NCBI GenBank assembly: GCA_937951485.1
Contig: CALEDJ010000003.1
Location: forward strand, 1 to 64,000
Length of the DNA: 64,000 nucleotides
Reading direction: 5' to 3'
DNA from: an uncultured bacterium
Lineage (GTDB): Bacteria; Hydrogenedentota; Hydrogenedentia; Hydrogenedentales; CAILVY01
Shown: positions 1 through 64,000 of the stretch, one piece after another
How positions within the stretch are numbered: position 1 is the first letter of the stretch
How the letters are laid out: the number at the start of each line of letters is the position of its first letter
Notes under the pieces: generated by a model
Seen by the model: only the letters and a program-made list of their open reading frames with translations
What the model was told of the DNA's origin: nothing
Databases searched by the model: none
Position numbers and translations under genes: made by a program

Positions 1-1
1 C

Positions 2-2269
2 CTGCTGCAATTCGGGGGCTGCGGGGGCGTGTATTTTCTGGCGGAACCGGGAGAATTCTGGGTGGAGGTAAAGAAACGTGACATCCATCAGTCGAAGCGG
101 AACACGATCCTTCGGGCGGTTCTGGTCGGGCCGGACCGCGCGGTGCTCGGTGATGAGTATCTGGAGGGGGACGGGCGGGTGCGCCTGAGCGCAACAGTTC
201 CGCGCAAGGGCATCTATGGCCTGAACATCACGGTGTCGGAAGACCGCTATGGCGAGTATATCGCGTGGGGCTTCCGCAGCAATTGCGCGCGATACCTGGT
301 GGAGACGTCGCGGGGACATCGGGATGCGCCGCACGAGGAACCGCTGGTGTTGCTGAGTCCGGATGCTTCCGGCGACATCTGTTTCCTGCCGGAACGGCGC
401 GCATTCGCCATCGAAATCAGCGGCCTTTCGCCGTCCGGCGCGCCGGTGACGCTCCACGATGCGGCGGACGGGCTGATTGCGACACTGGAACCGGATGACG
501 CCGGCGCCGCCCGCGCTGCTATTGCCGCCGATGTGGATCGCGGCGCAATACCGTGGCGGCTGCATCTGCCCGCGTTCCATGCCGTGGTGCATATTGACGG
601 GCTGACGCGATGGCCTGAAGGCTGCGATTTCCCGAATCTGTCGCTCTGGACGCCGCACGCGGCGTCATGGTTTGCGCTGCACGAGAATCGGTGGTTGATC
701 ACTCCCTACAGCCGGACCGTCTATGGAAACGCCGGGCAAACCGGGACGGCGACGTTTGAAGTGCACAACAACGCTTCTGTGGAACGGCGCTATGCCCTGA
801 GCCTTGAGTTTCCGGAACAGGCGTGGCCTCTGGAACTCAAGGAATGTGAACTCACCGTGCCGCCGGGGGAATCGGCGACCGCGGCGCTCCATTTCACGGT
901 GCCTGAAACAGGGGAAGCATGGCAAGGGCATGTGCGTGTCACTCCCGTGGATACGCCTGATCTTTCCACCTGCGCCACCCTGACGTTGCGCAAAGGCGTC
1001 GCCCCCGCCGCCGAACCCCTCGATCTGCCTTTGGTGTTGAAGCCCTACCGTCACGAAAACGAGCAATTCGGTTATTTGCCCGAATATCCGCTGGACAATC
1101 AGGTCTATTTCGACGGGACCGGCCACCCCTTCATCGCATCGCCGCGCGGCGTTTTCACCCGGCATAACGATGCGTGGGTTGAATTGCGTGAGGCGGTGCG
1201 ACAGGACGGCTCGCGGACGCCCTTCCGTACCCGCTCCTCAAAGGTCGCTTTCGATTCGGCCAACAACGTGTATCTGATTGGCGATATCGGCGGAGAGACA
1301 TCGCTGCTCTATGCGGATGCCGGCGCGTCGGCATTTCGCGCCTGCGCGCTGCCTGGACGCGGCCTGCTTGACATCGAACAGTATTCCGGACACAACACGC
1401 CGGAGGGGCCGCCGCCGCTGGTGCGGTACACGCTGACCGCGCGGGACCCGAACCTCATCTGGCGGCGACTGAACGATCTGCACCTGCTGTTGCCGGAACG
1501 CGGCGCGGACGGCGCGATCACCCTCACCGATCCCGTACTGATTTCAGATATGTGCATCGGCTTCTCGGCGCATTCGGGCATCCCCTCCTCCGTGGTCTCC
1601 CGCGACGGAAAGGTGCACGTGACATGGGCGGAAGCCACCGATCCTGAGGAAAAGGCGCCCGGCGTCCCCACTTTTGTCGTCACCTGCGATCGCAATACAA
1701 AGACTTTGGGCGCGCCCGCGTTCGTGGGTTATGGCCCGCCCGCCAACGATGTGCACAACACGCCGTGCATCACCATGGACAGCCGGGGCTGCCTGCATGT
1801 GCTGGTCGGCACCCATGGCCGCACCTTCAAATACGCACGCTCGCTGCAGCCCAATGACGCGGGCGGCGGCTGGACCGAACCCGAAGACATCGGCCCCGGC
1901 CTGCGACAGACCTACATCGGCCTCGTCTGCGATAAAAACGACGTGCTTCATGTCGTCTTTCGGCTGTGGCGCGACGACCGCGATTACTTCCCCGCCAGCC
2001 TCTACGCCACCCTGGCCTGCATGTCCAAGCGGCCCGGTGAACCCTGGTCGGAAGCGCGGCCCCTCATCATCCCGCCGTTCTCCGAGTACAGCGTCTTCTA
2101 CCACCGGCTCACCATTGACCATCATGGCAGGCTCTTCCTCTCCTACGACTACTGGTCCACCTATTGGTTCTACCGAACCGACCACCGGGGAGACCGCCGC
2201 GCTTTGATGATGTCGCCCGATGGCGGGAACACCTGGCGACTGGCCGCGCTCGAAGATTTGTTGCCGTAA
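2..2269 (+). CDS. BNR/sialidase-like secreted protein, 5' end outside the window
   Basis: The frame is open from base 2 (LLQFGGCGGVYF...) through the GTG at 29, so the true start lies upstream and this is a C-terminal portion of about 755 residues. The first 300 residues look like beta-sandwich domains. From about residue 330 to the end the protein has the repeated pattern of the BNR_4 beta-propeller family: short blocks with D-x-x-N/G-x-x-Y/H, for example SRDGKVHVTWAEA, DSRGCLHVLVGTHG and DKNDVLHVVFRLW. In that family such propellers bind or cleave glycans, but no catalytic residues can be assigned here, so the substrate is unknown. It lies 147 bp upstream of the HzsA-related gene on the same strand and may share transcription with it. 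Family assignment is fairly secure; enzymatic activity is not. Confidence 0.75.
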   Translation: MLQFGGCGGVYFLAEPGEFWVEVKKRDIHQSKRNTILRAVLVGPDRAVLGDEYLEGDGRVRLSATVPRKGIYGLNITVSEDRYGEYIAWGFRSNCARYLVETSRGHRDAPHEEPLVLLSPDASGDICFLPERRAFAIEISGLSPSGAPVTLHDAADGLIATLEPDDAGAARAAIAADVDRGAIPWRLHLPAFHAVVHIDGLTRWPEGCDFPNLSLWTPHAASWFALHENRWLITPYSRTVYGNAGQTGTATFEVHNNASVERRYALSLEFPEQAWPLELKECELTVPPGESATAALHFTVPETGEAWQGHVRVTPVDTPDLSTCATLTLRKGVAPAAEPLDLPLVLKPYRHENEQFGYLPEYPLDNQVYFDGTGHPFIASPRGVFTRHNDAWVELREAVRQDGSRTPFRTRSSKVAFDSANNVYLIGDIGGETSLLYADAGASAFRACALPGRGLLDIEQYSGHNTPEGPPPLVRYTLTARDPNLIWRRLNDLHLLLPERGADGAITLTDPVLISDMCIGFSAHSGIPSSVVSRDGKVHVTWAEATDPEEKAPGVPTFVVTCDRNTKTLGAPAFVGYGPPANDVHNTPCITMDSRGCLHVLVGTHGRTFKYARSLQPNDAGGGWTEPEDIGPGLRQTYIGLVCDKNDVLHVVFRLWRDDRDYFPASLYATLACMSKRPGEPWSEARPLIIPPFSEYSVFYHRLTIDHHGRLFLSYDYWSTYWFYRTDHRGDRRALMMSPDGGNTWRLAALEDLLP

Positions 2270-2416
2270 CGTGCATAACCGCCCAACTTGCCACACGACC
2301 ACCTGTTGCCGTTATCGGACCTTTCCACCTTTCTCCATCGTTTGGCGTATGCCTTGGATGGCCGAAGCGCCGTTTTCTGCTAGAATGCCGCCCGGATGCC
2401 AATATGGAGACATGCG

Positions 2417-4732
2417 ATGTGCCTTCGGCGATTGCCGATGATGCTGGTGTTTGCTGCGTCTGTCGGATGGTGTTCCCTGGCAAACGCGGAATATGAGGCG
2501 GCGTTTCGTGGCCGGGTGGAGGCGGACTGGGCGCGGCAGGAGACGCGGCTGGGCCGCAACGCGGGAGACCCCGAGGCCATCCGCGATGCGTTGCGGCGGG
2601 CGGAACGGCTCCACGCTGATTTGGCGGCGATGCCCGACGCACCGGACCTGCGTGAAGCGGCGCGGCGCCTGGCCGCTCTCGGCGCGGACGGGAACTGCGA
2701 TGCCCTCAGAGCATCCGAACGCCTGGCGATGTACCATGAGATTCGCTGGTTGACGCGGGGCATGGCCCTGTCGAATCCGCTGATTGCCGGGAAACGCATC
2801 CTGTTCATGGAACGGCGACGATTCATCTGCCAGATGCTCCATGAATACCTCGGCTACTATTACGACTACGGCGACATTGAGGGCGGCGGCATCTACATCC
2901 TCGAAGAGCCGGGGAAATCGCAACGCACGCGCGACCTGTTGGGCGGCGCGCTGCCGCGGGGAAATTTTACCACGCTCGCCCTGTCCTACGATGCAAAAAC
3001 CATCTATTTCGCGTTCGCGCCCCGTGCGGAAGAAAAATATGACTTCTATTCCCCCGACCGCCGGTGCTTCCACATCTACGCCATGGACGCGGACGGCGGC
3101 AACCTGCGCCAATTGACCGACGGCGCGGACGACGACTTCGACCCCTGTCCCCTGCCGGACGGCGGCGTCGCGTTCATGTCGAGCATGCGCGGGGGGTTTA
3201 CCCGGTGCAACAATCCCTGGGAACCGTTGCCCGCCCACACCCTGCACCGCATGGACGCCGACGGCCGCAACATCCGCACACTGTCATTTCACGAGACGAG
3301 CGAGTGGCATCCCCGCGTGCTCGCCAACGGACAAATCGCGTACATCCGGTGGGACTACGTGGACCGGTCGGCGGCGCATTTTCACGGCATCTGGGTCACC
3401 AATCCCGATGGCAGCAATGCGCGCCAGATTTTCGGCAACTACACCCAGAACGTCAATGCCTGTTACCAACCCGCGCCCATCCCCGGATCGCAGCGCATCG
3501 CATTCCTGGCGGGCGCGCACCATGCCAATGTCGGCGGCTCGCTGGTGCTGCTCGATCCGGCGCGCATCGCGCTCGATCCGGACACCGGCCAGGACTGCTT
3601 CGCCTCGCTCGAGCGGGTCACGCCGGAAGTCTGCTTCGCCGAAACCGAAGAGGGGTGGCCCGACAGTTACTACCACAGCCCCTGGCCGTTGTCGGAGAAC
3701 TATTTTCTGGTCGCATTCAGTTTCGACCCCCTTCCCGGCATGAGTGCCCGTTCGAAGGAAGATACGAAGACCGGCCTCTATCTCTTCGACCGTTTCGGCA
3801 ATCTCGAATTGCTTTACCGCAACGAAGCGATATCGGCCATGTACGCCATTCCGTTGGCGCCGCGCCCTGTCCCGCCCGTCATCGCCAGTTCCCTCGACCC
3901 CAGCCTCGGCGATGAAGGCGAATTTTTGCTGGCGAATGTGCGGCAAAGCCATTTTCCATTTCCGGAGGCGCGGCCGATTCGAGAACTGCGCATCTTCCAG
4001 ATTCTTCCCAAGAGCGAAACCCACGTCGCCAACAAGCCGCGCATCGGATACGCCAACGCCGAGTCCGCGCGCATGCTGCTGGGCACGGTGCCGGTCGAAG
4101 CAGACGGATCCGCCTATTTCCGCGCGCCCGCGCGCAAACCGCTCAGTTTTCAGGCGGTGGACGACGCCGGCCGCGCGGTCCAGGGCATGCGCAGCGTCAC
4201 TTATCTCCAGCCCGGCGAACGCCGCAGTTGCGTCGGGTGTCACGAAAGCGCCGGCGTTGTGGGCGCGAACGAGCGGCTCTTGGCTGCGCAGCGACCGCCT
4301 TCGACCATCACCCCCGGCCCTGACGGCACGAAACCTTGGAGTTTCCCCAGGCTCATCCAGCCCATCCTCGACCGGCATTGCGTCCGGTGCCATGACGACG
4401 GGAAGACGCCGCCTGCGCTGACCAGTGCGCGCGCGGGCATATTCACCGCCGCCTATGAGGCCCTCCGGCCATTCACCCGATGGTACGAATGGGGTGACAA
4501 GACGATTCGGCCCATTGTTACGAAACCCGGCGAAATGCCGTCGGACGTCAGCCCCATCATTGCCGTGCTCCGGGACGCCGACCACGCACACGAACTTGCC
4601 CTCTCCGACGATGAACTCCGGAGCATCCGCCTCTGGCTCGACGGCAACGCCGCCTTCTACGGCGCCTACTCCCGGCGCGAACAACTCGCCCAGCACCGCG
4701 GCGAAGCCATCCCCCCGCCGGCGCTGGAGTAA
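2417..4732 (+). CDS. HzsA-related secreted di-haem protein with PD40-type propeller
   Basis: 771 residues. I chose ATG 2417 because GGAG lies 7 bases upstream and it gives a clean signal peptide (MCLRRLPMMLVFAASVGWCS, then LANA); an in-frame ATG at 2396 has no such site. The middle carries TolB/PD40-like blade motifs (MDADGGNLRQLTDGADDDFD, NPDGSNARQIFG). The C-terminal part has two c-type haem motifs, CVGCH near residue 605 and CVRCH near residue 655. This order matches proteins annotated as HzsA-related, which resemble the hydrazine synthase alpha subunit but occur in many non-anammox bacteria. Export and haem attachment in the periplasm are expected from the motifs. No hzsB/hzsC partners are visible, so hydrazine synthesis is not implied; an electron-transfer or surface-oxidation role is possible but unproven. 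Confidence 0.85.
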   Translation: MCLRRLPMMLVFAASVGWCSLANAEYEAAFRGRVEADWARQETRLGRNAGDPEAIRDALRRAERLHADLAAMPDAPDLREAARRLAALGADGNCDALRASERLAMYHEIRWLTRGMALSNPLIAGKRILFMERRRFICQMLHEYLGYYYDYGDIEGGGIYILEEPGKSQRTRDLLGGALPRGNFTTLALSYDAKTIYFAFAPRAEEKYDFYSPDRRCFHIYAMDADGGNLRQLTDGADDDFDPCPLPDGGVAFMSSMRGGFTRCNNPWEPLPAHTLHRMDADGRNIRTLSFHETSEWHPRVLANGQIAYIRWDYVDRSAAHFHGIWVTNPDGSNARQIFGNYTQNVNACYQPAPIPGSQRIAFLAGAHHANVGGSLVLLDPARIALDPDTGQDCFASLERVTPEVCFAETEEGWPDSYYHSPWPLSENYFLVAFSFDPLPGMSARSKEDTKTGLYLFDRFGNLELLYRNEAISAMYAIPLAPRPVPPVIASSLDPSLGDEGEFLLANVRQSHFPFPEARPIRELRIFQILPKSETHVANKPRIGYANAESARMLLGTVPVEADGSAYFRAPARKPLSFQAVDDAGRAVQGMRSVTYLQPGERRSCVGCHESAGVVGANERLLAAQRPPSTITPGPDGTKPWSFPRLIQPILDRHCVRCHDDGKTPPALTSARAGIFTAAYEALRPFTRWYEWGDKTIRPIVTKPGEMPSDVSPIIAVLRDADHAHELALSDDELRSIRLWLDGNAAFYGAYSRREQLAQHRGEAIPPPALE

Positions 4733-4788
4733 GGAACAAAAAGATTTGCAGCATTTCAGCCGACTGAAGCAATCACTGGGTATGAGTT

Positions 4789-4837
4789 CGTCATGGCAGG
4801 CGAAGCGGCGCACCGCGCTGCTTCGCTTGCCATGACG
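4789..4837. repeat. Hairpin repeat, R4 type (CGTCATGGC)
   Basis: CGTCATGGCAGGCGAAGC (4789-4806) is the inverted complement of GCTTCGCTTGCCATGACG (4820-4837) with one mismatch, leaving a short GC-rich centre. It lies in the 335-bp gap between the HzsA-related gene and gltS, preceded at 4751-4767 by GCATTTCAGCCGACTGA, a sequence seen again in several other gaps. It could serve as a transcription stop for the upstream gene, but there is no T-run. The rest of the gap shows no gene and no convincing promoter. Confidence 0.7.
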
Positions 4838-5067
4838 AGGATGCAGGGTTGGCGGACAGGTTCGAATTGTTGTATTGCGAAGAAAGCGCCTTTCCTGTCT
4901 TTTTCGAATCGCCGGCGAAGGTGGTGGGGGAATCGCCAAGATGGCACCTTGCACCACTATCACCTGAGTCAAATCAAATGTTATAAAACACGTAAGATGG
5001 GTTTTTTGGGCGGCCAGTCCCTCTTTTGACTTTCCGTTCGTGTGTCCCGTTTTTATGAAGGGAGAAC

Positions 5068-6471
5068 ATGATGGGGCAATTCATGGGCAATGCGGCGGTG
5101 GCGTGCCTGCTGATTCCGATGATGCTGATTGCGGGCAAAGGCATCCGGCGGGTGGTGCTCGTTTTTGATGCGTTGTATCTTCCGACGGCGATCATCGCTG
5201 GACTGTTGGGATTGCTGCTGGGGCCGCAGGTGACCGGCCGCTTCTTCCCGGAAGCATCGTTGCTGCATCACGGCGTGTTTCCACCAGCGGTGTTTGAAAT
5301 CTGGTCGCAGATGCCGCAATTGCTGATCAGCGTGGTTTTCGCGGGACTGTTTATCGGGAAGCCGATCCCGGGGCTGCGCGCGGTGTGGGGCTTGGGCGGT
5401 CCGCAGGCGATGCTCGGCTACGCGATTTCCTTTGGACAATATGCGGTCGGGTTGGCGGCGACCATCCTGCTGCTTGCGCCGGTTTTCGGGATCAATCCGC
5501 TGGCCGGGGTGCTCCTGGAAATATCGCTTTCCGGCGGCCACGGCACCGCCGCGGGACTTGCGCCCACCTTCGCGGAACTCGGCTTCGAGGAGGGACAGGA
5601 CCTGGCGCTCGGCCTCGCCACCGTGGGCCTTGTGGCGGGCGTGGTGCTGGGCACCGCCTTCGTCAACTACGCCGTACGCAGCGACCGCATCACCATCGCG
5701 CGCGAGGAGCCGCCGGAGGGCGACGAAGGCTTCGAGTTGTCGGCGATTCAGGACAACGAAAACCCGGACCACAAGCCCGCGCCCAGCACGACTGCCGATC
5801 CGTTCTCGCTGCACCTGGGGCTGGTCGCTGTCGCTATCGCCATCGGCTATGTGTTGCTGAAGTCTTTGCAATTCGTCGAACACCACACCTGGGGCGCAAT
5901 CACCGGTGACCTGATGGGCTATGTGCCGCTGTTTCCGATGGCGATGATCGGCGGCGCGATTCTGCAGGCGTTCCTTGGCGCGACGGGCCTGCAGCCGTGG
6001 GTCAACCGCGACCTTGTCAACCGCATCAGCGGGACCGCGCTCGACTTCATCATCGTCTCTGCCATGGCCACCCTGTCGCTCTCCAGCATCGGGCGGAACT
6101 GGCAGCCTTTCGTCATCCTTGCCGTTGTCGGCATGGCGTGGACCGTCTTCTGCTTCTGGGCGCTCGCGCCGCGCATGATCCCCGACCGCTGGTTCGAGAA
6201 GGGCATCGGCGATTTCGGCCAAGGCACGGGCATGGCCGTCAGCGGCCTGCTGCTCATGCGCATCGCCGATCCCGAAAACAAGAGCCGCGCCCTCGAAAGT
6301 TTCGGTTACAAGCAACTCCCCTTCGAGCCGTTCCTCGGCGGCGGCCTCATCACCGCGCTTGCGCTGCCCCTCTGCGCCCGATTCGGCCCCGTCGTCATGC
6401 TCGCCCTGACCGGCACAGCCGCAATCATCTGCGCCATCACCGGGATGCTGCTGTTTGGCAGGGAATCGTGA
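5068..6471 (+). CDS. gltS: Sodium/glutamate symporter, GltS (ESS) family
   Basis: 467 residues, an inner-membrane protein with about ten to twelve hydrophobic segments. The N-terminal half carries the family signature GGHGTAAGL around residue 156 in the first re-entrant region, and a related G-rich repeat (GDFGQGTGMAVSGLLLMRIA) lies in the second half, fitting the internal duplication of ESS transporters. The family imports glutamate with sodium. The ATG at 5068 follows GGGAG at 5060-5064; ATG 5071 is the alternative. A charged cytoplasmic linker (about residues 215-250) separates the halves. It is convergent with a very small gene on the other strand whose stop is only 17 bp away. The transporter class is secure; substrate within the class is inferred. 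Confidence 0.9.
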   Translation: MMGQFMGNAAVACLLIPMMLIAGKGIRRVVLVFDALYLPTAIIAGLLGLLLGPQVTGRFFPEASLLHHGVFPPAVFEIWSQMPQLLISVVFAGLFIGKPIPGLRAVWGLGGPQAMLGYAISFGQYAVGLAATILLLAPVFGINPLAGVLLEISLSGGHGTAAGLAPTFAELGFEEGQDLALGLATVGLVAGVVLGTAFVNYAVRSDRITIAREEPPEGDEGFELSAIQDNENPDHKPAPSTTADPFSLHLGLVAVAIAIGYVLLKSLQFVEHHTWGAITGDLMGYVPLFPMAMIGGAILQAFLGATGLQPWVNRDLVNRISGTALDFIIVSAMATLSLSSIGRNWQPFVILAVVGMAWTVFCFWALAPRMIPDRWFEKGIGDFGQGTGMAVSGLLLMRIADPENKSRALESFGYKQLPFEPFLGGGLITALALPLCARFGPVVMLALTGTAAIICAITGMLLFGRES

Positions 6472-6487
6472 ATCCGGTTCGCAGAAG

Positions 6488-6646
6488 TTATGGCGTCTCC
6501 GCCGGTTGGCCGAAGAACAGCATTAGCGTGAAGAGAATGCCGACGATGAGGACGAACAGACCGTAGAGTCGGCCAAGCAGGGAGACCGGGTCCAAACCAT
6601 TCTTTGGCACGGACGACGCAAATACGTGCAGATCGTGATTGAACAT
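6488..6646 (-). CDS. Small single-span membrane protein, 52 residues, unknown
   Basis: Reading the minus strand from ATG 6646 gives a 52-residue ORF ending in TAA at 6488. A perfect AGGAGG lies ten bases before the ATG, the best argument that it is translated. The protein has a polar N-terminus (MFNHDLHVFASS), then one hydrophobic segment of about 20 residues starting near LYGLFVLIVGILFTLMLF, and a short tail GQPAETP. I recognise no family. It is convergent with gltS, which could mean it is simply next to it. Topology is predicted as one helix with the N-terminus carrying most of the soluble part. A possible role as a small transporter or stress accessory peptide is only a guess. Confidence 0.6.
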   Translation of the reverse strand: MFNHDLHVFASSVPKNGLDPVSLLGRLYGLFVLIVGILFTLMLFFGQPAETP

Positions 6647-6732
6647 GGCAGTCTTTCCTCCTGACGTTCACCTTAGAGCATGGTTTCATAAGTGCGGTGA
6701 CGTATTTTTAGCACAGATTATAGCCATAATCT

Positions 6733-6836
6733 CGTCATTGCGAACGAAGCGTAGCGTAGCGCGGCAATCTCGATACACAGTTCACCTCTGATTGCAGCGC
6801 TCAGCGGCGCTGTGCACCACACCGCTCGCAATGACG
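6733..6836. repeat. R4-type inverted repeat element (CGTCATTGC)
   Basis: CGTCATTGCGA at 6733-6743 is inverted as TCGCAATGACG at 6826-6836, enclosing about 80 bp that contains GCGTAGC repeats and AGCGCTCAGCGGCGCT. The ends resemble the 4789-4837 hairpin and a type of GTCATTGCGAGC repeat known from many bacterial genomes. It sits in the 254-bp gap between the 52-residue gene and the end of the heparinase-like gene. Close by, at 6870-6890, lies a sequence containing CGGCTGAAATGTTACG, another recurrent intergenic string. Confidence 0.7.
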
Positions 6837-6900
6837 AAAAGAATGTGTGACATCGGTTGATTCCAAAGGTTACGCCAGTCGGCTGAAATGTTACGAAGAT

Positions 6901-9285
6901 TCACATTGCCTGCCTCAGGCTCAGACGCGCGCGAATTTCCAGCGTTCCTGTCGGCGCGCGCCGGTGGAAGACGATGCGGTTGTAGGTGATGCCTTCGGGA
7001 CCCGGCAATGCGTCAATGCGCACGGTGACATCGTGGGGGATGTCCAGCGTCACGCGGCCACGCGCGCCGGTGATGCGCACCTGATCGTTTTCGATGACGC
7101 AAGGGAGCCGGGTGACCCAATAATGCTCCACGCCGTCGCCCTGCGCCAGGTCAAATTCGTCGCGAACAGTCAATTGGTCCGGGGAGGACGATTCCCAAGT
7201 GCGCACCCAGCGGCGATAGTACGCCTCCCAGCCCGGCGAAAGGTCCATGCGCAGGCGCAGGATTTCCGCGTCGCCCGCGCCTTCGGGGGTGATGTCCTTG
7301 GGGATGGGCCGGGTCGGCTGGGGGCGCCCCGACACCCCGGAGGGGACCAGCATGTTGTGGTATTGGCACTGCTTCATCAGTCCGTGAATCGGGTTGTCAT
7401 ACTCGGCGATGCCCGGATCGAGCGCGAACACCTCGCCCGCGAATTCGAGCACAAAACTGCCCCGGTCTTCGTGCTCGTGATCGTGCGGGTCTGCGCCCCG
7501 ATTGCCGATAACCAGGAGTTTGACCCACGCATCGCCGCCGGGATAAGCGCGGAGCGAGGCCGCCAGCCGGGTTTCCGGCAGGATGACAAAGGACGGCAGC
7601 GGCGGGCCTTCGTCGGGAATGTTCGCGAGCAGCGCCTGTTCCATCGGCGAAAACCGCGCGCCTTCCAGCCGGGCCAGGTGTTTGCGCAGAAGCGTGGTCC
7701 AGACGCTTGCCGGATTGACGGACGCAAGCACCAGCAGCGCCGGGGCGCGTATCGTCGGGCCGGAATCCCCGAAGGGAATCACATCCGCATCGGGAAGCGT
7801 CGAGGCCACGACGGCGCCGTAATCGCCGGTCCGATGCAACACATCGGGCAGAGCCTCCCTCAGTGTCTGGTTCCGCGTTCTGGCATAGTGAAAGAGAATT
7901 TCCGCAGTGATGCCGATGGTGGCGCCAAAATACGAGGGCGGTTCCAGGAAACCGCCGTCGGGCATGATCACGTTCGCGAGTGTGTCGTACAAATCGCGGC
8001 AGGCAATCTCCGTATAAGGCTTCACGCGCGGCCACACCCGTTCCATGACAAGACAGGCATACATGCGGCCCTTGGTGACAAAGGCCATCTGGTTGCCGTG
8101 AAAGAGATAGTCGAACTTCCAGGTGATGTAATTGACGGGGCCGACGCCTTCCTCCGCCATGCGGCGCATGAGGTATTCGCGGCCCAGTTCCGAGAACATC
8201 TCGCCCGCCAAATCCAGGATGACGGCGATTTCCTCCGTGCAGTAGGACCGGCGAAACGAACGCAATTCCCAGGCACTGCCGGGGAAATCCGCGACAAACC
8301 CGTCGTCCCATTTTTCCGAAACGGCGGAAGACAGCGCGCTCCGCGCGGCAAGGCGAAGCAGGTCGGCATCGCGGAGCACCAGGCCAATCCGCGCGGCCTG
8401 CACCGCGCCCCGGTGCCGGGGACGGTCCGCGTCGCGCATGCGGCCAAAGGCGTGGTTCGCACGTCCGCCGCTCCAGACAAACTGATGGATGCTCTGTTCT
8501 GGTTGCAGGGTTCGCATGGATTGCGCGGCCTGCAGGTACGGCGACTCACCGGTATGACGAAGGGCCTGATCGTGCTCCGCACGCATCGCAGACAGTTCTT
8601 CGGGCGACAGGAAGATGCCATAGACCGGCTCGAATTGCGGCTGAAAGGAGGCACCGCGCAGGTGTGCGTCCCAGCAGAACCTGGAAAAGTCCCACACGGC
8701 CTCGTAGGCGGGCAGCAAGGCCGCATTCTGCAGGCCAATCCACACGAACCACCCCGCCGCCGGGCCGTCTTCCGCCGGCGTAACTTCCATGCGCAGCGTG
8801 TGAATGCGCTCCGCACCCTGCAATTCCAGGGCATGTTCCTGGAAGACCTCCGTGGCGGGACCGGACTCATAGGCCCGTTCCCCGACATCGGTGGTCGCGA
8901 TGACACGCAGCACGGACCCCGCCGGCAGCGTTGCGGCGATAATCAGGCGATCAAAGCCCCGGCACTCCATGTCAAAGGCTCGCGACATGGACAGCGCCGG
9001 TCCCCGCGCAGGCTTCTCCGTCCACTGAAAATCCACGGAGGCCCATGTCTGCCGGACGTGCAGGCCATGCGCCGCGCCATCGGCGATTTCCCAATGCGGC
9101 AGGCCGCTGCGCATCGGGTCCCAGAACGGCTCGATGATCGCCTCCGCCACGTTGATGCGCACCGGGGCACATAAGGGCGGCGGCTTGGGGACAACGCCTT
9201 CCTCCGCAAGCGGCGTGGCCGCTGTTATCCATTGCCCTGAAAACAACAAAAGGCCGATAGCGACACCGATGGCTCCTGTTCTCAT
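6901..9285 (-). CDS. Heparinase II/III-like polysaccharide lyase, secreted
   Basis: 794 residues beginning with a signal peptide (MRTGAIGVAIGLLLFSGQ, cleavage near TAA). GGGAG sits just before ATG 9285. The centre is helical, as in the alpha/alpha toroid of this superfamily. Around residues 595-640 lies the C-terminal sheet-domain signature: DHEHEDRGSFVLEFAG, then LDPGIAEYDNP and, further on, QYHNMLV, which matches the H-x-H/D-x-G-S-F ... DPG ... HN pattern of PF07940 proteins. These enzymes cleave uronic-acid-containing polysaccharides (heparin, alginate and others) by beta-elimination in the periplasm or outside the cell. The substrate cannot be read from sequence, and there is no neighbouring lyase, sulfatase or SusCD pair. 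A partial match to alginate-type lyases would fit the porin at 50.3-51.8 kb, but the two genes are far apart. Confidence 0.82.
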   Translation of the reverse strand: MRTGAIGVAIGLLLFSGQWITAATPLAEEGVVPKPPPLCAPVRINVAEAIIEPFWDPMRSGLPHWEIADGAAHGLHVRQTWASVDFQWTEKPARGPALSMSRAFDMECRGFDRLIIAATLPAGSVLRVIATTDVGERAYESGPATEVFQEHALELQGAERIHTLRMEVTPAEDGPAAGWFVWIGLQNAALLPAYEAVWDFSRFCWDAHLRGASFQPQFEPVYGIFLSPEELSAMRAEHDQALRHTGESPYLQAAQSMRTLQPEQSIHQFVWSGGRANHAFGRMRDADRPRHRGAVQAARIGLVLRDADLLRLAARSALSSAVSEKWDDGFVADFPGSAWELRSFRRSYCTEEIAVILDLAGEMFSELGREYLMRRMAEEGVGPVNYITWKFDYLFHGNQMAFVTKGRMYACLVMERVWPRVKPYTEIACRDLYDTLANVIMPDGGFLEPPSYFGATIGITAEILFHYARTRNQTLREALPDVLHRTGDYGAVVASTLPDADVIPFGDSGPTIRAPALLVLASVNPASVWTTLLRKHLARLEGARFSPMEQALLANIPDEGPPLPSFVILPETRLAASLRAYPGGDAWVKLLVIGNRGADPHDHEHEDRGSFVLEFAGEVFALDPGIAEYDNPIHGLMKQCQYHNMLVPSGVSGRPQPTRPIPKDITPEGAGDAEILRLRMDLSPGWEAYYRRWVRTWESSSPDQLTVRDEFDLAQGDGVEHYWVTRLPCVIENDQVRITGARGRVTLDIPHDVTVRIDALPGPEGITYNRIVFHRRAPTGTLEIRARLSLRQAM

Positions 9286-9558
9286 TCTTCTCCCGCCTTG
9301 TCTTTTCGGTCACAATTGTCCGCCCATGGGCGTTTGGCTGATACGCGATTATTCGTATCTGGATTTTCGATAACAGTGTAGCAGAATGAAGTATAGCCTT
9401 CTCATAACACCGCCTTTGGAGGGCAGAAACACTATGAAAAGCACAATTCGCGGCGCAGGGTCCAATCAGGGCGCCCGGGAGCGCGCCATGCTCAGATTTT
9501 CCAAGAAACTTTTTTACTCCCCGGCATATTCTGTCATTAAGAAGGGCGGGATTGTGCG

Positions 9559-9587
9559 TTTACTCGTCCATGCGGGTGCTGTATGCT
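9559..9587 (+). promoter_or_regulatory. Candidate sigma-70 promoter for the pseudocaspase gene
   Basis: TTTACT (9559-9564), a 17-bp spacer, then TATGCT (9582-9587), about 45 bp before the start codon at 9639. The boxes are only moderate matches. The rest of the 353-bp gap between the divergent heparinase-like gene and this one shows no convincing gene. Confidence 0.4.
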
Positions 9588-9638
9588 ATGGGTCAGGGGA
9601 CACGGAGCCGGATATCTTAAATCAGGAGTGTCACAGGG

Positions 9639-12476
9639 ATGCAGAAAGCGAACAGACAAAAAGGTCTGATGATTTGGTTGATAATTCCGTTGATTCTTAC
9701 GGCGTCGCCGGGCCACGCGCAGGTGGTCAGCCGTCCGCTGGACGCGCCAGTCCCGGGCGGCATGCCCACGCGCTGGGCCTTGGTGGTGGGGGTGGATGCG
9801 TACGATGACCCGGCGTGTGTCCCGAACCCTGTCGCTGCGCAGGCGGCGCTGTCGCTGCGCGACGGACTTGCGGCCGCGCCCGGCACAGGCGCCCAACAAC
9901 GGCTGGCGCTGGTGACAGGCGATACGGCCACGCGCGCCGGCATTCTGACGACGTTGCGCGATATGTTGGCCCAGGCCGCGCCGGAGGACGTCCTGCTACT
10001 GCATTTTTCCGGGCATGCCGTCAAAGCCGCCGATGGCGGTCTGGTGCTTATGGCGAAGGATTCGCTGCTGGCCGACCCGGCGTACACGGGATTGCCTTTT
10101 GCGCTGGTGACGGAAGGTATTGCGGCGTCGCGTGTGCAGAAGGTGTTCATCACGTTGGACACCTCGTTCGCGGCGGCGGCCGCCCCCGCTGTGGACCGCG
10201 CGGTGCAGGCGGGGAAGGACATTCTGTTGTTGGGCGCCACGGGCCCGAATGAACTCTTGCCCCAGTTCACGGAGCCGAGGTCCGGGCCGCTTGTGCATTT
10301 CCTGACCGAAGGGCTTCGCGGTCCGGCGGATTTTTCCGGCAACCTGCTGATCACGGCGCGGGAAGCGGCGGAATATGTGGTTCGCCAGTGGCCCCCCTGG
10401 CTGCAATCCCGGCATGTGATCCTCACGCCGGGCATTTTCGGCGGCTCCGGGCAATTCGCCGTCGTGGACTTGACGGCCACCGTGGACGCGCTTTCGCAAC
10501 GCATCGAACCGCCGATAATTCCGCCGGAACCCATTGCCGTTCCGCCGCCTCCTGGTCCGCCCGTGTCAATCCCGCCACCGCCCCCTCCCCCGACAACGGT
10601 TACGCCAAGCGTGCCCGCGCCTCCGTCGCCATCGCCACCACCGCCGCCTGCCGTATCGCCGTCCTTTGCGGCGGCAACGCGTATTCCCGGCGAACGCGTC
10701 GCGGCGCTGTTGATTGGCATCAATACTTACGAGACGCCGCGCCTGACGCCTCTGTCCGCGCCGATGAATGACGTGACCCTGATGCGGGAGGCGCTGGTGC
10801 GCGCGATGGGCGCGGATATCGGCCGCATCATCACGCTCACAGAACAGGCCGCCACCTATGAGGGGATTCTCAGCGCCGCGCAGCGCGCAGGCCGGATGAC
10901 CGCCCCCGAGGACGTGCTGCTTGTGTATTTCGCCGGTCATGCGGCGCGCGTGCCGGACCCCATGGGCGACCTGCAGACCGGGACCAGTTACATGCTTTGT
11001 CCCCGCGATATGCAGATGAGCGGCCGGAACATCCTGCCCATGCGCGTGCTGGCCGAGGCATTGACCAAGGCGCCCGCGCGGCGCGTGGTGCTCATACTGG
11101 AAGCCATGAATGCAGCGGCCGCAGGCCTGTTCCTGACCCCGCTGGCCGATGCCGGAAAGGAATACGTTCTGCTGGCCGCGTGCGGCGCAGACCAGTTCTC
11201 TTTCGAGATGGATTTTCCTTTGCCCGATGGGGCTTCGGTCCGCCAGAGCGCCTTCACCTACTACTTCGTCCAGGGACTCTATGGCCTTGCGGACCTCTCG
11301 CGCGACAACCGCATCACGGCGGCGGAGGCCGTTGAATACGCCCGGACGGAGATGGACCGCAAGGGACACAGCCAGCGTCCCGAACTGGTCGGGCCAGCAG
11401 GCAACATTGTGCTGGCAACCGCCACGGTGGAAGAAGGCGCATTGACTGCGGCCGCCGCGGCGGCGCAGGCGCTGGCCGCCGCTGCTGAAGCGGCTGCCGC
11501 CGCGCGCGCCCCGGCGCCATCCGCGGCGCCGAAACCGGAACCGGCGAAGACTGAGGAGAGAAAACCTGAGCCGCCAAAGGAAGCCCCGCCGCCTGCTCCG
11601 CCGCCTCCGCCGCCCGTGAAAGAGGAACCAAAAACGGAACCGGCACCCGAAGTCAAAGAGGAACCGAAAACACCATCCAAAGAGGAAGTGAAAGAGGCGG
11701 TGCCGGAAAGACCCAAAGTGCCGGCGGGTCCACCGAAGAAATGGGCGGTGATTGTGGGCATCAACCGCTATGCGTCGCCCGCGCTGCCGGAATTGCCCGG
11801 CGCGGTGAACGACAGCCGGGAAATGCGCGGCGTGCTGTTGGACGCGATGGGCTTCAAATCATCCGAAGTGACGGTCTTGACCGACGCCAAGGCGACGCGC
11901 GACGCGATACTCGGCGCGATCAGGGCCATTGCCCAAAAAGCGGGGCCGAACGATCTGGTCCTGTTTTATTTCTCCGGTCACAGCGCCATGTTTGCTGTGA
12001 GCGGCGCGCATGGCGAGGAACTCGTGCTCTGCTCGCACGATACCCGGATCGTCGAAGGTGGCGTCAGCCTGCCCTTCCGCGAGGTCATGGCGGCACTGGC
12101 CGACCTGCCGGTGAAACAGCGCGTGGCCATTCTGGAAACCTCGCGGGCCGCCGCAGGCGCGGCGGCTGTGGAACGCGCCGTCGCCCGGGGCAGGGCAAGC
12201 CTGCTCCTCGCCGCGTGCGATGCCGGGGAAAGCACCAAAGACGCGCGGCTCACTATCTCCGGCAAGGATCAACTCCAAGGCGCCTTCACCTATTTCCTCA
12301 CGCAAGGGTTGCGCGGCGAAGCCGCCGCGACCAGAAGCGCTGCCCGGCGCATCCCGCTGAACGATGCCGTGGCCTACGCGGCGAAAAAACTCGACGAACT
12401 CGGCTACGGCCAGAAACCCCGTCTCATCGGCGAGCCTGCCGACCTCGTACTCAGCGCGCCACTGAGCGCGGAATAG
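9639..12476 (+). CDS. Secreted protein with three caspase-like domains, all lacking the catalytic cysteine
   Basis: 945 residues. A signal peptide (MQKANRQKGLMIWLIIPLIL, ending GHAQ) is followed by three peptidase C14-like domains: about residues 42-280, 348-600 and 699-940. Each starts with the beta-1 pattern (RWALVVGVDAYD, VAALLIGINTYE, KWAVIVGINRYA) and keeps the catalytic histidine in FSGH/FAGH (His126, His434, His781). At the cysteine strand, where active members read D-x-C, they read DTS (Ser176), EAM (Met490) and ETS (Ser835). The linkers are rich in Pro, Ala, Lys and Glu (residues 285-345 and 610-695). Proteolysis by the usual mechanism is therefore unlikely; binding or scaffolding in the periplasm is an inference. 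Start is ATG 9639, with GGAG about 12 bases upstream. Family identity is clear from the repeated motif set. Confidence 0.85.
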   Translation: MQKANRQKGLMIWLIIPLILTASPGHAQVVSRPLDAPVPGGMPTRWALVVGVDAYDDPACVPNPVAAQAALSLRDGLAAAPGTGAQQRLALVTGDTATRAGILTTLRDMLAQAAPEDVLLLHFSGHAVKAADGGLVLMAKDSLLADPAYTGLPFALVTEGIAASRVQKVFITLDTSFAAAAAPAVDRAVQAGKDILLLGATGPNELLPQFTEPRSGPLVHFLTEGLRGPADFSGNLLITAREAAEYVVRQWPPWLQSRHVILTPGIFGGSGQFAVVDLTATVDALSQRIEPPIIPPEPIAVPPPPGPPVSIPPPPPPPTTVTPSVPAPPSPSPPPPPAVSPSFAAATRIPGERVAALLIGINTYETPRLTPLSAPMNDVTLMREALVRAMGADIGRIITLTEQAATYEGILSAAQRAGRMTAPEDVLLVYFAGHAARVPDPMGDLQTGTSYMLCPRDMQMSGRNILPMRVLAEALTKAPARRVVLILEAMNAAAAGLFLTPLADAGKEYVLLAACGADQFSFEMDFPLPDGASVRQSAFTYYFVQGLYGLADLSRDNRITAAEAVEYARTEMDRKGHSQRPELVGPAGNIVLATATVEEGALTAAAAAAQALAAAAEAAAAARAPAPSAAPKPEPAKTEERKPEPPKEAPPPAPPPPPPVKEEPKTEPAPEVKEEPKTPSKEEVKEAVPERPKVPAGPPKKWAVIVGINRYASPALPELPGAVNDSREMRGVLLDAMGFKSSEVTVLTDAKATRDAILGAIRAIAQKAGPNDLVLFYFSGHSAMFAVSGAHGEELVLCSHDTRIVEGGVSLPFREVMAALADLPVKQRVAILETSRAAAGAAAVERAVARGRASLLLAACDAGESTKDARLTISGKDQLQGAFTYFLTQGLRGEAAATRSAARRIPLNDAVAYAAKKLDELGYGQKPRLIGEPADLVLSAPLSAE

Positions 12477-12694
12477 GAGCGCGGAATGCGGAATGGGGAG
12501 TTACGAATTCCCTCGTTGCACCACAGGTTTGGTGCAACGAAGAGAAACGACATGAGGCACGCTGAAGCGTGAACAACATGCTTTTGGAGGCCTTCGGTCG
12601 GAGCGGTGGCGTGGTCTGGAGACCCGCCACAACAACAAAAACTTCCCGCATTCCGCACTCCGCATTCTCCATTCCCCATTCCGCATTCCCCATT
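12477..12694. repeat. Heptad-flanked intergenic element with strong hairpins
   Basis: The gap between two convergent genes is filled with repeat sequence. GCGGAATGCGGAATGGGGA near its left end is inverted at the right as runs of CATTCCG/CATTCCC heptads (12650-12694). Inside are TCGTTGCACCA (12513-12523) paired perfectly with TGGTGCAACGA (12530-12540), a CACGCT-GA-AGCGTG hairpin (12558-12571), and a GTGGCG...CGCCAC hairpin near 12605-12630. The same heptads recur near 24775 and 47810. The 11-bp hairpin could terminate transcription from either side. Confidence 0.75.
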
Positions 12695-14428
12695 CTATTG
12701 TATTCTTCTGGGCGCGATCAGTGGCGGCGCGTCTTCCGGGAGCATCATTTCGGGGGTGGTGTCTGATTCGATGCGAATCCAGGTCTTGTCCACGTCAAGA
12801 TTGGGATTGCGCCAGAGCAGTTCCTGGGTGATTTCCTGCGCGTAGATGGGGCTGCTCATGGCGAGCACGTCAATGTCACCGAAGCCGGCGCGGGGGTTGC
12901 GGGGCGTGTCAATGACGCGCACGCGGAAGACGGCGGCGCGGGTGCTGTGGCGCAGGAACTGGACCACAACATTGTCTCTGACAATCGGAACGGTGCGGAT
13001 GGGACGTCCGTCTTCCAGCACTTGGAGTTTCTTTCCTGCGGCCCGCTTCACCCCGACGATGAACTGCACATCCACATCGAGGGGGACGACGCCGCCGATG
13101 CCGACGTCGGTCTTGCCGTCGGCGAGTACGTCCGCGGCAAAATGCAGTTCGGGTCCGTTCAGATCGGCGGAGATATAGGTGCGGCCGAGGCGCAATCCTT
13201 CCAGGATGGCCGGGAGCGATTTGTCGCGGGCGAAGACATACGTGACAGGCGCGCCGAGCGGGGTTCCGGGTCCGGCGGCATTGCTGCCGCCAACGGCGCA
13301 GGCCATGAGGCCGCGACCCAGTTCCAGATCGTAGAAGTGGGCGGCCTGTGCATTCGCCGAGGTCGGGGCCAGGTCCGCCCGCGCGGCAGCGGCGGCGATG
13401 GAATAGACCAGCCGCCCGTCCTGTCGTTCCAGCAGGTCATCGTGCAATTGGTGCAGACGCAGTGGGGGCGGCGTGCGCCAGCCGTTGTGCCAGACCTGGA
13501 TGGCATTGACGAAACTCAAGCCCCACAACCAGGGGGCGGAAGACAGGCACGGGTGGGCGATGGCGAAAATGCCGCCCTGGGCCTGCACACGGATGCATTC
13601 CGCCTGCGCGGCGGGGATGCCGCGCGGGGGATCGGGGAGCGTGCGCGGCCCATAGATGAGCGCATAGCCCATGGCATCGTTTCCCCATTCCATGGCGGGA
13701 ATCAACACGAGTTTGTCGGAACGATAGGCAGGGTCATAAATGGCGGCCATGGTGTTGCGGTCGGTGATCGCCAGGAAGTCAAGCCCCGCGCGCTCCGCGC
13801 GCCGAACCAGTTGGGCCACGGTCTCTTCGCCGCGACCATGGCGCGAGTGCGCGTGAAGTTCGCCCCGATACCACCGCGCTTCGTTGCCCAGGACGCGGGT
13901 GTCAAAGGGGAGCGGCGCGCGCCCCGGCACTTCCGCTGCATTGTAGGGGTCCGTGCCGCTCGCCAGTTCCACCCGGTCTATGGCGAGATCGCCGTCCGCG
14001 TCAAAATCGCGCAGGCGCAACGCGCCGCTGGCCCCTTCCAGGAGACTCACCAGCAGATACGCCTCGCGGTCCCCGCGGATTTCCAGGTCGCGAATTTCCG
14101 CAAGCACCGGCACCCCCTCCTCATACACATGCACGTAAGCCCGGTATTCGCCGACCGGCAGATGCGTTTCGCTTTGACCTTCCGGCGCCTCCACCTGAAT
14201 GGGGGGGCTGCCGAGAAAATCAATCAGGTCTATGCGCGCCGCGAGGTGATGGCCAAGCACGTTGGTGATATCAGTCGTCAACACCCCCTGTTCCCCGGGA
14301 CGCCCCACCCCGGTGGTGAGCGCGTCTTCGCCGGCCTTCAGCGGGTCGGGACGCGGCGGCCCCTCCATCGGCGTCCCCGCGCATCCCGCCAAGACCACCA
14401 GAAACATCAAAGCCGCCACATACTTCAT
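12695..14428 (-). CDS. PHP-domain lipoprotein, CehA/McbA-like metallohydrolase
   Basis: 577 residues from ATG 14428, chosen because it follows AGGA at good distance and starts a textbook lipoprotein signal (MKYVAALMFLVVLAGCAG, lipobox LAGC). A longer in-frame reading from 14581 would bury this signal. The mature protein has a beta-sandwich part with a calcium-loop-like DFDADGDLAIDRVE, then a PHP domain starting RWYRGELHAHSRHG (H-x-H), followed by FLAITDRNT and AIAHPC. These are metal ligands in PHP phosphoesterases, and this arrangement is typical of CehA/McbA hydrolases. The protein should be anchored to a membrane with the enzyme in the periplasm. The substrate is unknown. It is convergent with the pseudocaspase gene and divergent from the GntR regulator. 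Confidence 0.85.
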   Translation of the reverse strand: MKYVAALMFLVVLAGCAGTPMEGPPRPDPLKAGEDALTTGVGRPGEQGVLTTDITNVLGHHLAARIDLIDFLGSPPIQVEAPEGQSETHLPVGEYRAYVHVYEEGVPVLAEIRDLEIRGDREAYLLVSLLEGASGALRLRDFDADGDLAIDRVELASGTDPYNAAEVPGRAPLPFDTRVLGNEARWYRGELHAHSRHGRGEETVAQLVRRAERAGLDFLAITDRNTMAAIYDPAYRSDKLVLIPAMEWGNDAMGYALIYGPRTLPDPPRGIPAAQAECIRVQAQGGIFAIAHPCLSSAPWLWGLSFVNAIQVWHNGWRTPPPLRLHQLHDDLLERQDGRLVYSIAAAAARADLAPTSANAQAAHFYDLELGRGLMACAVGGSNAAGPGTPLGAPVTYVFARDKSLPAILEGLRLGRTYISADLNGPELHFAADVLADGKTDVGIGGVVPLDVDVQFIVGVKRAAGKKLQVLEDGRPIRTVPIVRDNVVVQFLRHSTRAAVFRVRVIDTPRNPRAGFGDIDVLAMSSPIYAQEITQELLWRNPNLDVDKTWIRIESDTTPEMMLPEDAPPLIAPRRIQ

Positions 14429-14554
14429 AGCAGTCCTTTCGTGTGGTGCGTGTTCCTCGCGCCTGCACCCGCAGGCCATGGCTACACTATAAGCAAAATG
14501 ATACGTTGAGCCAAACATTTTCAGCGCCAAATAACTGTTACTTCTATGTATAAT

Positions 14555-14572
14555 AAAAGTATTCATACTTTT
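14555..14572. promoter_or_regulatory. Perfect palindrome, candidate operator of the GntR regulator
   Basis: AAAAGTAT-TC-ATACTTTT is a perfect 18-bp palindrome located between the divergent PHP-lipoprotein and GntR genes. The half-site ATACTTTT occurs again near 14625-14632. YtrA-type GntR proteins bind short AT-rich palindromes and often repress their own promoter, so an operator role is reasonable but unproven. Confidence 0.5.
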
Positions 14573-14593
14573 GACAGACAAATGACAGACAAA
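14572..14593. repeat. Two exact 11-bp tandem repeats
   Basis: TGACAGACAAA occurs twice in exact tandem, starting inside the palindrome at 14555-14572. It may be part of the same regulatory site. The remaining stretch to 14815 holds a possible long stem (GTGGCAG near 14682 with CTGCCAC near 14740) but no gene. Confidence 0.6.
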
Positions 14594-14815
14594 CGACTTG
14601 CCATGTCGAAGCGTCAGGATATATACTTTTTAACAGTAATATATGCCGGGGTGCGATGTAAGCGCATCGGTAGAAAGAAAGTGGCAGTGTAAGGGGTCGC
14701 GCGTGTTCGTGAACCCGGTGAAATGAGGGGTTTTATTCTGCCACAGTCTTCGGGGCCATGTTTCAAGCAAGACCAGTAACGTTATTTGTGAGAAGAGGGA
14801 AGGAAGGGAGCAGTT

Positions 14816-15256
14816 ATGTTTACCGACATTGATCTCGACAGCGGCGTGCCAGTGTATGCGCAAATCGAAAACAACATCCAGTTCGCGATTGCTTCCGGGA
14901 TATTGAAGCCCGGTGATCGGTTGCCGTCCGTTCGGGAACTCTCCGAGTCGATCAACGTCAATCCGAACACCGTGGCCAAGTCCTATCGTGATTTGGAAGT
15001 ACGTGGATATCTTTACACGCGACGCGGCATGGGTGTTTTTGTGAACAAGGGGATCGAGGCGAAATGTCGTGAGGATTCGCGTCGGCAAATCATTGCGCGC
15101 CTGCATGAAGTGATTGGCGAAGCGAAGGCCGCGGGTTTGAGCGCCGACGAGGTCAACGAAATAGTGGCCAAGAGTCTGCGGGTCGAAGGTCCGCCTTACG
15201 GTCCCACACCGGCTGAAGTGCTTCAACTGGCCAGGCCGCGGCGGGCCGCGAAATAA
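14816..15256 (+). CDS. GntR-family regulator, YtrA subfamily
   Basis: 146 residues. Residues 1-75 form the winged helix of GntR proteins, with IASGILKPGDRLPSVREL and NVNPNTVAKSYRDLE (recognition helix) and a wing ending RRGMGVFV. The C-terminal part is a short helical tail of about 60 residues, the length expected of the YtrA subfamily and too short for an effector-binding domain of the FadR or UTRA kinds. YtrA-type genes usually lead an operon of ABC transporter genes; none follows here, so the gene stands alone. GGAAGGGAG lies before ATG 14816. The nearby AAAAGTAT palindrome is a natural candidate site for self-regulation. Confidence 0.9.
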   Translation: MFTDIDLDSGVPVYAQIENNIQFAIASGILKPGDRLPSVRELSESINVNPNTVAKSYRDLEVRGYLYTRRGMGVFVNKGIEAKCREDSRRQIIARLHEVIGEAKAAGLSADEVNEIVAKSLRVEGPPYGPTPAEVLQLARPRRAAK

Positions 15257-15536
15257 TTCTTCGTTCACCAAAGCGTATTAAGGCGATACAGGGGGGAGAA
15301 GACTGTTTTTTCGATGGGGATATCCGTGTGACCGGAGGGACATCCTCCCGGACCTGAAAATCCCGCTGTTAACATAGCGCCGTCAATGGATTACCCCCTT
15401 GAGGCAAGAAGATGCAGGGGATGTTTTTTGTGTGAATTTCGGTGAAAATGGGAGGATTGGGTCCGTTTTCCCTATTATTCTCGGGGTTATCGTTCGATCG
15501 CAATGAACGGAAGCGCGAAAATTTACTGGAAAACTC

Positions 15537-15565
15537 TTGACATTTTTACGGGAATGTTCTATACT
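15537..15565 (+). promoter_or_regulatory. Near-consensus sigma-70 promoter
   Basis: TTGACA (15537-15542), a 17-bp spacer and TATACT (15560-15565): the strongest promoter match in the window. Transcription would begin near 15572 and reach the recombinase-domain gene at 15730 after a leader of about 158 bases. The 473-bp gap (15257-15729) holds no other gene I can support. Confidence 0.7.
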
Positions 15566-15729
15566 TCGGGTGGCGCAAAAGAGATGATTTCGCGCACCGT
15601 TGGCGTAGAGCGCGAAACGAAACATGGAACAGCGGTTTTGAGTGTCGCGGGCGGTGTTGCAGGTTCTATCTATTGTGATTGGTATTATTTTCCGTCATGC
15701 GACAGCCAGACCGGGCAGGAGTCTTCAAG

Positions 15730-16251
15730 ATGGCGCGGGAAAGAGTGGCGCGGGAAGTCATGGCGAAGATGCCGGCGAAGTCGGACGCGGATCTGGGCGA
15801 AAACCTTGGGCGGTTGAGTCACGGCGCGAAGGTGAAGCGGGGGCAACTGACCTCGGTGCAGCAGGGCCGTTATGGGACAGGTCCTGCGCCCTACGGATAC
15901 CGGCGTGGTCGGGAGGGGGAAAAGCCGTTGGTGGTGGATGATCGCGAGGCGGAAGTGGTGCGCACCATTTTCCGGGAATACCTCAACACCCGGAGCACGG
16001 GCAAGGTCGTCAATTATTTGCACTCAAAAGGCATCTACACCCGCAAGGGCAACAAGTGGTCGCGGCAGGCGATCGCCATCATTCTGTCCAACCGCACATA
16101 CCGGGGGCGCGTGAGTTATGGCGAAGCGGAGACGGAAGGGTTGCACGACCCGATCATCGATCCGGCCCTGTTCTACAAGGCGAACGCAGTGAAGGAACGC
16201 AAGCGCCGGGGGCGCGCGCCGCTGCCGACGAGCGTTGCCCGGAAGCACTGA
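15730..16251 (+). CDS. Solo recombinase-domain protein (no serine catalytic domain)
   Basis: 173 residues from ATG 15730, which has CAGGAG at the proper distance; upstream in-frame starts lack one. The body from about residue 48 matches the middle Recombinase domain (PF07508) of large serine recombinases: YGTGPAPYGYRR, then EVVRTIFREYLNTRSTGKVV, LHSKGIYTRKGNKWSRQAI and LSNRTYRGRVSYGE. The N-terminal resolvase domain with the catalytic serine is absent, and the upstream 240 bp encode nothing resembling it. The zinc-ribbon and coiled-coil tail are also missing. It therefore should bind DNA but not recombine it. A strong promoter lies upstream. It could be a domesticated DNA-binding protein or the remnant of a lost element; the intact frame, ribosome site and promoter favour function. 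Confidence 0.8.
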   Translation: MARERVAREVMAKMPAKSDADLGENLGRLSHGAKVKRGQLTSVQQGRYGTGPAPYGYRRGREGEKPLVVDDREAEVVRTIFREYLNTRSTGKVVNYLHSKGIYTRKGNKWSRQAIAIILSNRTYRGRVSYGEAETEGLHDPIIDPALFYKANAVKERKRRGRAPLPTSVARKH

Positions 16252-16417
16252 GTTGTTCCACGTTATCCTGTGGTGTTTGATGTTGCCGTGGATAAAACGG
16301 GGCAGGATGCCGCGTCCACCTTTTCCGCACGGTCGGGCGACATGCTGTTTAGGGAATATGCCATATTGCGCGATGAGTTTTTCCACGCTGAATGTCAGGA
16401 AATGCTCTCCATGGATA

Positions 16418-16530
16418 ACATCCCCCGGCGCTTCGCGCCCCCCCTTCAAAGGGGGATTCACACATACGCAGGGTGTATGCATGTTCTGTCACGATCTTTG
16501 CGCCGACCCCTTCCAAGGGGGATGCAAAAA
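16418..16530. repeat. R3-type CCCCCGGCGC / AAGGGGG repeat cluster
   Basis: ACATCCCCCGGCGCTTCGCG begins a run with a GGCGCTTCGCGCC hairpin and CCCTTCAAAGGG, and near 16505-16525 the pattern returns as GACCCCTTCCAAGGGGG. Together with CATACGCAGGGTGTATG between them, these fill most of the 372-bp gap before the isochorismatase-like gene. Similar units occur near 18.4, 27.6 and 59.1 kb. The gap also contains CGGCTGAAATGTTG near 16563-16580. No gene is visible. Confidence 0.7.
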
Positions 16531-16623
16531 GCGATATGGCATAACCGGACGGTTTGTGTCGTTCGGCTGAAATGTTGTTTGTTTCGATTCAAGTGAAATC
16601 TGATTGCAGGGAGACTATGCCGC

Positions 16624-17166
16624 ATGCTGCATCGCGACCGCGCGTTGGTGCTGGTGGTGGATATTCAGGACAAGTTGATGCCGAAGTCCGCCGCGACGAC
16701 GGAGGTTTTCCTGTCAAACGTGGTCAAACTGATTCAATGCGCGCGCATTATGGCCCTTCCAGTCCTGGTCACCGAGCAGAACCCGGAAAAGATTGGCCCC
16801 ACCAATATGCGCGCTGCCGAGGCCTTGGGCGACGCGCCGCGTTTCGCCAAGATGGCTTTCGGCTGCTTCGCAGACCCCGCCATTGCCAGGGCGGTCGCCA
16901 CTGCAGGCCGCAACCAGATTCTTGTGCTGGGCATGGAAACCCATATCTGCGTGATGCAGACCGTTCTCGGCGCCATCGAGGAAGGGTATGACGTTTTTGT
17001 GCCGCGCGACGCCACGGCGGCCATGCACGAAGCGGATCATCACGCCGGAATCGAGCGCATGGCGCGCGCAGGCGCGGAAATCGTCACCGCGCAGATGGCG
17101 ATCTTTGAATTGCTCCGGGAAGCGGGCACACCCCTGTTCCGCCGGATGCTCCCGCTGCTTAAGTAG
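16624..17166 (+). CDS. Isochorismatase-family cysteine hydrolase
   Basis: 180 residues, a single alpha/beta domain. The catalytic triad of the family is present: Asp13 in VVDIQDKL, Lys76 in FAKMAFGCF and Cys109 in METHICVMQT, and the cis-peptide-type motif precedes the cysteine. Close relatives are YcaC-like hydrolases of unsettled substrate, acting in the cytosol on amides or imides. AGGGAG lies about 11 bases before ATG 16624. A second ATG at 16617 is out of frame. The stop codon is immediately followed by an R1 repeat element, which may act as its transcription end. Confidence 0.88.
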   Translation: MLHRDRALVLVVDIQDKLMPKSAATTEVFLSNVVKLIQCARIMALPVLVTEQNPEKIGPTNMRAAEALGDAPRFAKMAFGCFADPAIARAVATAGRNQILVLGMETHICVMQTVLGAIEEGYDVFVPRDATAAMHEADHHAGIERMARAGAEIVTAQMAIFELLREAGTPLFRRMLPLLK

Positions 17167-17262
17167 GGCATTTGCGAAATGGGCGTTCCGGACCTCAGCC
17201 CCGTCAATAATCCCGGATATTTCGCGCTCTCAGGCGCGGAAACAGCCCATTTCGCAAATGCC
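17167..17262. repeat. R1 element, copy A
   Basis: GGCATTTGCGAAATGGGC (17167-17184) is perfectly inverted at 17245-17262, 96 bp end to end. The interior is distinct from the other copies. It abuts the stop codon of the isochorismatase-like gene. Copies with the same ends lie at 24854, 31675 and 59319. Confidence 0.85.
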
Positions 17263-17315
17263 TGAAGTGAGGGGCGGGGTGCATTTTCCCGCTGCGCTGC
17301 GCTACGATCCGCGTC

Positions 17316-17840
17316 ATGACGGAACTGGAACCACATTACGCGGGAATACCCGCGAGCGCCTTGCCGCCCATCGAACGGCAGCCCATTCACGTGGTGCTGG
17401 ACAATCTGCGCAGCGCCTACAACGTGGGGTCCATCTTTCGCACGGCGGACGCCGCCGCCGTGGCGCATATCCATCTGTGCGGGATGTCGGCCCATCCCCC
17501 GCACCGCAAACTCGCCAAGACCGCCCTGGGCGCCTTTGACTATGTGCCGTGGACCTACTACGAGCGCAACCGGGATTGTCTGGACGCGCTGGAAGCGCAG
17601 GGCATCCCCGTGGTGGCGGTGGAAGTGGCGGAGAGCGCAGTGTCTCTCGCGGAGTTCGCGTGGCCTCAGCCGGTCGCGGTTGTTTTCGGCAATGAGGTGC
17701 ATGGCGTGAACGAGCGCGTGCTGCGGCGCGCCCGCGCCGTGGTGCGCATCCCCATGCGCGGCCACAAGAACACCATCAACGTCGCCACGGCCTTTGGCAT
17801 CGTGATCTACGCGATCCTCGCGCAGTGGCGCATCCTGTAA
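17316..17840 (+). CDS. SpoU/TrmH-family RNA 2'-O-methyltransferase
   Basis: 174 residues, the length of a bare SPOUT methyltransferase domain without an added RNA-binding domain. The three family motifs are present: motif 1 in DNLRSAYNVGSIFRTADA (the conserved N and R), motif 2 in AVVFGNEVHGV and motif 3 in IPMRGHKNTINVATAFGIV, which form the knotted cofactor pocket. Members methylate ribose of tRNA or rRNA with S-adenosylmethionine, usually as dimers. The exact target cannot be told; TrmL/TrmH-like tRNA targets are likely for such a short protein. The start codon at 17316 has no strong ribosome site, but the N-terminus MTELEPHYAGIPASALPPIE precedes the first conserved block at a reasonable distance. 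Confidence 0.88.
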   Translation: MTELEPHYAGIPASALPPIERQPIHVVLDNLRSAYNVGSIFRTADAAAVAHIHLCGMSAHPPHRKLAKTALGAFDYVPWTYYERNRDCLDALEAQGIPVVAVEVAESAVSLAEFAWPQPVAVVFGNEVHGVNERVLRRARAVVRIPMRGHKNTINVATAFGIVIYAILAQWRIL

Positions 17841-17850
17841 TACGGAGCGC

Positions 17851-17907
17851 CCTCAGTCTGTCTGCGGCGGGCGGATGAAGACGGGCTTCGACAGCGATCC
17901 GATGACC
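17851..17907 (-). pseudogene. Remnant of the 3' end of an SSS transporter gene
   Basis: 57 bp match the last codons of the SSS transporter gene at 20105-20161 with only four differences. Read on the minus strand they encode GSLSKPVFIRPPQTD and a stop, against GSLSKPVFTRPPQTD in the intact gene. Nothing upstream on the minus strand continues the gene. So a second copy of this transporter, or a partial duplication, once stood here. Confidence 0.75.
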
Positions 17908-18011
17908 CGGTGGGGGGATGATGGTGTTTGTCCACAAGCAAGACAAGATCACGCATAGATTTGCATGGGTTTGGGACAGGAAAGGCCTGTTTCGTATGTG
18001 TCGCCGAAAAC

Positions 18012-18040
18012 TTGCCGCGATATTAAGAATGTGTTATCAT
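18012..18040 (+). promoter_or_regulatory. Candidate sigma-70 promoter
   Basis: TTGCCG (18012-18017), a 17-bp spacer and TATCAT (18035-18040), 35 bp before the start of the small membrane protein gene. Moderate consensus but good spacing and position. Confidence 0.5.
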
Positions 18041-18074
18041 TAACGAAAGGGAAACGTAAGAAGGTATCTGGGTG

Positions 18075-18386
18075 ATGTTGTTGCATTCTCAGAATGTGCT
18101 TCTAATCGGCGGCATTCGCGTGACGGCGTGTCTGCTGGCGCTGTTCTTTATCGTGGGCGAAGCGCATGAATTCATCCCGGGACTGCATGTCAAGGATGAT
18201 GCCGTCGGCCATGTATGGTGTCCGTTCTGCAAATTGATTCTCACGCCGGCGATTGTATTATCATCCCTGGTGTTGCTGCTGATCTTTGTCCGTATTTTCG
18301 ATTCGGACATTTTTGAGAAGCGTGTTCCTTCGGCGGCGCTGTTTCCCCCCTGGCGCGGTCGCGCCCCGCCCCCAATCCCCGCCTGA
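18075..18386 (+). CDS. Small membrane protein, unknown
   Basis: 103 residues from ATG 18075 (a GTG at 18072 is in frame). It has a first hydrophobic stretch ([19 protein letters not shown]), a middle with [11 protein letters not shown], a second hydrophobic helix ([19 protein letters not shown]), and a short basic tail. The last 20 residues ([13 protein letters not shown]) are encoded by an R3-type repeat, which suggests that the original stop was lost by repeat insertion or that the true end lies near EKRVPSAA. The Cys-x-x-Cys pair near residue 50 could bind metal or haem, but I recognise no family. A promoter lies just upstream. It may be exported or inserted in the inner membrane. Confidence 0.55.
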
Positions 18387-18475
18387 TTGCCCGGCGCCCG
18401 GCCTTTGCCTTTGGGCAAAGCGCCGACGACGCCGGCCCCCCTCTCCACAAGGGGGGATTCTCCGGACAACAGTGT
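18344..18475. repeat. R3-type repeat overlapping the end of a gene
   Basis: CCCCCCTGGCGCGGTCGCGCC starts a stretch holding GCCCGGCGCCCGGC and, near 18440-18465, CCCCCCTCTCC-ACAA-GGGGGGATTC. A weaker unit follows near 18495-18520. It occupies the C-terminal codons of the small membrane protein and the gap before the pseudopilin gene. Confidence 0.6.
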
Positions 18476-18630
18476 GGCATTCCGCCAAACGCTGTCCCCC
18501 TCTCCCCGCGAGGAGGGATTCTCTGTCGTATTCTTGTGCGAAACGCCAGAGCGGCCGTTGCGGCTTGCTGAGGGCGTTTCATCAAATGATTTCTCTGTTG
18601 CAGCGATCGACTTATGGAGAACAAAGCATC

Positions 18631-19578
18631 ATGAAACGGAATGGATTTACCTTGATTGAATTGCTGGTGGTGATTGCCATCATCGGAATCTTGGCGGCGA
18701 TTCTGCTGCCGGCATTGTCCCGCGCGCGTGAAGCGGCGCGGCGCGCGAGTTGCCAGAACAATCTGAAACAGATGGGCTTGATGTTCAAGATGTACGCCAA
18801 TGAAAGCAAGGGGCAGGCGTTTCCGGTCACCCGCACCTTGGATTGCGCCGGCAATATCCTGCCGATGGAACAGGTTTTCGACTTGGATTCCATGTACCCG
18901 GAATACCTGACCGATTTGAACGTCCTGCTGTGCCCCAGCGCGGTCGGCGGCAGCACGCCGGAAGACCGCTGGGACCGGGGCGACACGACCGCTCCCTATT
19001 GGCGTCCCTGGGCCGGGTCAAACAATGGCGTTGTCGAACCCTGCGAGGTGGGGAGTTATCCCTACACGTATCTCGGTTACGCCATTGCACACAACATGGT
19101 GGATACACCGGAAAAATGTCAGGCGTTTTGGGACAACATCTTTGACGCCGCAAATGGGTTCGCCGCCCGTGTCCTCCAGGACCCGGCGGTTGTTCACAAA
19201 GACTGGCCCGTGGTTGTGCCGGGTTCAGGCAACGCCGGCGGAAACACCATCTACCGTCTCCGGGAAGGCGTTGAGCGCTTCTTAATTACGGATATTAACA
19301 ACCCGGCGGCGGGCGCAATGGGACAGTCCGCGATCGCGATCATGTGGGATGTCATCTGTGACGAACCGTCCCACTTCAACCACGTGCCGGGCGGGGCTAA
19401 CATCCTGTTCATGGACGGCCATGTGGAATTCCTCCGGTGGCCGGGCGCGCGGGGTCCGCGTGGTTCCTGGAACAGTCCAGTCGGGCAAACGCTCCCCCTC
19501 GGCGGTTCCTTCCCCATGAACGCGGGCGGCCTTATCCTGCACGAAGCCACGCATTTTTACGGCACGCAACTGCCCTAA
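18631..19578 (+). CDS. DUF1559-type prepilin-like protein
   Basis: 315 residues. ATG 18631 is preceded by GGAG and gives the type IV prepilin leader [20 protein letters not shown] with the conserved glutamate at position 5 of the mature protein. A long hydrophobic helix follows, then [20 protein letters not shown], which is typical of the DUF1559 proteins abundant in planctomycetes and their neighbours. Near the C-terminus lies the H-x-G signature region [16 protein letters not shown]. These proteins are processed by a prepilin peptidase and displayed through a type II secretion or pilus-like system. A longer frame from 18286 crosses repeats and is not real. No pil or gsp genes are adjacent. 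Confidence 0.92.
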
Positions 19579-19686
19579 TCAGGCTTGATCCTGTCCTGCG
19601 CCGCGCGGCGCGCATCCCCCGTGCCGCGCGGCGCTGGGACCACATCCCGGCCTATGGTTTGTGAAGGCGCTCCCAGCATGATTCGA

Positions 19687-19860
19687 TCATTTTGCGGAAA
19701 TGCGGCCGGGCGTCGGCCCAGTCCACAACATCTGCGCCGTGTCCTCGTTGCAGGCATGCTCCGTGATGTTGCGCAGTTCGCGATGCAGAAACCAGACCTC
19801 CGGATCGTCAATCAGGCCGCGCCGCGCTGCATTCCGCATCACATCGCGTAAGTCGTCTGG
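19687..19860 (-). pseudogene. Fragment of an HI0074-type nucleotidyltransferase partner
   Basis: The minus strand is open for 57 codons ending in TGA at 19687. It reads PDDLRDVMRNAARRGLIDDP, then EVWFLHRELRNITEHACNED, which resembles the conserved core of HI0074-family proteins (D-V-I-R-x-A-x-x-x-G-L-I-D-D ... R-N-x-T-x-H-x-Y-x-E). The N-terminal helices are not in this frame; a frame further up (19860-20063) has LRRALTAY, possibly another piece. HI0074 proteins partner with a MNT nucleotidyltransferase, often as toxin-antitoxin pairs. No such gene lies next to it. I read this as a decayed gene. Confidence 0.5.
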
Positions 19861-20107
19861 TCAACGGTATCCTGCGGTTCGTAAGCGGTCAATGCTCGAC
19901 GGAGTCGGCCAAGAGGCCCAAATTCACACGCATGAAATGCGAGGTCGCACCCCTTTTTGCTCATGGTGTGTTCAAGCCCGAAGGGCGCATGGCAGACGTG
20001 CGTGGAGTTCTGGCGATTTTCGTACAATTGAGCAGGCTGTCCCCAGAACTCCTGGAATTCCATAAATCATCCTCACGCGGTGGCGCGCCCTATCATGCGG
20101 CGCGGCC

Positions 20108-21604
20108 TCAGTCTGTCTGTGGCGGGCGCGTGAAGACGGGCTTCGACAGCGATCCGATCACCATGGCGAGGGCCGCGCCGACGTAGGCGGCGATGCCGGA
20201 ATGGTACGGGCCGATGGCGGCCGCCAGGTCCGCCGTGGCGGGCAGTTGTTCAAGCACGAGAAAGCCGACGGGCATCGTCGCGCCGATGAGGATGGCGCCC
20301 GCGGCGCCCCAGTTGTTCGCGTGTTTCCAGTAGCAGCACGCCACGAGCAGTACGGACATGCTGGACATGTAGATGGTGCCGGTCACGCCGAGATAGGTCC
20401 ACAAATCGCCTTTGAGTGGATACCACAGGCCATAAAAGAGCAGAAAAACGCCGATGGCCGCCACAATGGCGCGGTTCCATCGGAGGCCGCGTTTCTCGGA
20501 CCAGCGCCGCTTGTGGAATGGGGCCAGCAGGTCGTTGTAGATGACGCTGCCCCACGTCAGCATGTACGCGGAATCGGTGGACATGTCCGCCGCGAGCATC
20601 GCCGCGATGAGCAGTCCCATCAGCCCCCACGGCAGGAAGGTGCTCAGGAACATGGGCATGGCGTGCAGCGTGTTGCCGGCGACCGCGCCGGGCGCGAGCG
20701 TGGCGAGCGCCGCGATTCCCCAGATGCCTGGCAGGAGGAAACGGCATACGAAGAAGAAGGCCGTGCGCGTATAGACGCGGCGGCCGGTGCGCGCATCCTT
20801 GGCGGCGAGTACCCGCTGGATGGTCGTCTGCCAGGTCAGCACCACGGCGAATTGCAGCATCAGGTTGAACGTCACATACGACCATCCCATCTTGGGGTGG
20901 ACCAGCGGGTTGAAGCCGCCCGCGCCGTGGTGCGTTTGCACCGTTTCCACGAGCGTGCTCCAGCCGATGCGGCTGAAGATCAGCACAGTCACCACGATCA
21001 TGCCCGTGCTCATCACCAGGAACTGGAGGAAATCCGTCACCAGCACCGAGAGCATGCCGCCGAGGATGGTGTAGGTCGCCACCATCAGGAGCAGAACCGT
21101 CATCGTGATTTGCAGGGTGTAGGTGTTTTCGATCATCGCCGGGTCAAAGCCGCACACGACAATCAGGAACTCCCCGCCCATGCGCAGAAACACGCCCATA
21201 TTCAGCAGGCCGCCCAGCACAATCACCACACCGGCCAGCCACCGGATGCGGCCTCCGTACCTGTTCTCGAACAACTCCGGGATGGTCATCACCCCCGCTT
21301 CGCGCAGCGGCTTGATGCAGAAACCCGTGATTCCCACCACCAGCATCGCCAGCGCCTGCAACAGGCCGGGCGTTGCCCCGGCGAAGCCCATTTCGTAGCC
21401 GTTCTGCGCGGTGTACATGCAGGTGACGATGCCGAATTCCGTCGCAGCCAGCGACGCCACGCCCAGGTACAGATGCATCTCGCGGCCCGCCACGAGGAAA
21501 TGCTCCACCTTGCCCACATAACGCCGCACGGCTATCCCGGCCACCATGGTCCCCAGCAAATAGAGTCCGATGATGCTGCCGTCCACCCACGAAAACTGGC
21601 TCAT
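20108..21604 (-). CDS. Sodium:solute symporter (SSS) family transporter
   Basis: 498 residues with about 13 predicted membrane helices, the usual length and topology of the SSS family. The N-terminus MSQFSWVDGSIIGLYLLGTM and VEHFLVAGREM, ATEFGIVTCMYTAQNGY and VLVTDFLQFLVMSTG mark the LeuT-fold core with its sodium site; LIAAMLAADMSTDSAYML is the conserved helix-8 region. It should import a small solute, perhaps a sugar or organic acid, with sodium. The substrate cannot be read. It lies 167 bp downstream of the URO-D-family gene on the same strand and may share its transcript. A 57-bp remnant of the same 3' end occurs at 17851. Confidence 0.9.
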   Translation of the reverse strand: MSQFSWVDGSIIGLYLLGTMVAGIAVRRYVGKVEHFLVAGREMHLYLGVASLAATEFGIVTCMYTAQNGYEMGFAGATPGLLQALAMLVVGITGFCIKPLREAGVMTIPELFENRYGGRIRWLAGVVIVLGGLLNMGVFLRMGGEFLIVVCGFDPAMIENTYTLQITMTVLLLMVATYTILGGMLSVLVTDFLQFLVMSTGMIVVTVLIFSRIGWSTLVETVQTHHGAGGFNPLVHPKMGWSYVTFNLMLQFAVVLTWQTTIQRVLAAKDARTGRRVYTRTAFFFVCRFLLPGIWGIAALATLAPGAVAGNTLHAMPMFLSTFLPWGLMGLLIAAMLAADMSTDSAYMLTWGSVIYNDLLAPFHKRRWSEKRGLRWNRAIVAAIGVFLLFYGLWYPLKGDLWTYLGVTGTIYMSSMSVLLVACCYWKHANNWGAAGAILIGATMPVGFLVLEQLPATADLAAAIGPYHSGIAAYVGAALAMVIGSLSKPVFTRPPQTD

Positions 21605-21771
21605 ACGCGTCCCATTTCCCTTCCGCTATAAAAAACTGGAACTGTCCCCCAGCCGCGCGTCCGCTTCCGGCGGATGCGCGGGACGGGACTGCGCTCCGTT
21701 TTTTGTACGCGCCCCAATACACACCCTTCGCTTTCCGGGGGCGTCGTCATAATAGCATGTGAAGGCTGGAA

Positions 21772-22812
21772 TCAACACCGTCCCAGCGCAAGCCCCGCCT
21801 CATACATCGCCACAATGTTTTCCGGCGGCGTCACCGCCTGGATATTGTGGCAGGGACAGAGGATGTAGCCGCCGCCCGCTCCGAGAATGCGGATATTGTC
21901 TTCGACTTCGCGCCGCACGTCGTCCACGCTGCCGAACGGCAGCGTGCGCTGGTTATCCACGGCCCCATGAAAAATGATGCGGTCGCCGAAGTCGCGCTTG
22001 AGTCCCTCGCGTTCCATGCCGGGGCACACCCACTGGACAGGATTGAGCACTTCCATGCCGATATCAATCAGCGCGGGGATGATGTCGCGCACGGCGCCGT
22101 CGCTGTGCACGAAGACATGGGAGCCATGCTGCCGGGTCAGGTCCATCATTCGTTTCATGCCCGGCAGCAGGTATTCGTGGATTTGTTCCGGGGAATACAT
22201 GAGGCCGCTCTGTCCGCCCAAGTCCTCCGCCACATATGTGATGGCGACCGCGCCGGGGATTGTTTCAAAAATCCGCAGCGTGTTTTGATAGGCCAGGTCG
22301 AAAAGTTTTCCCAGGCAATAGTGGACGATTTCCGGGTTCGTCAGCAGGTCCAGGAATGCCTGCGTTTCGCCGCGCAGTTGCTTGTAGGTGAGCATGGGTT
22401 CCGATCCGCCGCCCCGGATAATGCGGTCCTCTTTGCCCCGGATGTCTTCCGGGAGATGCGAATAGTCCCACCAGTCCGGATTGGGCCAGACATAATTCGC
22501 CGCAATTTCCGCCACAGATGAAAAGTCTGCCAACGGGTGGTTTTCCGCCTCCCAGTAAATCCCTGTTCCATAATCCACCGGGCGCGTCCGCACCCCGAAA
22601 ACGTCCGTGTGTTCTGGAAGGGGTGGTCCCACATAGCGTGGACTCACCGTGAGGGGGATGTCCAAGTGCAACCGGCGCTGCGCCTCCTCGAAATCGCAGC
22701 CCAGATGCCGGCACAAGCGCTCCGTCGCTTCCGGCGTCGCCCAATAATCCATCGGAATCCTGTCCGGCGTTTGCCGCCGCAAAACAGCCAACCACCGCTC
22801 CCGACTCGTCAT
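21772..22812 (-). CDS. Uroporphyrinogen decarboxylase (URO-D) family protein
   Basis: 346 residues from ATG 22812 (MTSRERWLAVLRRQ), the usual start of this subgroup; ATG 22842 is an alternative, and the longer reading from 22989 is not needed. The TIM-barrel family features appear as TPDRIPMDYW at the N-terminus, FVHSDGAVRDIIP, IIFHGAVDNQ and GGYILCPCHNIQAVTPPENI near the end, which resemble the metal and substrate ligands of MtaA/CmuA-type members rather than haem-synthesis HemE. Such proteins move methyl groups between substrates and corrinoid proteins or coenzymes. No corrinoid protein is adjacent. The same-strand SSS transporter downstream may supply its substrate. Confidence 0.82.
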   Translation of the reverse strand: MTSRERWLAVLRRQTPDRIPMDYWATPEATERLCRHLGCDFEEAQRRLHLDIPLTVSPRYVGPPLPEHTDVFGVRTRPVDYGTGIYWEAENHPLADFSSVAEIAANYVWPNPDWWDYSHLPEDIRGKEDRIIRGGGSEPMLTYKQLRGETQAFLDLLTNPEIVHYCLGKLFDLAYQNTLRIFETIPGAVAITYVAEDLGGQSGLMYSPEQIHEYLLPGMKRMMDLTRQHGSHVFVHSDGAVRDIIPALIDIGMEVLNPVQWVCPGMEREGLKRDFGDRIIFHGAVDNQRTLPFGSVDDVRREVEDNIRILGAGGGYILCPCHNIQAVTPPENIVAMYEAGLALGRC

Positions 22813-23265
22813 GTCCTCACGCACTGCAAGACCCTCCGTCATTTGGGACAACACCATACACCGAGAAATGCGTGCATGCAATTTGTGGCAGGGAAGGGCA
22901 TGGACGGCGACGGACGCGCACGGAATGAATGAGAAAAGGGGGTGGGGAAGCGTACGAAGAGGGAACCGGATTGTCACAAAACAAAACAATTAGAGCAACT
23001 TGATTCAAAACAAAACAGTGTTTTCCGCAATGGTACGCCGAAGTGACCTGATTCTATTTGGTTTCCGCGGGATTTTGGAAAGTATAAAACAAGGCGAATG
23101 AATGGTTTATGATGATTCGCCGAGATTACGGGCCAATAGTGTTTTTCGGGGGGCTGCTTGGCATGCAGATTGCGTTCACACAGTTGCAAGGACAAGAAGA
23201 CCGGCCAACCAAGAAACGAACGATCGTTGGCGGTAAGAAAATCAACAGGAAAGGAGGACTGGACC
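22813..23265. other. 453-bp divergent gap before the Hsp20 cluster
   Basis: The gap separates the URO-D-family gene (minus) from three Hsp20 genes (plus). I see GTATAAAAC near 23080, a short AAAAC-AGT-GTTTT palindrome near 23012 and a very strong ribosome site before 23266. I find no CIRCE element and no heat-shock sigma-32 type CCCCAT box, so the mode of heat control stays open. Confidence 0.4.
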
Positions 23266-23730
23266 ATGATTGGATGGACAACTTGGGATCCGTGGCGGGA
23301 ATTGGAAGCGTTGCGCCGGGAGGTGGAGCGCGCATTTGAGGATTACCGCATCGGCGGGCCGCGGTTCCGTGCGGGTTTCCTTCCCGGTCTGATGGCGCGG
23401 GCGTACCCGCTGCTCAACGTGAGCGAGGACAAGGACAATGTGTATGTGGAGGCGTTGGCGCCCGGCTTGAATCCGGACACGATTGAAGTGTCGGTGCTTC
23501 ATGACACGCTCCGGATTGCGGGCGAGAAAACGCCGATCACGGCGGAGATCAAGCCGGAGGCCTTCCATCGCAATGAGCGCGGCGCGGGCCGCTTTGTGCG
23601 GACGATGACGCTGCCGACGGAGGTGGACGGCGACAAGGTGAAGGCGGAATACAAGAACGGTCTGCTGTTGCTGACGCTGCCCAAGCATGAGAAGGCGAAG
23701 CCGAAGCAGATCGCGGTGCAGGTGGCGTGA
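23266..23730 (+). CDS. Hsp20 small heat-shock protein, first of three
   Basis: 154 residues from ATG 23266, preceded by AAAGGAGG, an unusually strong ribosome site. The alpha-crystallin domain runs from about residue 45 to 140: LLNVSEDKDNVYVEALAPGL, DTIEVSVLHDTLRIAGEK, RFVRTMTLPTEVDGDKVKA and the closing YKNGLLLLTLPKHE. The N-terminus IGWTTWDPWRELEALRREVE is a common opening for bacterial Hsp20. The C-terminal tail includes PKQIAV, matching the I-x-V motif that joins dimers into oligomers. It should hold unfolding proteins for refolding. It is followed by two related genes on the same strand, all ending at one terminator. Confidence 0.93.
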   Translation: MIGWTTWDPWRELEALRREVERAFEDYRIGGPRFRAGFLPGLMARAYPLLNVSEDKDNVYVEALAPGLNPDTIEVSVLHDTLRIAGEKTPITAEIKPEAFHRNERGAGRFVRTMTLPTEVDGDKVKAEYKNGLLLLTLPKHEKAKPKQIAVQVA

Positions 23731-23789
23731 TCCGCGCATTGCGGGTCATCCCCTTGAACTGAAACCATCAAGACGAGGAGGTGGCAACC

Positions 23790-24185
23790 ATGAAAGAGAG
23801 CACAGTGCCTCAAAAGGTGGAAAAGCAGGTTCCTGAAACCCGGGAAGAAACGCGGACGCGTACCCTGACGCCGCTGGTGGACATCTTCGAAACCCCCGAA
23901 GGATTGGCGGTGGTTGCGGACCTGCCCGGCGTCGAAAAGGATGATGTGTCGGTCGGCGTGGAAAACAACGTGCTGACCATCAAAGGTTCGCCGAAGAGCG
24001 CGCAGCCCGGCGATGTTCTGGCGCGGGAGTATGAACTGCATCCGTTCTTCCGCCAGTTCGAGTTGAGCGACGCGGTGGACCAGGAAAAAATCCGGGCGGA
24101 GATGAAATACGGCGTACTGACGATTCATCTGCCGAAGGTGAAGGAACAGCAGCCGAAGAAGATCGCTGTCAACGTGGCGTCCTGA
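23790..24185 (+). CDS. Hsp20 small heat-shock protein, second of three
   Basis: 131 residues from ATG 23790, which follows GAGGAGG at the right distance; a GTG at 23781 overlaps that site and is less likely. The alpha-crystallin domain is recognisable as TPLVDIFETPEGLAVVADLP, KDDVSVGVENNVLTIKG, EYELHPFFRQFELSDAVD and MKYGVLTIHLPKV. The tail has PKKIAVNV, the I-x-V oligomer motif. The N-terminal arm is short and charged (KVEKQVPETREETRTR). It differs clearly from its neighbours, so the cluster is old rather than a recent tandem copy. The 59-bp gap from the first gene fits one transcript. Confidence 0.93.
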   Translation: MKESTVPQKVEKQVPETREETRTRTLTPLVDIFETPEGLAVVADLPGVEKDDVSVGVENNVLTIKGSPKSAQPGDVLAREYELHPFFRQFELSDAVDQEKIRAEMKYGVLTIHLPKVKEQQPKKIAVNVAS

Positions 24186-24228
24186 GCGAGCCGTTGAAGC
24201 ATGCACTGAGGAAAGCGAGGTGACGAAT

Positions 24229-24711
24229 ATGAGCGGCCTGGTGCCTGTATCATGGAAAGATTCCGCGAACACCCTTCGCGAGAACGTGCTGAGCATATTC
24301 GATCGGTGGCTGCCGGGCAGGCGTTCCGTCCGGCGCGGACGCGGTGACGACTGGGATTTCGGGTTCGGCGCCCTGACACTGACCGGCGGTCCGGCCATTG
24401 ATCTTATCAACGACGATGATGAGATCATCGTTGCGGCGGAATTGCCGGGGCTTTCCGAAAAAGACTTTCAGGTTGAACTGGAAGGGCAGCGCGTCGTGAT
24501 TCGCGGCGAAAAGAAGTCGGCTTGGGAAGACAAGAAGGACGGCTACTACTACAGTGAGTCCAGTTACGGTTCGTTCTATCGGGCCGTACCGCTTCCCGCC
24601 GAAGTCGATCCGGACAAAGTGGAGGCCGTCTATAAGCACGGCGTACTGCGGCTCCGGCTGCCCAAGACCGAAGCCGCCAAGGCGCGGCGGGTCAAAGTAA
24701 AGGTAAATTGA
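24229..24711 (+). CDS. Hsp20 small heat-shock protein, third of three
   Basis: 160 residues from ATG 24229, with GCGAGG upstream; GTG 24220 is an in-frame alternative. The alpha-crystallin domain covers about residues 55-150: PAIDLINDDDEIIVAAELPG, EKDFQVELEGQRVVIRGEK, YGSFYRAVPLPAEVDPDKVE and YKHGVLRLRLPKTE. The N-terminal arm has SIFDRWLPGRRSVRRGRGDD. The tail ARRVKVKVN replaces the I-x-V motif of the other two by V-x-V. Three different Hsp20 types in one unit could form mixed oligomers. A clear intrinsic terminator follows at 24728. Confidence 0.93.
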   Translation: MSGLVPVSWKDSANTLRENVLSIFDRWLPGRRSVRRGRGDDWDFGFGALTLTGGPAIDLINDDDEIIVAAELPGLSEKDFQVELEGQRVVIRGEKKSAWEDKKDGYYYSESSYGSFYRAVPLPAEVDPDKVEAVYKHGVLRLRLPKTEAAKARRVKVKVN

Positions 24712-24727
24712 AACAGTTGTTTCCGAG

Positions 24728-24772
24728 GCGCGTCGTCGCCGGAGTAAACCGCCGGCGGCGACGCGCTTTTTT
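24728..24772 (+). terminator. Rho-independent terminator of the Hsp20 operon
   Basis: GCGCGTCGTCGCCGG pairs with CCGGCGGCGACGCGC (one mismatch) around a loop AGTAAACCG, directly followed by a run of six T. It stands 17 bp after the third Hsp20 stop codon. This is the most convincing intrinsic terminator in the window. Confidence 0.9.
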
Positions 24773-24853
24773 AATGCGGAATGCGGAGTGGTAAAGGTTT
24801 TGCGGCCATACCCGGTGCGACTTTGTCCGACCCATCCGACAAAGAATACTCGA

Positions 24854-24960
24854 GGCATTTGCGAAGCGGGCTTTTTCACGGAACATCAGAAAAGTTTCTG
24901 TCCGAAATAGCAAGCGTTTTCGATCGCAGGGTCGCCAAAAATGCTCATTTCGCAAATGCC
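24854..24960. repeat. R1 element, copy B
   Basis: GGCATTTGCGAAGCGGGC at the left and its near-complement GCTCATTTCGCAAATGCC at 24943-24960, 107 bp in all. Its interior is about 80 percent like copy D at 59319 (shared CACGGAACATCAGAAAA and CGCAGGGTCGCC). It lies between the Hsp20 terminator and R2 repeats. Confidence 0.85.
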
Positions 24961-24985
24961 TGACTCGATTCCGCCCGCTGGCAAG

Positions 24986-25044
24986 GACAGGCTGAAGCCT
25001 GTATTCCAGAACTTTAACAGGCTGAAGCCTGTACTCCAGAACTT
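24986..25044. repeat. R2 repeats, two copies in tandem
   Basis: CAGGCTGAAGCCTGTATTCC and CAGGCTGAAGCCTGTACTCC occur 30 bp apart, each followed by AGAACTT. Each has a palindromic AGGCTGAAGCCT core. The family recurs in reverse orientation at 47657-47792 and 57770-57813. The gap ends at the PTS EIIA gene. Confidence 0.8.
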
Positions 25045-25066
25045 TTGCTCCAGATCCTGGTGCGTG

Positions 25067-25516
25067 TCAGGCGTTAAGGATGGCGTAGGCCTGGACGGGG
25101 GAGCGGCATTCGATCAGTTGTTTGAAGAAGGTCTGATCTCGCAGTCTGAGCATCACTTGGGCGAGGAGTTTCAGGTATTCTTTGTCGGCGCCCTTGGGCG
25201 TGGCGAAGAGGACAAGGATGTGGACGGGTTTGTTGTCAATTGCGCCGAATTCCACGCCTTTGGGAGCGATGCCGACCCCCAGGGTGGCGGTGGTGACTTC
25301 GGGGATGCGGACGTGGGGGATGGCGATGCCGTTGCCAATGCCCGTGCTCATCACTGCTTCGCGGTCGTGCACGGCGCGGCGGAAGACCTCTTTGTCGGTA
25401 ATGGCCGGGTTGCGGCACACGGCGTCAATCAGGGCGTCCAGCGCGTCATGCTTGGTCGCGCCGCCGCGAATGATGACGATCTGCGATTCCTCGATTGGAA
25501 CTCCAAAGGCGCTCAT
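25067..25516 (-). CDS. PTS EIIA protein of the fructose/nitrogen (PtsN-like) type
   Basis: 149 residues, a single EIIA type-2 domain. The phosphoryl-accepting histidine is His68 in STGIGNGIAIPHVR, and GVEFGAIDNKPVHILVLFATPK is the second conserved block. The protein takes phosphate from HPr or NPr. Alone, without EIIB/EIIC or a permease, it is more likely a regulator of the PtsN kind than part of sugar uptake, but no HPr or EI gene is here. It lies 46 bp after the DapL-like gene and may be its operon partner. The protein has no membrane segment. Confidence 0.9.
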   Translation of the reverse strand: MSAFGVPIEESQIVIIRGGATKHDALDALIDAVCRNPAITDKEVFRRAVHDREAVMSTGIGNGIAIPHVRIPEVTTATLGVGIAPKGVEFGAIDNKPVHILVLFATPKGADKEYLKLLAQVMLRLRDQTFFKQLIECRSPVQAYAILNA

Positions 25517-25562
25517 ATCTATTGTCCGGCGCGGGCCGGTTTCCTTTCTTGGCTATTGCGGG

Positions 25563-26738
25563 CTAGAACGAGAAGCAAGGGATGCGTTGGCGCATCCGTT
25601 CCAGGGCTTCGTCGAGTCGAACCTGCTCAATGGTCAGTGAAAAACGGACATAACCCTCGCCGTGCTCGCCGTAGGCGGCGCCCGGCGCGATCACGACCGC
25701 GCATTGGTCGAACATGTAGTCGCAGAATGAAGCCGAAGTGTAGCCCTTGGGGACCGGCGCCCACAAGTAAAACGTGCCGGGGGGTGGTTCATAATCCCAG
25801 CCCAGGACGCGCAGCGTGTCCATCAGTTTTGCGCGCCGCGTCCGATAGATGTCCAGCATGGACGCGATAAAGGCGTCGCAGTGGTCGAGCGCGGCGATGC
25901 CCGCATACTGGATGGCGTTGAAGACGCCGGAATCCGTGTTGGCCTTCGAGGTGGCGATGGCCTTCACGATGTCCGGGTTCCCGCACGCCATGCCGATGCG
26001 CCATCCCGTCATGTTGTAGGGTTTGGACAACGAGTTCAATTCCACGCCGACATCCGCCGCTCCGGGTGTGTTGAGGAAACTGAGTCGTTCCACACCGAAC
26101 ACGATCTCGCTGTAGGGGTTGTCGTAGCAGATGGCGATATCGAAACTGCGGGCGAATTCGACCAGTTCGGCCAGGAATTCCCGCGGAGCCACGGCCCCGG
26201 TCGGATTGTTGGGGTAATTCAGGAAAAAGGCGGTGGCTTTCCGGGCGATATGCGTGGGAATATCGGAAAGGCGCGGCAGGTAATGGTGCTCCGCCTTCAT
26301 GGGCACGGGGTGCGGCGTGGCGCCGGCGAACCAGATGCTGGGCTTGTAGCCGGGATAGCCGGGATCGGTTACCAGCACCAGGTCGCCGGGGTTGATTACG
26401 CCCATCGCGAAATGATGACAGCCTTCTTTGGACCCGATCAGCGCGACAATGTGCTTTTTCGGGTCGAGTTCCACGTGATACCGCCGCGCGTACCACCGCG
26501 CCACCGCTTCGCGGAAAGCCAGCATTCCCCACTCTTCGTCCGTCGGGTAGCGGTGGTTGGCGGGGTCCTTGGCCGCCGCGCACAGCGCCTCCACCACCGG
26601 GTCGGGGGAGGGGTCCACCGGGTCCCCAATCGCGAGGCTGATGACGTCCACGCCCGCCGCGCGCGCCGCATTGATTTTGTTGCGCAGCGTCATGAAGAGA
26701 TAGGGTGGAATCTTTTGCAGACGTTCGGCTGTGTGCAT
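25563..26738 (-). CDS. dapL: Class I/II aminotransferase, LL-diaminopimelate aminotransferase-like
   Basis: 391 residues from ATG 26738 with AGGGA upstream; the frame runs further but the extra 51 residues look non-coding. The opening MHTAERLQKIPPYLFMTLRN and IGDPVDPSPDPVVEAL are typical of the DapL/aspartate aminotransferase group. The PLP lysine lies in NSLSKPYNMTGWRIG; NYPNNPTGA and the YDNPYSEI block complete the pocket. DapL converts tetrahydrodipicolinate directly to LL-diaminopimelate for lysine and cell wall, a route known in chlamydiae, cyanobacteria and related phyla. Similar enzymes include alanine- and aromatic-specific ones, so the gene symbol is tentative. It precedes the PtsN-like gene on the same strand. 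Confidence 0.75.
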   Translation of the reverse strand: MHTAERLQKIPPYLFMTLRNKINAARAAGVDVISLAIGDPVDPSPDPVVEALCAAAKDPANHRYPTDEEWGMLAFREAVARWYARRYHVELDPKKHIVALIGSKEGCHHFAMGVINPGDLVLVTDPGYPGYKPSIWFAGATPHPVPMKAEHHYLPRLSDIPTHIARKATAFFLNYPNNPTGAVAPREFLAELVEFARSFDIAICYDNPYSEIVFGVERLSFLNTPGAADVGVELNSLSKPYNMTGWRIGMACGNPDIVKAIATSKANTDSGVFNAIQYAGIAALDHCDAFIASMLDIYRTRRAKLMDTLRVLGWDYEPPPGTFYLWAPVPKGYTSASFCDYMFDQCAVVIAPGAAYGEHGEGYVRFSLTIEQVRLDEALERMRQRIPCFSF

Positions 26739-26877
26739 TCCCGCATCCCTGGATTTATTACGGAAAACCTTGGCATTCGTGTCGGATATGGTGGGACTGA
26801 ATAGTACACTTCCGGGGGTTGCGCTTTCAAGGCGGCGATGGCAGGGCGGATGAGGCGCCGGCAAGCCCGCCGTTGCC

Positions 26878-27519
26878 TCAGGCATAGGCAATCTGAACGC
26901 CGATCAGGCGTGCGTCGGCATCAAAGGTATCTTGGACGTTGCTGCCGAGGCGGCGCATATAGACGGTGAGCAGGTTGCCCGAGGCGGCGCCGGTGGGGGT
27001 CATGGTGAAAGCGCAGATGTGGAGCCGGTTCACGCCGAGGAAGCCATCCACCACCCCCCCACTGCCCACATCCACGGCGAGGTTTTCGTTGTCCGCGAAG
27101 ACGCCCGCGTTGATGATCCAGCGCACATCGCCCGCGCTGCCCGCCGTGGCGGCCCAGTAGAGTGTGAACTTCAAGGCGCTGCCGTCGTACTGGGCGGGAA
27201 GCGCGACCACGCAACACGCGCCTTGATCCACGTCGGGGCTGAAATCCATCACCGGCAGGTACACGCGCCCGCCGAAGAGCGTAATTGTGAGGACGCTTGC
27301 GGCAGTGATGTTGCGAATCTCCGGTGCGGACATAAAGGCATTCCAACTTTTGTTCGCCCCGGCCACGCTGAGCGCGCCGCCGACTGTCAGGTCACCGTCG
27401 AGCGCGATGTTTCCCTTTTTGTCCATGTCCACGCCGCCGTCGGGTGCGGATTGGTAACCGCCGCCGATGCGGAGTTCTTCGAGGTAGCGGGGCGAAAGGC
27501 CCATATTCGGCAGTGCCAT
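26878..27519 (-). CDS. Orphan beta-rich protein, unknown, structural-protein-like
   Basis: 213 residues with a good ribosome site (AAAGGAAAA) before ATG 27519. I recognise no family. The N-terminus has MALPNMGLSPRYLEELRIGG and DKKGNIALDGDLTVGGALSV, a repeated short-strand pattern like that at the start of phage tail, fibre or appendage proteins. The rest is rich in G, A, V, T and D and should be mainly beta (VYLPVMDFSPDVDQGACCVV, LLTVYMRRLGSNV). No signal peptide is visible. It stands alone between the DapL-like gene and repeats; no phage genes lie around it. It may be a stray viral or appendage gene. The reading frame and codon use are convincing as coding. Confidence 0.7.
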   Translation of the reverse strand: MALPNMGLSPRYLEELRIGGGYQSAPDGGVDMDKKGNIALDGDLTVGGALSVAGANKSWNAFMSAPEIRNITAASVLTITLFGGRVYLPVMDFSPDVDQGACCVVALPAQYDGSALKFTLYWAATAGSAGDVRWIINAGVFADNENLAVDVGSGGVVDGFLGVNRLHICAFTMTPTGAASGNLLTVYMRRLGSNVQDTFDADARLIGVQIAYA

Positions 27520-27596
27520 TATTGCTTTTCCTTTCTTTTTTCGTAACGTTTTAACGGAATGGCATAGATCGCAGGGGGCGCACTATATATGGCCTT

Positions 27597-27706
27597 GTAC
27601 ACCCCCCGGCGCTCCGCGCCCCCCCCTCACCTGCGATCAAGGTTATCGGTGTCAAGCATTTCTACATCCCCCTTGGAAGGGGGTGGCGCGAAGCGCCGGG
27701 GGGTGT
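27597..27706. repeat. R3-type inverted repeat element
   Basis: TACACCCCCCGGCGCTCCGC at the left is inverted as GCGAAGCGCCGGGGGGTGTA at the right end, about 110 bp apart. Inside are CCCCCTTGGAAGGGGG and a unique middle. The arms carry their own GGCGC-TCC-GCGCC hairpins. Similar elements lie at 59089 and, partly, 16418. Confidence 0.75.
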
Positions 27707-27716
27707 AGAAAGAACA

Positions 27717-27756
27717 CAACATTCCCCGCTGCACGCCGCTCCGCTAAAATGTAACC
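27717..27756. repeat. R5 element, reverse orientation
   Basis: CAACATTCCCCGCTGCACGC and the following CGCTCCGCTAAAATGTAACC are the reverse complement of the left part of the R5 element at 53461-53553, with a few changes. It starts 10 bp after the R3 element ends. The gap from 27757 to 27950 shows nothing else. Confidence 0.7.
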
Positions 27757-27950
27757 TTTTTTCCATGAAACAGGCCGGTGAGGGCGGAGGCGGCCAAGAT
27801 GGGCGCCTGGAAAAGTCCTTCCTCGCTTCTTCGGGCGTATGGTCATTGACTTTTGGTGAAAATACGCTGAAAAAAGGCAATATCCTCTCATAAGATGGGT
27901 CGCCTGTTGCAGTGTCGAGGAACTTTTTTCGCGCAGCGGGGATTTTGCGG

Positions 27951-27980
27951 TTGACAGGCGTTTTCAGGCCGTGCTATAGT
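27951..27980 (+). promoter_or_regulatory. Sigma-70 promoter of the M23-bactofilin operon
   Basis: TTGACA (27951-27956), an 18-bp spacer and TATAGT (27975-27980). The transcript would start near 27987 with a leader of about 130 bases before ATG 28117. Confidence 0.7.
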
Positions 27981-28116
27981 GCGGCCTGGGGGGAACGGGA
28001 GGATATGTCCCGCTTCCTTTCCTGCGGCGGCACAACTTTGCGGAAGAGGGTATGCCGGGCAGTCAACGCAATATACTTGGGATCATTCCTTCAGCCTCAT
28101 CCTGGAGCAACCCAGC

Positions 28117-29124
28117 ATGAAGAGATGGACGGTAATGCTCATTCCCCATGATTTGGGGGAGACCCATACGTTCACGATGTCAAGTTGGTCATTCTGGGGG
28201 GTGGTGGCGGTGTTGACGGCACTGACGTTTTCGACCGCCTTTTTCTTTGAACGGCACCGCGCCGTGGCGGAGCGGGCCGCTGTATTGCACGAAATCAATC
28301 GGGCGCTGGAATTGGAGAATGCGCGCGTGCCGGAAAGGCCGGTTTCGAGCGGCATCAGCGAGGAGGAGGTGCGCGCCATTGAAGCGCGGCTGCGCGCGCA
28401 ATATGACGCAAACATTGCGTCAATCACTTCAAAACTCAGTGAATTATATGAAATAGAAAGCAAAGCGCGGAGCATTACAGGGCTTTCTTCGCGTTCGGAG
28501 CGGGCGTCGGTCGCGCCACGCGCGCAGGGGGGGGGGAAGGGCGGTCCGCCGGGGACATCAGTGGCGCTGGCCTATAATCGCCTGGACGATACGACCCGCC
28601 CGCCAAACATTATTTATGGCATGGCGCGTCCGTCTGCGGATTTGATTCTCCAGGAGATCAACCTGCGCACACAGAGTTTCCGGGAACTGGTCGGGGAGAT
28701 GGAGGCGGAGATTGATCGCATTGAGCGGGTGCCGTCCATCTGGCCGCTGGCGCGCCGCGCGGGGCGGATAACCTCGACCTTCGGGTATCGGCGTGACCCG
28801 TTTTCGTATCGGGTGCGGCTGCACAACGCGGTGGATATTTCCGCGCCAAGTGGCACACCGGTGCGCGCCACTGCGAAAGGGGTGGTGGCGGAGGCCTCTT
28901 ATGACCCGTATTTGGGCTATTTGGTGCGGATCAGGCATGGCAACGGCTATGAAACGCTTTATGCCCATCTCTCGAAAATGCTGGTGAAGCCGGGCGATGT
29001 GGTGAACCGGGAAGATGTCGTCGGGCTGGTGGGCAGCACAGGGCGGAGTACGGGACCGCATCTGCATTATGAAGTGCATCGTAACGGCAAGCCGGTGGAC
29101 CCGGAAAAGTACATGGCGAAATGA
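28117..29124 (+). CDS. M23-family (LytM-type) murein peptidase, membrane-anchored
   Basis: 335 residues from ATG 28117, with CTGGAG upstream. After a short basic start, a hydrophobic helix (about residues 28-48, WGVVAVLTALTFSTAFFF) anchors the protein. A coiled-coil-like segment rich in E, R and A follows (HRAVAERAAVLHEINRALEL). The C-terminal M23 domain has the zinc ligands: His236 and Asp240 in HNAVD, and His315/His317 in HLHYE, so it should be active on cell-wall peptides in the periplasm. It is followed after 6 bp by a bactofilin gene, a pairing known in several phyla in which the bactofilin positions the peptidase for cell shape. A promoter lies upstream. Confidence 0.92.
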   Translation: MKRWTVMLIPHDLGETHTFTMSSWSFWGVVAVLTALTFSTAFFFERHRAVAERAAVLHEINRALELENARVPERPVSSGISEEEVRAIEARLRAQYDANIASITSKLSELYEIESKARSITGLSSRSERASVAPRAQGGGKGGPPGTSVALAYNRLDDTTRPPNIIYGMARPSADLILQEINLRTQSFRELVGEMEAEIDRIERVPSIWPLARRAGRITSTFGYRRDPFSYRVRLHNAVDISAPSGTPVRATAKGVVAEASYDPYLGYLVRIRHGNGYETLYAHLSKMLVKPGDVVNREDVVGLVGSTGRSTGPHLHYEVHRNGKPVDPEKYMAK

Positions 29125-29130
29125 CAGCCC

Positions 29131-29580
29131 ATGCTTGACGCACGCAAGACCAAGAACCCCGTTGAGGGGAAAGTGACCAGCATCATCGGCCCCGGCACGG
29201 TGATCAAGGGCGACATCATGTCTAAAGGGGCGATTCGCATCGAGGGCGCCGTTTCCGGGCGGGTGCAATGCGAAGACGCGATCGTGGTGCAGGAATCGGG
29301 GCGCCTCCGCGCGGAACTGCTGGGCCGTCAGGTGATCATCAGCGGCGAGGTGGAGGGAAACGTTTCGGCGCATGAGCGCATCGAGATCAGCGCAGGCGGC
29401 AAGGTGGTGGGCGACATCTGCGCGCCGCGCATCAGTTTTTCCGGCGAAATCTTCGAAGGGCGCTGCACGATGAAGGCGCCTGGACAGCCCAAGGCCCCTG
29501 GCGCGAGCGCGCCGCAGCAGGCGACCGCGCCCTCTTCCCCCGCGTCCGACGCCCGCAAACCCGCCCTGCCTGAAGGCTGA
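29131..29580 (+). CDS. Bactofilin, cytoskeletal polymer protein
   Basis: 149 residues. The central bactofilin domain (about residues 15-115) is a right-handed beta helix with repeats of roughly 17 residues containing I-x-G, for example GTVIKGDIMSKGAIRIEG, GRVQCEDAIVVQE, ISGEVEGNVSAHERIEI and VVGDICAPRISFSGEIFEG. The tail is disordered (P-, A- and S-rich), as usual. Bactofilins form filaments in the cytoplasm without nucleotides and often bind an M23 peptidase, the product of the gene 6 bp upstream. The start ATG at 29131 begins inside the peptidase gene's end region with no overlap. Gene order suggests one transcript through mnmA. Confidence 0.93.
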   Translation: MLDARKTKNPVEGKVTSIIGPGTVIKGDIMSKGAIRIEGAVSGRVQCEDAIVVQESGRLRAELLGRQVIISGEVEGNVSAHERIEISAGGKVVGDICAPRISFSGEIFEGRCTMKAPGQPKAPGASAPQQATAPSSPASDARKPALPEG

Positions 29581-29595
29581 CGCAGAGGCCCGCAT

Positions 29596-30714
29596 TTGCC
29601 GTTCGTTGAGATTCCAAAGGATGCGCGCGTGCTTGTCGCGATGAGCGGGGGGGTGGACAGCGCCGTCGCCGCGGCGATGCTTTCCGAAGCGGGGTATGAC
29701 TGTATCGGGGTGACGTTGCGTCTGGTGCCGGACCGTCCCGGGCGGAGCCTCTTTGAGCCGTGTTGCGGGCTGGAGGCGGCGGAAGACGCGCGGCGTGTGT
29801 GTGCGCAGTTGGGCATTCCGCACGAGGTCTTGCACGCAGCGGCCCATTTCGACGAAACCATCATCGCGCCGTTCGTCAGCGAATACCGGGCGGGCCGCAC
29901 ACCGAATCCCTGCGTGTGGTGCAATCGGCGCATCAAGTTCGGCGCCTTATATGAACGCGCGGATGCTTTGGGGGCGGAATACGTGGCGATGGGTCATTTT
30001 GCGCGGCGGGAGTACCGCGGCGGACGATACGCGCTGCGACGCGCATGTCATCGCGACAAGGACCAGAGTTACGTGCTGGCGGCCCTGGAACAGGAACAAC
30101 TGCGGCGCGCCGTGTTCCCGCTGGGAATGTGCAGCAAGGACGAAGTACGCGCTTATGCCGCACGGCGGCGGCTGGTCGTCGCCGCACGGCGGGAAAGCCA
30201 GGAAATCTGCTTCGTGCCTGACCGCAATTACGCCGGGTTCATCGAACAACGGGAAGGACCCGCCGCGCCGGGGCCGATCCTGGACCTCTCCGGCAAAATC
30301 CTCGGCGCGCATCGCGGGCTGATCCATTACACCATCGGACAACGGCGCGGTCTGGGCATCGCGGCGAAGCGGCCCTATTATGTTGTCCGCCTTGATCCCG
30401 AACAGAACGCCGTCATCGTGGGCCATGAGGAGGAATGTTTCTGCGCCTCGTTCACGGTGGGCGAGATTATCTGGGGGGCGTTGCCGCCGCAGCGCGCGCC
30501 GTTGTCGTGCCGTGTGCAGATTCGGTCGCGCCATGAGGCCGCCCCTGCGATGATCCATCCCGGAACGCCGGACAACCATGTGCGCCTGCGGACGGCGCAG
30601 CGGTCCGTCACGCCCGGTCAGTGGGCCGTGTTTTACGATGATGAGGACTACGTATTGGGGGCGGCGATGATCACCGGATTCACCCCGGAACCCATTTGCC
30701 CGAACCCCGCATAA
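29596..30714 (+). CDS. mnmA: tRNA-specific 2-thiouridylase MnmA
   Basis: 372 residues if translation starts at TTG 29596, which follows GAGG; a GTG near 29629 is an alternative. The P-loop motif is SGGVDSAVAA; the catalytic cysteines fall in NPCVWCNRRIKFG and ESQEICFVPD, and the MGHFAR and KDQSYVLAAL blocks are typical. MnmA transfers sulfur to uridine 34 of tRNAs for Lys, Glu and Gln. The usual DISF/DQSYFL segment reads DQSYVL here. It lies 15 bp after the bactofilin gene, so it is probably the last gene of the operon. A 37-bp repeat spans its stop codon. Confidence 0.93.
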   Translation: MPFVEIPKDARVLVAMSGGVDSAVAAAMLSEAGYDCIGVTLRLVPDRPGRSLFEPCCGLEAAEDARRVCAQLGIPHEVLHAAAHFDETIIAPFVSEYRAGRTPNPCVWCNRRIKFGALYERADALGAEYVAMGHFARREYRGGRYALRRACHRDKDQSYVLAALEQEQLRRAVFPLGMCSKDEVRAYAARRRLVVAARRESQEICFVPDRNYAGFIEQREGPAAPGPILDLSGKILGAHRGLIHYTIGQRRGLGIAAKRPYYVVRLDPEQNAVIVGHEEECFCASFTVGEIIWGALPPQRAPLSCRVQIRSRHEAAPAMIHPGTPDNHVRLRTAQRSVTPGQWAVFYDDEDYVLGAAMITGFTPEPICPNPA

Positions 30715-30803
30715 ATGTGGAACGCGGCCACCGGAAGCCTTTGCATCAACACGGCGGATAAAAAGGCATTTGCCCGAACCCCGCATAAACGTGAAACGCG
30801 GCC
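30693..30803. repeat. 37-bp direct repeat across the mnmA stop codon, with hairpin
   Basis: A 37-bp sequence starting CATTTGCCCGAACCCCGCAT at 30693 recurs at 30767 with two changes, exactly 74 bp apart. The first copy contains the stop codon of mnmA. The second runs into a perfect CGGCCC-ATTT-GGGCCG hairpin (30799-30814) that may end transcription. Confidence 0.75.
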
Positions 30804-30846
30804 CATTTGGGCCGTGTCATGTGGTTCATCATTCCATTCAGGGGAT

Positions 30847-31362
30847 TTACACGTAAACTTCCTGGGCGCCCAGCCGCTTCGTGAGTTCCTCATAGCCCAT
30901 GCTGTCCGCAAGATCGAACGGCGTCAGGCCGTCCAGCGCCTCATTACGGATTTTCGGGTCGGCCCCGTGCCGCAGCAGCAGTGCCGCCATTTCGACATTG
31001 CCCGTCAGGCAGGCCCAATGCAGCGGCGTCATGCCTTCATTGCTCATGGAGTTGACATCACTGTAATCCAGCAGCAAGGCGGCAGTCTCCCGATGTCCCT
31101 GACGGATAGCCTTGTGCAACGGTGTTTCCCCCTGATAGTCCCGCGCCATCGCATCGCCGCCGTGACGCAACAGCGTGCGTACAGCCTCGGTAAGACCGAG
31201 CGAAGCGGCGCGATGCAGCGGGGTGGATCCTTTCAGGCTTTCCGAATGGTCGGCGCGTTCCTGTCGCAGCATCATTTCCGGAATGGCCATGTGGGCGCTG
31301 TCAAACGCCCGGTCCAGCGGCGTGCGTCCGTGGCCATCCATCGTATGCAACCATTCATTCAT
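30847..31362 (-). CDS. Ankyrin-repeat protein
   Basis: 171 residues from ATG 31362, with GGAG nine bases upstream; ATG 31377 is within this site. It consists of four to five ankyrin repeats: GRTPLDRAFDSAHMAIPEMM, STPLHRAASLGLTEAVRTLL, ETPLHKAIRQGHRETAALLL, MTPLHWACLTGNVEMAALLL and LTPFDLADSMGYEELTKRLG, with the classic TPLH turns. Such proteins bind other proteins. There is no signal peptide or membrane helix, so it should be cytosolic. No neighbour suggests a partner. It is convergent with mnmA across the 37-bp repeat. Confidence 0.9.
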   Translation of the reverse strand: MNEWLHTMDGHGRTPLDRAFDSAHMAIPEMMLRQERADHSESLKGSTPLHRAASLGLTEAVRTLLRHGGDAMARDYQGETPLHKAIRQGHRETAALLLDYSDVNSMSNEGMTPLHWACLTGNVEMAALLLRHGADPKIRNEALDGLTPFDLADSMGYEELTKRLGAQEVYV

Positions 31363-31674
31363 TGTCTTTATCTCCATTATCGCTGGTCATCTTGTCGAAC
31401 CTGTCTGGAGGAGAGCAATTTTTATACCAAGAACATCACGTCATGTCCAATTGTTTCGAAATCGGCAAATACCTGCAAATAGACGACATACAACTGGCAT
31501 GATCAAGCCGCCAGCCCGATCGGCCGGCTGCTGTTTCGGCATTTCAGAACGTTTTTGTCACATTGACGAAAATCCGACGATGCAGAGATATGGGTTTTCT
31601 CGGGTCTTCCGGTATTTTCCATGCCGACATATTACCCTGAAGTTTGTTGCAGGGGGTACTTCAGGTGATGGCGA

Positions 31675-31769
31675 GGCATTTGCGAAACGGCCTGTTTTGC
31701 GTTTGAGAAGACGAAATATCTGTGATTCTTGATGGAAATGATGTTTGAAACGCCCATTTCGCAAATGCC
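31675..31769. repeat. R1 element, copy C
   Basis: GGCATTTGCGAAACGGCC and the inverted GCCCATTTCGCAAATGCC (31752-31769) bound 95 bp. Flanks extend the inverted ends to GAGGC/GCCTC. It is part of an 890-bp gap (31363-32256) without a convincing gene. Confidence 0.85.
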
Positions 31770-31962
31770 TCACAGCAGGCCAAACGAAGTCGGCGCGCAA
31801 TTGTGCGGGGTGGTCGCTCCGTTGGATGCCGCACATTATTGTACAACGGTTCCTGGGGATCGCCCACAGGATCAATCTGAGCCGGGGCAGGCCACATGTC
31901 CGATCGAAGGTCTCCACCCCGACATCTGTCATGTCAGTCGTGTTTCGCGGCGGCATTCCTCT

Positions 31963-32050
31963 GGAATGCGCCGCCTGTTCGGCGTTCTGGCTGGGTTTTC
32001 CGAGTCAATCAGATTTATCCAGGCAAAGCGCCGAACAGACGGCGCATTCC
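31963..32050. repeat. 88-bp inverted repeat, MITE-like
   Basis: GGAATGCGCCGCCTGTTCGG CG (31963-31984) is inverted at 32028-32050 with one mismatch, around a 43-bp AT-richer centre. An overlapping alternative hairpin is GGCGGCATTCC-TCT-GGAATGCGCC at about 31950-31973. I see no transposase nearby. It may be a transposon relic or a strong structured RNA. Confidence 0.75.
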
Positions 32051-32256
32051 AAATCGGCGCCAATCTTTATGGATACCATATGCAACGCAGGTGGCCAGGA
32101 CGTCAGTCTTGAATCATTGGGGAGCAAGCGTTAGCATAGGATGGGTGTGAAACAGCCGTCTTCCCCTTCGCCGGAGCGGCGGGGGGAATGATCTTTGTGT
32201 GGACGGCACAGAGCGCCGAAATTCCGGGGGCGCAGACAGGACGGGGAATCGCGGGC

Positions 32257-32817
32257 ATGCCGGTAGATGTAGAAAGGACGTCGTTGGAAGGGGTCTGGGT
32301 GATTCGCTCGGAACTGTTCCGGGACGACCGCGGTTTTTTCTGCGAGTTGTATTCGCAGCGGGCTTTCCTGGAGGTGGGGCTGAATGCGGTTTTCGTGCAG
32401 GACAACCTGAGTGAGTCGGCGCGGGGCGTGCTGCGCGGCATGCATTTTCAAGTTTTGCCCGAGGGGATGGGAAAACTGGTGCGGTGCCTGCGGGGAGCGG
32501 TGTTTGACGTGGCGGTGGATTTGCGCCGGGGTTCCCCCACGTACGGCTGCTGGGAGGGGCGTGAACTGAGCGAAGCGAACGGTTTTGCGTTGTGGATTCC
32601 GGTCGGCTTTGCCCATGGATTTCTTGCGCTGAGCGACCGTGCGCTCGTGCATTACAAGTGCACCAATTTCCATGCGCCGCATGCCGAACGGTCGCTGTCC
32701 TACCGTTGTCCCAGGGTCGGCATCGTCTGGCCGGCATCCCCGACCATTGTCTCCCCCAGAGACGCCGCTGCGCCCGGTCTCGACGACTGTGATCACAATT
32801 TCACCTACCCGATGTGA
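32257..32817 (+). CDS. rfbC: dTDP-4-dehydrorhamnose 3,5-epimerase
   Basis: 186 residues from ATG 32257, the usual RmlC length; the frame extends 23 codons further up without a matching N-terminus. The cupin enzyme has its signatures: SLEGVWVIRSELFRDDRGFF, LRGMHFQ with the catalytic His, LVRCLRGAVFDVAVDLRRGS and WIPVGFAHGFLALSD. It makes dTDP-4-dehydro-L-rhamnose in the pathway to dTDP-L-rhamnose for cell-surface glycans. No rmlA, rmlB or rmlD lies next to it. The glycosyltransferase gene 9 bp downstream is probably in the same transcript. Confidence 0.9.
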   Translation: MPVDVERTSLEGVWVIRSELFRDDRGFFCELYSQRAFLEVGLNAVFVQDNLSESARGVLRGMHFQVLPEGMGKLVRCLRGAVFDVAVDLRRGSPTYGCWEGRELSEANGFALWIPVGFAHGFLALSDRALVHYKCTNFHAPHAERSLSYRCPRVGIVWPASPTIVSPRDAAAPGLDDCDHNFTYPM

Positions 32818-32826
32818 GGCCGCCGC

Positions 32827-34110
32827 TTGCATGATCCGATCACACGGTACCTGAATAAGCGCGCGCTGCTGGAGCGCTGGCCGCTGCGGGGGGCGGTGCC
32901 GGATGGAGTGCGTCAGGCGGTGGTCATTCCCGCGCTCGCCGAGCATCCGGGGTTATTTGACACGCTGTCGGACCTGGACGCCGGTCCGCCGGATTGGCGC
33001 GCGCGGACCCTGGTCGTCGTGGTTGTGAACAACCGCCCGCCGGCGCAGGCCGCGCCGGAGACGATAGAAAACAACCGCGTAACGCTGAATCGGCTGCGGG
33101 ACACACCCGGCGTGGCGTGGATAGACGCTGCATCTCCGGGATGTGAACTGCCCCCGAAGGAAGGCGTCGGGCTGGCGCGGAAACTCGGGCTGGACGCGGC
33201 GCTGCGGGAATTGCACTTTCGGGGACGGGTGGACGCACCGCTCATCTGCCTCGACGCGGATACGCGTACGGCCCCGGATTACCTGGAAAGCATCGCTGCG
33301 TTTTTCACGGCGCGGAGGCGCTGGGCCGCCGTGGTGGATTATGCCCATCCGTTGGAAGGCGCCCCGGCGCAACGCGACGCGATCATGGCCTACGAGTGCT
33401 ATCTGCGCTGTCACGAACTGGCGCTGGCGTGGGCGGGTTCGCCCTACGCCTTTTGCGCGCTGGGGTCCGCGATTGCCTGCACCGCCCGCGCCTATGCCGC
33501 CGTTTCGGGCATGAACCGGCGGCTCGCGGGGGAGGATTTCTACTTCCTGCAACAACTGGCAAAGACCGGTTCGATTGAACGCATTACGACGACCACTGTC
33601 AGGCCTGCTGCGCGCGTGTCGGCGCGGACGCCTTTCGGCACTGGACCCCGCATGGCGCAATCAGGCAATGGCGAAACAACGCAGTGCCTGGTGCATCATC
33701 CGCGCGCCTATGCCGTGCTTCGGGCGTGGTTGAGAATCGCCGCGCGGCATGTGGCCGCGTCCGCGGGAACATTGCTGGATGCGGCGTCCGAAGTGGATGC
33801 GGCGCTTGCGGCCTTTCTGGAACGGGACCGATTCGCCGCCCTCTGGGAGAAATTGCAGGTCCAGGAACGGCACGCGGCGCGCTTGTTGCCGCAGTTCCAT
33901 GCATGGTTCGATGGCTTGCGCAGCATTCGCCTGCTGCATTATCTCCGGGACCACGGCTATCCCGACCAGGACCTTACCGAGGCGCTTCCTGAATACCTCA
34001 CGCTACGGATGTTCCCCGCGCCGCCCCGGAAACCGGATGGCCGCCGGGAGTTGCTGCGGCATCTTCGGGAATGCTGCCGCCATCTGCCGCCCACCGGCAC
34101 GCGGGGGTGA
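32827..34110 (+). CDS. Glycosyltransferase family 2-like protein
   Basis: 427 residues if it starts at TTG 32827, which follows GAGG overlapping the rmlC stop region. The N-terminal half has a GT-A-like core: AVVIPALAEHPGLFDTL, then PLICLDADTRTAPDYLESI with the D-x-D motif, and further GEDFYFLQQLAKTG. The C-terminal part is helical and of unknown fold (LERDRFAALWEKLQVQERHA). It has no membrane helix. It probably adds a sugar, possibly the rhamnose made with the upstream enzyme, but the donor and acceptor are not readable. It is convergent with gyrA, separated by 19 bp. Confidence 0.72.
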   Translation: MHDPITRYLNKRALLERWPLRGAVPDGVRQAVVIPALAEHPGLFDTLSDLDAGPPDWRARTLVVVVVNNRPPAQAAPETIENNRVTLNRLRDTPGVAWIDAASPGCELPPKEGVGLARKLGLDAALRELHFRGRVDAPLICLDADTRTAPDYLESIAAFFTARRRWAAVVDYAHPLEGAPAQRDAIMAYECYLRCHELALAWAGSPYAFCALGSAIACTARAYAAVSGMNRRLAGEDFYFLQQLAKTGSIERITTTTVRPAARVSARTPFGTGPRMAQSGNGETTQCLVHHPRAYAVLRAWLRIAARHVAASAGTLLDAASEVDAALAAFLERDRFAALWEKLQVQERHAARLLPQFHAWFDGLRSIRLLHYLRDHGYPDQDLTEALPEYLTLRMFPAPPRKPDGRRELLRHLRECCRHLPPTGTRG

Positions 34111-34129
34111 AGATATCCGAAAGGCGTGC

Positions 34130-36670
34130 CTACGCCTCGGTGTTGTTCTCCTCATCCGAATCATCCGCTTCGTCGTTATCGTCGTTGTCAGGTCCGCCGT
34201 TGGTGGCAGGCACAGCCCCGTTCTCGGTGACAGACGCCTCTTTTTCGTCCGCGATGGCGCGGGCGACAGCGCTGACCTTCGCGCCGGGCTGCGGCGTCAT
34301 GACCTTCACGCCCTGGGTGTTGCGGCCAATCACGCGGATGTCCTTGACCGGCGTGCGAATTACGATGCCGTCGGTGGCGACGAGGACGATTTCGTCGTCG
34401 TCGTCCACGGTCAGCATGCCCACGACCCGACCGTTGCGCTCGGTGGTCTTGATGTTGATGATGCCGACGCCGCCCCGGTGTTGCAGCCGGTACTCGCCGA
34501 CCTTTGTGCGCTTGCCGTACCCGTTTTCGGTGATGCTGAGCACGGTGAGGTCGTCATGCGCCAGCGAGACACCAACCACATAATCGCCCTCGTCCATGCG
34601 GATGCCGATGACGCCGCGCGCCGTACGGCCCATGGGGCGGACGTCCTTTTCCGGGAAGCGGATGGCCATGCCATTGTGCGTCGCGATGAGGATGTTGTCG
34701 TGGCCCGAAGTGATTTGCGCTTCAATCAGTTCATCGCCCTTGTCCGGGTCAATGGCGATGATGCCGGCGGTGCGGGGATTGCTGAACGCATGCAAGGCGG
34801 TTTTTTTGACGATGCCCTTTCGCGTCACCATGAACACGTATTTGCCCGGCTCGTTCAGGTCGCGCACCGGCAGAAAGGCGGTCACCCGCTCATCATTGCC
34901 GAGATTGAGCAGGTTGACGATGGCGCGCCCGCGCGCGGTGCGGCTCGCCTTGGGCAGTTCGTGGACCTTGCGCCAGTACACCCGGCCGAGATTCGTGAAA
35001 AACAGCATGTACTGGTGCGCGGACGCGATGAAGATGTCGTTCACGAAATCCTCGTCTTTGGTATCCATGCCTGTGATGCCGCGTCCGCCGCGGCGCTGCT
35101 TGCGGTAGGTGTTGACGGGCAGGCGCTTGATGTATCCCTGGCTGGAGACGGTGACCACCATGGTTTCGTCGGCGATGAGGTCCTCGACGCGGAACTCGCC
35201 GAGTTCATCGAGGATTTCCGTGCGGCGCGCGTCGCCGTATTTGTCCTTGACCGCGATGATTTCCTTGCGCACTTCCGCCAGGATGGTTTTTTCGCTCGAA
35301 AGGATGTACTTGAGCCGCTCGATTTCTTTGAGCAGGTCGGTGTATTCCTTGAGCAGTTCCTCGCGTTCGAGGCCGGTGAGGCGTCGCAGTTGCATGGACA
35401 GGATGGCGTTGGCCTGGGCTTCGCTGAATTCAAAGCGGTTCATCAGGCGCGCGCGCGCCTCCTCGGTGTCCCTGGACTGGCGGATGATGGCGATCACCTC
35501 GTCAATGTGGTCAATCGCCTTGAGCAGCCCTTCGAGGATGTGGGCGCGGGCCTCCGCCTTTTCCAGGTCGAAGCGGGTGCGCCGCTCGACGATTTCCGCG
35601 CGGTGCCGCACGTAGTAGAAGATGAGTTCGGCGAGATTGAGCACGCGCGGCGCGTTGTTGACCAGCGCGAGCATGATGATGCTGGCGGTGACCTGGAGTT
35701 GGGTGTGTTTGTAGAGTTGGTTCAACACCACCTGCGGCTCGTCGCCCTTGCGCAATTCGACGACGATGCGCATGCCGTCCTTGTCGGACTCATCGCGCAG
35801 ATCGCTGATGCCCTCGATGGTCTTTTCATGCACCAGCGCGGCGATGCTCTCAATCAGGCGCGATTTGTTGACCTGGTAGGGGATTTCCTGGACGATGATG
35901 CTTTCGCGCCCCGTTTTCTCATTGGTTTCGACGGCGACCCGCGCGCGGAGGGTGATCCGCCCGCGCCCCGTGCGGTAGGCCTCGACAATGCCCTCGCGTC
36001 CGCAGATGACACCGCCGGTCGGGAAATCGGGACCCTTCACGAAGCGCATGAGGTCATCCGGGGTGGCGTCGGGATTGTCAATGAAATACGCCACGGCGTC
36101 GCACACTTCGGTGAGGTTGTGCGGCGGGCAACTGGTGGCCATGCCGACGGCGATGCCGTAGGAACCGTTGACCAGCAGGTTCGGGATGGCGGACGGCAGG
36201 ACGGTCGGTTCCTGCTGCGTGCCGTCGAAGTTGTCGTGGGTGTTGACGGTGTTTTTGTCAATGTCGGCGAGCATTTCGGCGGTGATGGATTCCATGCGGG
36301 CTTCGGTGTAGCGGTAGGCCGCCGGGTTGTCGCCGTCAATGGAACCGAAGTTACCCTGCCCATCCACCAGCGGGTAGCGCATGTTCCATTCCTGGGCCAT
36401 GCGCACCAGGGCGTCGTACACCGACTGGTCGCCGTGCGGGTGGTATTTTCCCAGCGCTTCACCAACGATGGCTGCGCATTTGCGGTAGCCCCGGTTGTGC
36501 TGCAGGCCGAGTTGCTGCATGACATAGAGGATGCGCCTGTGGACGGGCTTCAGGCCGTCGCGCACATCGGGCAGCGCGCGGCTGACAATCACGCTCATCG
36601 AATAATCGAGAAAGGAGTTCTTGAGTTCCTGCTCGATGGGGATGGGTCGGATACGGTCTTGCGTCGTCAT
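34130..36670 (-). CDS. gyrA: DNA gyrase subunit A
   Basis: 846 residues, the normal size. The N-terminal breakage-reunion domain opens with [20 protein letters not shown] and has the catalytic tyrosine in [10 protein letters not shown]. The quinolone-binding segment reads [15 protein letters not shown], with Gln where Escherichia coli has Ser83. The C-terminal domain is a six-bladed DNA-wrapping propeller with the GyrA-box QRRGGRGI near residue 520-530. The last 50 residues are acidic ([19 protein letters not shown]). It works with GyrB to add negative supercoils. It lies 10 bp after gyrB on the same strand, so both are one transcript. Confidence 0.97.
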
Positions 36671-36680
36671 GGTGTTTCCA

Positions 36681-39134
<2,454 letters not shown>

Positions 39135-39175
39135 TCATACACTGTGCCCGATAACGCGCTTTTGGAAGTGGGTTT

Positions 39176-39204
39176 ATTATAGCAAAGCGGGGGTCAAAAA
39201 ACAA
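39176..39204 (-). promoter_or_regulatory. Sigma-70 promoter of gyrB-gyrA
   Basis: On the minus strand TTGTTT, 17 bp, TATAAT, about 57 bp before the gyrB start codon. The -10 box is a perfect match. It lies in the 359-bp gap between dciA and gyrB, which otherwise shows no gene, so gyrBA can be transcribed apart from recF-dciA. Confidence 0.65.
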
Positions 39205-39478
39205 GAAAAAACGCAATATTTTGAGTTTTATAAAGCCTTATGCCACGCCATGTTGTGTAGGACGCCCTTTTTTCGTGGGCATTTCTTGGCGTGTTGCATC
39301 GGAAGACAGGGAAAATATTGCCCCCAAGAGCGGCATTTCGCTCCCCAGAAAATCCCTAATCCATTGCAATGGAAAAATTTAGCGCAGCCATGCCCAAAAC
39401 CAGTCGGACAAATTCGCGGGCCCGTAGCGCCTGTTCACCTCTTTTGTCCGTTTCCGGTTTTATCGAACATGTCCCCGA

Positions 39479-39802
39479 TCAGGATTCCGCCCCTGTATCG
39501 TCTTCTCCTGCGAGCATCACAAAGAGGTCGGTGATCAGTTTTTTCCGGGCCATCCGATTGATGTTGCGCACGAGGCGCGCCTTTTCATGGATGCAGTAGT
39601 TCATCCACACCGCGCTGTCGGCTTCGACGCGCAGCACGCTCTGCGAAACGCCCTTGGGGCGGGTGTGCGCGGCGAGCGGCATGCCGGCGAGTTCCGGCCA
39701 ATGCTTCCAGATGCGCGCATGTTCGAGGTGCGTTCCCAATGCGGTGTGCTTGGCGAGATGCTTCAGGATCTCGCCGATATGGGTCGGGTCAGTCTTTTTC
39801 AA
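39479..39802 (-). CDS. dciA: DciA (DUF721) replicative helicase loader
   Basis: 107 residues from TTG 39802, which follows GAGG by five bases and overlaps the end of recF; an ATG at 39841 is the alternative. The DUF721 domain appears as HTALGTHLEHARIWKHWPEL, AGMPLAAHTRPKGVSQSVLR and VEADSAVWMNYCIHEKARLV, with the conserved W...P and V.V/S.W pattern. DciA loads the replicative helicase in most bacteria that lack DnaC. Its place between recF and gyrB is the common one in many phyla. The domain is nearly the whole protein. Confidence 0.85.
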   Translation of the reverse strand: MKKTDPTHIGEILKHLAKHTALGTHLEHARIWKHWPELAGMPLAAHTRPKGVSQSVLRVEADSAVWMNYCIHEKARLVRNINRMARKKLITDLFVMLAGEDDTGAES

Positions 39803-40862
39803 GGCGGCCTCGTTCAATCCGGAACAGGGCGCTACCGGCATCGCGGAAACCGTGGCGGTCTTCCAGTTCCGTGGTGGTCATCAGGCACTGCACCTGCGGA
39901 TCAATCGCGTCGAGCAGGCGCCGCGCGCGCTGCGCGTCGAGTTCCGCAAGCACTTCATCCAGCATCAGGACAGGATACTCGCCCACGCGCTCGCGCGCCA
40001 GTGCGAGTTCGGCCAGTTTAATTGCAAGCGCGGCGCTTTTCTGCTGTCCCTGCGAGGCGTGGCTGCGCGCGGGGCGCGCATCCACCAGCACCGCGAAGTC
40101 ATCACGGTGCGGGCCGCGCTGGGTGACGCGGCGCTTGATGTCGGAGGTGCGCGATCGCTCCAGCACGGCGGCAAGCGATTCATCCATGCGCACGTCGGGG
40201 GCATATTCGAGCGCGAGTGGTTCCGCGCCCGCGATCTGCGTATAGGCGCGCGCTGCGTGGTCGCTGAGCGCCGCGATAAAGGCGGCGCGCTGCGCCGTCA
40301 TCACCGCGCCGTATTGCGCGAGTTGCGCATCCCACACGGCGATGTGGTCGTGGTCGGGCTGCGCGGCGCGGAGCAGTTCGTTGCGCTGTCGGAGCGCCTG
40401 GCGGTACATCTGCAATGCGGCGAGATAGGGGGGCTGCACCTGGGAAATCGCCATGTCGAGAAAGCGCCGCCGCTGGGCTGCACCGCCTCTCACCAGGTCC
40501 ACGTCTTCGGGAGAGAAAAAGACCACGTTGACGCGCCCCAGCAAATCGCTCAGGCGCGTCTGCGGCACGCCGTTGACTTTGATCCGCTTGGTTCCCCGAA
40601 ACCAGCGCGACTCGATGTCCACCGCGCCCGTGTCGCGCTGCGCCCGCAGTCGCAGTTGAAACTGATCCGCGCCGTATTGCGGGAGTTCACTTTCCACGTT
40701 GGTGCGATGGCTTTTCGAGGTGGCTGCGAAAAGCACGGCCTCGAGCAGGCTCGTTTTGCCCTGGGCGTTGCCGCCACGGATAATATTCAACGCCGGTTCC
40801 GGCTCGAAGATTACATTCTCCAAACACCGAAACAGGCGGCATTCCACACGTTGTACGTACAT
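39789..40862 (-). CDS. recF: DNA replication and repair protein RecF
   Basis: 357 residues from ATG 40862, with GGGAG upstream. The Walker A motif is GGNAQGKTSLLEA near residue 31, the signature region reads RGGAAQRRRFLDM, and near the end are SHASQGQQKSAALAIKLAEL and VLMLDEVLAELDAQR (Walker B). RecF loads RecA onto gapped DNA with RecO and RecR. The longer reading to 40961 lacks family similarity. The gene is followed by dciA with a 14-bp overlap. dnaA and dnaN, which often precede recF, are not here. Confidence 0.95.
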   Translation of the reverse strand: MYVQRVECRLFRCLENVIFEPEPALNIIRGGNAQGKTSLLEAVLFAATSKSHRTNVESELPQYGADQFQLRLRAQRDTGAVDIESRWFRGTKRIKVNGVPQTRLSDLLGRVNVVFFSPEDVDLVRGGAAQRRRFLDMAISQVQPPYLAALQMYRQALRQRNELLRAAQPDHDHIAVWDAQLAQYGAVMTAQRAAFIAALSDHAARAYTQIAGAEPLALEYAPDVRMDESLAAVLERSRTSDIKRRVTQRGPHRDDFAVLVDARPARSHASQGQQKSAALAIKLAELALARERVGEYPVLMLDEVLAELDAQRARRLLDAIDPQVQCLMTTTELEDRHGFRDAGSALFRIERGRLEKD

Positions 40863-41201
40863 GCCCACTCCCTGCAATTGGAAATCAAGCACTGAATGAT
40901 TCAGGCAGCATTTCAGCGGTCTGAAGTAATTACGACAGGCAACTCCGATATGGAGAGTCACCCGCGTTCATCGGCGATGATTTACGAACGAAAGTTCCTT
41001 ACGTCCAGGCTGATTGATGGTGGATGTGATGATGTTTTTCAAGTTTCCCCGTTGTGATTGGTAATTTCTGATGGAACGATGTGCCTCTGCGCCGGAACAC
41101 CCCGGAGGGGTGCCTGGAATTGTCGTCGAGAGCGATTGCAAATACACAGCAACGAGAATGATTTCTGAACGTCGCCTTCATTTGTCCGAAAATATTACTG
41201 C

Positions 41202-41223
41202 TTCAGTGAAAAGATTCACTGAA
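41202..41223. terminator. Perfect 9-bp hairpin after thiD
   Basis: TTCAGTGAA-AAGA-TTCACTGAA is a perfect inverted repeat with a four-base loop, in the 465-bp gap between recF and thiD. It could end thiD transcription on the minus strand. The gap also contains a GCATTTCAGCGGTCTGA string at 40909-40935 and TGGCGCTGCGCGCCA near 41279, relatives of R5 and R3; no gene is seen. Confidence 0.5.
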
Positions 41224-41327
41224 TCTTTATCGGAATGGCATAGATTGTCGGGCGCATTATATGCCCTCTGCATCCCTTGGCGCTGCGCGCCATTTCACTG
41301 AAGTATCACGTGCAGCAATGTTTCGCG

Positions 41328-42152
41328 CTATCCGGCGGAATCGGCGTCATTCTCGAATTTCCACATGTGGTTCAAGGGGCCGTGGCCCGTTCCCAACGGA
41401 AAACTGTGGCGGATGGCCCCGCTGAGGTATTCCTTGGCATGCGCGACGGCGTCGGGCGCGGATGCGCCGCTGGCGAGATGGCAGGCGATGGCGGCGGAGA
41501 AGGTGCAGCCGGTACCGTGGGTGTTTTTCGTGGGGATGCGCGGCGCGGAGAAAGATTGCATCGCATCGCCGTCGAAGAGCCAGTCCGTCGCCTCCGGCTC
41601 TTCCAGATGCCCGCCCTTCAGCAGCACGTATCTCGGACCCAATGCCTGGATGCGCTCCGCCGCCCGGCGCATCGAGGCCGCATCGCTGATGTGCATGCCG
41701 GCCAAGACCTCCGCTTCCGGTAGATTGGGCGTGACGATGTGCGCCAGCGGGAGCAGTTCCGCGATCAGCGCGTCCCGCGCATCTTCGCGCAGGAGCGCGT
41801 CACCGCTCTTGGCCACCATCACGGGGTCCACCACGAGGCGCTCGATGGGCCGCCTGCGCAGGGCTTGAGCCACGGCGCGGATGATTGCGGTGCTGGAGAG
41901 CATGCCGGTTTTGGCCGCGTCCGCGCCGATGTCTTCCAGCACCACATCTATCTGCCGCGCCACTTCTTCCGGGGGGATGTCGTGGATGCCGAAGACCCCG
42001 CGCGTATTCTGCGCGGTGATGGCGGTGATCGCCGCCATGCCGAAGCATCCAAGGGCGGTCATGGTCTTCAGGTCCGCCTCGATGCCCGCGCCGCCGCCCG
42101 AATCGCTTCCGGCGATGGTCAGCACGCGCGGTATGCTTTTTGGATCACTCAC
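41328..42152 (-). CDS. thiD: Hydroxymethylpyrimidine/phosphomethylpyrimidine kinase
   Basis: 274 residues. The ribokinase-like fold opens LTIAGSDSGGGAGIEADLKT and has TAQNTRGVFGIHDIP, DPVMVAKSGDALL, TPNLPEAEVL and near the end TKNTHGTGCTFSAAIACHLA, the ATP-binding anion hole with the catalytic Asp replaced context G-T-G-C. ThiD phosphorylates HMP twice for thiamine synthesis. The gene overlaps the end of the nucleoside-transporter gene by 8 bp, so the two are cotranscribed; a thiamine precursor as transported substrate is possible but not shown. No TPP riboswitch was recognised upstream. Confidence 0.92.
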   Translation of the reverse strand: MSDPKSIPRVLTIAGSDSGGGAGIEADLKTMTALGCFGMAAITAITAQNTRGVFGIHDIPPEEVARQIDVVLEDIGADAAKTGMLSSTAIIRAVAQALRRRPIERLVVDPVMVAKSGDALLREDARDALIAELLPLAHIVTPNLPEAEVLAGMHISDAASMRRAAERIQALGPRYVLLKGGHLEEPEATDWLFDGDAMQSFSAPRIPTKNTHGTGCTFSAAIACHLASGASAPDAVAHAKEYLSGAIRHSFPLGTGHGPLNHMWKFENDADSAG

Positions 42153-43425
42153 TGATCAACACTCCCGCGACACAGGCGGTCATGAAGGCGGCCAGCGTGC
42201 CGCTGATGAACGCCTTGACGCTCAACGCCGCGACTTCGCTCCGGCGTTCCGGCGCAAGCGCGCTGATGCCGCCGATCATGATGCCGAGGCTGCCGGGATT
42301 GGCGAAGCCGCACAACGCATAGGTGGCGATGGTGATGCCGCGTCTGCTGACGGCCTGATCCGCGATGATCGGCTGCAATTCGCTGTAGGCGATGAACTCA
42401 TTGAACACGGATTTCACGGCGAGCAGGCGCGCCACCTCCGGCACGTCCCGCCACGGCACGCCCATGATCCACGCGAAGGGCCGCATCATCCATCCCGCCA
42501 GGTCCGCGATGGTGCGCGAGGTCAGGGCGACCGATGCCTTATCGAACAGATATATCAGCCCGACGAACACGATCAGCATTGCGCCGACGTGTAGCGCCAT
42601 GTTCAGCCCGACGCCCGCCCCCTGCGCCGCTGCATCAAAAACATTGTGGCTGTGCAGCGGTATTTCCACCCGGGCGTTCCCGGAAGTCGGCGGCGTTTCG
42701 GTCTCCGGCACCAGCACCTTCGCCACGGCAATCGCCGCCGGCGCGCTCATCAGCGAGGCCGCCAGCAGATGCCCCGGCGACGCGCCGAAGGTCGCATAGG
42801 CCACCATGACGCTCGCCGCAATCGTCGCCAGAAACGCCGTCATCAGCGTAAACAACTCGGACCGTGTCATTTCTTTGAGGTAGCCGCGCAGTGCGCTCAG
42901 GGATTCAATACCGCCGAAGACTAACAGCGCTGTCCCGAAGGTTTCCGCGCCCGACGTCTTCATCGTGCGCCGCATCAGCCAGGCCATGGCGCGCACCAGC
43001 GCCTGGATCACGCCGAGATGTTGCAGCATCGCCGCCAGCGCCGCCACGAAGATAATCACCGGCAGCACCTTGAACGCCACCACCGCGCTCACCACAAACG
43101 GCGCTTCGGGGACCATCGCGCCGTCCGCGCCCGGCGTCAGCGCCTGCTCCAGTATGAAAACCCGCGACAGGTTGCCGAACACGAACTCCGCCCCCCGCCC
43201 GCTGGATTCGGTCAACAGGTCAAAGGCCGCCTTCACCCACTCGAAAAAGACCCGGCCGGCGTGCGTGCGCAGCACAAGCAGGCCCAATGCGAATTGCAAC
43301 CCCACGCCCCACGCCACCAGCGGCCAGCGCACGCACCGCCGATTTTCCGACAGCGCCCACGCCAGCCCGATCATCAGACAAAGCCCCATCGCGCTCATGC
43401 CACGCAGCGCCAGTGAATGTTCCAT
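42145..43425 (-). CDS. Concentrative nucleoside transporter (CNT) family protein
   Basis: 426 residues from ATG 43425, which has GGGGGAGGG upstream; the ORF reaches 43593 but the extension looks non-coding. About ten hydrophobic segments are present. Family patterns include KVLPVIIFVAALAAMLQHLG, LLVFGGIESLSALRGYLKEM, SVFNEFIAYSELQPI and ALCGFANPGSLGIMIGGISA, matching the G-x-x-E and N-E-F motifs of CNT transporters. They import nucleosides with protons or sodium. The start of thiD lies inside its end by 8 bp. The pairing suggests uptake of a pyrimidine-type precursor. Confidence 0.88.
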   Translation of the reverse strand: MEHSLALRGMSAMGLCLMIGLAWALSENRRCVRWPLVAWGVGLQFALGLLVLRTHAGRVFFEWVKAAFDLLTESSGRGAEFVFGNLSRVFILEQALTPGADGAMVPEAPFVVSAVVAFKVLPVIIFVAALAAMLQHLGVIQALVRAMAWLMRRTMKTSGAETFGTALLVFGGIESLSALRGYLKEMTRSELFTLMTAFLATIAASVMVAYATFGASPGHLLAASLMSAPAAIAVAKVLVPETETPPTSGNARVEIPLHSHNVFDAAAQGAGVGLNMALHVGAMLIVFVGLIYLFDKASVALTSRTIADLAGWMMRPFAWIMGVPWRDVPEVARLLAVKSVFNEFIAYSELQPIIADQAVSRRGITIATYALCGFANPGSLGIMIGGISALAPERRSEVAALSVKAFISGTLAAFMTACVAGVLISE

Positions 43426-43604
43426 CGTTTCACGACCCTCCCCCGCAACAATATACCCGGCCAGTCCGACGGCCATGCCGACCATGGACCCTGCATGCCC
43501 TGTAGCATAGCGATGCGCGCCATGCCGCGCAATATCCCTGATGCATTGTGCCTGGTCTGAACGGGCTGCAACCACGGCGCAGATAAAGACCATCCGGGGT
43601 CCGG

Positions 43605-43679
43605 GTCACACTGCCGGCATTGCGCCGCGCCCATTCCGCCGACCCCCGCCGTCTTGATGAAATCCCGCCGTGAAAACAT
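43605..43679 (-). pseudogene. Leader-only remnant of a Tat-exported protein
   Basis: From ATG 43679, with AGGGG upstream, the minus strand codes MFSRRDFIKTAGVGGMGAAQ, a typical twin-arginine (R-R-x-F-I-K) signal start. After about 25 residues the sequence no longer resembles a protein of any kind and the frame wanders to 43395 into the transporter start. The body of the gene seems to be lost. Gfo/Idh proteins, like that at 47835, often have such leaders. Confidence 0.55.
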
Positions 43680-43747
43680 AATCACCCCTTTCCAATGCGA
43701 TGAGTGCGATTCGCGAATCGTCTGTGCGGTCGCCTCTCACCAGGGCA

Positions 43748-44512
43748 TCATACGGCAGGCGCACGTCCATCTCCATGGTATTGCAAACGGAAGCCGTGGC
43801 CATCCCAGACGATGCAGGAACGGGTGGCGCGCCAGTCGCCGGGGTTGAGGTAGATGCCCGCGCCGGAGGGAGCGGGGTGTTCTTCCAGGGCGGGGGCGTG
43901 GGCGTGGCCGCAGCCCACGATGTCGGCCTCTCCGCGCGCGATGAGGGCTTTGGCGTAGGCGCGGATGGCGGCCGCTTCGGGGCCGTGGGCGGTGTCTTCC
44001 ACGCGGGTGAGGGTGCGGCTGCCGTGGCTCACGCCCTGCGCGATGGCCATGGCCCAGTCCGGGTGAATCAGCCGGAACAGGCGCACCACGATTGGATTGC
44101 GCGCGAAGCGCTTGTAGATGCGGTAGCCCCAGTCCCGGGGATTGACCCCGTCGCCATGGACGAACAGGGCGCTCTTGTCGCCGAAGGGCAGCCGCGCAGG
44201 CCCCTGGTGGATGTGAAAACCGAGTTCATCGCGAAGAAAGCGCCCTGCCCAGAAATCGTGGTTGCCGCAGACCAGGTGCAGTTCCACCCCGGCGTCGCGC
44301 AGGTCGGCGAAGGCGCGCAGCGCCTCGAAGCAGCCGGAGAAGATGACATGGCGATATTCAAACCAGAAATCGAAGAGGTCGCCCAGGCAGATGAAGCGGT
44401 CGTATTCTTCGGGGGGGAATGCGCGAAGAAAGGACACAAAGGCGTCGCGGTCGGGGCGGTGGGCCTCGCCGGTTTTGAGATGCACATCGGAAAAAATGAG
44501 GGTTTTTTTCAC
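43748..44512 (-). CDS. lpxH: UDP-2,3-diacylglucosamine diphosphatase (LpxH-like)
   Basis: 254 residues. The calcineurin-like fold has its metal ligands in IFSDVHLK (D and H), CLGDLFDFWFEYR, VCGNHDFWAGR and near the end GCGHAHAPAL. The length and GDLFDFW/GNHDFW wording fit LpxH, which hydrolyses UDP-2,3-diacylglucosamine to lipid X in lipid A synthesis at the inner membrane. An YfbR-like or general phosphodiesterase cannot be excluded. It overlaps the end of lepB by 4 bp and is the last gene of a five-gene run. Its presence supports an outer membrane with lipid A. Confidence 0.82.
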   Translation of the reverse strand: MKKTLIFSDVHLKTGEAHRPDRDAFVSFLRAFPPEEYDRFICLGDLFDFWFEYRHVIFSGCFEALRAFADLRDAGVELHLVCGNHDFWAGRFLRDELGFHIHQGPARLPFGDKSALFVHGDGVNPRDWGYRIYKRFARNPIVVRLFRLIHPDWAMAIAQGVSHGSRTLTRVEDTAHGPEAAAIRAYAKALIARGEADIVGCGHAHAPALEEHPAPSGAGIYLNPGDWRATRSCIVWDGHGFRLQYHGDGRAPAV

Positions 44513-45189
44513 ACCGGGCCAAACTTGCTGAGCGGCCAGAATCGGAACACCGCTTTCCCCACGATTTGGTCGTTGGTGATTGCGCGAAAACTTCGGCTGT
44601 CTTTGCTGACGCTCCGGTGGTCGCCCATGACGTAGTATTCGCCCGGCCGCAGGTCTATTTCGTCCACATCGGGCGAACGGGTTTCGGCGGGGCTGAGATA
44701 CTTTTCCTCCACCTTGCGGTTGTTGACATAGACCGTTCCCCGGTCATACTTGACATGGACGGGCGGCGTAAGATCGCGGCCTTCTTCCTTGGCCTGCGCG
44801 CTCGCAGTGTTCCTGATGCGCCCAGGGGCGCCTTTGGCGATGACCCGCTTCACGTAGCGTTTATTGGCTTCCACATTGCTTTCAAAAACCACGATATCGC
44901 CGGGCTTGATTGTTTCCCATCCGCGCAGAAAAGGCAGTTTGCTCAATTCATGCGGCAACTTGAAAACCAGAATCCGTTCCCGGTCTTCCAATGTGGGGAG
45001 CATTGAGGGTCCCTGAACTTGATAACCTTCGACTACGAAAGTCTTCAGCGTCCAGAAAAGGATGAGGAACAGAACGACCATCTTGACGAGTTCAATGACT
45101 TCGCGCCGGATATCCTGTTTTGGGCTGGTCTGTTCCGGTTCCTGGGGATATTTCTCCTGCACGTCCACGGCCCTGTTTATCCTCTGCAT
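44509..45189 (-). CDS. lepB: Signal peptidase I
   Basis: 226 residues. One N-terminal membrane helix (about residues 36-54, KMVVLFLILFWTLKTFVVEG) precedes the catalytic region: Ser62 in QVQGPSMLPT and Lys114 in YVKRVIAKG form the dyad. GDIVVFES and YYVMGDHRSVSKDSR are boxes C and E. It cleaves signal peptides of exported proteins at the outer face of the inner membrane. The start overlaps the PHP gene by 13 bp, and the end overlaps lpxH by 4 bp, so these are one transcript. The first 30 residues are acidic and polar. Confidence 0.95.
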   Translation of the reverse strand: MQRINRAVDVQEKYPQEPEQTSPKQDIRREVIELVKMVVLFLILFWTLKTFVVEGYQVQGPSMLPTLEDRERILVFKLPHELSKLPFLRGWETIKPGDIVVFESNVEANKRYVKRVIAKGAPGRIRNTASAQAKEEGRDLTPPVHVKYDRGTVYVNNRKVEEKYLSPAETRSPDVDEIDLRPGEYYVMGDHRSVSKDSRSFRAITNDQIVGKAVFRFWPLSKFGPV

Positions 45190-45803
45190 GGCGCTTCGGC
45201 AATGCGGAAACGCGCCTTTCTTAGATGCTCCTTCAAGTCTGCCACAGATTGGATGCCGTCGTCAAATTCAAGGGCATACGCCCCAACATCTTCCAAACGG
45301 TGGGCATCACTTGCGGCGACTGCCGGGATGCCGGTTTTGCGGGCAAGCAACCGCGCCTGGCGTTGTTCCTCCGGTTGAAGGTTTACGCTTTGCACTTCCA
45401 GGGCGTGAAAGGGCATGCGCATGATACGCTCATCAAAGCCGATGCCGGCCCGGGTGGGGTGCGCGGCGATGCAGGCGGCGCCCATTTCAAGGGCTTTATG
45501 CAGTATCTGTTCCGGGTCCTGATTGGGTTCAAAGGACTTAACTGCTGCTGCGTCAAGACCATAGATAAGAATATCCCCTTTTGAAGAGGAGTATTCGAAG
45601 CCCGAAAAGAGCAGAAATCCCGGCGCATCGGCCGCCTCGACAAGTGTGGCCAGTTCTTCCGCCTGCCATTGATGGTGGTGGTCGGTAATCACAAGGCCGT
45701 CCAGTCCGGCCTCCACCGCCCGTCGGACCAGTTCCTGTTCGTCTATCCGACTGCAGGGTGAATAGCGTCTGGTATGTGTATGGATGTCGAAAAGAACTCC
45801 CAT
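45177..45803 (-). CDS. PHP-domain metal-dependent phosphoesterase
   Basis: 208 residues. The PHP motifs are present in order: FDIHTHTRRYSP (H-x-H), GLVITDHHHQW, SGFEYS, CIAAHPTRAG and AVAASDAHRLEDVG. This resembles short cytosolic PHP hydrolases (YciV-like group), which act on nucleotides or phosphates; the exact substrate is unknown. No signal peptide is present, unlike the PHP lipoprotein at 12695. The gene's 3' end overlaps lepB, and a 74-bp gap separates it from the unknown protein upstream. Confidence 0.88.
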   Translation of the reverse strand: MGVLFDIHTHTRRYSPCSRIDEQELVRRAVEAGLDGLVITDHHHQWQAEELATLVEAADAPGFLLFSGFEYSSSKGDILIYGLDAAAVKSFEPNQDPEQILHKALEMGAACIAAHPTRAGIGFDERIMRMPFHALEVQSVNLQPEEQRQARLLARKTGIPAVAASDAHRLEDVGAYALEFDDGIQSVADLKEHLRKARFRIAEAPCRG

Positions 45804-45877
45804 GGGTTCCCATTCTCTGTTGGTTGCGACCAGTGCTTATGGCGTGGGGGACCGCTGTGTTCGCCGGCGGACGCACT

Positions 45878-46969
45878 TCATGCGGGGGTCAGTCCCAGCC
45901 GTGGTGGGAGGGGCGAATCCTTTCGCAGTCGTGGAACAATAATTTCGAGGTCCGTATTCACCGCCTGGCGGGCCACAAACAGGGCCGCCGCCGGGTGCAG
46001 ATAGGCCAGTTCTTTCAGATACTGCCACCATTCGCCGGATTCAATGACGCGCCCGAGCAGGGTTTGCGGAATCCGCACGGCATCCGCCACGGCTTCGTCG
46101 GAGGCCATTTCGTCGGTCAGCCGCGCGGCGGCCATATCCGCTTGCTCTTTCCGACGTCGCTCCAGTGTTTCCTGGAGCGCCTGGGCGATGAGGCACGCCT
46201 CGCGGTAGTTTTCGGCGAACTCGTCCCACGCGGGGTCCTGCGCCCGAATCAGCGCAATAACCACCTCGACCTGCATCTCCAGAGGCCGATCACAAATCCG
46301 GGCTGCCGCGGCGTCATCCGACAACAGATATGCGAGTGCGGTGCGTACATGCGATTCCACGGGCTGCACGGGCAGGCTGTCTTCCGGGCGTTCGGGATAG
46401 TCCGCATGCAGGATCAGCGCCCGCTGCTGGTGGTTGGGCACGGCCGGCAAGGGCTCCGGGAACGCCGCATAATCGTAGTTCAGGCCCGTGGCGACCCGGT
46501 AAGCGTGCACGGCCTGCGGGATGTCCCCGCGGTCCAGTGCGGCGTCCGCCGCCTCGAAGAAGGCCGCCTGCATTCTCGCCCGGATGCGCAGCAGTTCATA
46601 GGCCTGGGCGGCGGCGGTGTACTTGCCCAGCCGCACCGCATTGTCCGCCAGGGCCAGCACCAGTTCCGACGGCAACTGCGGCGGCCCGTCTTTCTGGAGT
46701 TGCAGGCGCACATGCGTGCGCGTCTCGACCCGTTTCACCAGTTCCAGTGCTTCGCGGAAGCGTTTTTCATCTTCATCTTCGGGGAGCAGGTACGAATACT
46801 TTGCGCTATGGATGTTTTCCGTGGAGGTGTCGCGCAGAGGCGAATACGGGAGGAACATGAAACGGAAATTGACGATATCCCCCTCCGCCACGGCATAGGC
46901 AAGGCACCTGTCAATGGTGTCCGGGTCCACCGGGGGTTTCTGTTCGGCAGTGCGTCTGAACAGACTCAT
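45878..46969 (-). CDS. Unknown helical protein, coupled to the J-like gene
   Basis: 363 residues from ATG 46969, which overlaps the TGA of the upstream J-like gene as ATGA. I recognise no family. The sequence is almost entirely helical with TPR-like spacing of small residues, for example LVLALADNAVRLGKYTAAAQ, AAFFEAADAALDRGDIPQAV and ALIRAQDPAWDEFAENYREA; three TPR-like units are plausible. There is no signal peptide or membrane helix. Coupled translation with a J-like protein suggests that both work together, perhaps as a chaperone-linked complex. Confidence 0.75.
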   Translation of the reverse strand: MSLFRRTAEQKPPVDPDTIDRCLAYAVAEGDIVNFRFMFLPYSPLRDTSTENIHSAKYSYLLPEDEDEKRFREALELVKRVETRTHVRLQLQKDGPPQLPSELVLALADNAVRLGKYTAAAQAYELLRIRARMQAAFFEAADAALDRGDIPQAVHAYRVATGLNYDYAAFPEPLPAVPNHQQRALILHADYPERPEDSLPVQPVESHVRTALAYLLSDDAAAARICDRPLEMQVEVVIALIRAQDPAWDEFAENYREACLIAQALQETLERRRKEQADMAAARLTDEMASDEAVADAVRIPQTLLGRVIESGEWWQYLKELAYLHPAAALFVARQAVNTDLEIIVPRLRKDSPLPPRLGLTPA

Positions 46970-47565
46970 TTGACGCCCTCCGCGATGATCGCCGCAGCGG
47001 TCCGGTGTCGTTCCTCCCAATCCAGGCGCGGCGGGGTGACATCGTAGTACGGGAGGCGCTCGTGGATTTCCTGGTAGAGCCGTTGCCGGTAGTGGCGCAA
47101 CACGCGGCTTGCGTGGCGCTCGTGGTAAGGGTCCCAGCCGCTCGCCTCAACGCATTCGGGGTCGCGGCCCGCCTCCAGCATCAACTCCTCCATATAAGTG
47201 GACAGGAAATGCCGGAGTGCGTTGTCGAAGGCGCGCCGCAGCGATTCGGTCTTCGCGGGGTCCGCCGCGCCGTCCGCCGCATGGCGCCATTCTTCTTCCA
47301 GCGCAATGACCCGCTTCCGGTCTTCGATATATCGCTGCCGCCGATCATTGTCGCGCAGGATATAAAAGGCCGCATTCATCTGCGCCATTTTCAGCAGGTA
47401 GGCGTCGCGGCGGTCGCCGCTGAGTTCGGTCTGGTGGATTTCCACCACCAGGTCCCGCATCATCTTTTTGTAATTCTTCCGCACCTCGCCCGGCTTACAG
47501 TCCTCCGTCAGGCCGAGCGTGGCGAAATAATCCACGTAACTCTTGTCCGCCTCATGGTTCGTCAT
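46966..47565 (-). CDS. J-domain-like protein lacking the HPD motif
   Basis: 199 residues from ATG 47565, with GGGAG ten bases upstream. Residues 8-80 align with a J-domain: DYFATLGLTEDCKPGEVRKN, YKKMMRDLVVEIHQ and AAFYILRDNDRRQRYIEDRK match helices I, II, III and IV. The loop between helices II and III, where J-proteins read HPD, has VEIHQTEL instead, so the protein should not stimulate Hsp70 in the usual way. The rest is helical (ALRHFLSTYMEELMLEAGRD). It leads the five-gene run and is coupled to the next gene by ATGA. Confidence 0.7.
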   Translation of the reverse strand: MTNHEADKSYVDYFATLGLTEDCKPGEVRKNYKKMMRDLVVEIHQTELSGDRRDAYLLKMAQMNAAFYILRDNDRRQRYIEDRKRVIALEEEWRHAADGAADPAKTESLRRAFDNALRHFLSTYMEELMLEAGRDPECVEASGWDPYHERHASRVLRHYRQRLYQEIHERLPYYDVTPPRLDWEERHRTAAAIIAEGVK

Positions 47566-47656
47566 CGCAGAAACACTCCCTGGAAAATGTGATTGTACCC
47601 ATCGTCTGCCACCCTGCTCAACATCGGACGGGTCGGACGGGTCGGACCTGCGCAAA

Positions 47657-47832
47657 GTTCTGGAATACGGGCTTCAGCCTGTCACTGCGGGCGGGATGCC
47701 CGCGTTCCCGGTTCTGGAGTACAGGGTTCAGCCTGCCAAATGCTGATGGGAGACCCACACAAAGTTCTGGAGTAGGGGCTTCAGCCTGCTGAAAAGGAAA
47801 ACCCAGCCGGCATTCCGCATTCCGCACTCCTG
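47657..47832. repeat. R2 repeats, three copies, followed by heptad repeats
   Basis: Variants of GTTCTGGAATACGGGCTTCAG, GTTCTGGAGTACAGGGTTCAG and GTTCTGGAGTAGGGGCTTCAG occur at 47657, 47711 and 47763, each ending in CCTG. Between the first two is GCGGGCGGGATGCCCGC. CATTCCGCATTCCGCACTCC follows at 47811. Together they fill the 269-bp gap between the J-like gene and the Gfo/Idh gene. Confidence 0.8.
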
Positions 47833-47834
47833 TC

Positions 47835-49172
47835 TTACGCAAGTTTCCATGGGGCGCGCATGGGGCGCGACAAGCGCTGGTTGGCGGCGGCGTCATCCGG
47901 GAAGACTTCGCGCCGCGGATCAAAACGCAGCGGCCGCGCGGCGCGGATGGCGATATCGCAGGCGTGGCAGAAGAGGTCCCCGGCAACGGACTCGTCGATC
48001 GGGGACACGGTGTCGCGTTTCTCGCGCACGCATTCCACGAAATTGCGCACATGGTGGCGGCTTTCGTAGAGGCGCTGCGCGGAGTCCGGCAACGTCATGG
48101 CAGCCAGCGATTCCGGTTCGGAGGTGATTTCGCGGCGGTTGACGCATACCCAGCCTTCATCGCCCACAAAGGCGGTGCCATGGCCGGCATCGGCCCGGAA
48201 GCGGCGCTGCCAGTCTACAGGCGCCGGTTCTGCGCGGTATTCCACGGTGACGCCGCTGTCGTAGGCGCAGGTGATTTTCCAGTCCGTAGCGCAGTTGCAC
48301 ACGCCTTCCGTGGGGAAGCGGCCCACGCCGTCAATCCAGCATGGCGCGCTCAGCAGTTCACCCGCGCCCCAGAACGCGATGTCCACCGGATGAATGCCCC
48401 ATCCCGCGATGAAACCCACCGCATAATCGGAAATATGCCACCACCACTTGTTGGATTCGCGTTCCAGCGTGTAGGGGGTGAACGGCGCGGGGCCGAGCCA
48501 GCGGTCATAATCCAGCGTTTCGGGGACGGGGGCCTGTTCCGTCGGGCCGCCGGCGACGCTCGGCGGCGCCCAGACATAGATGGTGTGCAATTTGCCGATG
48601 TAGCCGTTGCGCACCAGTTCGCAGGCCTGCCGGAATTTTTTGTCCGAGCGCTGCTGCGTGCCGAACTGAAACACGGCGTTGTGCTTGTGCACCGCCTCGC
48701 GCAGCGCCTGGTCTTCCTGGACCGTGACGCCCATGGGCTTTTCAAGATAGACGCCTTTCCCGGTGCGCACCGCCGCCAGCGCGTGCAGCACGTGCCAGTG
48801 GTCGCACGAGGCCACGATCACCGCGTCAATGTCCCCGCGCGCCGTCAGCAATTCGTGATCGTTGTACGCGGCGCAGCCCTGATTTTCGTAGTGTCGGTTC
48901 ACGGTCTGTGCGGCTGTCTCCAAACGGTCGCGTTTCACGTCGCACACCGCGACCACCTGCGCGCCGGGACTTTGCAGCGTCTCGCCCAGCAGGTGCGCGC
49001 CGCGATCCCCCACGCCAATCGCGCCGATCACCACCCGCTCGCTCGGCGCGGCGCGGTTATTCATCCCCAGCGCGGTCGCAGGGATGATTGCGGGAAACGC
49101 GGCCGCGCCGGTCGCGGCAAGACTGGTCCCCAGGAAACGGCGGCGTGAGATGCGTCTTTGGCGTGTCATCAT
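47835..49172 (-). CDS. Gfo/Idh/MocA-family oxidoreductase with Tat signal
   Basis: 445 residues from ATG 49172, with GGGGAGG upstream; ATG 49169 is next to it. The N-terminus RRISRRRFLGTSLAATGAAA is a twin-arginine signal, so the folded protein should be exported. The Rossmann domain follows (VVIGAIGVGDRGAHLLGETL), then AVCDVKRDRLE, GVYLEKPMGVTVQED with the conserved E-K-P, and a C-terminal sheet domain (WGIHPVDIAFWGAGELL). These exported members are common in planctomycetes and act on sugars or glycan side chains with NAD-type cofactors. The specific substrate is unknown. It is separated from its neighbours by repeats. Confidence 0.92.
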   Translation of the reverse strand: MMTRQRRISRRRFLGTSLAATGAAAFPAIIPATALGMNNRAAPSERVVIGAIGVGDRGAHLLGETLQSPGAQVVAVCDVKRDRLETAAQTVNRHYENQGCAAYNDHELLTARGDIDAVIVASCDHWHVLHALAAVRTGKGVYLEKPMGVTVQEDQALREAVHKHNAVFQFGTQQRSDKKFRQACELVRNGYIGKLHTIYVWAPPSVAGGPTEQAPVPETLDYDRWLGPAPFTPYTLERESNKWWWHISDYAVGFIAGWGIHPVDIAFWGAGELLSAPCWIDGVGRFPTEGVCNCATDWKITCAYDSGVTVEYRAEPAPVDWQRRFRADAGHGTAFVGDEGWVCVNRREITSEPESLAAMTLPDSAQRLYESRHHVRNFVECVREKRDTVSPIDESVAGDLFCHACDIAIRAARPLRFDPRREVFPDDAAANQRLSRPMRAPWKLA

Positions 49173-49339
49173 TGTTCCTCCCCGGACGATCACAGGACAC
49201 AGGCAGAGGCATTTTCTCAACGTCGCGGGTCCCGTGAGCGCAGTTGTGATCCGTCAATACTATACACCCGTCCAAGGAAAAAACACCCCCCGACGGCGCG
49301 ACGGCCTTGCAGTGTCAGAGCCGAATCTCCTCATGACCG

Positions 49340-50020
49340 CTATCCCGCGAAAAGGTATTGCGGGAAAAGGACGCGCAGTTCAAAGAGCAGATCGAAGCGC
49401 GATTGGATTTTGTCCGGCGTCAGCAGGCTGTTGTGTTCGAGCGCAAGGCTGTCCTGTTCTATTTCCAGGCACAAGTCCCGGTGATTGAGCAAATATTCCA
49501 TCATGCGGGGGTGGCAGATGTCATAGGCGAATTTTCGATCTTTCGAGCGCACCACAAAGGCCTTGGAAAATTCGACCGATTCAAAGGCTATGTCTTTGAA
49601 ACCAATCATTTGCCCGAGGCGGGACCAGAAGGTTTCGGGATAGATGCGCAATTCCGGGAAGGACCGTTCCAGGTGCAGCAGCGCAATGCTGCAATAGTGG
49701 TGGTGTGTTTGCCGGCGTCCCTTCGAGTCCGTTGACCTGGTGGCGTAGTGAAAGTCAAAATATCTTACCCGTCGGTTGCGATATTCCCCTTCGATGAGGT
49801 TATAGGCATACCTGTTGCTCCCTTTGCGGAGCGCATCGAGAAAGGCGTACTGCTTTGCGATATCCGGCCGTTTCGCGGCGGAAAAGGTCATCCCCAGGCG
49901 TTTTGCAAGCGCTTGGAGCGCGTCGCGCCGTCGTTTCGCCTGGAGATGGCTCCCAATCGCAATCGCCACCACAATCACCACGAAAAGAGCGATAAACAGC
50001 GGCATCAAGGATTCGTCCAT
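49340..50020 (-). CDS. Membrane-anchored protein of DUF3137-like character, unknown
   Basis: 226 residues. A hydrophobic helix at residues 6-23 (MPLFIALFVVIVVAIAIG) is followed by a basic stretch and a cytosolic domain: LQALAKRLGMTFSAAKRPDI, NRYAYNLIEGEYRNRRVRYF and HHHYCSIALLHLERSFPELR. This resembles the DUF3137 pattern of a membrane helix plus a small sheet domain ending in hydrophobic residues, but I am not certain. Function is unknown. It stands alone on the strand between the Gfo/Idh gene and the porin gene. A hydrolase or transporter role is not supported. Confidence 0.65.
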   Translation of the reverse strand: MDESLMPLFIALFVVIVVAIAIGSHLQAKRRRDALQALAKRLGMTFSAAKRPDIAKQYAFLDALRKGSNRYAYNLIEGEYRNRRVRYFDFHYATRSTDSKGRRQTHHHYCSIALLHLERSFPELRIYPETFWSRLGQMIGFKDIAFESVEFSKAFVVRSKDRKFAYDICHPRMMEYLLNHRDLCLEIEQDSLALEHNSLLTPDKIQSRFDLLFELRVLFPQYLFAG

Positions 50021-50237
50021 CGTCCCTCCGGTATTGCGAAATCATTTCCCAACAGTCGGCGCTTGGGAATAATGGGGGAGCATAGCCGGTAAGGCGTGCG
50101 CGACACAAACCCCGGCGGGTGCTGCGAAATCAAATGAGAGCGATTGGCGCTGACTGTGGGGTCATAGAAGACGCACGGACAAAGACGGACAAGGGTGAAA
50201 CGCAAGATGGGGGCCGGCATTGCGCGGCAATATATGA

Positions 50238-50267
50238 CTGCGCCCCCGGAGGCGACCGGGGGCGCAG
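50238..50267. terminator. Perfect 12-bp GC hairpin downstream of the porin gene
   Basis: CTGCGCCCCCGG (50238-50249), loop AGGCGA, then CCGGGGGCGCAG (50256-50267): a perfect 12-bp stem 26 bp after the porin stop on the minus strand. No T-run follows on that strand, but its strength makes a stop or RNA-protecting role likely. Confidence 0.65.
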
Positions 50268-50293
50268 TTGATTCGCGTTTTGGTGAATAAAGG

Positions 50294-51850
50294 TCAGAAC
50301 TTGATGCGGGTGCCGGCGTAGATGTAATCGCCGCCGTCCTTGCCGGTGCCGCCGTTATAGGCCAATCCGTTCCAGCGGCTGAAGGTGCCGTATTCCTGGC
50401 CCGGCCCGACAAAGTGATGGGTATAGCCCAACTCGAAGATCAGGTCCTCGCTGTAGTGATACTCCGTAAACAGCCCGATGTCGTAACCCAAGTCACGCGG
50501 ATTCTCTTTGGTTATCCAACTTGCGCCGGGCAGGAGCGGCACGCGGTTGCCCCAGAGTTTCGCGCTGAGCGGACGCCGGAACGGCTCGACCGCCTCATAG
50601 TGCGACGCAAAGAAAATGATCAGGAACTTATCATAGAGGAAAGTGTTGAAGCCGGCCCGCACCCACCACATGTTCGACGCGTCATTGTTGAGGTCCATAA
50701 ATCCGCTGGCGATGTCATTGGAGAAGAGCCGGTTGAAACTTATGCTGGCCCTGGGCCGGTGGAAAGGGTTGAGCCAGTCCCAGAAACTGATGTCGCGGCG
50801 GTCTTCGCCGCCATAATAGCGGAATCCGGCAAAGAGGCGCGGCCTGCATTTGTAGTCGAAAGAGTAGCCGACATCGAGTTTCGCGCCCCAGTTGTCGAAA
50901 TGGGCGCGGGAATCGCCCGCCAGCAGGGTGGTGAACGTGGCCCCGATGGCGTCCGCGCTGCCGAACTGATAGGCGACCTCGGCGTCCACATCGAAATTCC
51001 ACTTGTTCATCGCACCGCGCAAGCCGACCGTAAAAAGGTTGGTGTCGCTGTACCCGGCCAGCCCGAAGGGGGCGTTGGGGATGGGGATATCATCGCGCAG
51101 GTAGAGCAGATAGGCGTCGAAGGTGAATCCTTCGAGGGCGATGTAAGACCCGTAGACGCCGTAGAAATCAACATCGTTCTCAAACATGTCGGCGAAATTC
51201 TCGGCGAGTTTGCCGGCCCAGGCGTCAATGGTGAACTGGTCGTGCGAATAGGTCAGGCGCAGCGCGTCGAAGGAGGCGCCGGTATAGAAAAAGGCGAAAT
51301 CGCGCGGGCCGACCAGCCATTGGCTGCCGAAGGCGAGTTCCTGGCGGCCGATACGCAGGCGCAGGGGCACGCCGTAAATCTGGTCCGCTTCGATATAGGC
51401 CTGGAAAAACTCCACATCGTCCACGCTGCGGGCGCGCGCGTCCGAGCCGGTCACATAGTCGGATCGAAAATCCTCGCCCCACACGTCATAGGAATCCAGT
51501 TCGATGAAAGCGGAGACGTCCTGGGTGAAATCGGCGCGGACATGCAGCCGCGTGCGCTGCTCCACAAACGCCACGTCATCTCCCCGGTCATCCCAGTCAT
51601 AAATGCTCATCACATTGTTCACGGGGGAGAAGAAGCCGCGCCCGCCGATGGGACGCTTCCACACGCTGGCCGGCGACCAACGCTGCTCCGGCATGGGCAT
51701 GCCGCCCTGAAAGGTTGTGAATGTGTTTCGAATGTAGTTGCCGCGTATCCGCACCGATCCGCCCACCGTGACATTCTGCAACTCGGCCCACGCCGATATG
51801 CTCACCGCCACGAGAAGAAACAACACGACGCACGTGCTTATGTTACGCAT
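50294..51850 (-). CDS. Outer-membrane porin of the alginate-export type
   Basis: 518 residues from ATG 51850, beginning with a signal peptide (MRNISTCVVLFLLVAVSISA, WAE). The mature protein shows alternating aromatic and polar residues typical of a large beta barrel: AGFNTFLYDKFLIIFFASHY and ELGYTHHFVGPG; the last residue is phenylalanine, as in many outer-membrane barrels. Signature stretches include RTRLHVRADFTQDVSAFIEL and GRQELAFGSQWLVG, seen in alginate-export (AlgE-like) proteins. It should let polysaccharide or sugar acids pass the outer membrane, but the direction and solute are unknown. No alginate synthesis genes are adjacent. Confidence 0.85.
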   Translation of the reverse strand: MRNISTCVVLFLLVAVSISAWAELQNVTVGGSVRIRGNYIRNTFTTFQGGMPMPEQRWSPASVWKRPIGGRGFFSPVNNVMSIYDWDDRGDDVAFVEQRTRLHVRADFTQDVSAFIELDSYDVWGEDFRSDYVTGSDARARSVDDVEFFQAYIEADQIYGVPLRLRIGRQELAFGSQWLVGPRDFAFFYTGASFDALRLTYSHDQFTIDAWAGKLAENFADMFENDVDFYGVYGSYIALEGFTFDAYLLYLRDDIPIPNAPFGLAGYSDTNLFTVGLRGAMNKWNFDVDAEVAYQFGSADAIGATFTTLLAGDSRAHFDNWGAKLDVGYSFDYKCRPRLFAGFRYYGGEDRRDISFWDWLNPFHRPRASISFNRLFSNDIASGFMDLNNDASNMWWVRAGFNTFLYDKFLIIFFASHYEAVEPFRRPLSAKLWGNRVPLLPGASWITKENPRDLGYDIGLFTEYHYSEDLIFELGYTHHFVGPGQEYGTFSRWNGLAYNGGTGKDGGDYIYAGTRIKF

Positions 51851-52134
51851 AGTCCCACACGCTCCTTCCTCTTGCCTGGACGCCATTGCGCATCCAGAGG
51901 CTGCTCCTGTGCCATAAAACCCCACCCCCGCTCACTCCGCCGCAGGTGTGCACACGCAACGCGGCATTGAGCGGCAATTCCCTTCCGCACAACACGCTAG
52001 CACACCGCATTCCGCTTGTCAACCTTTCACACTATCCACAGACGGACGCCCCAACTATCGCATCCGGCATCGGGGAAAGGACGCGGTTCCTGGACGAAGG
52101 GGACAGGCTGGACAGGAATTGCAGTCCCCGCCCC

Positions 52135-53397
52135 TCAGCGCAGCGCGCCGGCCACTTTCCGAATCCCCTGAATGATCCACTCGGCGTGTTGGTCTTCAAA
52201 GGTCTGCGCGAGGGAGATGATGATGGTGCGCCCGAGGATGTCCAGGGTTCTTGGGCACATGTCCGGATGGTATTGGCGCGAAGGGTCATGCAGCGGGGAG
52301 GTCCAGGGGCGGCCGTGCGCGTCCCACGAACGTTTTTCCATGACATATTCCCAGTAGCAATAGATGTGTCGGTCGGGAATCCCGCGATCGTAAATGCTCG
52401 CGGCGGGAATGCCCTCGGCGTTCAGGGCCAGCGCAAAACGTTTTGCGCGTTCACCGGATTCGAGCAGGATTGCCACGCTGATCCCGCAGTCTCCGTCGGG
52501 GTCCGGGGATCGGTGCGGCTGGATGCCGGGAGAATCCGCGATGCCCTCGTGGATGCGGCGGCGCAGTGCGCGGGTGCGCGCGAGAATGCTTTCCATCCGC
52601 CCGAATTGCACACAGCCGAGGGCGCCTTCCATCTCGTTCATGCGGCAGTTCTCGCCGGGGAAGGGGGCGACGGTCGTGTCAGCGGGGTTCCAGAAACACA
52701 TGGCGGAGTCATGGCGGATTGCGGCGCGCTCGAAAACCTCGCGGTTCCGGGTCACAACCATGCCGCCTTCGCCCGCCGTGATGATCTTGTATTGTTGCAG
52801 GCTGAAACAGCCGACATCGCCCAGCGAACCCAGCGCCCGGCCCTTGTAGCGTCCGCCGCATGCCTGCGCGCAATCTTCGATCACCAGCAGATTGCGGCGA
52901 CGCGCGACATCGAGGATGCGATCCATGTCGCAGGGGATGCCGCGCATGTGGACGGGCATGACGGCCTTGGTGCGCGGCGTGATTTTCTTCTCGATGTCTT
53001 CGGGGTCTATGGTGAAAGACTCGTCTATCTCCGCGATGACCGGCACCGCACCGCAAATCAACACTGCCGACGCGGAGGCGATGTAGGTGAAACCCGGCAC
53101 GATCACCTCATCACCGTCTCCGACGCCAATCCCCACCAGTCCGCAAATCAGCGCGGCGGTACCGCCGCCGACGGCCAGCGCATAGTCGCAGCCGGTCATC
53201 TCCTTGAAGAGGTTCTCCAATTGTGTACAGTTGGAGTTTGCGTGGTCCAGGAAACGAAACAGGCATTGACTGCGCACCACGGCGGCCACCGCCTCCGCCT
53301 CCTCCTCGCCCATCGCCGCCGGTCCCAGCCAAGGGGATGGAAAAGGCCCCGTCGCCACCGGTTTCCCGCCATCAATCGCCAGTCTCTCGTCGTGCAT
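52135..53397 (-). CDS. DegT/DnrJ/EryC1/StrS-family aminotransferase
   Basis: 420 residues from ATG 53397, with AAGGAG upstream. The type I fold has its PLP lysine in FSLQQYKIITAGEGG, a cofactor Asp in LLVIEDCAQACGG and the phosphate region SFTIDPEDIEKK. It is related to sugar aminotransferases that make amino sugars for O-antigen, antibiotics or glycosylation. Members such as GntR-linked or AHBA-type variants exist, so the substrate stays open. Family proteins may also be dehydratases. No nucleotide-sugar gene lies next to it, though rmlC is 20 kb away. It is the first gene of this part of the minus-strand run. Confidence 0.9.
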   Translation of the reverse strand: MHDERLAIDGGKPVATGPFPSPWLGPAAMGEEEAEAVAAVVRSQCLFRFLDHANSNCTQLENLFKEMTGCDYALAVGGGTAALICGLVGIGVGDGDEVIVPGFTYIASASAVLICGAVPVIAEIDESFTIDPEDIEKKITPRTKAVMPVHMRGIPCDMDRILDVARRRNLLVIEDCAQACGGRYKGRALGSLGDVGCFSLQQYKIITAGEGGMVVTRNREVFERAAIRHDSAMCFWNPADTTVAPFPGENCRMNEMEGALGCVQFGRMESILARTRALRRRIHEGIADSPGIQPHRSPDPDGDCGISVAILLESGERAKRFALALNAEGIPAASIYDRGIPDRHIYCYWEYVMEKRSWDAHGRPWTSPLHDPSRQYHPDMCPRTLDILGRTIIISLAQTFEDQHAEWIIQGIRKVAGALR

Positions 53398-53460
53398 ATT
53401 GCGCTCCTTGTATATCATCCGCAGATGACGCAGATGTTCGCAGATTGTTTTTGCATTTTT

Positions 53461-53553
53461 TGTTACATTTCAGCGGAGTGGCGTGCAGCGGGGGATGTTG
53501 AAAGCCGTGTAGTGCTTTCCGACAATAAATGCGATTCCGCTGAAATGTTACCA
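53461..53553. repeat. R5 element (GTTACATTTCAGCGGA ends)
   Basis: TGTTACATTTCAGCGGA (53461-53477) is inverted as TCCGCTGAAATGTTACCA (53536-53553). The left half continues GTGGCGTGCAGCGGGGGATG and matches, in reverse orientation, the element at 27717-27756. It lies in the 199-bp gap between the DegT and MazG genes. Confidence 0.8.
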
Positions 53554-53596
53554 ATTTTGTTGTGTTGAATCTGCGGTTTTCTGCGCAATCTGCGGA

Positions 53597-54019
53597 TCAG
53601 TCATTTCCGCGCTTTTCTTTTTCCTTGATTCGTTGCCAGGAATTCATGGCATCCTCGGGGGTGCGGGCTTTGTCTTCGCCGAAGACGTGGTCATGCCGAC
53701 GGATCATCTTCTCGTGGGCGCGTTTCAGGGCTGCTTCCAGGGAAAAGCGCCCTTCCGCTTCCGCGGCGACGGCGCTGGCCAGCAGCGTGAACAGGGTGTC
53801 GCCGAATTCCTCTTCCGCGTGGTGCCCGTCTGCTTTCTCGAGGGCCTCGATGTATTCGTCCAACTCCCCGCGCGAAAAGGCGGCGAAACTGTGCGAGGTC
53901 TGCTGCCGGTCCCAGGGGCACCCCTCGGGCGAACGCAAGTATCTGGTCAATGCGACCAGGATTTCAAACCATTCTGCTTCGGTTTTCGGGGGATGCTTAA
54001 TGTGTGGCAGGGATTTCAT
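53597..54019 (-). CDS. MazG-family nucleotide pyrophosphohydrolase
   Basis: 140 residues from ATG 54019, with GGAG eight bases upstream; GTG 54028 is in frame. A single MazG domain: LRSPEGCPWDRQQTSHSFAA, then the E-x-x-x-E helix GELDEYIEALEKADG and AEEEFGDTLFTLLASAVAAE with the second metal pair, and RFSLEAALKRAHEKMIRRHD. Short MazG proteins hydrolyse nucleoside triphosphates to monophosphates and pyrophosphate, often to clean up the pool. It is one domain, half the size of the two-domain Escherichia coli enzyme. It is followed by no related gene. Confidence 0.93.
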   Translation of the reverse strand: MKSLPHIKHPPKTEAEWFEILVALTRYLRSPEGCPWDRQQTSHSFAAFSRGELDEYIEALEKADGHHAEEEFGDTLFTLLASAVAAEAEGRFSLEAALKRAHEKMIRRHDHVFGEDKARTPEDAMNSWQRIKEKEKRGND

Positions 54020-54091
54020 CCATTTCACTCCATTTCAGGCATAACCGGGAGAAACAGGCGGACCGCTCAACTTTTTTTCGCATTTGCCGAT

Positions 54092-54112
54092 AATACTCTA
54101 CGATGGAGTATT
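54092..54112. promoter_or_regulatory. Perfect palindrome before a small zinc-ribbon gene
   Basis: AATACTC-TACGATG-GAGTATT is a perfect 7-bp inverted repeat overlapping a possible -10 box (GATAAT at 54089) and ending 8 bp before the ribosome site. It could be an operator or a 5' hairpin controlling the small gene at 54132. Confidence 0.45.
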
Positions 54113-54131
54113 TGGACAAGGAGGTCCGGCC

Positions 54132-54311
54132 ATGACGGTTCAATGTTGCGTATGCCATCGGGTCAAGGTCGAGGATACATGGAAGTATCGGGCTGTTGAA
54201 GACCCGCACGAAGTCAGTCACGCCTATTGTCCGACGTGTCTTGAGGCGTCTAAGAAGGCCATGTGGGAGGAGATTTCCCGGCGTCGGACGGTGATGTCGT
54301 CCGCCACATAA
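54132..54311 (+). CDS. Small zinc-ribbon protein, 59 residues
   Basis: ATG 54132 follows AAGGAGG at an ideal distance, so the short frame is well supported; a longer reading from 54084 is unnecessary. The protein has C-x-x-C in MTVQCCVCHRVKVEDTWKY and C-P-x-C in HAYCPTCLEASKK, a compact zinc ribbon, with a charged helical tail. Similar small zinc proteins sit next to histidine kinases or response regulators in many bacteria and are thought to bind protein or nucleic acid. No such partner is adjacent. A palindrome before the gene and a terminator after it suggest a single regulated unit. Confidence 0.8.
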   Translation: MTVQCCVCHRVKVEDTWKYRAVEDPHEVSHAYCPTCLEASKKAMWEEISRRRTVMSSAT

Positions 54312-54362
54312 ACCCGGCTCAACACGCGCACCTGTGCGTGTTCGTTCATACACCCTGTGAAG

Positions 54363-54391
54363 AGCGCCCGCCACAGACGGGGGGCGCTTTT
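54363..54391 (+). terminator. Rho-independent terminator after the zinc-ribbon gene
   Basis: AGCGCCCGCC pairs with GGGGGGCGCT across ACAGAC (one G-G mismatch), followed by TTTTCCTTTTT. It closes the 54132-54311 gene. Confidence 0.8.
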
Positions 54392-54404
54392 CCTTTTTGG
54401 GGGG

Positions 54405-54505
54405 AGAGGGACAGAAGGGGAAGGAACGGAAGAGACGGAAGGGACAGGAGAGATGGAAGAGATGCAGGTGACAGCAGGGACAGGAGGGGAAGAGGAGCGG
54501 AAATG
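54405..54505 (+). repeat. Purine-rich degenerate repeat
   Basis: About 100 bp made almost only of A and G, with recurring GGAAGAGAC, GGAAGGGACAGG and GGGACAGGAGGGG units, between the terminator and the GxGYxYP gene. A similar but C-rich tract is at 57630-57735. Confidence 0.6.
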
Positions 54506-54680
54506 ACAAATTGGGCGAAGTGGACAGGGAATGTGTCTTTGGTTCTATTTCGTGTGCGCTTCGTCCACTTTGTCCATGAAGTCCTTGAATTCCGATAATG
54601 CCGCCCGTTTCCGTGCGTTTTGGTTGCGCCGCTGCAGCCCGGTCTTTACACTATCCACTGCAGAACGGGGAGAAGAATCC

Positions 54681-56477
54681 ATGCACATGATCTTGCTTGC
54701 TTCAACATTGCTGTTGGGTGCGGAGGGCGGCCCAGGCCCGCACGTACTGGTCTATTTCGACATGCAGGCGTGCCTCGCCGATCTGCCGAGAGACACGGTG
54801 CTGCATTACGATGTGGTGAAATTCGTCGCTTCTTTGCAGGGAGTGGTGAACCGGGAACGACCCCGCCTGATCATGCGCTTTCTGGAAGGCGGTGGCCAGG
54901 ATGGCCCGATCAACCTGGATGACTATTGGTTGGACCTGTTGCGGCGCGGCTGGCTGAAGGACTGTTCCATCCAGCGGGAATCGTCGCTGGCCCGTCTCTT
55001 TGAACTGTTTCCGGAGGCGATGACGGGGGCGGTGGTGTGGGACCCGGCGGTGCCGGCAACGGCGAACGTGGCGGCCACGGTGTGCGGGGTGGAAGGCTGG
55101 CTGCCGGTGCGGGCGGGGAGCGCCCTGTATGACCGTGTGGTGGCGGGCGGCCCGAAACTTCCGGTGAAACTCGACCTTGTCGGCAGGTTCAAAGGGCTTG
55201 AGACGGGCAGCGCCAAGTGCGATGCGTATCTCTGGGCGATGCGGGAGTATCTGGACAAGGGCAAGTGTCACCCCGCGCTGATGGCCTATTACATTGACGC
55301 CTGCACGCAGGAGCCGGGCAAGCCGGGCTTCCGTTACAACGACCTTCACAACGCGACGCTCGCGAATCACGACTATTACATCGCGAACCGGGCGTTTTTT
55401 TTCGATCTGGGCGTCTGGCCGGACGAAGCGCCGGTGGATGACCCCGACCAGGTGCCGGGCACGGACCGCAACACGCTCATCGCCCTGCTGCGCGCGCAAC
55501 ACCGGCAAAGCGAAGGCAAGCGGATGATCACAGTGGGCGGCTTTGTGCCGTGGAACCTGAAATACACCAACCATGGCCCGGCGGGCGGCAAGCATGAACC
55601 CGTGCCCACGGAGTGGGAATATGCCGCGCTGCTCTCGGCGCACAATGCCCTCATGGACGCCGATGCGCTGGGGCTGGCGTGTCTGACCAACGCCTCGGCC
55701 TACCAACATCATCCGCTGCGCCGGGAATATCGCCAGAACCGGCGGCCCGCAAAGCAACCGCTGGAACGCAAAACCTATGTGCTCATCTACATGGGCGACT
55801 ATGACTCGGCGGCGTGGCTGTCGCGGATGATCCCGCAGGCGTGGGACGACCCGGTGCGGGGTGAACTGCCGGTGGCGTGGGCGTTCAATCCCAACCTCTC
55901 CGACCGTGTCCCCTATGTCTTCGACCATATCTACAACACAAAGACGCCCAACGACTGGTTTATCGCGGGAGATTCCGGCGCGGGTTACCTGAATCCCAAT
56001 CTCCTGACCGGAACCCGTCTGGAGAGCGGGATTCCCGACGCGCTGGAACTCTGGGTTTCTCACAACATGGCCTATTACCGCCGCTTTGACTATGCCATCA
56101 CCGGCTTCGTGATCAATGGATTTCACGGCGACATGCCGCTGGCAATACAGGAGGCCTATGCCCGGTTCTCCCCCGCGGGCGTGGGCATGCAGTTGGATTT
56201 CGAGCAGCCCATCGTGCGCCAGACGCCGTTCCTGCGTCATGCGAGCGACATCTACCCCAATCTCGACAACCTGAAGGAAACCGCCGCGCAGATGGCGCGC
56301 TTTGCCAGGCCGGAAAAGCCCCAGTTCCTCATTTTCCGGTGGATTCTGCAGAAACCTTCCACTATCAAGGCCGTGCGTGATCTGCTTGCCCGGGAATATC
56401 CCGGCGAAGATTGGGAATTCTGCGATCCCTATACCTTTTTTGATCTCTACAAGCGGTCGTTTCCGTCCGGGGGATGA
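54681..56477 (+). CDS. GxGYxYP-family putative glycoside hydrolase, secreted
   Basis: 598 residues from ATG 54681, which follows GGGGAG; the ORF reaches 54531 but the extension has no similarity. The N-terminus (MHMILLASTLLLGAEGG) acts as a short signal peptide. The family has a barrel with the signature near residue 430: AGDSGAGYLNPNLLTGTRLE, matching G-x-G-Y-x-x-P. VHYDVV-like and NRERPRLIMRFLEG patterns lie at the N-terminus. The GxGYxYP family is named for this motif and assumed to act on glycans, but no activity is shown. It is convergent with the methyltransferase-exonuclease gene, 8 bp apart. Confidence 0.85.
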   Translation: MHMILLASTLLLGAEGGPGPHVLVYFDMQACLADLPRDTVLHYDVVKFVASLQGVVNRERPRLIMRFLEGGGQDGPINLDDYWLDLLRRGWLKDCSIQRESSLARLFELFPEAMTGAVVWDPAVPATANVAATVCGVEGWLPVRAGSALYDRVVAGGPKLPVKLDLVGRFKGLETGSAKCDAYLWAMREYLDKGKCHPALMAYYIDACTQEPGKPGFRYNDLHNATLANHDYYIANRAFFFDLGVWPDEAPVDDPDQVPGTDRNTLIALLRAQHRQSEGKRMITVGGFVPWNLKYTNHGPAGGKHEPVPTEWEYAALLSAHNALMDADALGLACLTNASAYQHHPLRREYRQNRRPAKQPLERKTYVLIYMGDYDSAAWLSRMIPQAWDDPVRGELPVAWAFNPNLSDRVPYVFDHIYNTKTPNDWFIAGDSGAGYLNPNLLTGTRLESGIPDALELWVSHNMAYYRRFDYAITGFVINGFHGDMPLAIQEAYARFSPAGVGMQLDFEQPIVRQTPFLRHASDIYPNLDNLKETAAQMARFARPEKPQFLIFRWILQKPSTIKAVRDLLAREYPGEDWEFCDPYTFFDLYKRSFPSGG

Positions 56478-56485
56478 CCGCACGT

Positions 56486-57532
56486 TCAAAATAGCGTCAG
56501 GTTCTGGGGCGGTTCAGGGGGATTGAACGCGCGGTATAATGCCATGAGCACTTCCGCATCCACAGCGGCATAGGCGATTTGTTCCGGACTGAGCGGGCGG
56601 CGGGTCCAGTCGGAAACCTGGAGTGACTTGTCGAGGTAAATGCCCAATTCCCGCTCACAGACATCGCCGAGTTTGTGGCCGGCGTCGGACTGCTTCCTGT
56701 GTTTCTTGCGCGACACGGGCAATGTGTCATAGACGTTGATGATCCGGATGCCGTATTTGGAAAAGACCTGCTCCTCGAAGAGGGCGTTGTGGATGACCTT
56801 CATCGCGGCGGGGTTTTCCAGCAACGCCTTGACGGGCGCGAGGTCTTTCACCGCCAATGCGTCAATGATCCAGTTGTGGTCCGCCGTGCTGAATTGAATC
56901 GTGCACAAGATGCGCGGCTCATCCAGCGTGGTTTCCACATCCAAGGCGATGTGCGGTTCCCGGGCCAGTCGCGCGCACAGCGCCGCCGCCGCGTCCTGAT
57001 CATCCACCCATGTCACCGGATTCCGGGGCTGATATGCCCCGGACATGCGTGAGATGACGACAATCGCGTTGTCGTCCGTCTCGTAGTTCAGCACTTCCGG
57101 CGCGTCCAGTCCCGCGCCTTCAAGCATGGCTTGGAATTGCGTAGCGGGTTCGGGCTGCCGCGCCCACCAGCGGGAGATGATCGCGAGCCGTCCGCCCGGC
57201 CGTACAAATCCCGCCGCAGTGCGCAGGGTTTCCCGGCGCTTTTGATCGGATTTAAGCCGCGTCATCAGATACACCAGAAAAACCCAGTCATATTTTCCCG
57301 TGGGCGGGTCCGTATAGCCGAAGGGCGGATAGGGGTCATAGCCGTGGACGCGAAAGCGGCGAGACTTCAGCCAGGCCACATCCGCGCCGTTGCCGCAGCC
57401 ATAGCAGAGCACCCGCTGGCCCTTTTCCAGGAGCCGGTCCTGCGCCATGCGCGGAATGGCGGGCGCGACCTCCGCGCGCGGACGCGCCCGTTTTGACACT
57501 TCTTCCGAGGAAAAAATTCTATCGTTCAGCAT
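56486..57532 (-). CDS. Fusion of a SAM methyltransferase-like domain with an RNase D-like exonuclease
   Basis: 348 residues from ATG 57532; the frame continues upstream into a low-complexity tract. Residues 1-165: a class I methyltransferase-like domain with VLCYGCGNGADVAWLKSRRF (motif I; the first Asp is Cys), FRVHGYDPYPP and WVFLVYLMTRLKSDQKRRET, close in style to methyltransferases linked to DNA phosphorothioation. Residues 175-345: a DEDDy 3'-5' exonuclease: HIALDVETT, VIHNALFEEQVFSKYGI (usual second-motif Asp is Glu), and YAAVDAEVL. The order suggests nucleic-acid processing. It stands alone and next to no dnd genes. The fusion is unusual; homologs were not searched. Confidence 0.75.
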   Translation of the reverse strand: MLNDRIFSSEEVSKRARPRAEVAPAIPRMAQDRLLEKGQRVLCYGCGNGADVAWLKSRRFRVHGYDPYPPFGYTDPPTGKYDWVFLVYLMTRLKSDQKRRETLRTAAGFVRPGGRLAIISRWWARQPEPATQFQAMLEGAGLDAPEVLNYETDDNAIVVISRMSGAYQPRNPVTWVDDQDAAAALCARLAREPHIALDVETTLDEPRILCTIQFSTADHNWIIDALAVKDLAPVKALLENPAAMKVIHNALFEEQVFSKYGIRIINVYDTLPVSRKKHRKQSDAGHKLGDVCERELGIYLDKSLQVSDWTRRPLSPEQIAYAAVDAEVLMALYRAFNPPEPPQNLTLF

Positions 57533-57629
57533 GAAGTTCTCATGGTTGCAGCCTGTCATCACCGCAGGCAAGACTGCTCTTCTACACATTATCCACGGCC
57601 CAATGCAAGCCCCTGCCGATAGATTCTGG

Positions 57630-57735
57630 TTTGCCCCCGATTTGTCTTGGCGCCCTTGGGATCTTTTGGCAGCCCTTGGAGTTCCTTGGTGCCCCTTGGG
57701 TTTCTTGGTGCCCCTTGTCGTCCTTGCTGTTTTTG
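57630..57735. repeat. Degenerate TTGGYGCCCTTGG repeat
   Basis: About five imperfect units of CCTTGGTGCCCCTTGGGTTT type, 20-22 bp long (57630-57735), covering the region an upstream extension of the fusion gene would use. On the other strand it is A/G-rich with G runs. Confidence 0.6.
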
Positions 57736-57769
57736 CTGTCATTTTTCCGGCGGGCCTCCTATGCGCCCG

Positions 57770-57813
57770 TTCCGGAGTACAGGCTTCAGTTCTGGAGTAC
57801 AGGCTTCAGCCTG
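57770..57813. repeat. R2 repeats, two copies, one truncated
   Basis: TTCCGGAGTACAGGCTTCAG and TTCTGGAGTACAGGCTTCAG follow each other directly, the second ending in CCTGT. Same family as at 24986 and 47657. They lie just before the stop of the first Fe-S gene. Confidence 0.8.
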
Positions 57814-57839
57814 TGGGACATGCAAGCGCGCGGACTGCC

Positions 57840-59051
57840 CTATGGATTTTCGAGATGGAATCGTCCGCCGCGCAGGTATCTGGCGATAAGCCGGGGCGTC
57901 AGGGTGCGGATGACCTGGCGCGCGCGCCGCACGCCGAGGCGCGCCGGGGCTTCCCCGGCGGCCTGCTGTACCAGTTCCAGCAGGTGATAACGCGGTTTCT
58001 TGTAGCGGGACAGGTAAATCACGTTGACGACGTTGAAGAGCCAGTCGCAGCCGCCGCAATAGTTCACGATAACGTCGGCGGGCGTCTGCTCCAATTCGCG
58101 CAGGCGCTCGCCGGCGGTGCGGACGATGTCGCGCAGTTGGAGGCGGGCAGCCCCGGCGCACATGCCGCAACACAGGGCGCGCTCGCGGGTGTTTGGCGGT
58201 TCGACGACGCTTACGCCGATGGCGTCGAGCAGGGCGCGCACTTTGTCGAAAAGAAGATCGCCGGAGGCCTTCGGCCAGCAGTTGTCGTGGATCACTGCGC
58301 GCATGTGCAGCGGCGCGAGCGCAATCTCGCCGCGGGCGATCCGGTCGTGGAGCCAGTCTTCGATGCTGATCACCTCGACGTCCAGCGGGGTGTCGAACAC
58401 GGCGGGATAGACATGCTTGAAGAGATGGTATCCGGCGAGACAGGGCATGATCACCCGTTTGAGGTTCATGCGCCGGAATTCCTGCTGCACATGGGCGGCG
58501 GCGGCCTTGGCCTCGTCCCAGCAGCCCATGCGGTAGAACGGCTCGCCACAGCATAGATGGAGTGCGCCGAAGATGGGGATGTCGCGGAAGATCGCCGAGT
58601 TCATCACGAAGGGTTGCAGGATCATGTTGCATCCCGCGTAGATCATCGTGTCGGCGGGCGGCGGGTCGTTCAGGTTCCGTTCCCATTCCCGCACCAGCGC
58701 CTGTTCCTGCGGCGACAACGAACGCATGGCCAGCGTGTAGAGGTTGGGCTTCCGGTGCGGCAGCACCAGCCCCGCCGGATAGGGCAACCCCTCCCGCTTG
58801 TTGCGTTCACTCCAGCGCGAAACGATGAGCGTGTGCGGATCGGCGTCCCGCGGACAGATGCTGTTGCAGGCCATGCAGCCCGTGCAGCGGTCGAGCGCCT
58901 CCGACGGCGCGCCGTCCACCAGTGCGTGCATTTCCGCCACCGCTTTGTCCGGCGGAAAGCGCAGCACCGGACACTCCGCGAGGCACCGCCCGCAGTAATC
59001 GCACCGATCCGCGATGAATTCTTTTGTGAACTTGAATTTTTTCAGGGACAC
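57840..59051 (-). CDS. CCG-domain (HdrD-like) iron-sulfur protein, first of two
   Basis: 403 residues if translation starts at GTG 59051, which has AAGGG upstream. Two 4Fe-4S motifs lead: CDYCGRCLAECP near residue 17 and CTGCMACNSICP near 56. Three cysteine-rich CCG regions follow: LCCGEPFYRMG, LCCGMCAGAAR and NYCGGCDW. This is the layout of HdrD/GlcF-type proteins that pass electrons from ferredoxin-like clusters to a disulfide or an organic acid. It has no membrane helix and should be cytosolic. Its paralogue at 59457 lies upstream on the same strand, separated by 405 bp full of repeats. Confidence 0.92.
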   Translation of the reverse strand: MSLKKFKFTKEFIADRCDYCGRCLAECPVLRFPPDKAVAEMHALVDGAPSEALDRCTGCMACNSICPRDADPHTLIVSRWSERNKREGLPYPAGLVLPHRKPNLYTLAMRSLSPQEQALVREWERNLNDPPPADTMIYAGCNMILQPFVMNSAIFRDIPIFGALHLCCGEPFYRMGCWDEAKAAAAHVQQEFRRMNLKRVIMPCLAGYHLFKHVYPAVFDTPLDVEVISIEDWLHDRIARGEIALAPLHMRAVIHDNCWPKASGDLLFDKVRALLDAIGVSVVEPPNTRERALCCGMCAGAARLQLRDIVRTAGERLRELEQTPADVIVNYCGGCDWLFNVVNVIYLSRYKKPRYHLLELVQQAAGEAPARLGVRRARQVIRTLTPRLIARYLRGGRFHLENP

Positions 59052-59088
59052 CTTTTTCCCTTTCGCAATCTCATGAATAATCCAAAAG

Positions 59089-59272
59089 ACAACATCCCCC
59101 GACCGGCTTCCGCCGGTTACCCCCTTCAAAGGGGGACTTATGTCGCATGATCCAGGGCGGCACGCTGACATTTGGTGAATGACCGTTTTCGGCGTATTGT
59201 TCGGTGCCCCGCACCGGCACTTGATCATTCCCCCTTTGAAGGGGGTGGCGCGCAGCGCCGGGGGATGTTGAT
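59089..59272. repeat. R3-type inverted repeat element
   Basis: CAACATCCCCCG at the left is inverted as CGGGGGATGTTG at the right (59261-59272), with TACCCCCTTCAAAGGGGGA inside and its inverse near 59230-59248. The element lies inside the gap between the two Fe-S genes. Confidence 0.75.
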
Positions 59273-59318
59273 AATGACATAAGAATCAAAAAAACAGCCT
59301 TTCAACGGTGTTGCATGA

Positions 59319-59425
59319 GGCATTTGCGAAACAGGTTTTTTCACGGAACATCAGAAAATTTTTTGTCGGAAATACAGGAGTTATCGGTCGCAGGGTCGCC
59401 CAAAAACGCTTATTTCGCAAATGGC
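59319..59425. repeat. R1 element, copy D
   Basis: GGCATTTGCGAAACAGGT and the inverted GCTTATTTCGCAAATGGC (59408-59425), 107 bp. Its interior matches copy B (CACGGAACATCAGAAAA, CGCAGGGTCGCC). It lies 32 bp from the end of the second Fe-S gene. Confidence 0.85.
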
Positions 59426-59456
59426 TTTACATGTTGTTACTATGTCATCGTAACCC

Positions 59457-60695
59457 TTACTCCACGGGGGGCGGCGTGAAACGCCGTTTGCCGCCGCGCT
59501 GATTACGTAATGTGCCGATGAGGAAGTTGAATGCGACCTGCCGATGGCGGCGCGGCGGAGATTCGCCGATAGCCTCCTGGACCAGTTCCAGGATGTGATA
59601 CACCGGGCTGCCCAGCCGCGCGACGTAGCGCGACACCGACATCATCTCCAGGCACCCGCTGCAATAGACCGCCACGACGTCGGGACGAGCCGCGCGCAGA
59701 TTGCGGACGCAGGCGCGCTGTCCGGCGATCAGGTCGAGTTGGTGATAGCCCGATTCGTGCGAGAACCCGGAGGCGATGCCGCAGCACAGCGCCAAAGCGC
59801 CGTGGCACGGCGCTTCGACCACCCGGAATCCCAGCATCGCGAGCACTTTCCGCGGCCACTCGTGGAAGTCCGGCTCGTAGATGCGGGCATGGCAGGAATC
59901 CTGGACCGCCACCGTTTTCCCGTCGAAGCGCTTCACGATGGGCCACGTGCCGGAAGCCAGTTTTTCGTGCAGATATTTCATGAAGGCAAGAAACTGTATC
60001 CCGCTGAAATCTCCGCCGAACTGCGGGAGGATGTTGGTGAACATATTGAGGCCGGCGGTGCATTGCAGGTAAACGGTCTTCGCTTGCAGGCGTTTGAAGT
60101 ATTCCGTGCATTTGCGCGCGGTCTGCTCCACGAGGTCATAAGCGCCCATCCGGAAATACATCTCGCCGCAGCAGTAGTCAAGCCCGCCGCGAATCGGCAG
60201 CCCGTCGAAGATATGTGAAAAGGTGAGATACGGCGTGGTGACGAGGTTGCAGCCGGGATAGAAGATCGTCTCCGCCGGTTCCAGCGACGCCCACGCCCTG
60301 ACCGCATCCTGATCATCCGGGGGCAGGCGGTCCAGCACATAGGTGCGGAAATTCGGGCGGCTGTGCGGCAGAAACCACCGCGCCCGCTCGGGCATGCCCT
60401 GCTTTTGATAAGCGCGGTGCCAGAGGTCGAGAAACAAATTCGCGGGACGGCAATCCTCCGGGCAGATCAGGTTGCATGCGAAGCAACTGGTGCAGGCGCG
60501 CAAGACCTCCCGCGTGGACGCCGATGCGCCATCCGGGTCTTCCAGACAGCGAATGAGGGATTCAATTTCTTTTTTGGCGCGCGCTTCCGGCAGGCGCATC
60601 ACCGGGCACTGGGAAAGGCACACGCCGCAGCGTGTGCAATGGTCGGGATCGAAGGGGGTGCGCTGGTATTTTCGGAAAACGCGGTCCATGATCAT
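59457..60695 (-). CDS. CCG-domain (HdrD-like) iron-sulfur protein, second of two
   Basis: 412 residues from ATG 60695 (ATG 60689 is also in frame), overlapping the stop of the AhpD-like gene as ATGA. Two 4Fe-4S motifs: CTRCGVCLSQCP and CTSCFACNLICP. CCG regions: DYCCGEMYFRMG, LCCGIASGFSH and YCSGCLEMMS. It is about 25-30 percent like its neighbour in layout. The AhpD-like gene directly upstream makes translational coupling likely, so the three genes may form one redox unit. Electron partners are not visible. Its end lies close to an R1 element. Confidence 0.92.
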   Translation of the reverse strand: MIMDRVFRKYQRTPFDPDHCTRCGVCLSQCPVMRLPEARAKKEIESLIRCLEDPDGASASTREVLRACTSCFACNLICPEDCRPANLFLDLWHRAYQKQGMPERARWFLPHSRPNFRTYVLDRLPPDDQDAVRAWASLEPAETIFYPGCNLVTTPYLTFSHIFDGLPIRGGLDYCCGEMYFRMGAYDLVEQTARKCTEYFKRLQAKTVYLQCTAGLNMFTNILPQFGGDFSGIQFLAFMKYLHEKLASGTWPIVKRFDGKTVAVQDSCHARIYEPDFHEWPRKVLAMLGFRVVEAPCHGALALCCGIASGFSHESGYHQLDLIAGQRACVRNLRAARPDVVAVYCSGCLEMMSVSRYVARLGSPVYHILELVQEAIGESPPRRHRQVAFNFLIGTLRNQRGGKRRFTPPPVE

Positions 60696-61177
60696 GCGCC
60701 GCCGATCAGTCCGAACGAGACGGTGTGCAGGATCCAGTCCACGGTGTTGCCCGTCAGGTTGTTCAGGCGCATCATGCGCAGCGTGGCGTTGATGCGCGCC
60801 GCGGTCTCTTCGCCGTATGCGGCGCGCAGTCGTTCCGCCATGTCCGCGTCCGGGATGCCGTCTTTTTCGGCCCAGTGCTGGGCGTAGAGGATGGCCGTGC
60901 GCTCCGCTTGCGGGGCTTCCTCCAGACGCCCCTGGAAGAATTCGTCAATCTCCTCGCGGCGGAGTCCTTCGCGCAAGGCGACGCGTGTGTGCACAAAGGA
61001 GCAGTATCGGCATTGATTGACGGCGGTGATTGCCAGCATGATGCGCTCGCGGAATTTCGGGTCCAGGGAGCGCCCCTTCAGAATGCCCGGCAGTTCCCGG
61101 CGATCGCGCCACACCGCGCGCAAATCGCGCCAGAATTGCCCGAACCCATGATACCGTCGTTTCGTAAATGCCTTCAT
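60692..61177 (-). CDS. AhpD/carboxymuconolactone decarboxylase-like protein
   Basis: 161 residues. Helical throughout with the AhpD-type redox motif at Cys56-x-x-Cys59 and His63 in NQCRYCSFVHTRVALREG; ELPGILKGRSLDPKFRERIM precedes it. The family includes AhpD (alkylhydroperoxidase partner) and decarboxylases; the CxxC-H set suits the former. It would be cytosolic and reduce a disulfide or peroxide. The stop overlaps the start of the following Fe-S protein by 4 bp, so the two are translated together. It leads this three-gene unit. Confidence 0.88.
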   Translation of the reverse strand: MKAFTKRRYHGFGQFWRDLRAVWRDRRELPGILKGRSLDPKFRERIMLAITAVNQCRYCSFVHTRVALREGLRREEIDEFFQGRLEEAPQAERTAILYAQHWAEKDGIPDADMAERLRAAYGEETAARINATLRMMRLNNLTGNTVDWILHTVSFGLIGGA

Positions 61178-61318
61178 CGTTGCGGCTCCCGTGTTTGCAC
61201 GGCATTATATCGCGGCGATGCAACAGAACGTCAATGGATGTCGGTTGTCCCCAATCGCCGGAGAAGAAGCGAATTTTTTGATGTGGCCCGGGCGTCGCGC
61301 CGGTCAAAACTCCGCTGC

Positions 61319-61446
61319 TTTGGAGTGTGCAAGCCGCGCTTGCGCTTTCTCTTTCGCAGCACCGCAACCTTCAGGTCGGCAGACAGCATTCGGGGCTTGT
61401 GTAAACAAGAAAGTGAAAGCGAAAGCATGGCTTCCGCACGCCAAAA
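61319..61446. repeat. Imperfect inverted repeat element, about 128 bp
   Basis: TTTGGAGTGTGCAAGCCGCG near 61319 and the reverse complement of GCATGGCTTCCGCACGCCAAAA near 61425-61446 pair over about 37 bases with roughly 30 matches. The CTTTCTCTTTC / GAAAGTGAAAGCG parts extend the stem. It occupies the 550-bp gap (61178-61730), where I see no gene. Confidence 0.65.
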
Positions 61447-61730
61447 CATAATGGGTTGCCGCGCAGCAGCCCCCGCTTTGCCGGACCCAAAATCCATCGG
61501 CCCACCAAATCCTGCAAGTGGTCCTGCGACCAGGGGTTTGCGGAATGGCCGTCGTTGTGTTTTGTCTTCATGTGCGGCTTGGGGTAACATATGTGGGCAC
61601 TCCGGATGAAGGCTGCCCATTACGAAGCACATGTTCTTGTGCAGCGATTCAGGGAAGAAAGCGGAAATCTGTTGGTGTTCTTTGGCGGAACGACGCAGGC
61701 TTGGGGACCGTTTCAGGAGGAATATCGGGC

Positions 61731-62702
61731 ATGCTGAGAACGCGTATTACGGAAATGCTGGGCATCGAGTATCCCGTGCTGCAAGGGGGGATGCAATGGC
61801 TGGCCCGGGCGGAACTGGTCGCCGCGGTATCCAATGCGGGCGGGTTGGGTTTCATCACGGCGGTGTCGTTCGCGCACCCGGAGGAGTTGCGCGCGGAAAT
61901 CCGCCGTGCGCGCGACCTCACGGACAAGCCTTTCGGCGTCAATGTCAGCATGCTTCCGGTAATGATGCCCGGCGACGTGACCGAAGCCTATATTGACGTG
62001 GTCTGCGAAGAAGGCATTCCCGTCATCGAAACGGCCGGCCGCAATCCGGAGCAGTACGTACCGAAGTTGAAGGCGTCGGGGGTGAAACTGTTCCACAAGG
62101 TGCCCGCCGTCCGCTTTGCCAAAAAGGCCGAGGCCATCGGCGCGGATGCCGTCATCATCGTCGGGTTTGAATGCGGGGGGCACCCCGGCATGGACGATGT
62201 GCCGAGTTTGATCCTCGTACCCAAAGCCGCGGATGAATTGAATATTCCCGTCATTGCGGCGGGCGGTTTTTGCGATGGGCGCGGGCTGGTGGCCGCGCTG
62301 GCGCTGGGCGCGGAAGCGGTGCTGATGGGAACGCGCTTCATGGCGTGCAAGGAGTGTCCCATGCACGAGAACTTCAAACAGTGGATGATCGCCGCGCAGG
62401 AAACCGACACGATGGTCATCGAGCGGTCCATCCGCAATGCGGCCCGCGTGATCCGCAACGAAGCCGCGATGACGGTGGCCCGGATGGAGGCGGAGGGGGC
62501 GACGCTGGAGGATTTGCTGCCGGTCATCAGCGGCAAGGTGGGGCTTGACGCCTACCTCAGCGGCGACGTGCAGCGCGGCACCATCGCGTGCGGCCAGGTG
62601 GTGGGCCGCGTCCGCGAAATCAAATCCGCCGCCGACATTATGGCCGACATCGTGGCGGAAGCGCGGGCAACGATTGCCCGTCTCCAGGCGCTTTCCATCT
62701 GA
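61731..62702 (+). CDS. Nitronate monooxygenase-family flavoprotein
   Basis: 323 residues from ATG 61731, with CAGGAGG upstream; the frame extends to 61518 without similarity. The TIM-barrel flavin protein has LGIEYPVLQGGMQWLARAEL, SNAGGLGFITA, FECGGHPGMDD (glycine-rich phosphate region) and AAGGFCDGRGLVAALALGAE, all typical of nitronate monooxygenases. It oxidises nitronates with FMN and oxygen, or is an enoyl-reductase type FabK relative; the two groups look alike. The enzyme is cytosolic. The DUF4491 gene follows 34 bp later and may share its transcript. Confidence 0.88.
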   Translation: MLRTRITEMLGIEYPVLQGGMQWLARAELVAAVSNAGGLGFITAVSFAHPEELRAEIRRARDLTDKPFGVNVSMLPVMMPGDVTEAYIDVVCEEGIPVIETAGRNPEQYVPKLKASGVKLFHKVPAVRFAKKAEAIGADAVIIVGFECGGHPGMDDVPSLILVPKAADELNIPVIAAGGFCDGRGLVAALALGAEAVLMGTRFMACKECPMHENFKQWMIAAQETDTMVIERSIRNAARVIRNEAAMTVARMEAEGATLEDLLPVISGKVGLDAYLSGDVQRGTIACGQVVGRVREIKSAADIMADIVAEARATIARLQALSI

Positions 62703-62736
62703 TAGGCGCCGCATGCGGGGCGCAACGGAGGGACTC

Positions 62737-63024
62737 ATGCAGTACGAAGGCATCCTGATTGGATTCCTGGCTTTTGTCATTATCGGCGTCTTCCACCCGG
62801 TTGTCATCAAAGCGGAATATCACTTCGGCACCCGCATATGGCCCGTGTTTCTGCTCGCCGGGCTTGTGTTCCTGGGCATTTCCCTGTTCATGCGCTCCGT
62901 GCTGCTGTCCGCCGTGTTCGGGGTGCTTGGGTTCACCTGCCTCTGGAGCATCCACGAAATCATCGAACAGGCCGAACGTGTCAAAAAGGGCTGGTTTCCA
63001 AGAAACCCAAAACGTTCGGAATGA
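62737..63024 (+). CDS. DUF4491 family membrane protein
   Basis: 95 residues from ATG 62737, with GGAGG upstream; a longer frame from 62545 overlaps the previous gene. Three hydrophobic segments: GILIGFLAFVIIGVFHPVVI, WPVFLLAGLVFLGISLFM and SVLLSAVFGVLGFTCLW. IIEQAERVKKGWFPRNPKR near the end is the family signature. DUF4491 proteins are short inner-membrane proteins of unknown role that are common in Bacteroides and related phyla. It may be cotranscribed with the upstream oxygenase. Function stays unknown. Confidence 0.85.
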   Translation: MQYEGILIGFLAFVIIGVFHPVVIKAEYHFGTRIWPVFLLAGLVFLGISLFMRSVLLSAVFGVLGFTCLWSIHEIIEQAERVKKGWFPRNPKRSE

Positions 63025-63108
63025 CCGCATCCTTCCGTGTTGTACAATAGTTGCAGCGACGGGCGCGGCCGCATGCGGCGACCGTCGCGAAGACAAGGTG
63101 CTCCGACG

Positions 63109-64000
63109 ATGAAAGTGGTCTTTGTGCTGCCGCCGTATGATTACTCGCGGTCGGTGGGCAATACACGCAGGAAGGCGCAGATTGGGCTGTTGCCGCCGTT
63201 GGGTGTCGGCTATCTCGCGGCGTATCTTGAAAGTCGTGGGCACAGCGCTGCGCTGGTGGATGCCGTGGCCGAACAACTGGATGTGACCGCCGCGGCGGCG
63301 GCGGTCGCGGCGGCGCGGCCGGACCTGGTGGGTATTTCCTCGTTCACGACGCTTACACCGAACGACGCATATGCCCTGGCGCGGGAATTGCGCCGAAGGC
63401 TTCCGGAAACGCCGCTGGTCATGGGCGGGCCGCATGTCACGTCGTTTGCCCGCCGGATTCTCCAGGAGTGTCCGGAGGTGGACGTGCTGATTCCCGGTGA
63501 CGGTGAAATCCCGCTGGGCGACCTTGCGGACCGGATCGAAGCAGGCAAATCCTATGTGGATGTGCCCGGCGTGTTGTATCGCGATGCGTCGGGCGCGGCG
63601 GTCTCCGGCCCACCGGCCCCGGTCGTGAAGGACATTGACGTGTTTCCCCATCCGGCGCGGCACATTTACAAGCATCACCTGTATCTTCCCCTGCCGAGCC
63701 TGAGTGCGCGGCGCCCCGTCACCTCAGCCATCACGGCGCGGGGTTGTCCCTGGGGTCGGTGTCGCTTCTGCTACCAGGGCGGGGAATTCGCCTCGCCCTA
63801 CCGCCGTCGTTCGCCGGAAAATGTGGTGGATGAACTCAGCCGCCTTGCGAAGGACTGGGGCATTCGCAATGTTGTCTTCTGGGACGATAATTTCTGTTTC
63901 ATGCCGAAATGGATAGAAACATTCTGCGATGCGTTGGACCGGGAGCGGCTGGGCCTGATTTGGTCGGTGCTTTCCCGCGTGAACACCGTGACGCCGGAGA
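63109..64000 (+). CDS. B12-binding radical SAM protein, 3' end outside the window
   Basis: The frame is open from ATG 63109 to the end, 297 codons so far. The N-terminal half (about residues 1-150) is a cobalamin-binding domain: VFVLPPYDYS, LLPPLGVGYLAAYLESRGHS and LVMGGPHVTSF. The radical SAM motif follows as RGCPWGRCRFCYQGG near residue 210; its cysteine spacing is C-x4-C-x2-C rather than the common C-x3-C-x2-C. VVFWDDNFCF comes next, a strand-3 region of this superfamily. Such proteins carry out methylations, ring formation or tailoring. The substrate cannot be told. The gene is on the same strand as DUF4491, 84 bp away. Confidence 0.85.
   Translation, partial: MKVVFVLPPYDYSRSVGNTRRKAQIGLLPPLGVGYLAAYLESRGHSAALVDAVAEQLDVTAAAAAVAAARPDLVGISSFTTLTPNDAYALARELRRRLPETPLVMGGPHVTSFARRILQECPEVDVLIPGDGEIPLGDLADRIEAGKSYVDVPGVLYRDASGAAVSGPPAPVVKDIDVFPHPARHIYKHHLYLPLPSLSARRPVTSAITARGCPWGRCRFCYQGGEFASPYRRRSPENVVDELSRLAKDWGIRNVVFWDDNFCFMPKWIETFCDALDRERLGLIWSVLSRVNTVTPE

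Follow-up and report, generated by a model that had tools for sequence, protein, structure and literature searches.

The window, that is, the whole stretch of 64,000 nucleotides that was analysed, carries an open reading frame on its forward strand (positions 9639-12476, ATG start) that encodes 945 amino acids, in which three Peptidase_C14 domains, referred to here as D1, D2 and D3, follow a putative Sec signal peptide. A Pfam search with the 945-aa protein returned Peptidase_C14 only, in three stretches (E = 1.8e-34); no second Pfam domain was found, and each domain has a C-terminal extension as in its true relatives. The gene is single-copy in the genome of the window. Its features are as follows.

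9624-9628, forward strand: AGGAG, possible ribosome-binding site about 9-10 nt 5' of the ATG (read from sequence)
9639-12476, forward strand: triple pseudo-orthocaspase gene, 945 aa (open reading frame, Pfam; orthologs G001:C237 and G002:C271)
9639-9722, forward strand: putative Sec signal peptide, residues 1-28, c-region PGHA-Q (read from sequence)
9762-10463, forward strand: pseudo-C14 domain D1, residues 42-275, with His126 and with Ser176 at the Cys position (HMM, alignment, model)
10464-10688, forward strand: linker 1, residues 276-350, Pro-rich with 30 Pro among its 75 residues (composition)
10695-11423, forward strand: pseudo-C14 domain D2, residues 353-595, with His434 and with Met490 at the Cys position (HMM, alignment)
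11424-11729, forward strand: linker 2, residues 596-697, Ala-rich, then Pro/Glu/Lys-rich (composition)
11733-12464, forward strand: pseudo-C14 domain D3, residues 699-942, with His781 and with Ser835 at the Cys position (HMM, alignment, model)
10998-11000, 11181-11183, 12030-12032 and 12216-12218, forward strand: conserved Cys of D2 and D3, residues 454, 515, 798 and 860

The phylum sample comprised 68 genomes, all of one order, in which the family of the window's genome (G000) is otherwise represented only by G001 and G002, both from another genus. Each of the two carries a full-length three-domain ortholog, of 979 aa (counted from the Met that was chosen) and 948 aa, respectively, with about 36-51% identity to the window protein per domain; D3 is the most conserved of the three domains, and linker 2 varies in length among the orthologs. 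In the window, the gene is flanked upstream by a heparinase-like gene and downstream by a reading frame without a Pfam match, both on the opposite strand, and these neighbours form no operon with it. No gene neighbourhood is conserved between the window and the orthologs across the two genera; the orthologs sit elsewhere, and the only gene common to the G001 and G002 neighbourhoods is a downstream sugar-isomerase-like gene. A conserved operon was therefore rejected. Positions 12478-12696, after the gene, hold a dispersed REP/MITE-like repeat with inverted arms (12483-12508 and 12664-12689), an internal palindrome and tandem units of 14 nt; at least 50 sites across the genome match parts of this repeat. 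The protein encoded at positions 2396-4732 of the window matches PF18582, the middle domain of hydrazine synthase alpha, with E = 6.8e-24.

The signal peptide was read by eye (MQKANRQKGLMIWLIIPLILTASPGHA-Q in the window protein). Typical n-, h- and c-regions are found in all three proteins, the orthologs having equivalent hydrophobic starts that end in FAQ or GAQ. The triple protein is probably exported by means of this putative signal peptide, in agreement with the preliminary description, which had called it secreted; the Pro-rich linkers described there are likewise borne out by the composition of linker 1 and of the Pro/Ala/Glu/Lys-rich linker 2.

In the phylum alignment, the window protein has His126, His434 and His781 at the catalytic His position and Ser176, Met490 and Ser835 where the catalytic Cys belongs. 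From D1 to D3, the Cys column reads S, M, S in the window protein, P, L, S in G001 and S, L, S in G002, and the His column reads H, H, H, then T, H, H and N, H, H. Cys is missing from all nine domains of the three triple proteins and His from two of the nine; both residues are retained in 31 of the 32 further C14 domains of the phylum that were aligned. The sole exception, the single-domain L014 (G036:C19:11284-12078), lies outside the triple clade in the tree and reads Gln for His and Gly for Cys, and so represents a second, separate pseudocaspase in the phylum. The preliminary description had reported the loss of Cys from all three domains with the retention of His in each. The first observation is exact and, being valid across two genera, is stronger than first stated, whereas the second holds for the window protein and for D2 and D3 everywhere but fails for D1 of the orthologs, which has Thr or Asn.

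The acidic residue of the D-x-C motif is retained in the window protein (Asp174, Glu488 and Glu833) and is D or E in 9/9 domains. With the roles of the acidic-pocket residues assigned after PMC6426788, D2 and D3 retain the earlier pocket Asp (ND motif) in each of the three proteins; in D1 it is lost from the window protein (AAQAAL) and kept in both orthologs. All three orthologous proteins carry ETS or [DE]x[ML]NAA motifs in D2 and D3. The triple protein belongs to the Peptidase C14 (PF00656) fold family by its Pfam and structure matches. It lacks the His-Cys dyad that defines a true orthocaspase, and it has two features of a pseudo-orthocaspase, namely p20 domains in which dyad residues are substituted and acidic specificity-pocket residues are retained. 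Given the loss of Cys, all three domains are predicted to be catalytically dead.

The low similarity of D1 to the Pfam profile (21.5 bits) might be taken as a sign of a decaying or mis-assembled gene. This is extremely improbable, since intact frames of 945-979 aa with the same layout occur in three genomes of two genera and the codons now at the Cys position, TCG, ATG and TCG, are each two or three bases away from a Cys codon. A sequencing error was rejected on the same grounds, the orthologs in two other genomes and codons at least two bases from Cys: no relative with the triple layout has an intact Cys in this column.

We also considered the remaining cysteines and the substituted serines, because a domain with a retained His could still be an enzyme if Ser835 (and Ser176), or the extra Cys454 or Cys798, acted as the nucleophile. 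D3 of all three orthologs does have Ser at the Cys position beside the retained His, and Cys454 and Cys798 are conserved in D2 and D3 of the three proteins while being absent from D1 and from the aligned true enzymes (in L028, a Cys lies one column off this position). However, the D2 site is Met or Leu, and MCA4 of T. brucei is inactive with Ser at the same position (PMC6657590). The extra Cys stands where the LLPSD strand otherwise has a Leu, which is no known catalytic position, and Cys515 (D2) and Cys860 (D3) are no replacement nucleophiles, since they are common to most true relatives. We therefore consider residual catalysis very improbable; Cys454 and Cys798 were rejected as replacement cysteines because they are missing from D1 and their site is not catalytic, although less firmly for D2 and D3. 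D2 and D3 thus contain other cysteines; in window D1 the only Cys, C60, is not conserved. In an exported protein, the Cys pairs of D2 and D3 could form disulfides.

AlphaFold models made from the window domains' own sequences (three), which are shallow and of moderate confidence, agreed with the family assignment. The D1 model (pLDDT 69, pTM 0.75; p20 core mostly 80-96, C-terminal part poor) had GSU0716 and MALT1 as its best PDB matches (E about 6e-6), both clan CD caspase-type folds, and places Ser176 (model residue 139) between strand 131-136 and helix 141-153, a strand-helix junction, which is where the caspase fold has its catalytic Cys. The D3 model (pLDDT 64, pTM 0.69) matched metacaspase 9 best (E = 3.0e-9), and a sequence search concurred with the fold (metacaspase 9, E = 2.7e-7). 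The structure prediction proposed in the preliminary description thus places D1 and D3 among caspase-type folds.

A PF00656 profile search of the whole phylum sample found C14 domains in 9 of the 68 genomes; G004 alone has 20 matches, often clustered on single contigs (C79, C154), and most genomes have none. With an HMM of window, ortholog and intact phylum domains applied to the reading frames fetched, more than one C14 domain occurred only in the three triple proteins, so that among the aligned proteins of the phylum they alone have several C14 domains, and the tandem layout is unique there. A scan of public genome contigs yielded nothing beyond one spurious match, to low-complexity linker sequence, in a Bacteroidales MAG; in 297 genomes from the phylum of that MAG, all matches were partial, most of them falling in the region of D3, and no protein had three domains. 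Among plasmids, 22 records had partial matches, with none covering 80%. No published account of such a triple layout was found in open-access text, with phyla beyond its own covered by samples. Pseudo-orthocaspases as such are already known; what is new is the variant with a conserved triple layout.

In the maximum-likelihood tree, the nine domains form one clade (99/99) that is split into D1 and (D2, D3), and D1, D2 and D3 each cluster across genera. A tree without both catalytic-motif columns gave the same result (nine-domain clade, 100/97), and separate triplications in the two genera were rejected by AU tests (p = 1e-5 and 1e-4). The sister group consists of the phylum's secreted true orthocaspases (LDACHSG). 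This topology indicates that the three domains share descent through internal duplication. The most parsimonious history, parsimony being no proof, would be one Cys loss followed by two internal duplications: a secreted single-domain true orthocaspase would have lost its Cys once, a first duplication would then have given D1 and the ancestor of D2 and D3, and a second would have separated D2 from D3, with all three events preceding the divergence of the two genera. A single loss before the duplications is favoured because no domain lineage has Cys and because it takes fewer steps than three parallel losses. The duplication order and the likely single loss would make this a clear-cut example of an enzyme fold that was multiplied after its inactivation.

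The constraint on the former active sites was assessed by the loop invariance ratio, which compares the loops around His and Cys with the rest of the domain, with 192 true-caspase triplets of comparable divergence as the reference. These had a mean ratio of 1.60 and a minimum of 0.89. The ratio of D1 was 0.79 (invariant columns, 8/33 in the loops vs 56/183 in the rest), under all 192 true triplets, and the ratios of D2 and D3 were 1.44 and 1.48, respectively; the comparison covers 33 loop columns in three sequences, and the loop-vs-rest difference is not significant within any single domain. These ratios are suggestive only, pointing to relaxed loops in D1 and to constraint in D2 and D3 that resembles that of true enzymes despite the missing Cys. 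The three retained His had been read as selection for binding instead of proteolysis. That argument is not supported, since neither ortholog has kept the His of D1 and the D1 loops are less conserved than the rest of the domain; binding itself is still the best reading, through D2 and D3.

The Pro-rich linkers, together with a D1 that has no His in the orthologs and no loop constraint, would also fit a purely structural module of the envelope or cell surface, with rigid beads on Pro-rich strings and idle former active sites. We consider this unlikely, because D2 and D3 of 3/3 orthologs have kept their His, their acidic pocket residues and the ETS or [DE]x[ML]NAA motifs, and the loop constraint of these domains is near the true-enzyme level.

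Given that the domains derive from secreted true orthocaspases, the triple protein could instead inhibit active clan CD peptidases or serve as their decoy, its dead domains competing for substrate or hetero-dimerising with active partners. Candidate partners do occur: a sensitive second profile found six further C14 domains in G001, intact where aligned, and C25 (gingipain-type) peptidases are encoded by two or three genes in each of the three genomes; one CHAT domain was found among the three genomes, in G000. However, G000 and G002 have no C14 domains other than the three of the triple gene, and at 94% and 93% completeness, respectively, this indicates that a partner C14 is not needed where the triple protein occurs. 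The C25 genes are present in 34/68 phylum genomes, mostly without a triple protein, and, being so common, are possible but not specific partners. A decoy or inhibitor role is accordingly improbable, and of the two functions suggested in the preliminary description, scaffold or inhibitor, only the scaffold forms part of the preferred reading, inhibition of a partner C14 caspase being weakened by the two of three genomes that have no other C14 domain.

Since all three domains lost the cutting Cys before the genera split, the protein probably binds rather than cuts. The reading that we favour, with some confidence, is that of an exported, non-catalytic, multivalent pseudo-orthocaspase of three modules that would bind through D2 and D3, with D1 as an accessory. 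Such a protein would act outside the cytoplasm as a multivalent binder or pseudoenzyme scaffold. The clefts of D2 and D3, with their His loop and acidic pocket residues, could hold basic peptide segments uncut; D1, having drifted, may be structural or bind elsewhere, and the Pro-rich linkers would hold the modules apart and flexible. More tentatively, as a possibility that we rate somewhat below even, the triple protein may represent a previously undescribed class of exported multivalent pseudoproteases in one bacterial family, which would combine one nucleophile loss, triplication and an envelope binding array, with constrained clefts in D2 and D3 and a relaxed D1.

Pseudo-orthocaspases are p20-only C14 homologs without the His-Cys dyad in which the acidic pocket is retained; in one survey they made up 858 of 9,994 orthocaspases, 90% of them from Alphaproteobacteria and Cyanobacteria (PMC6426788). 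In an earlier survey, Ser was the commonest substitute for Cys (PMC3501461). The triple protein resembles these bacterial proteins, such as SyOC of Synechocystis, the deletion of which alters oxidative-stress tolerance (PMC7889975), in its p20-type C14 fold, substituted dyad and retained acidic pocket (PMC6426788). It differs in the dyad itself, which is His-Ser or His-Met/Leu here and Tyr-Ser, Tyr-Asn, Phe-Ser and similar in those described (PMC6426788), and in its three tandem domains, probable signal peptide and apparently different phylum. With the phylum's secreted true orthocaspases (for example G001:C49, G004:C79 and G036:C701) it has in common the domain length and the C-terminal GHGAFTxFLLxGL motif region, whereas these have a single domain and an intact YFAGHG ... 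LDACHSG. The C25 and CHAT proteins of clan CD have a related caspase-like fold, yet are separate families, and the triple protein matches Peptidase_C14 alone in Pfam. Outside bacteria, T. brucei MCA4 is an inactive Cys-to-Ser member and functional pseudopeptidase with a role independent of catalysis; it differs in being eukaryotic, single-domain, membrane-linked and processed by an active paralog (PMC6657590). MCA4, SyOC and the pocket acids of pseudo-orthocaspases serve as precedents for the reading favoured here. Pseudoproteases are usually studied next to the active paralogs that they regulate, whereas two of the three genomes with the triple protein have no other C14 domain, so that they allow a direct test of a function that does not depend on C14 proteolysis.
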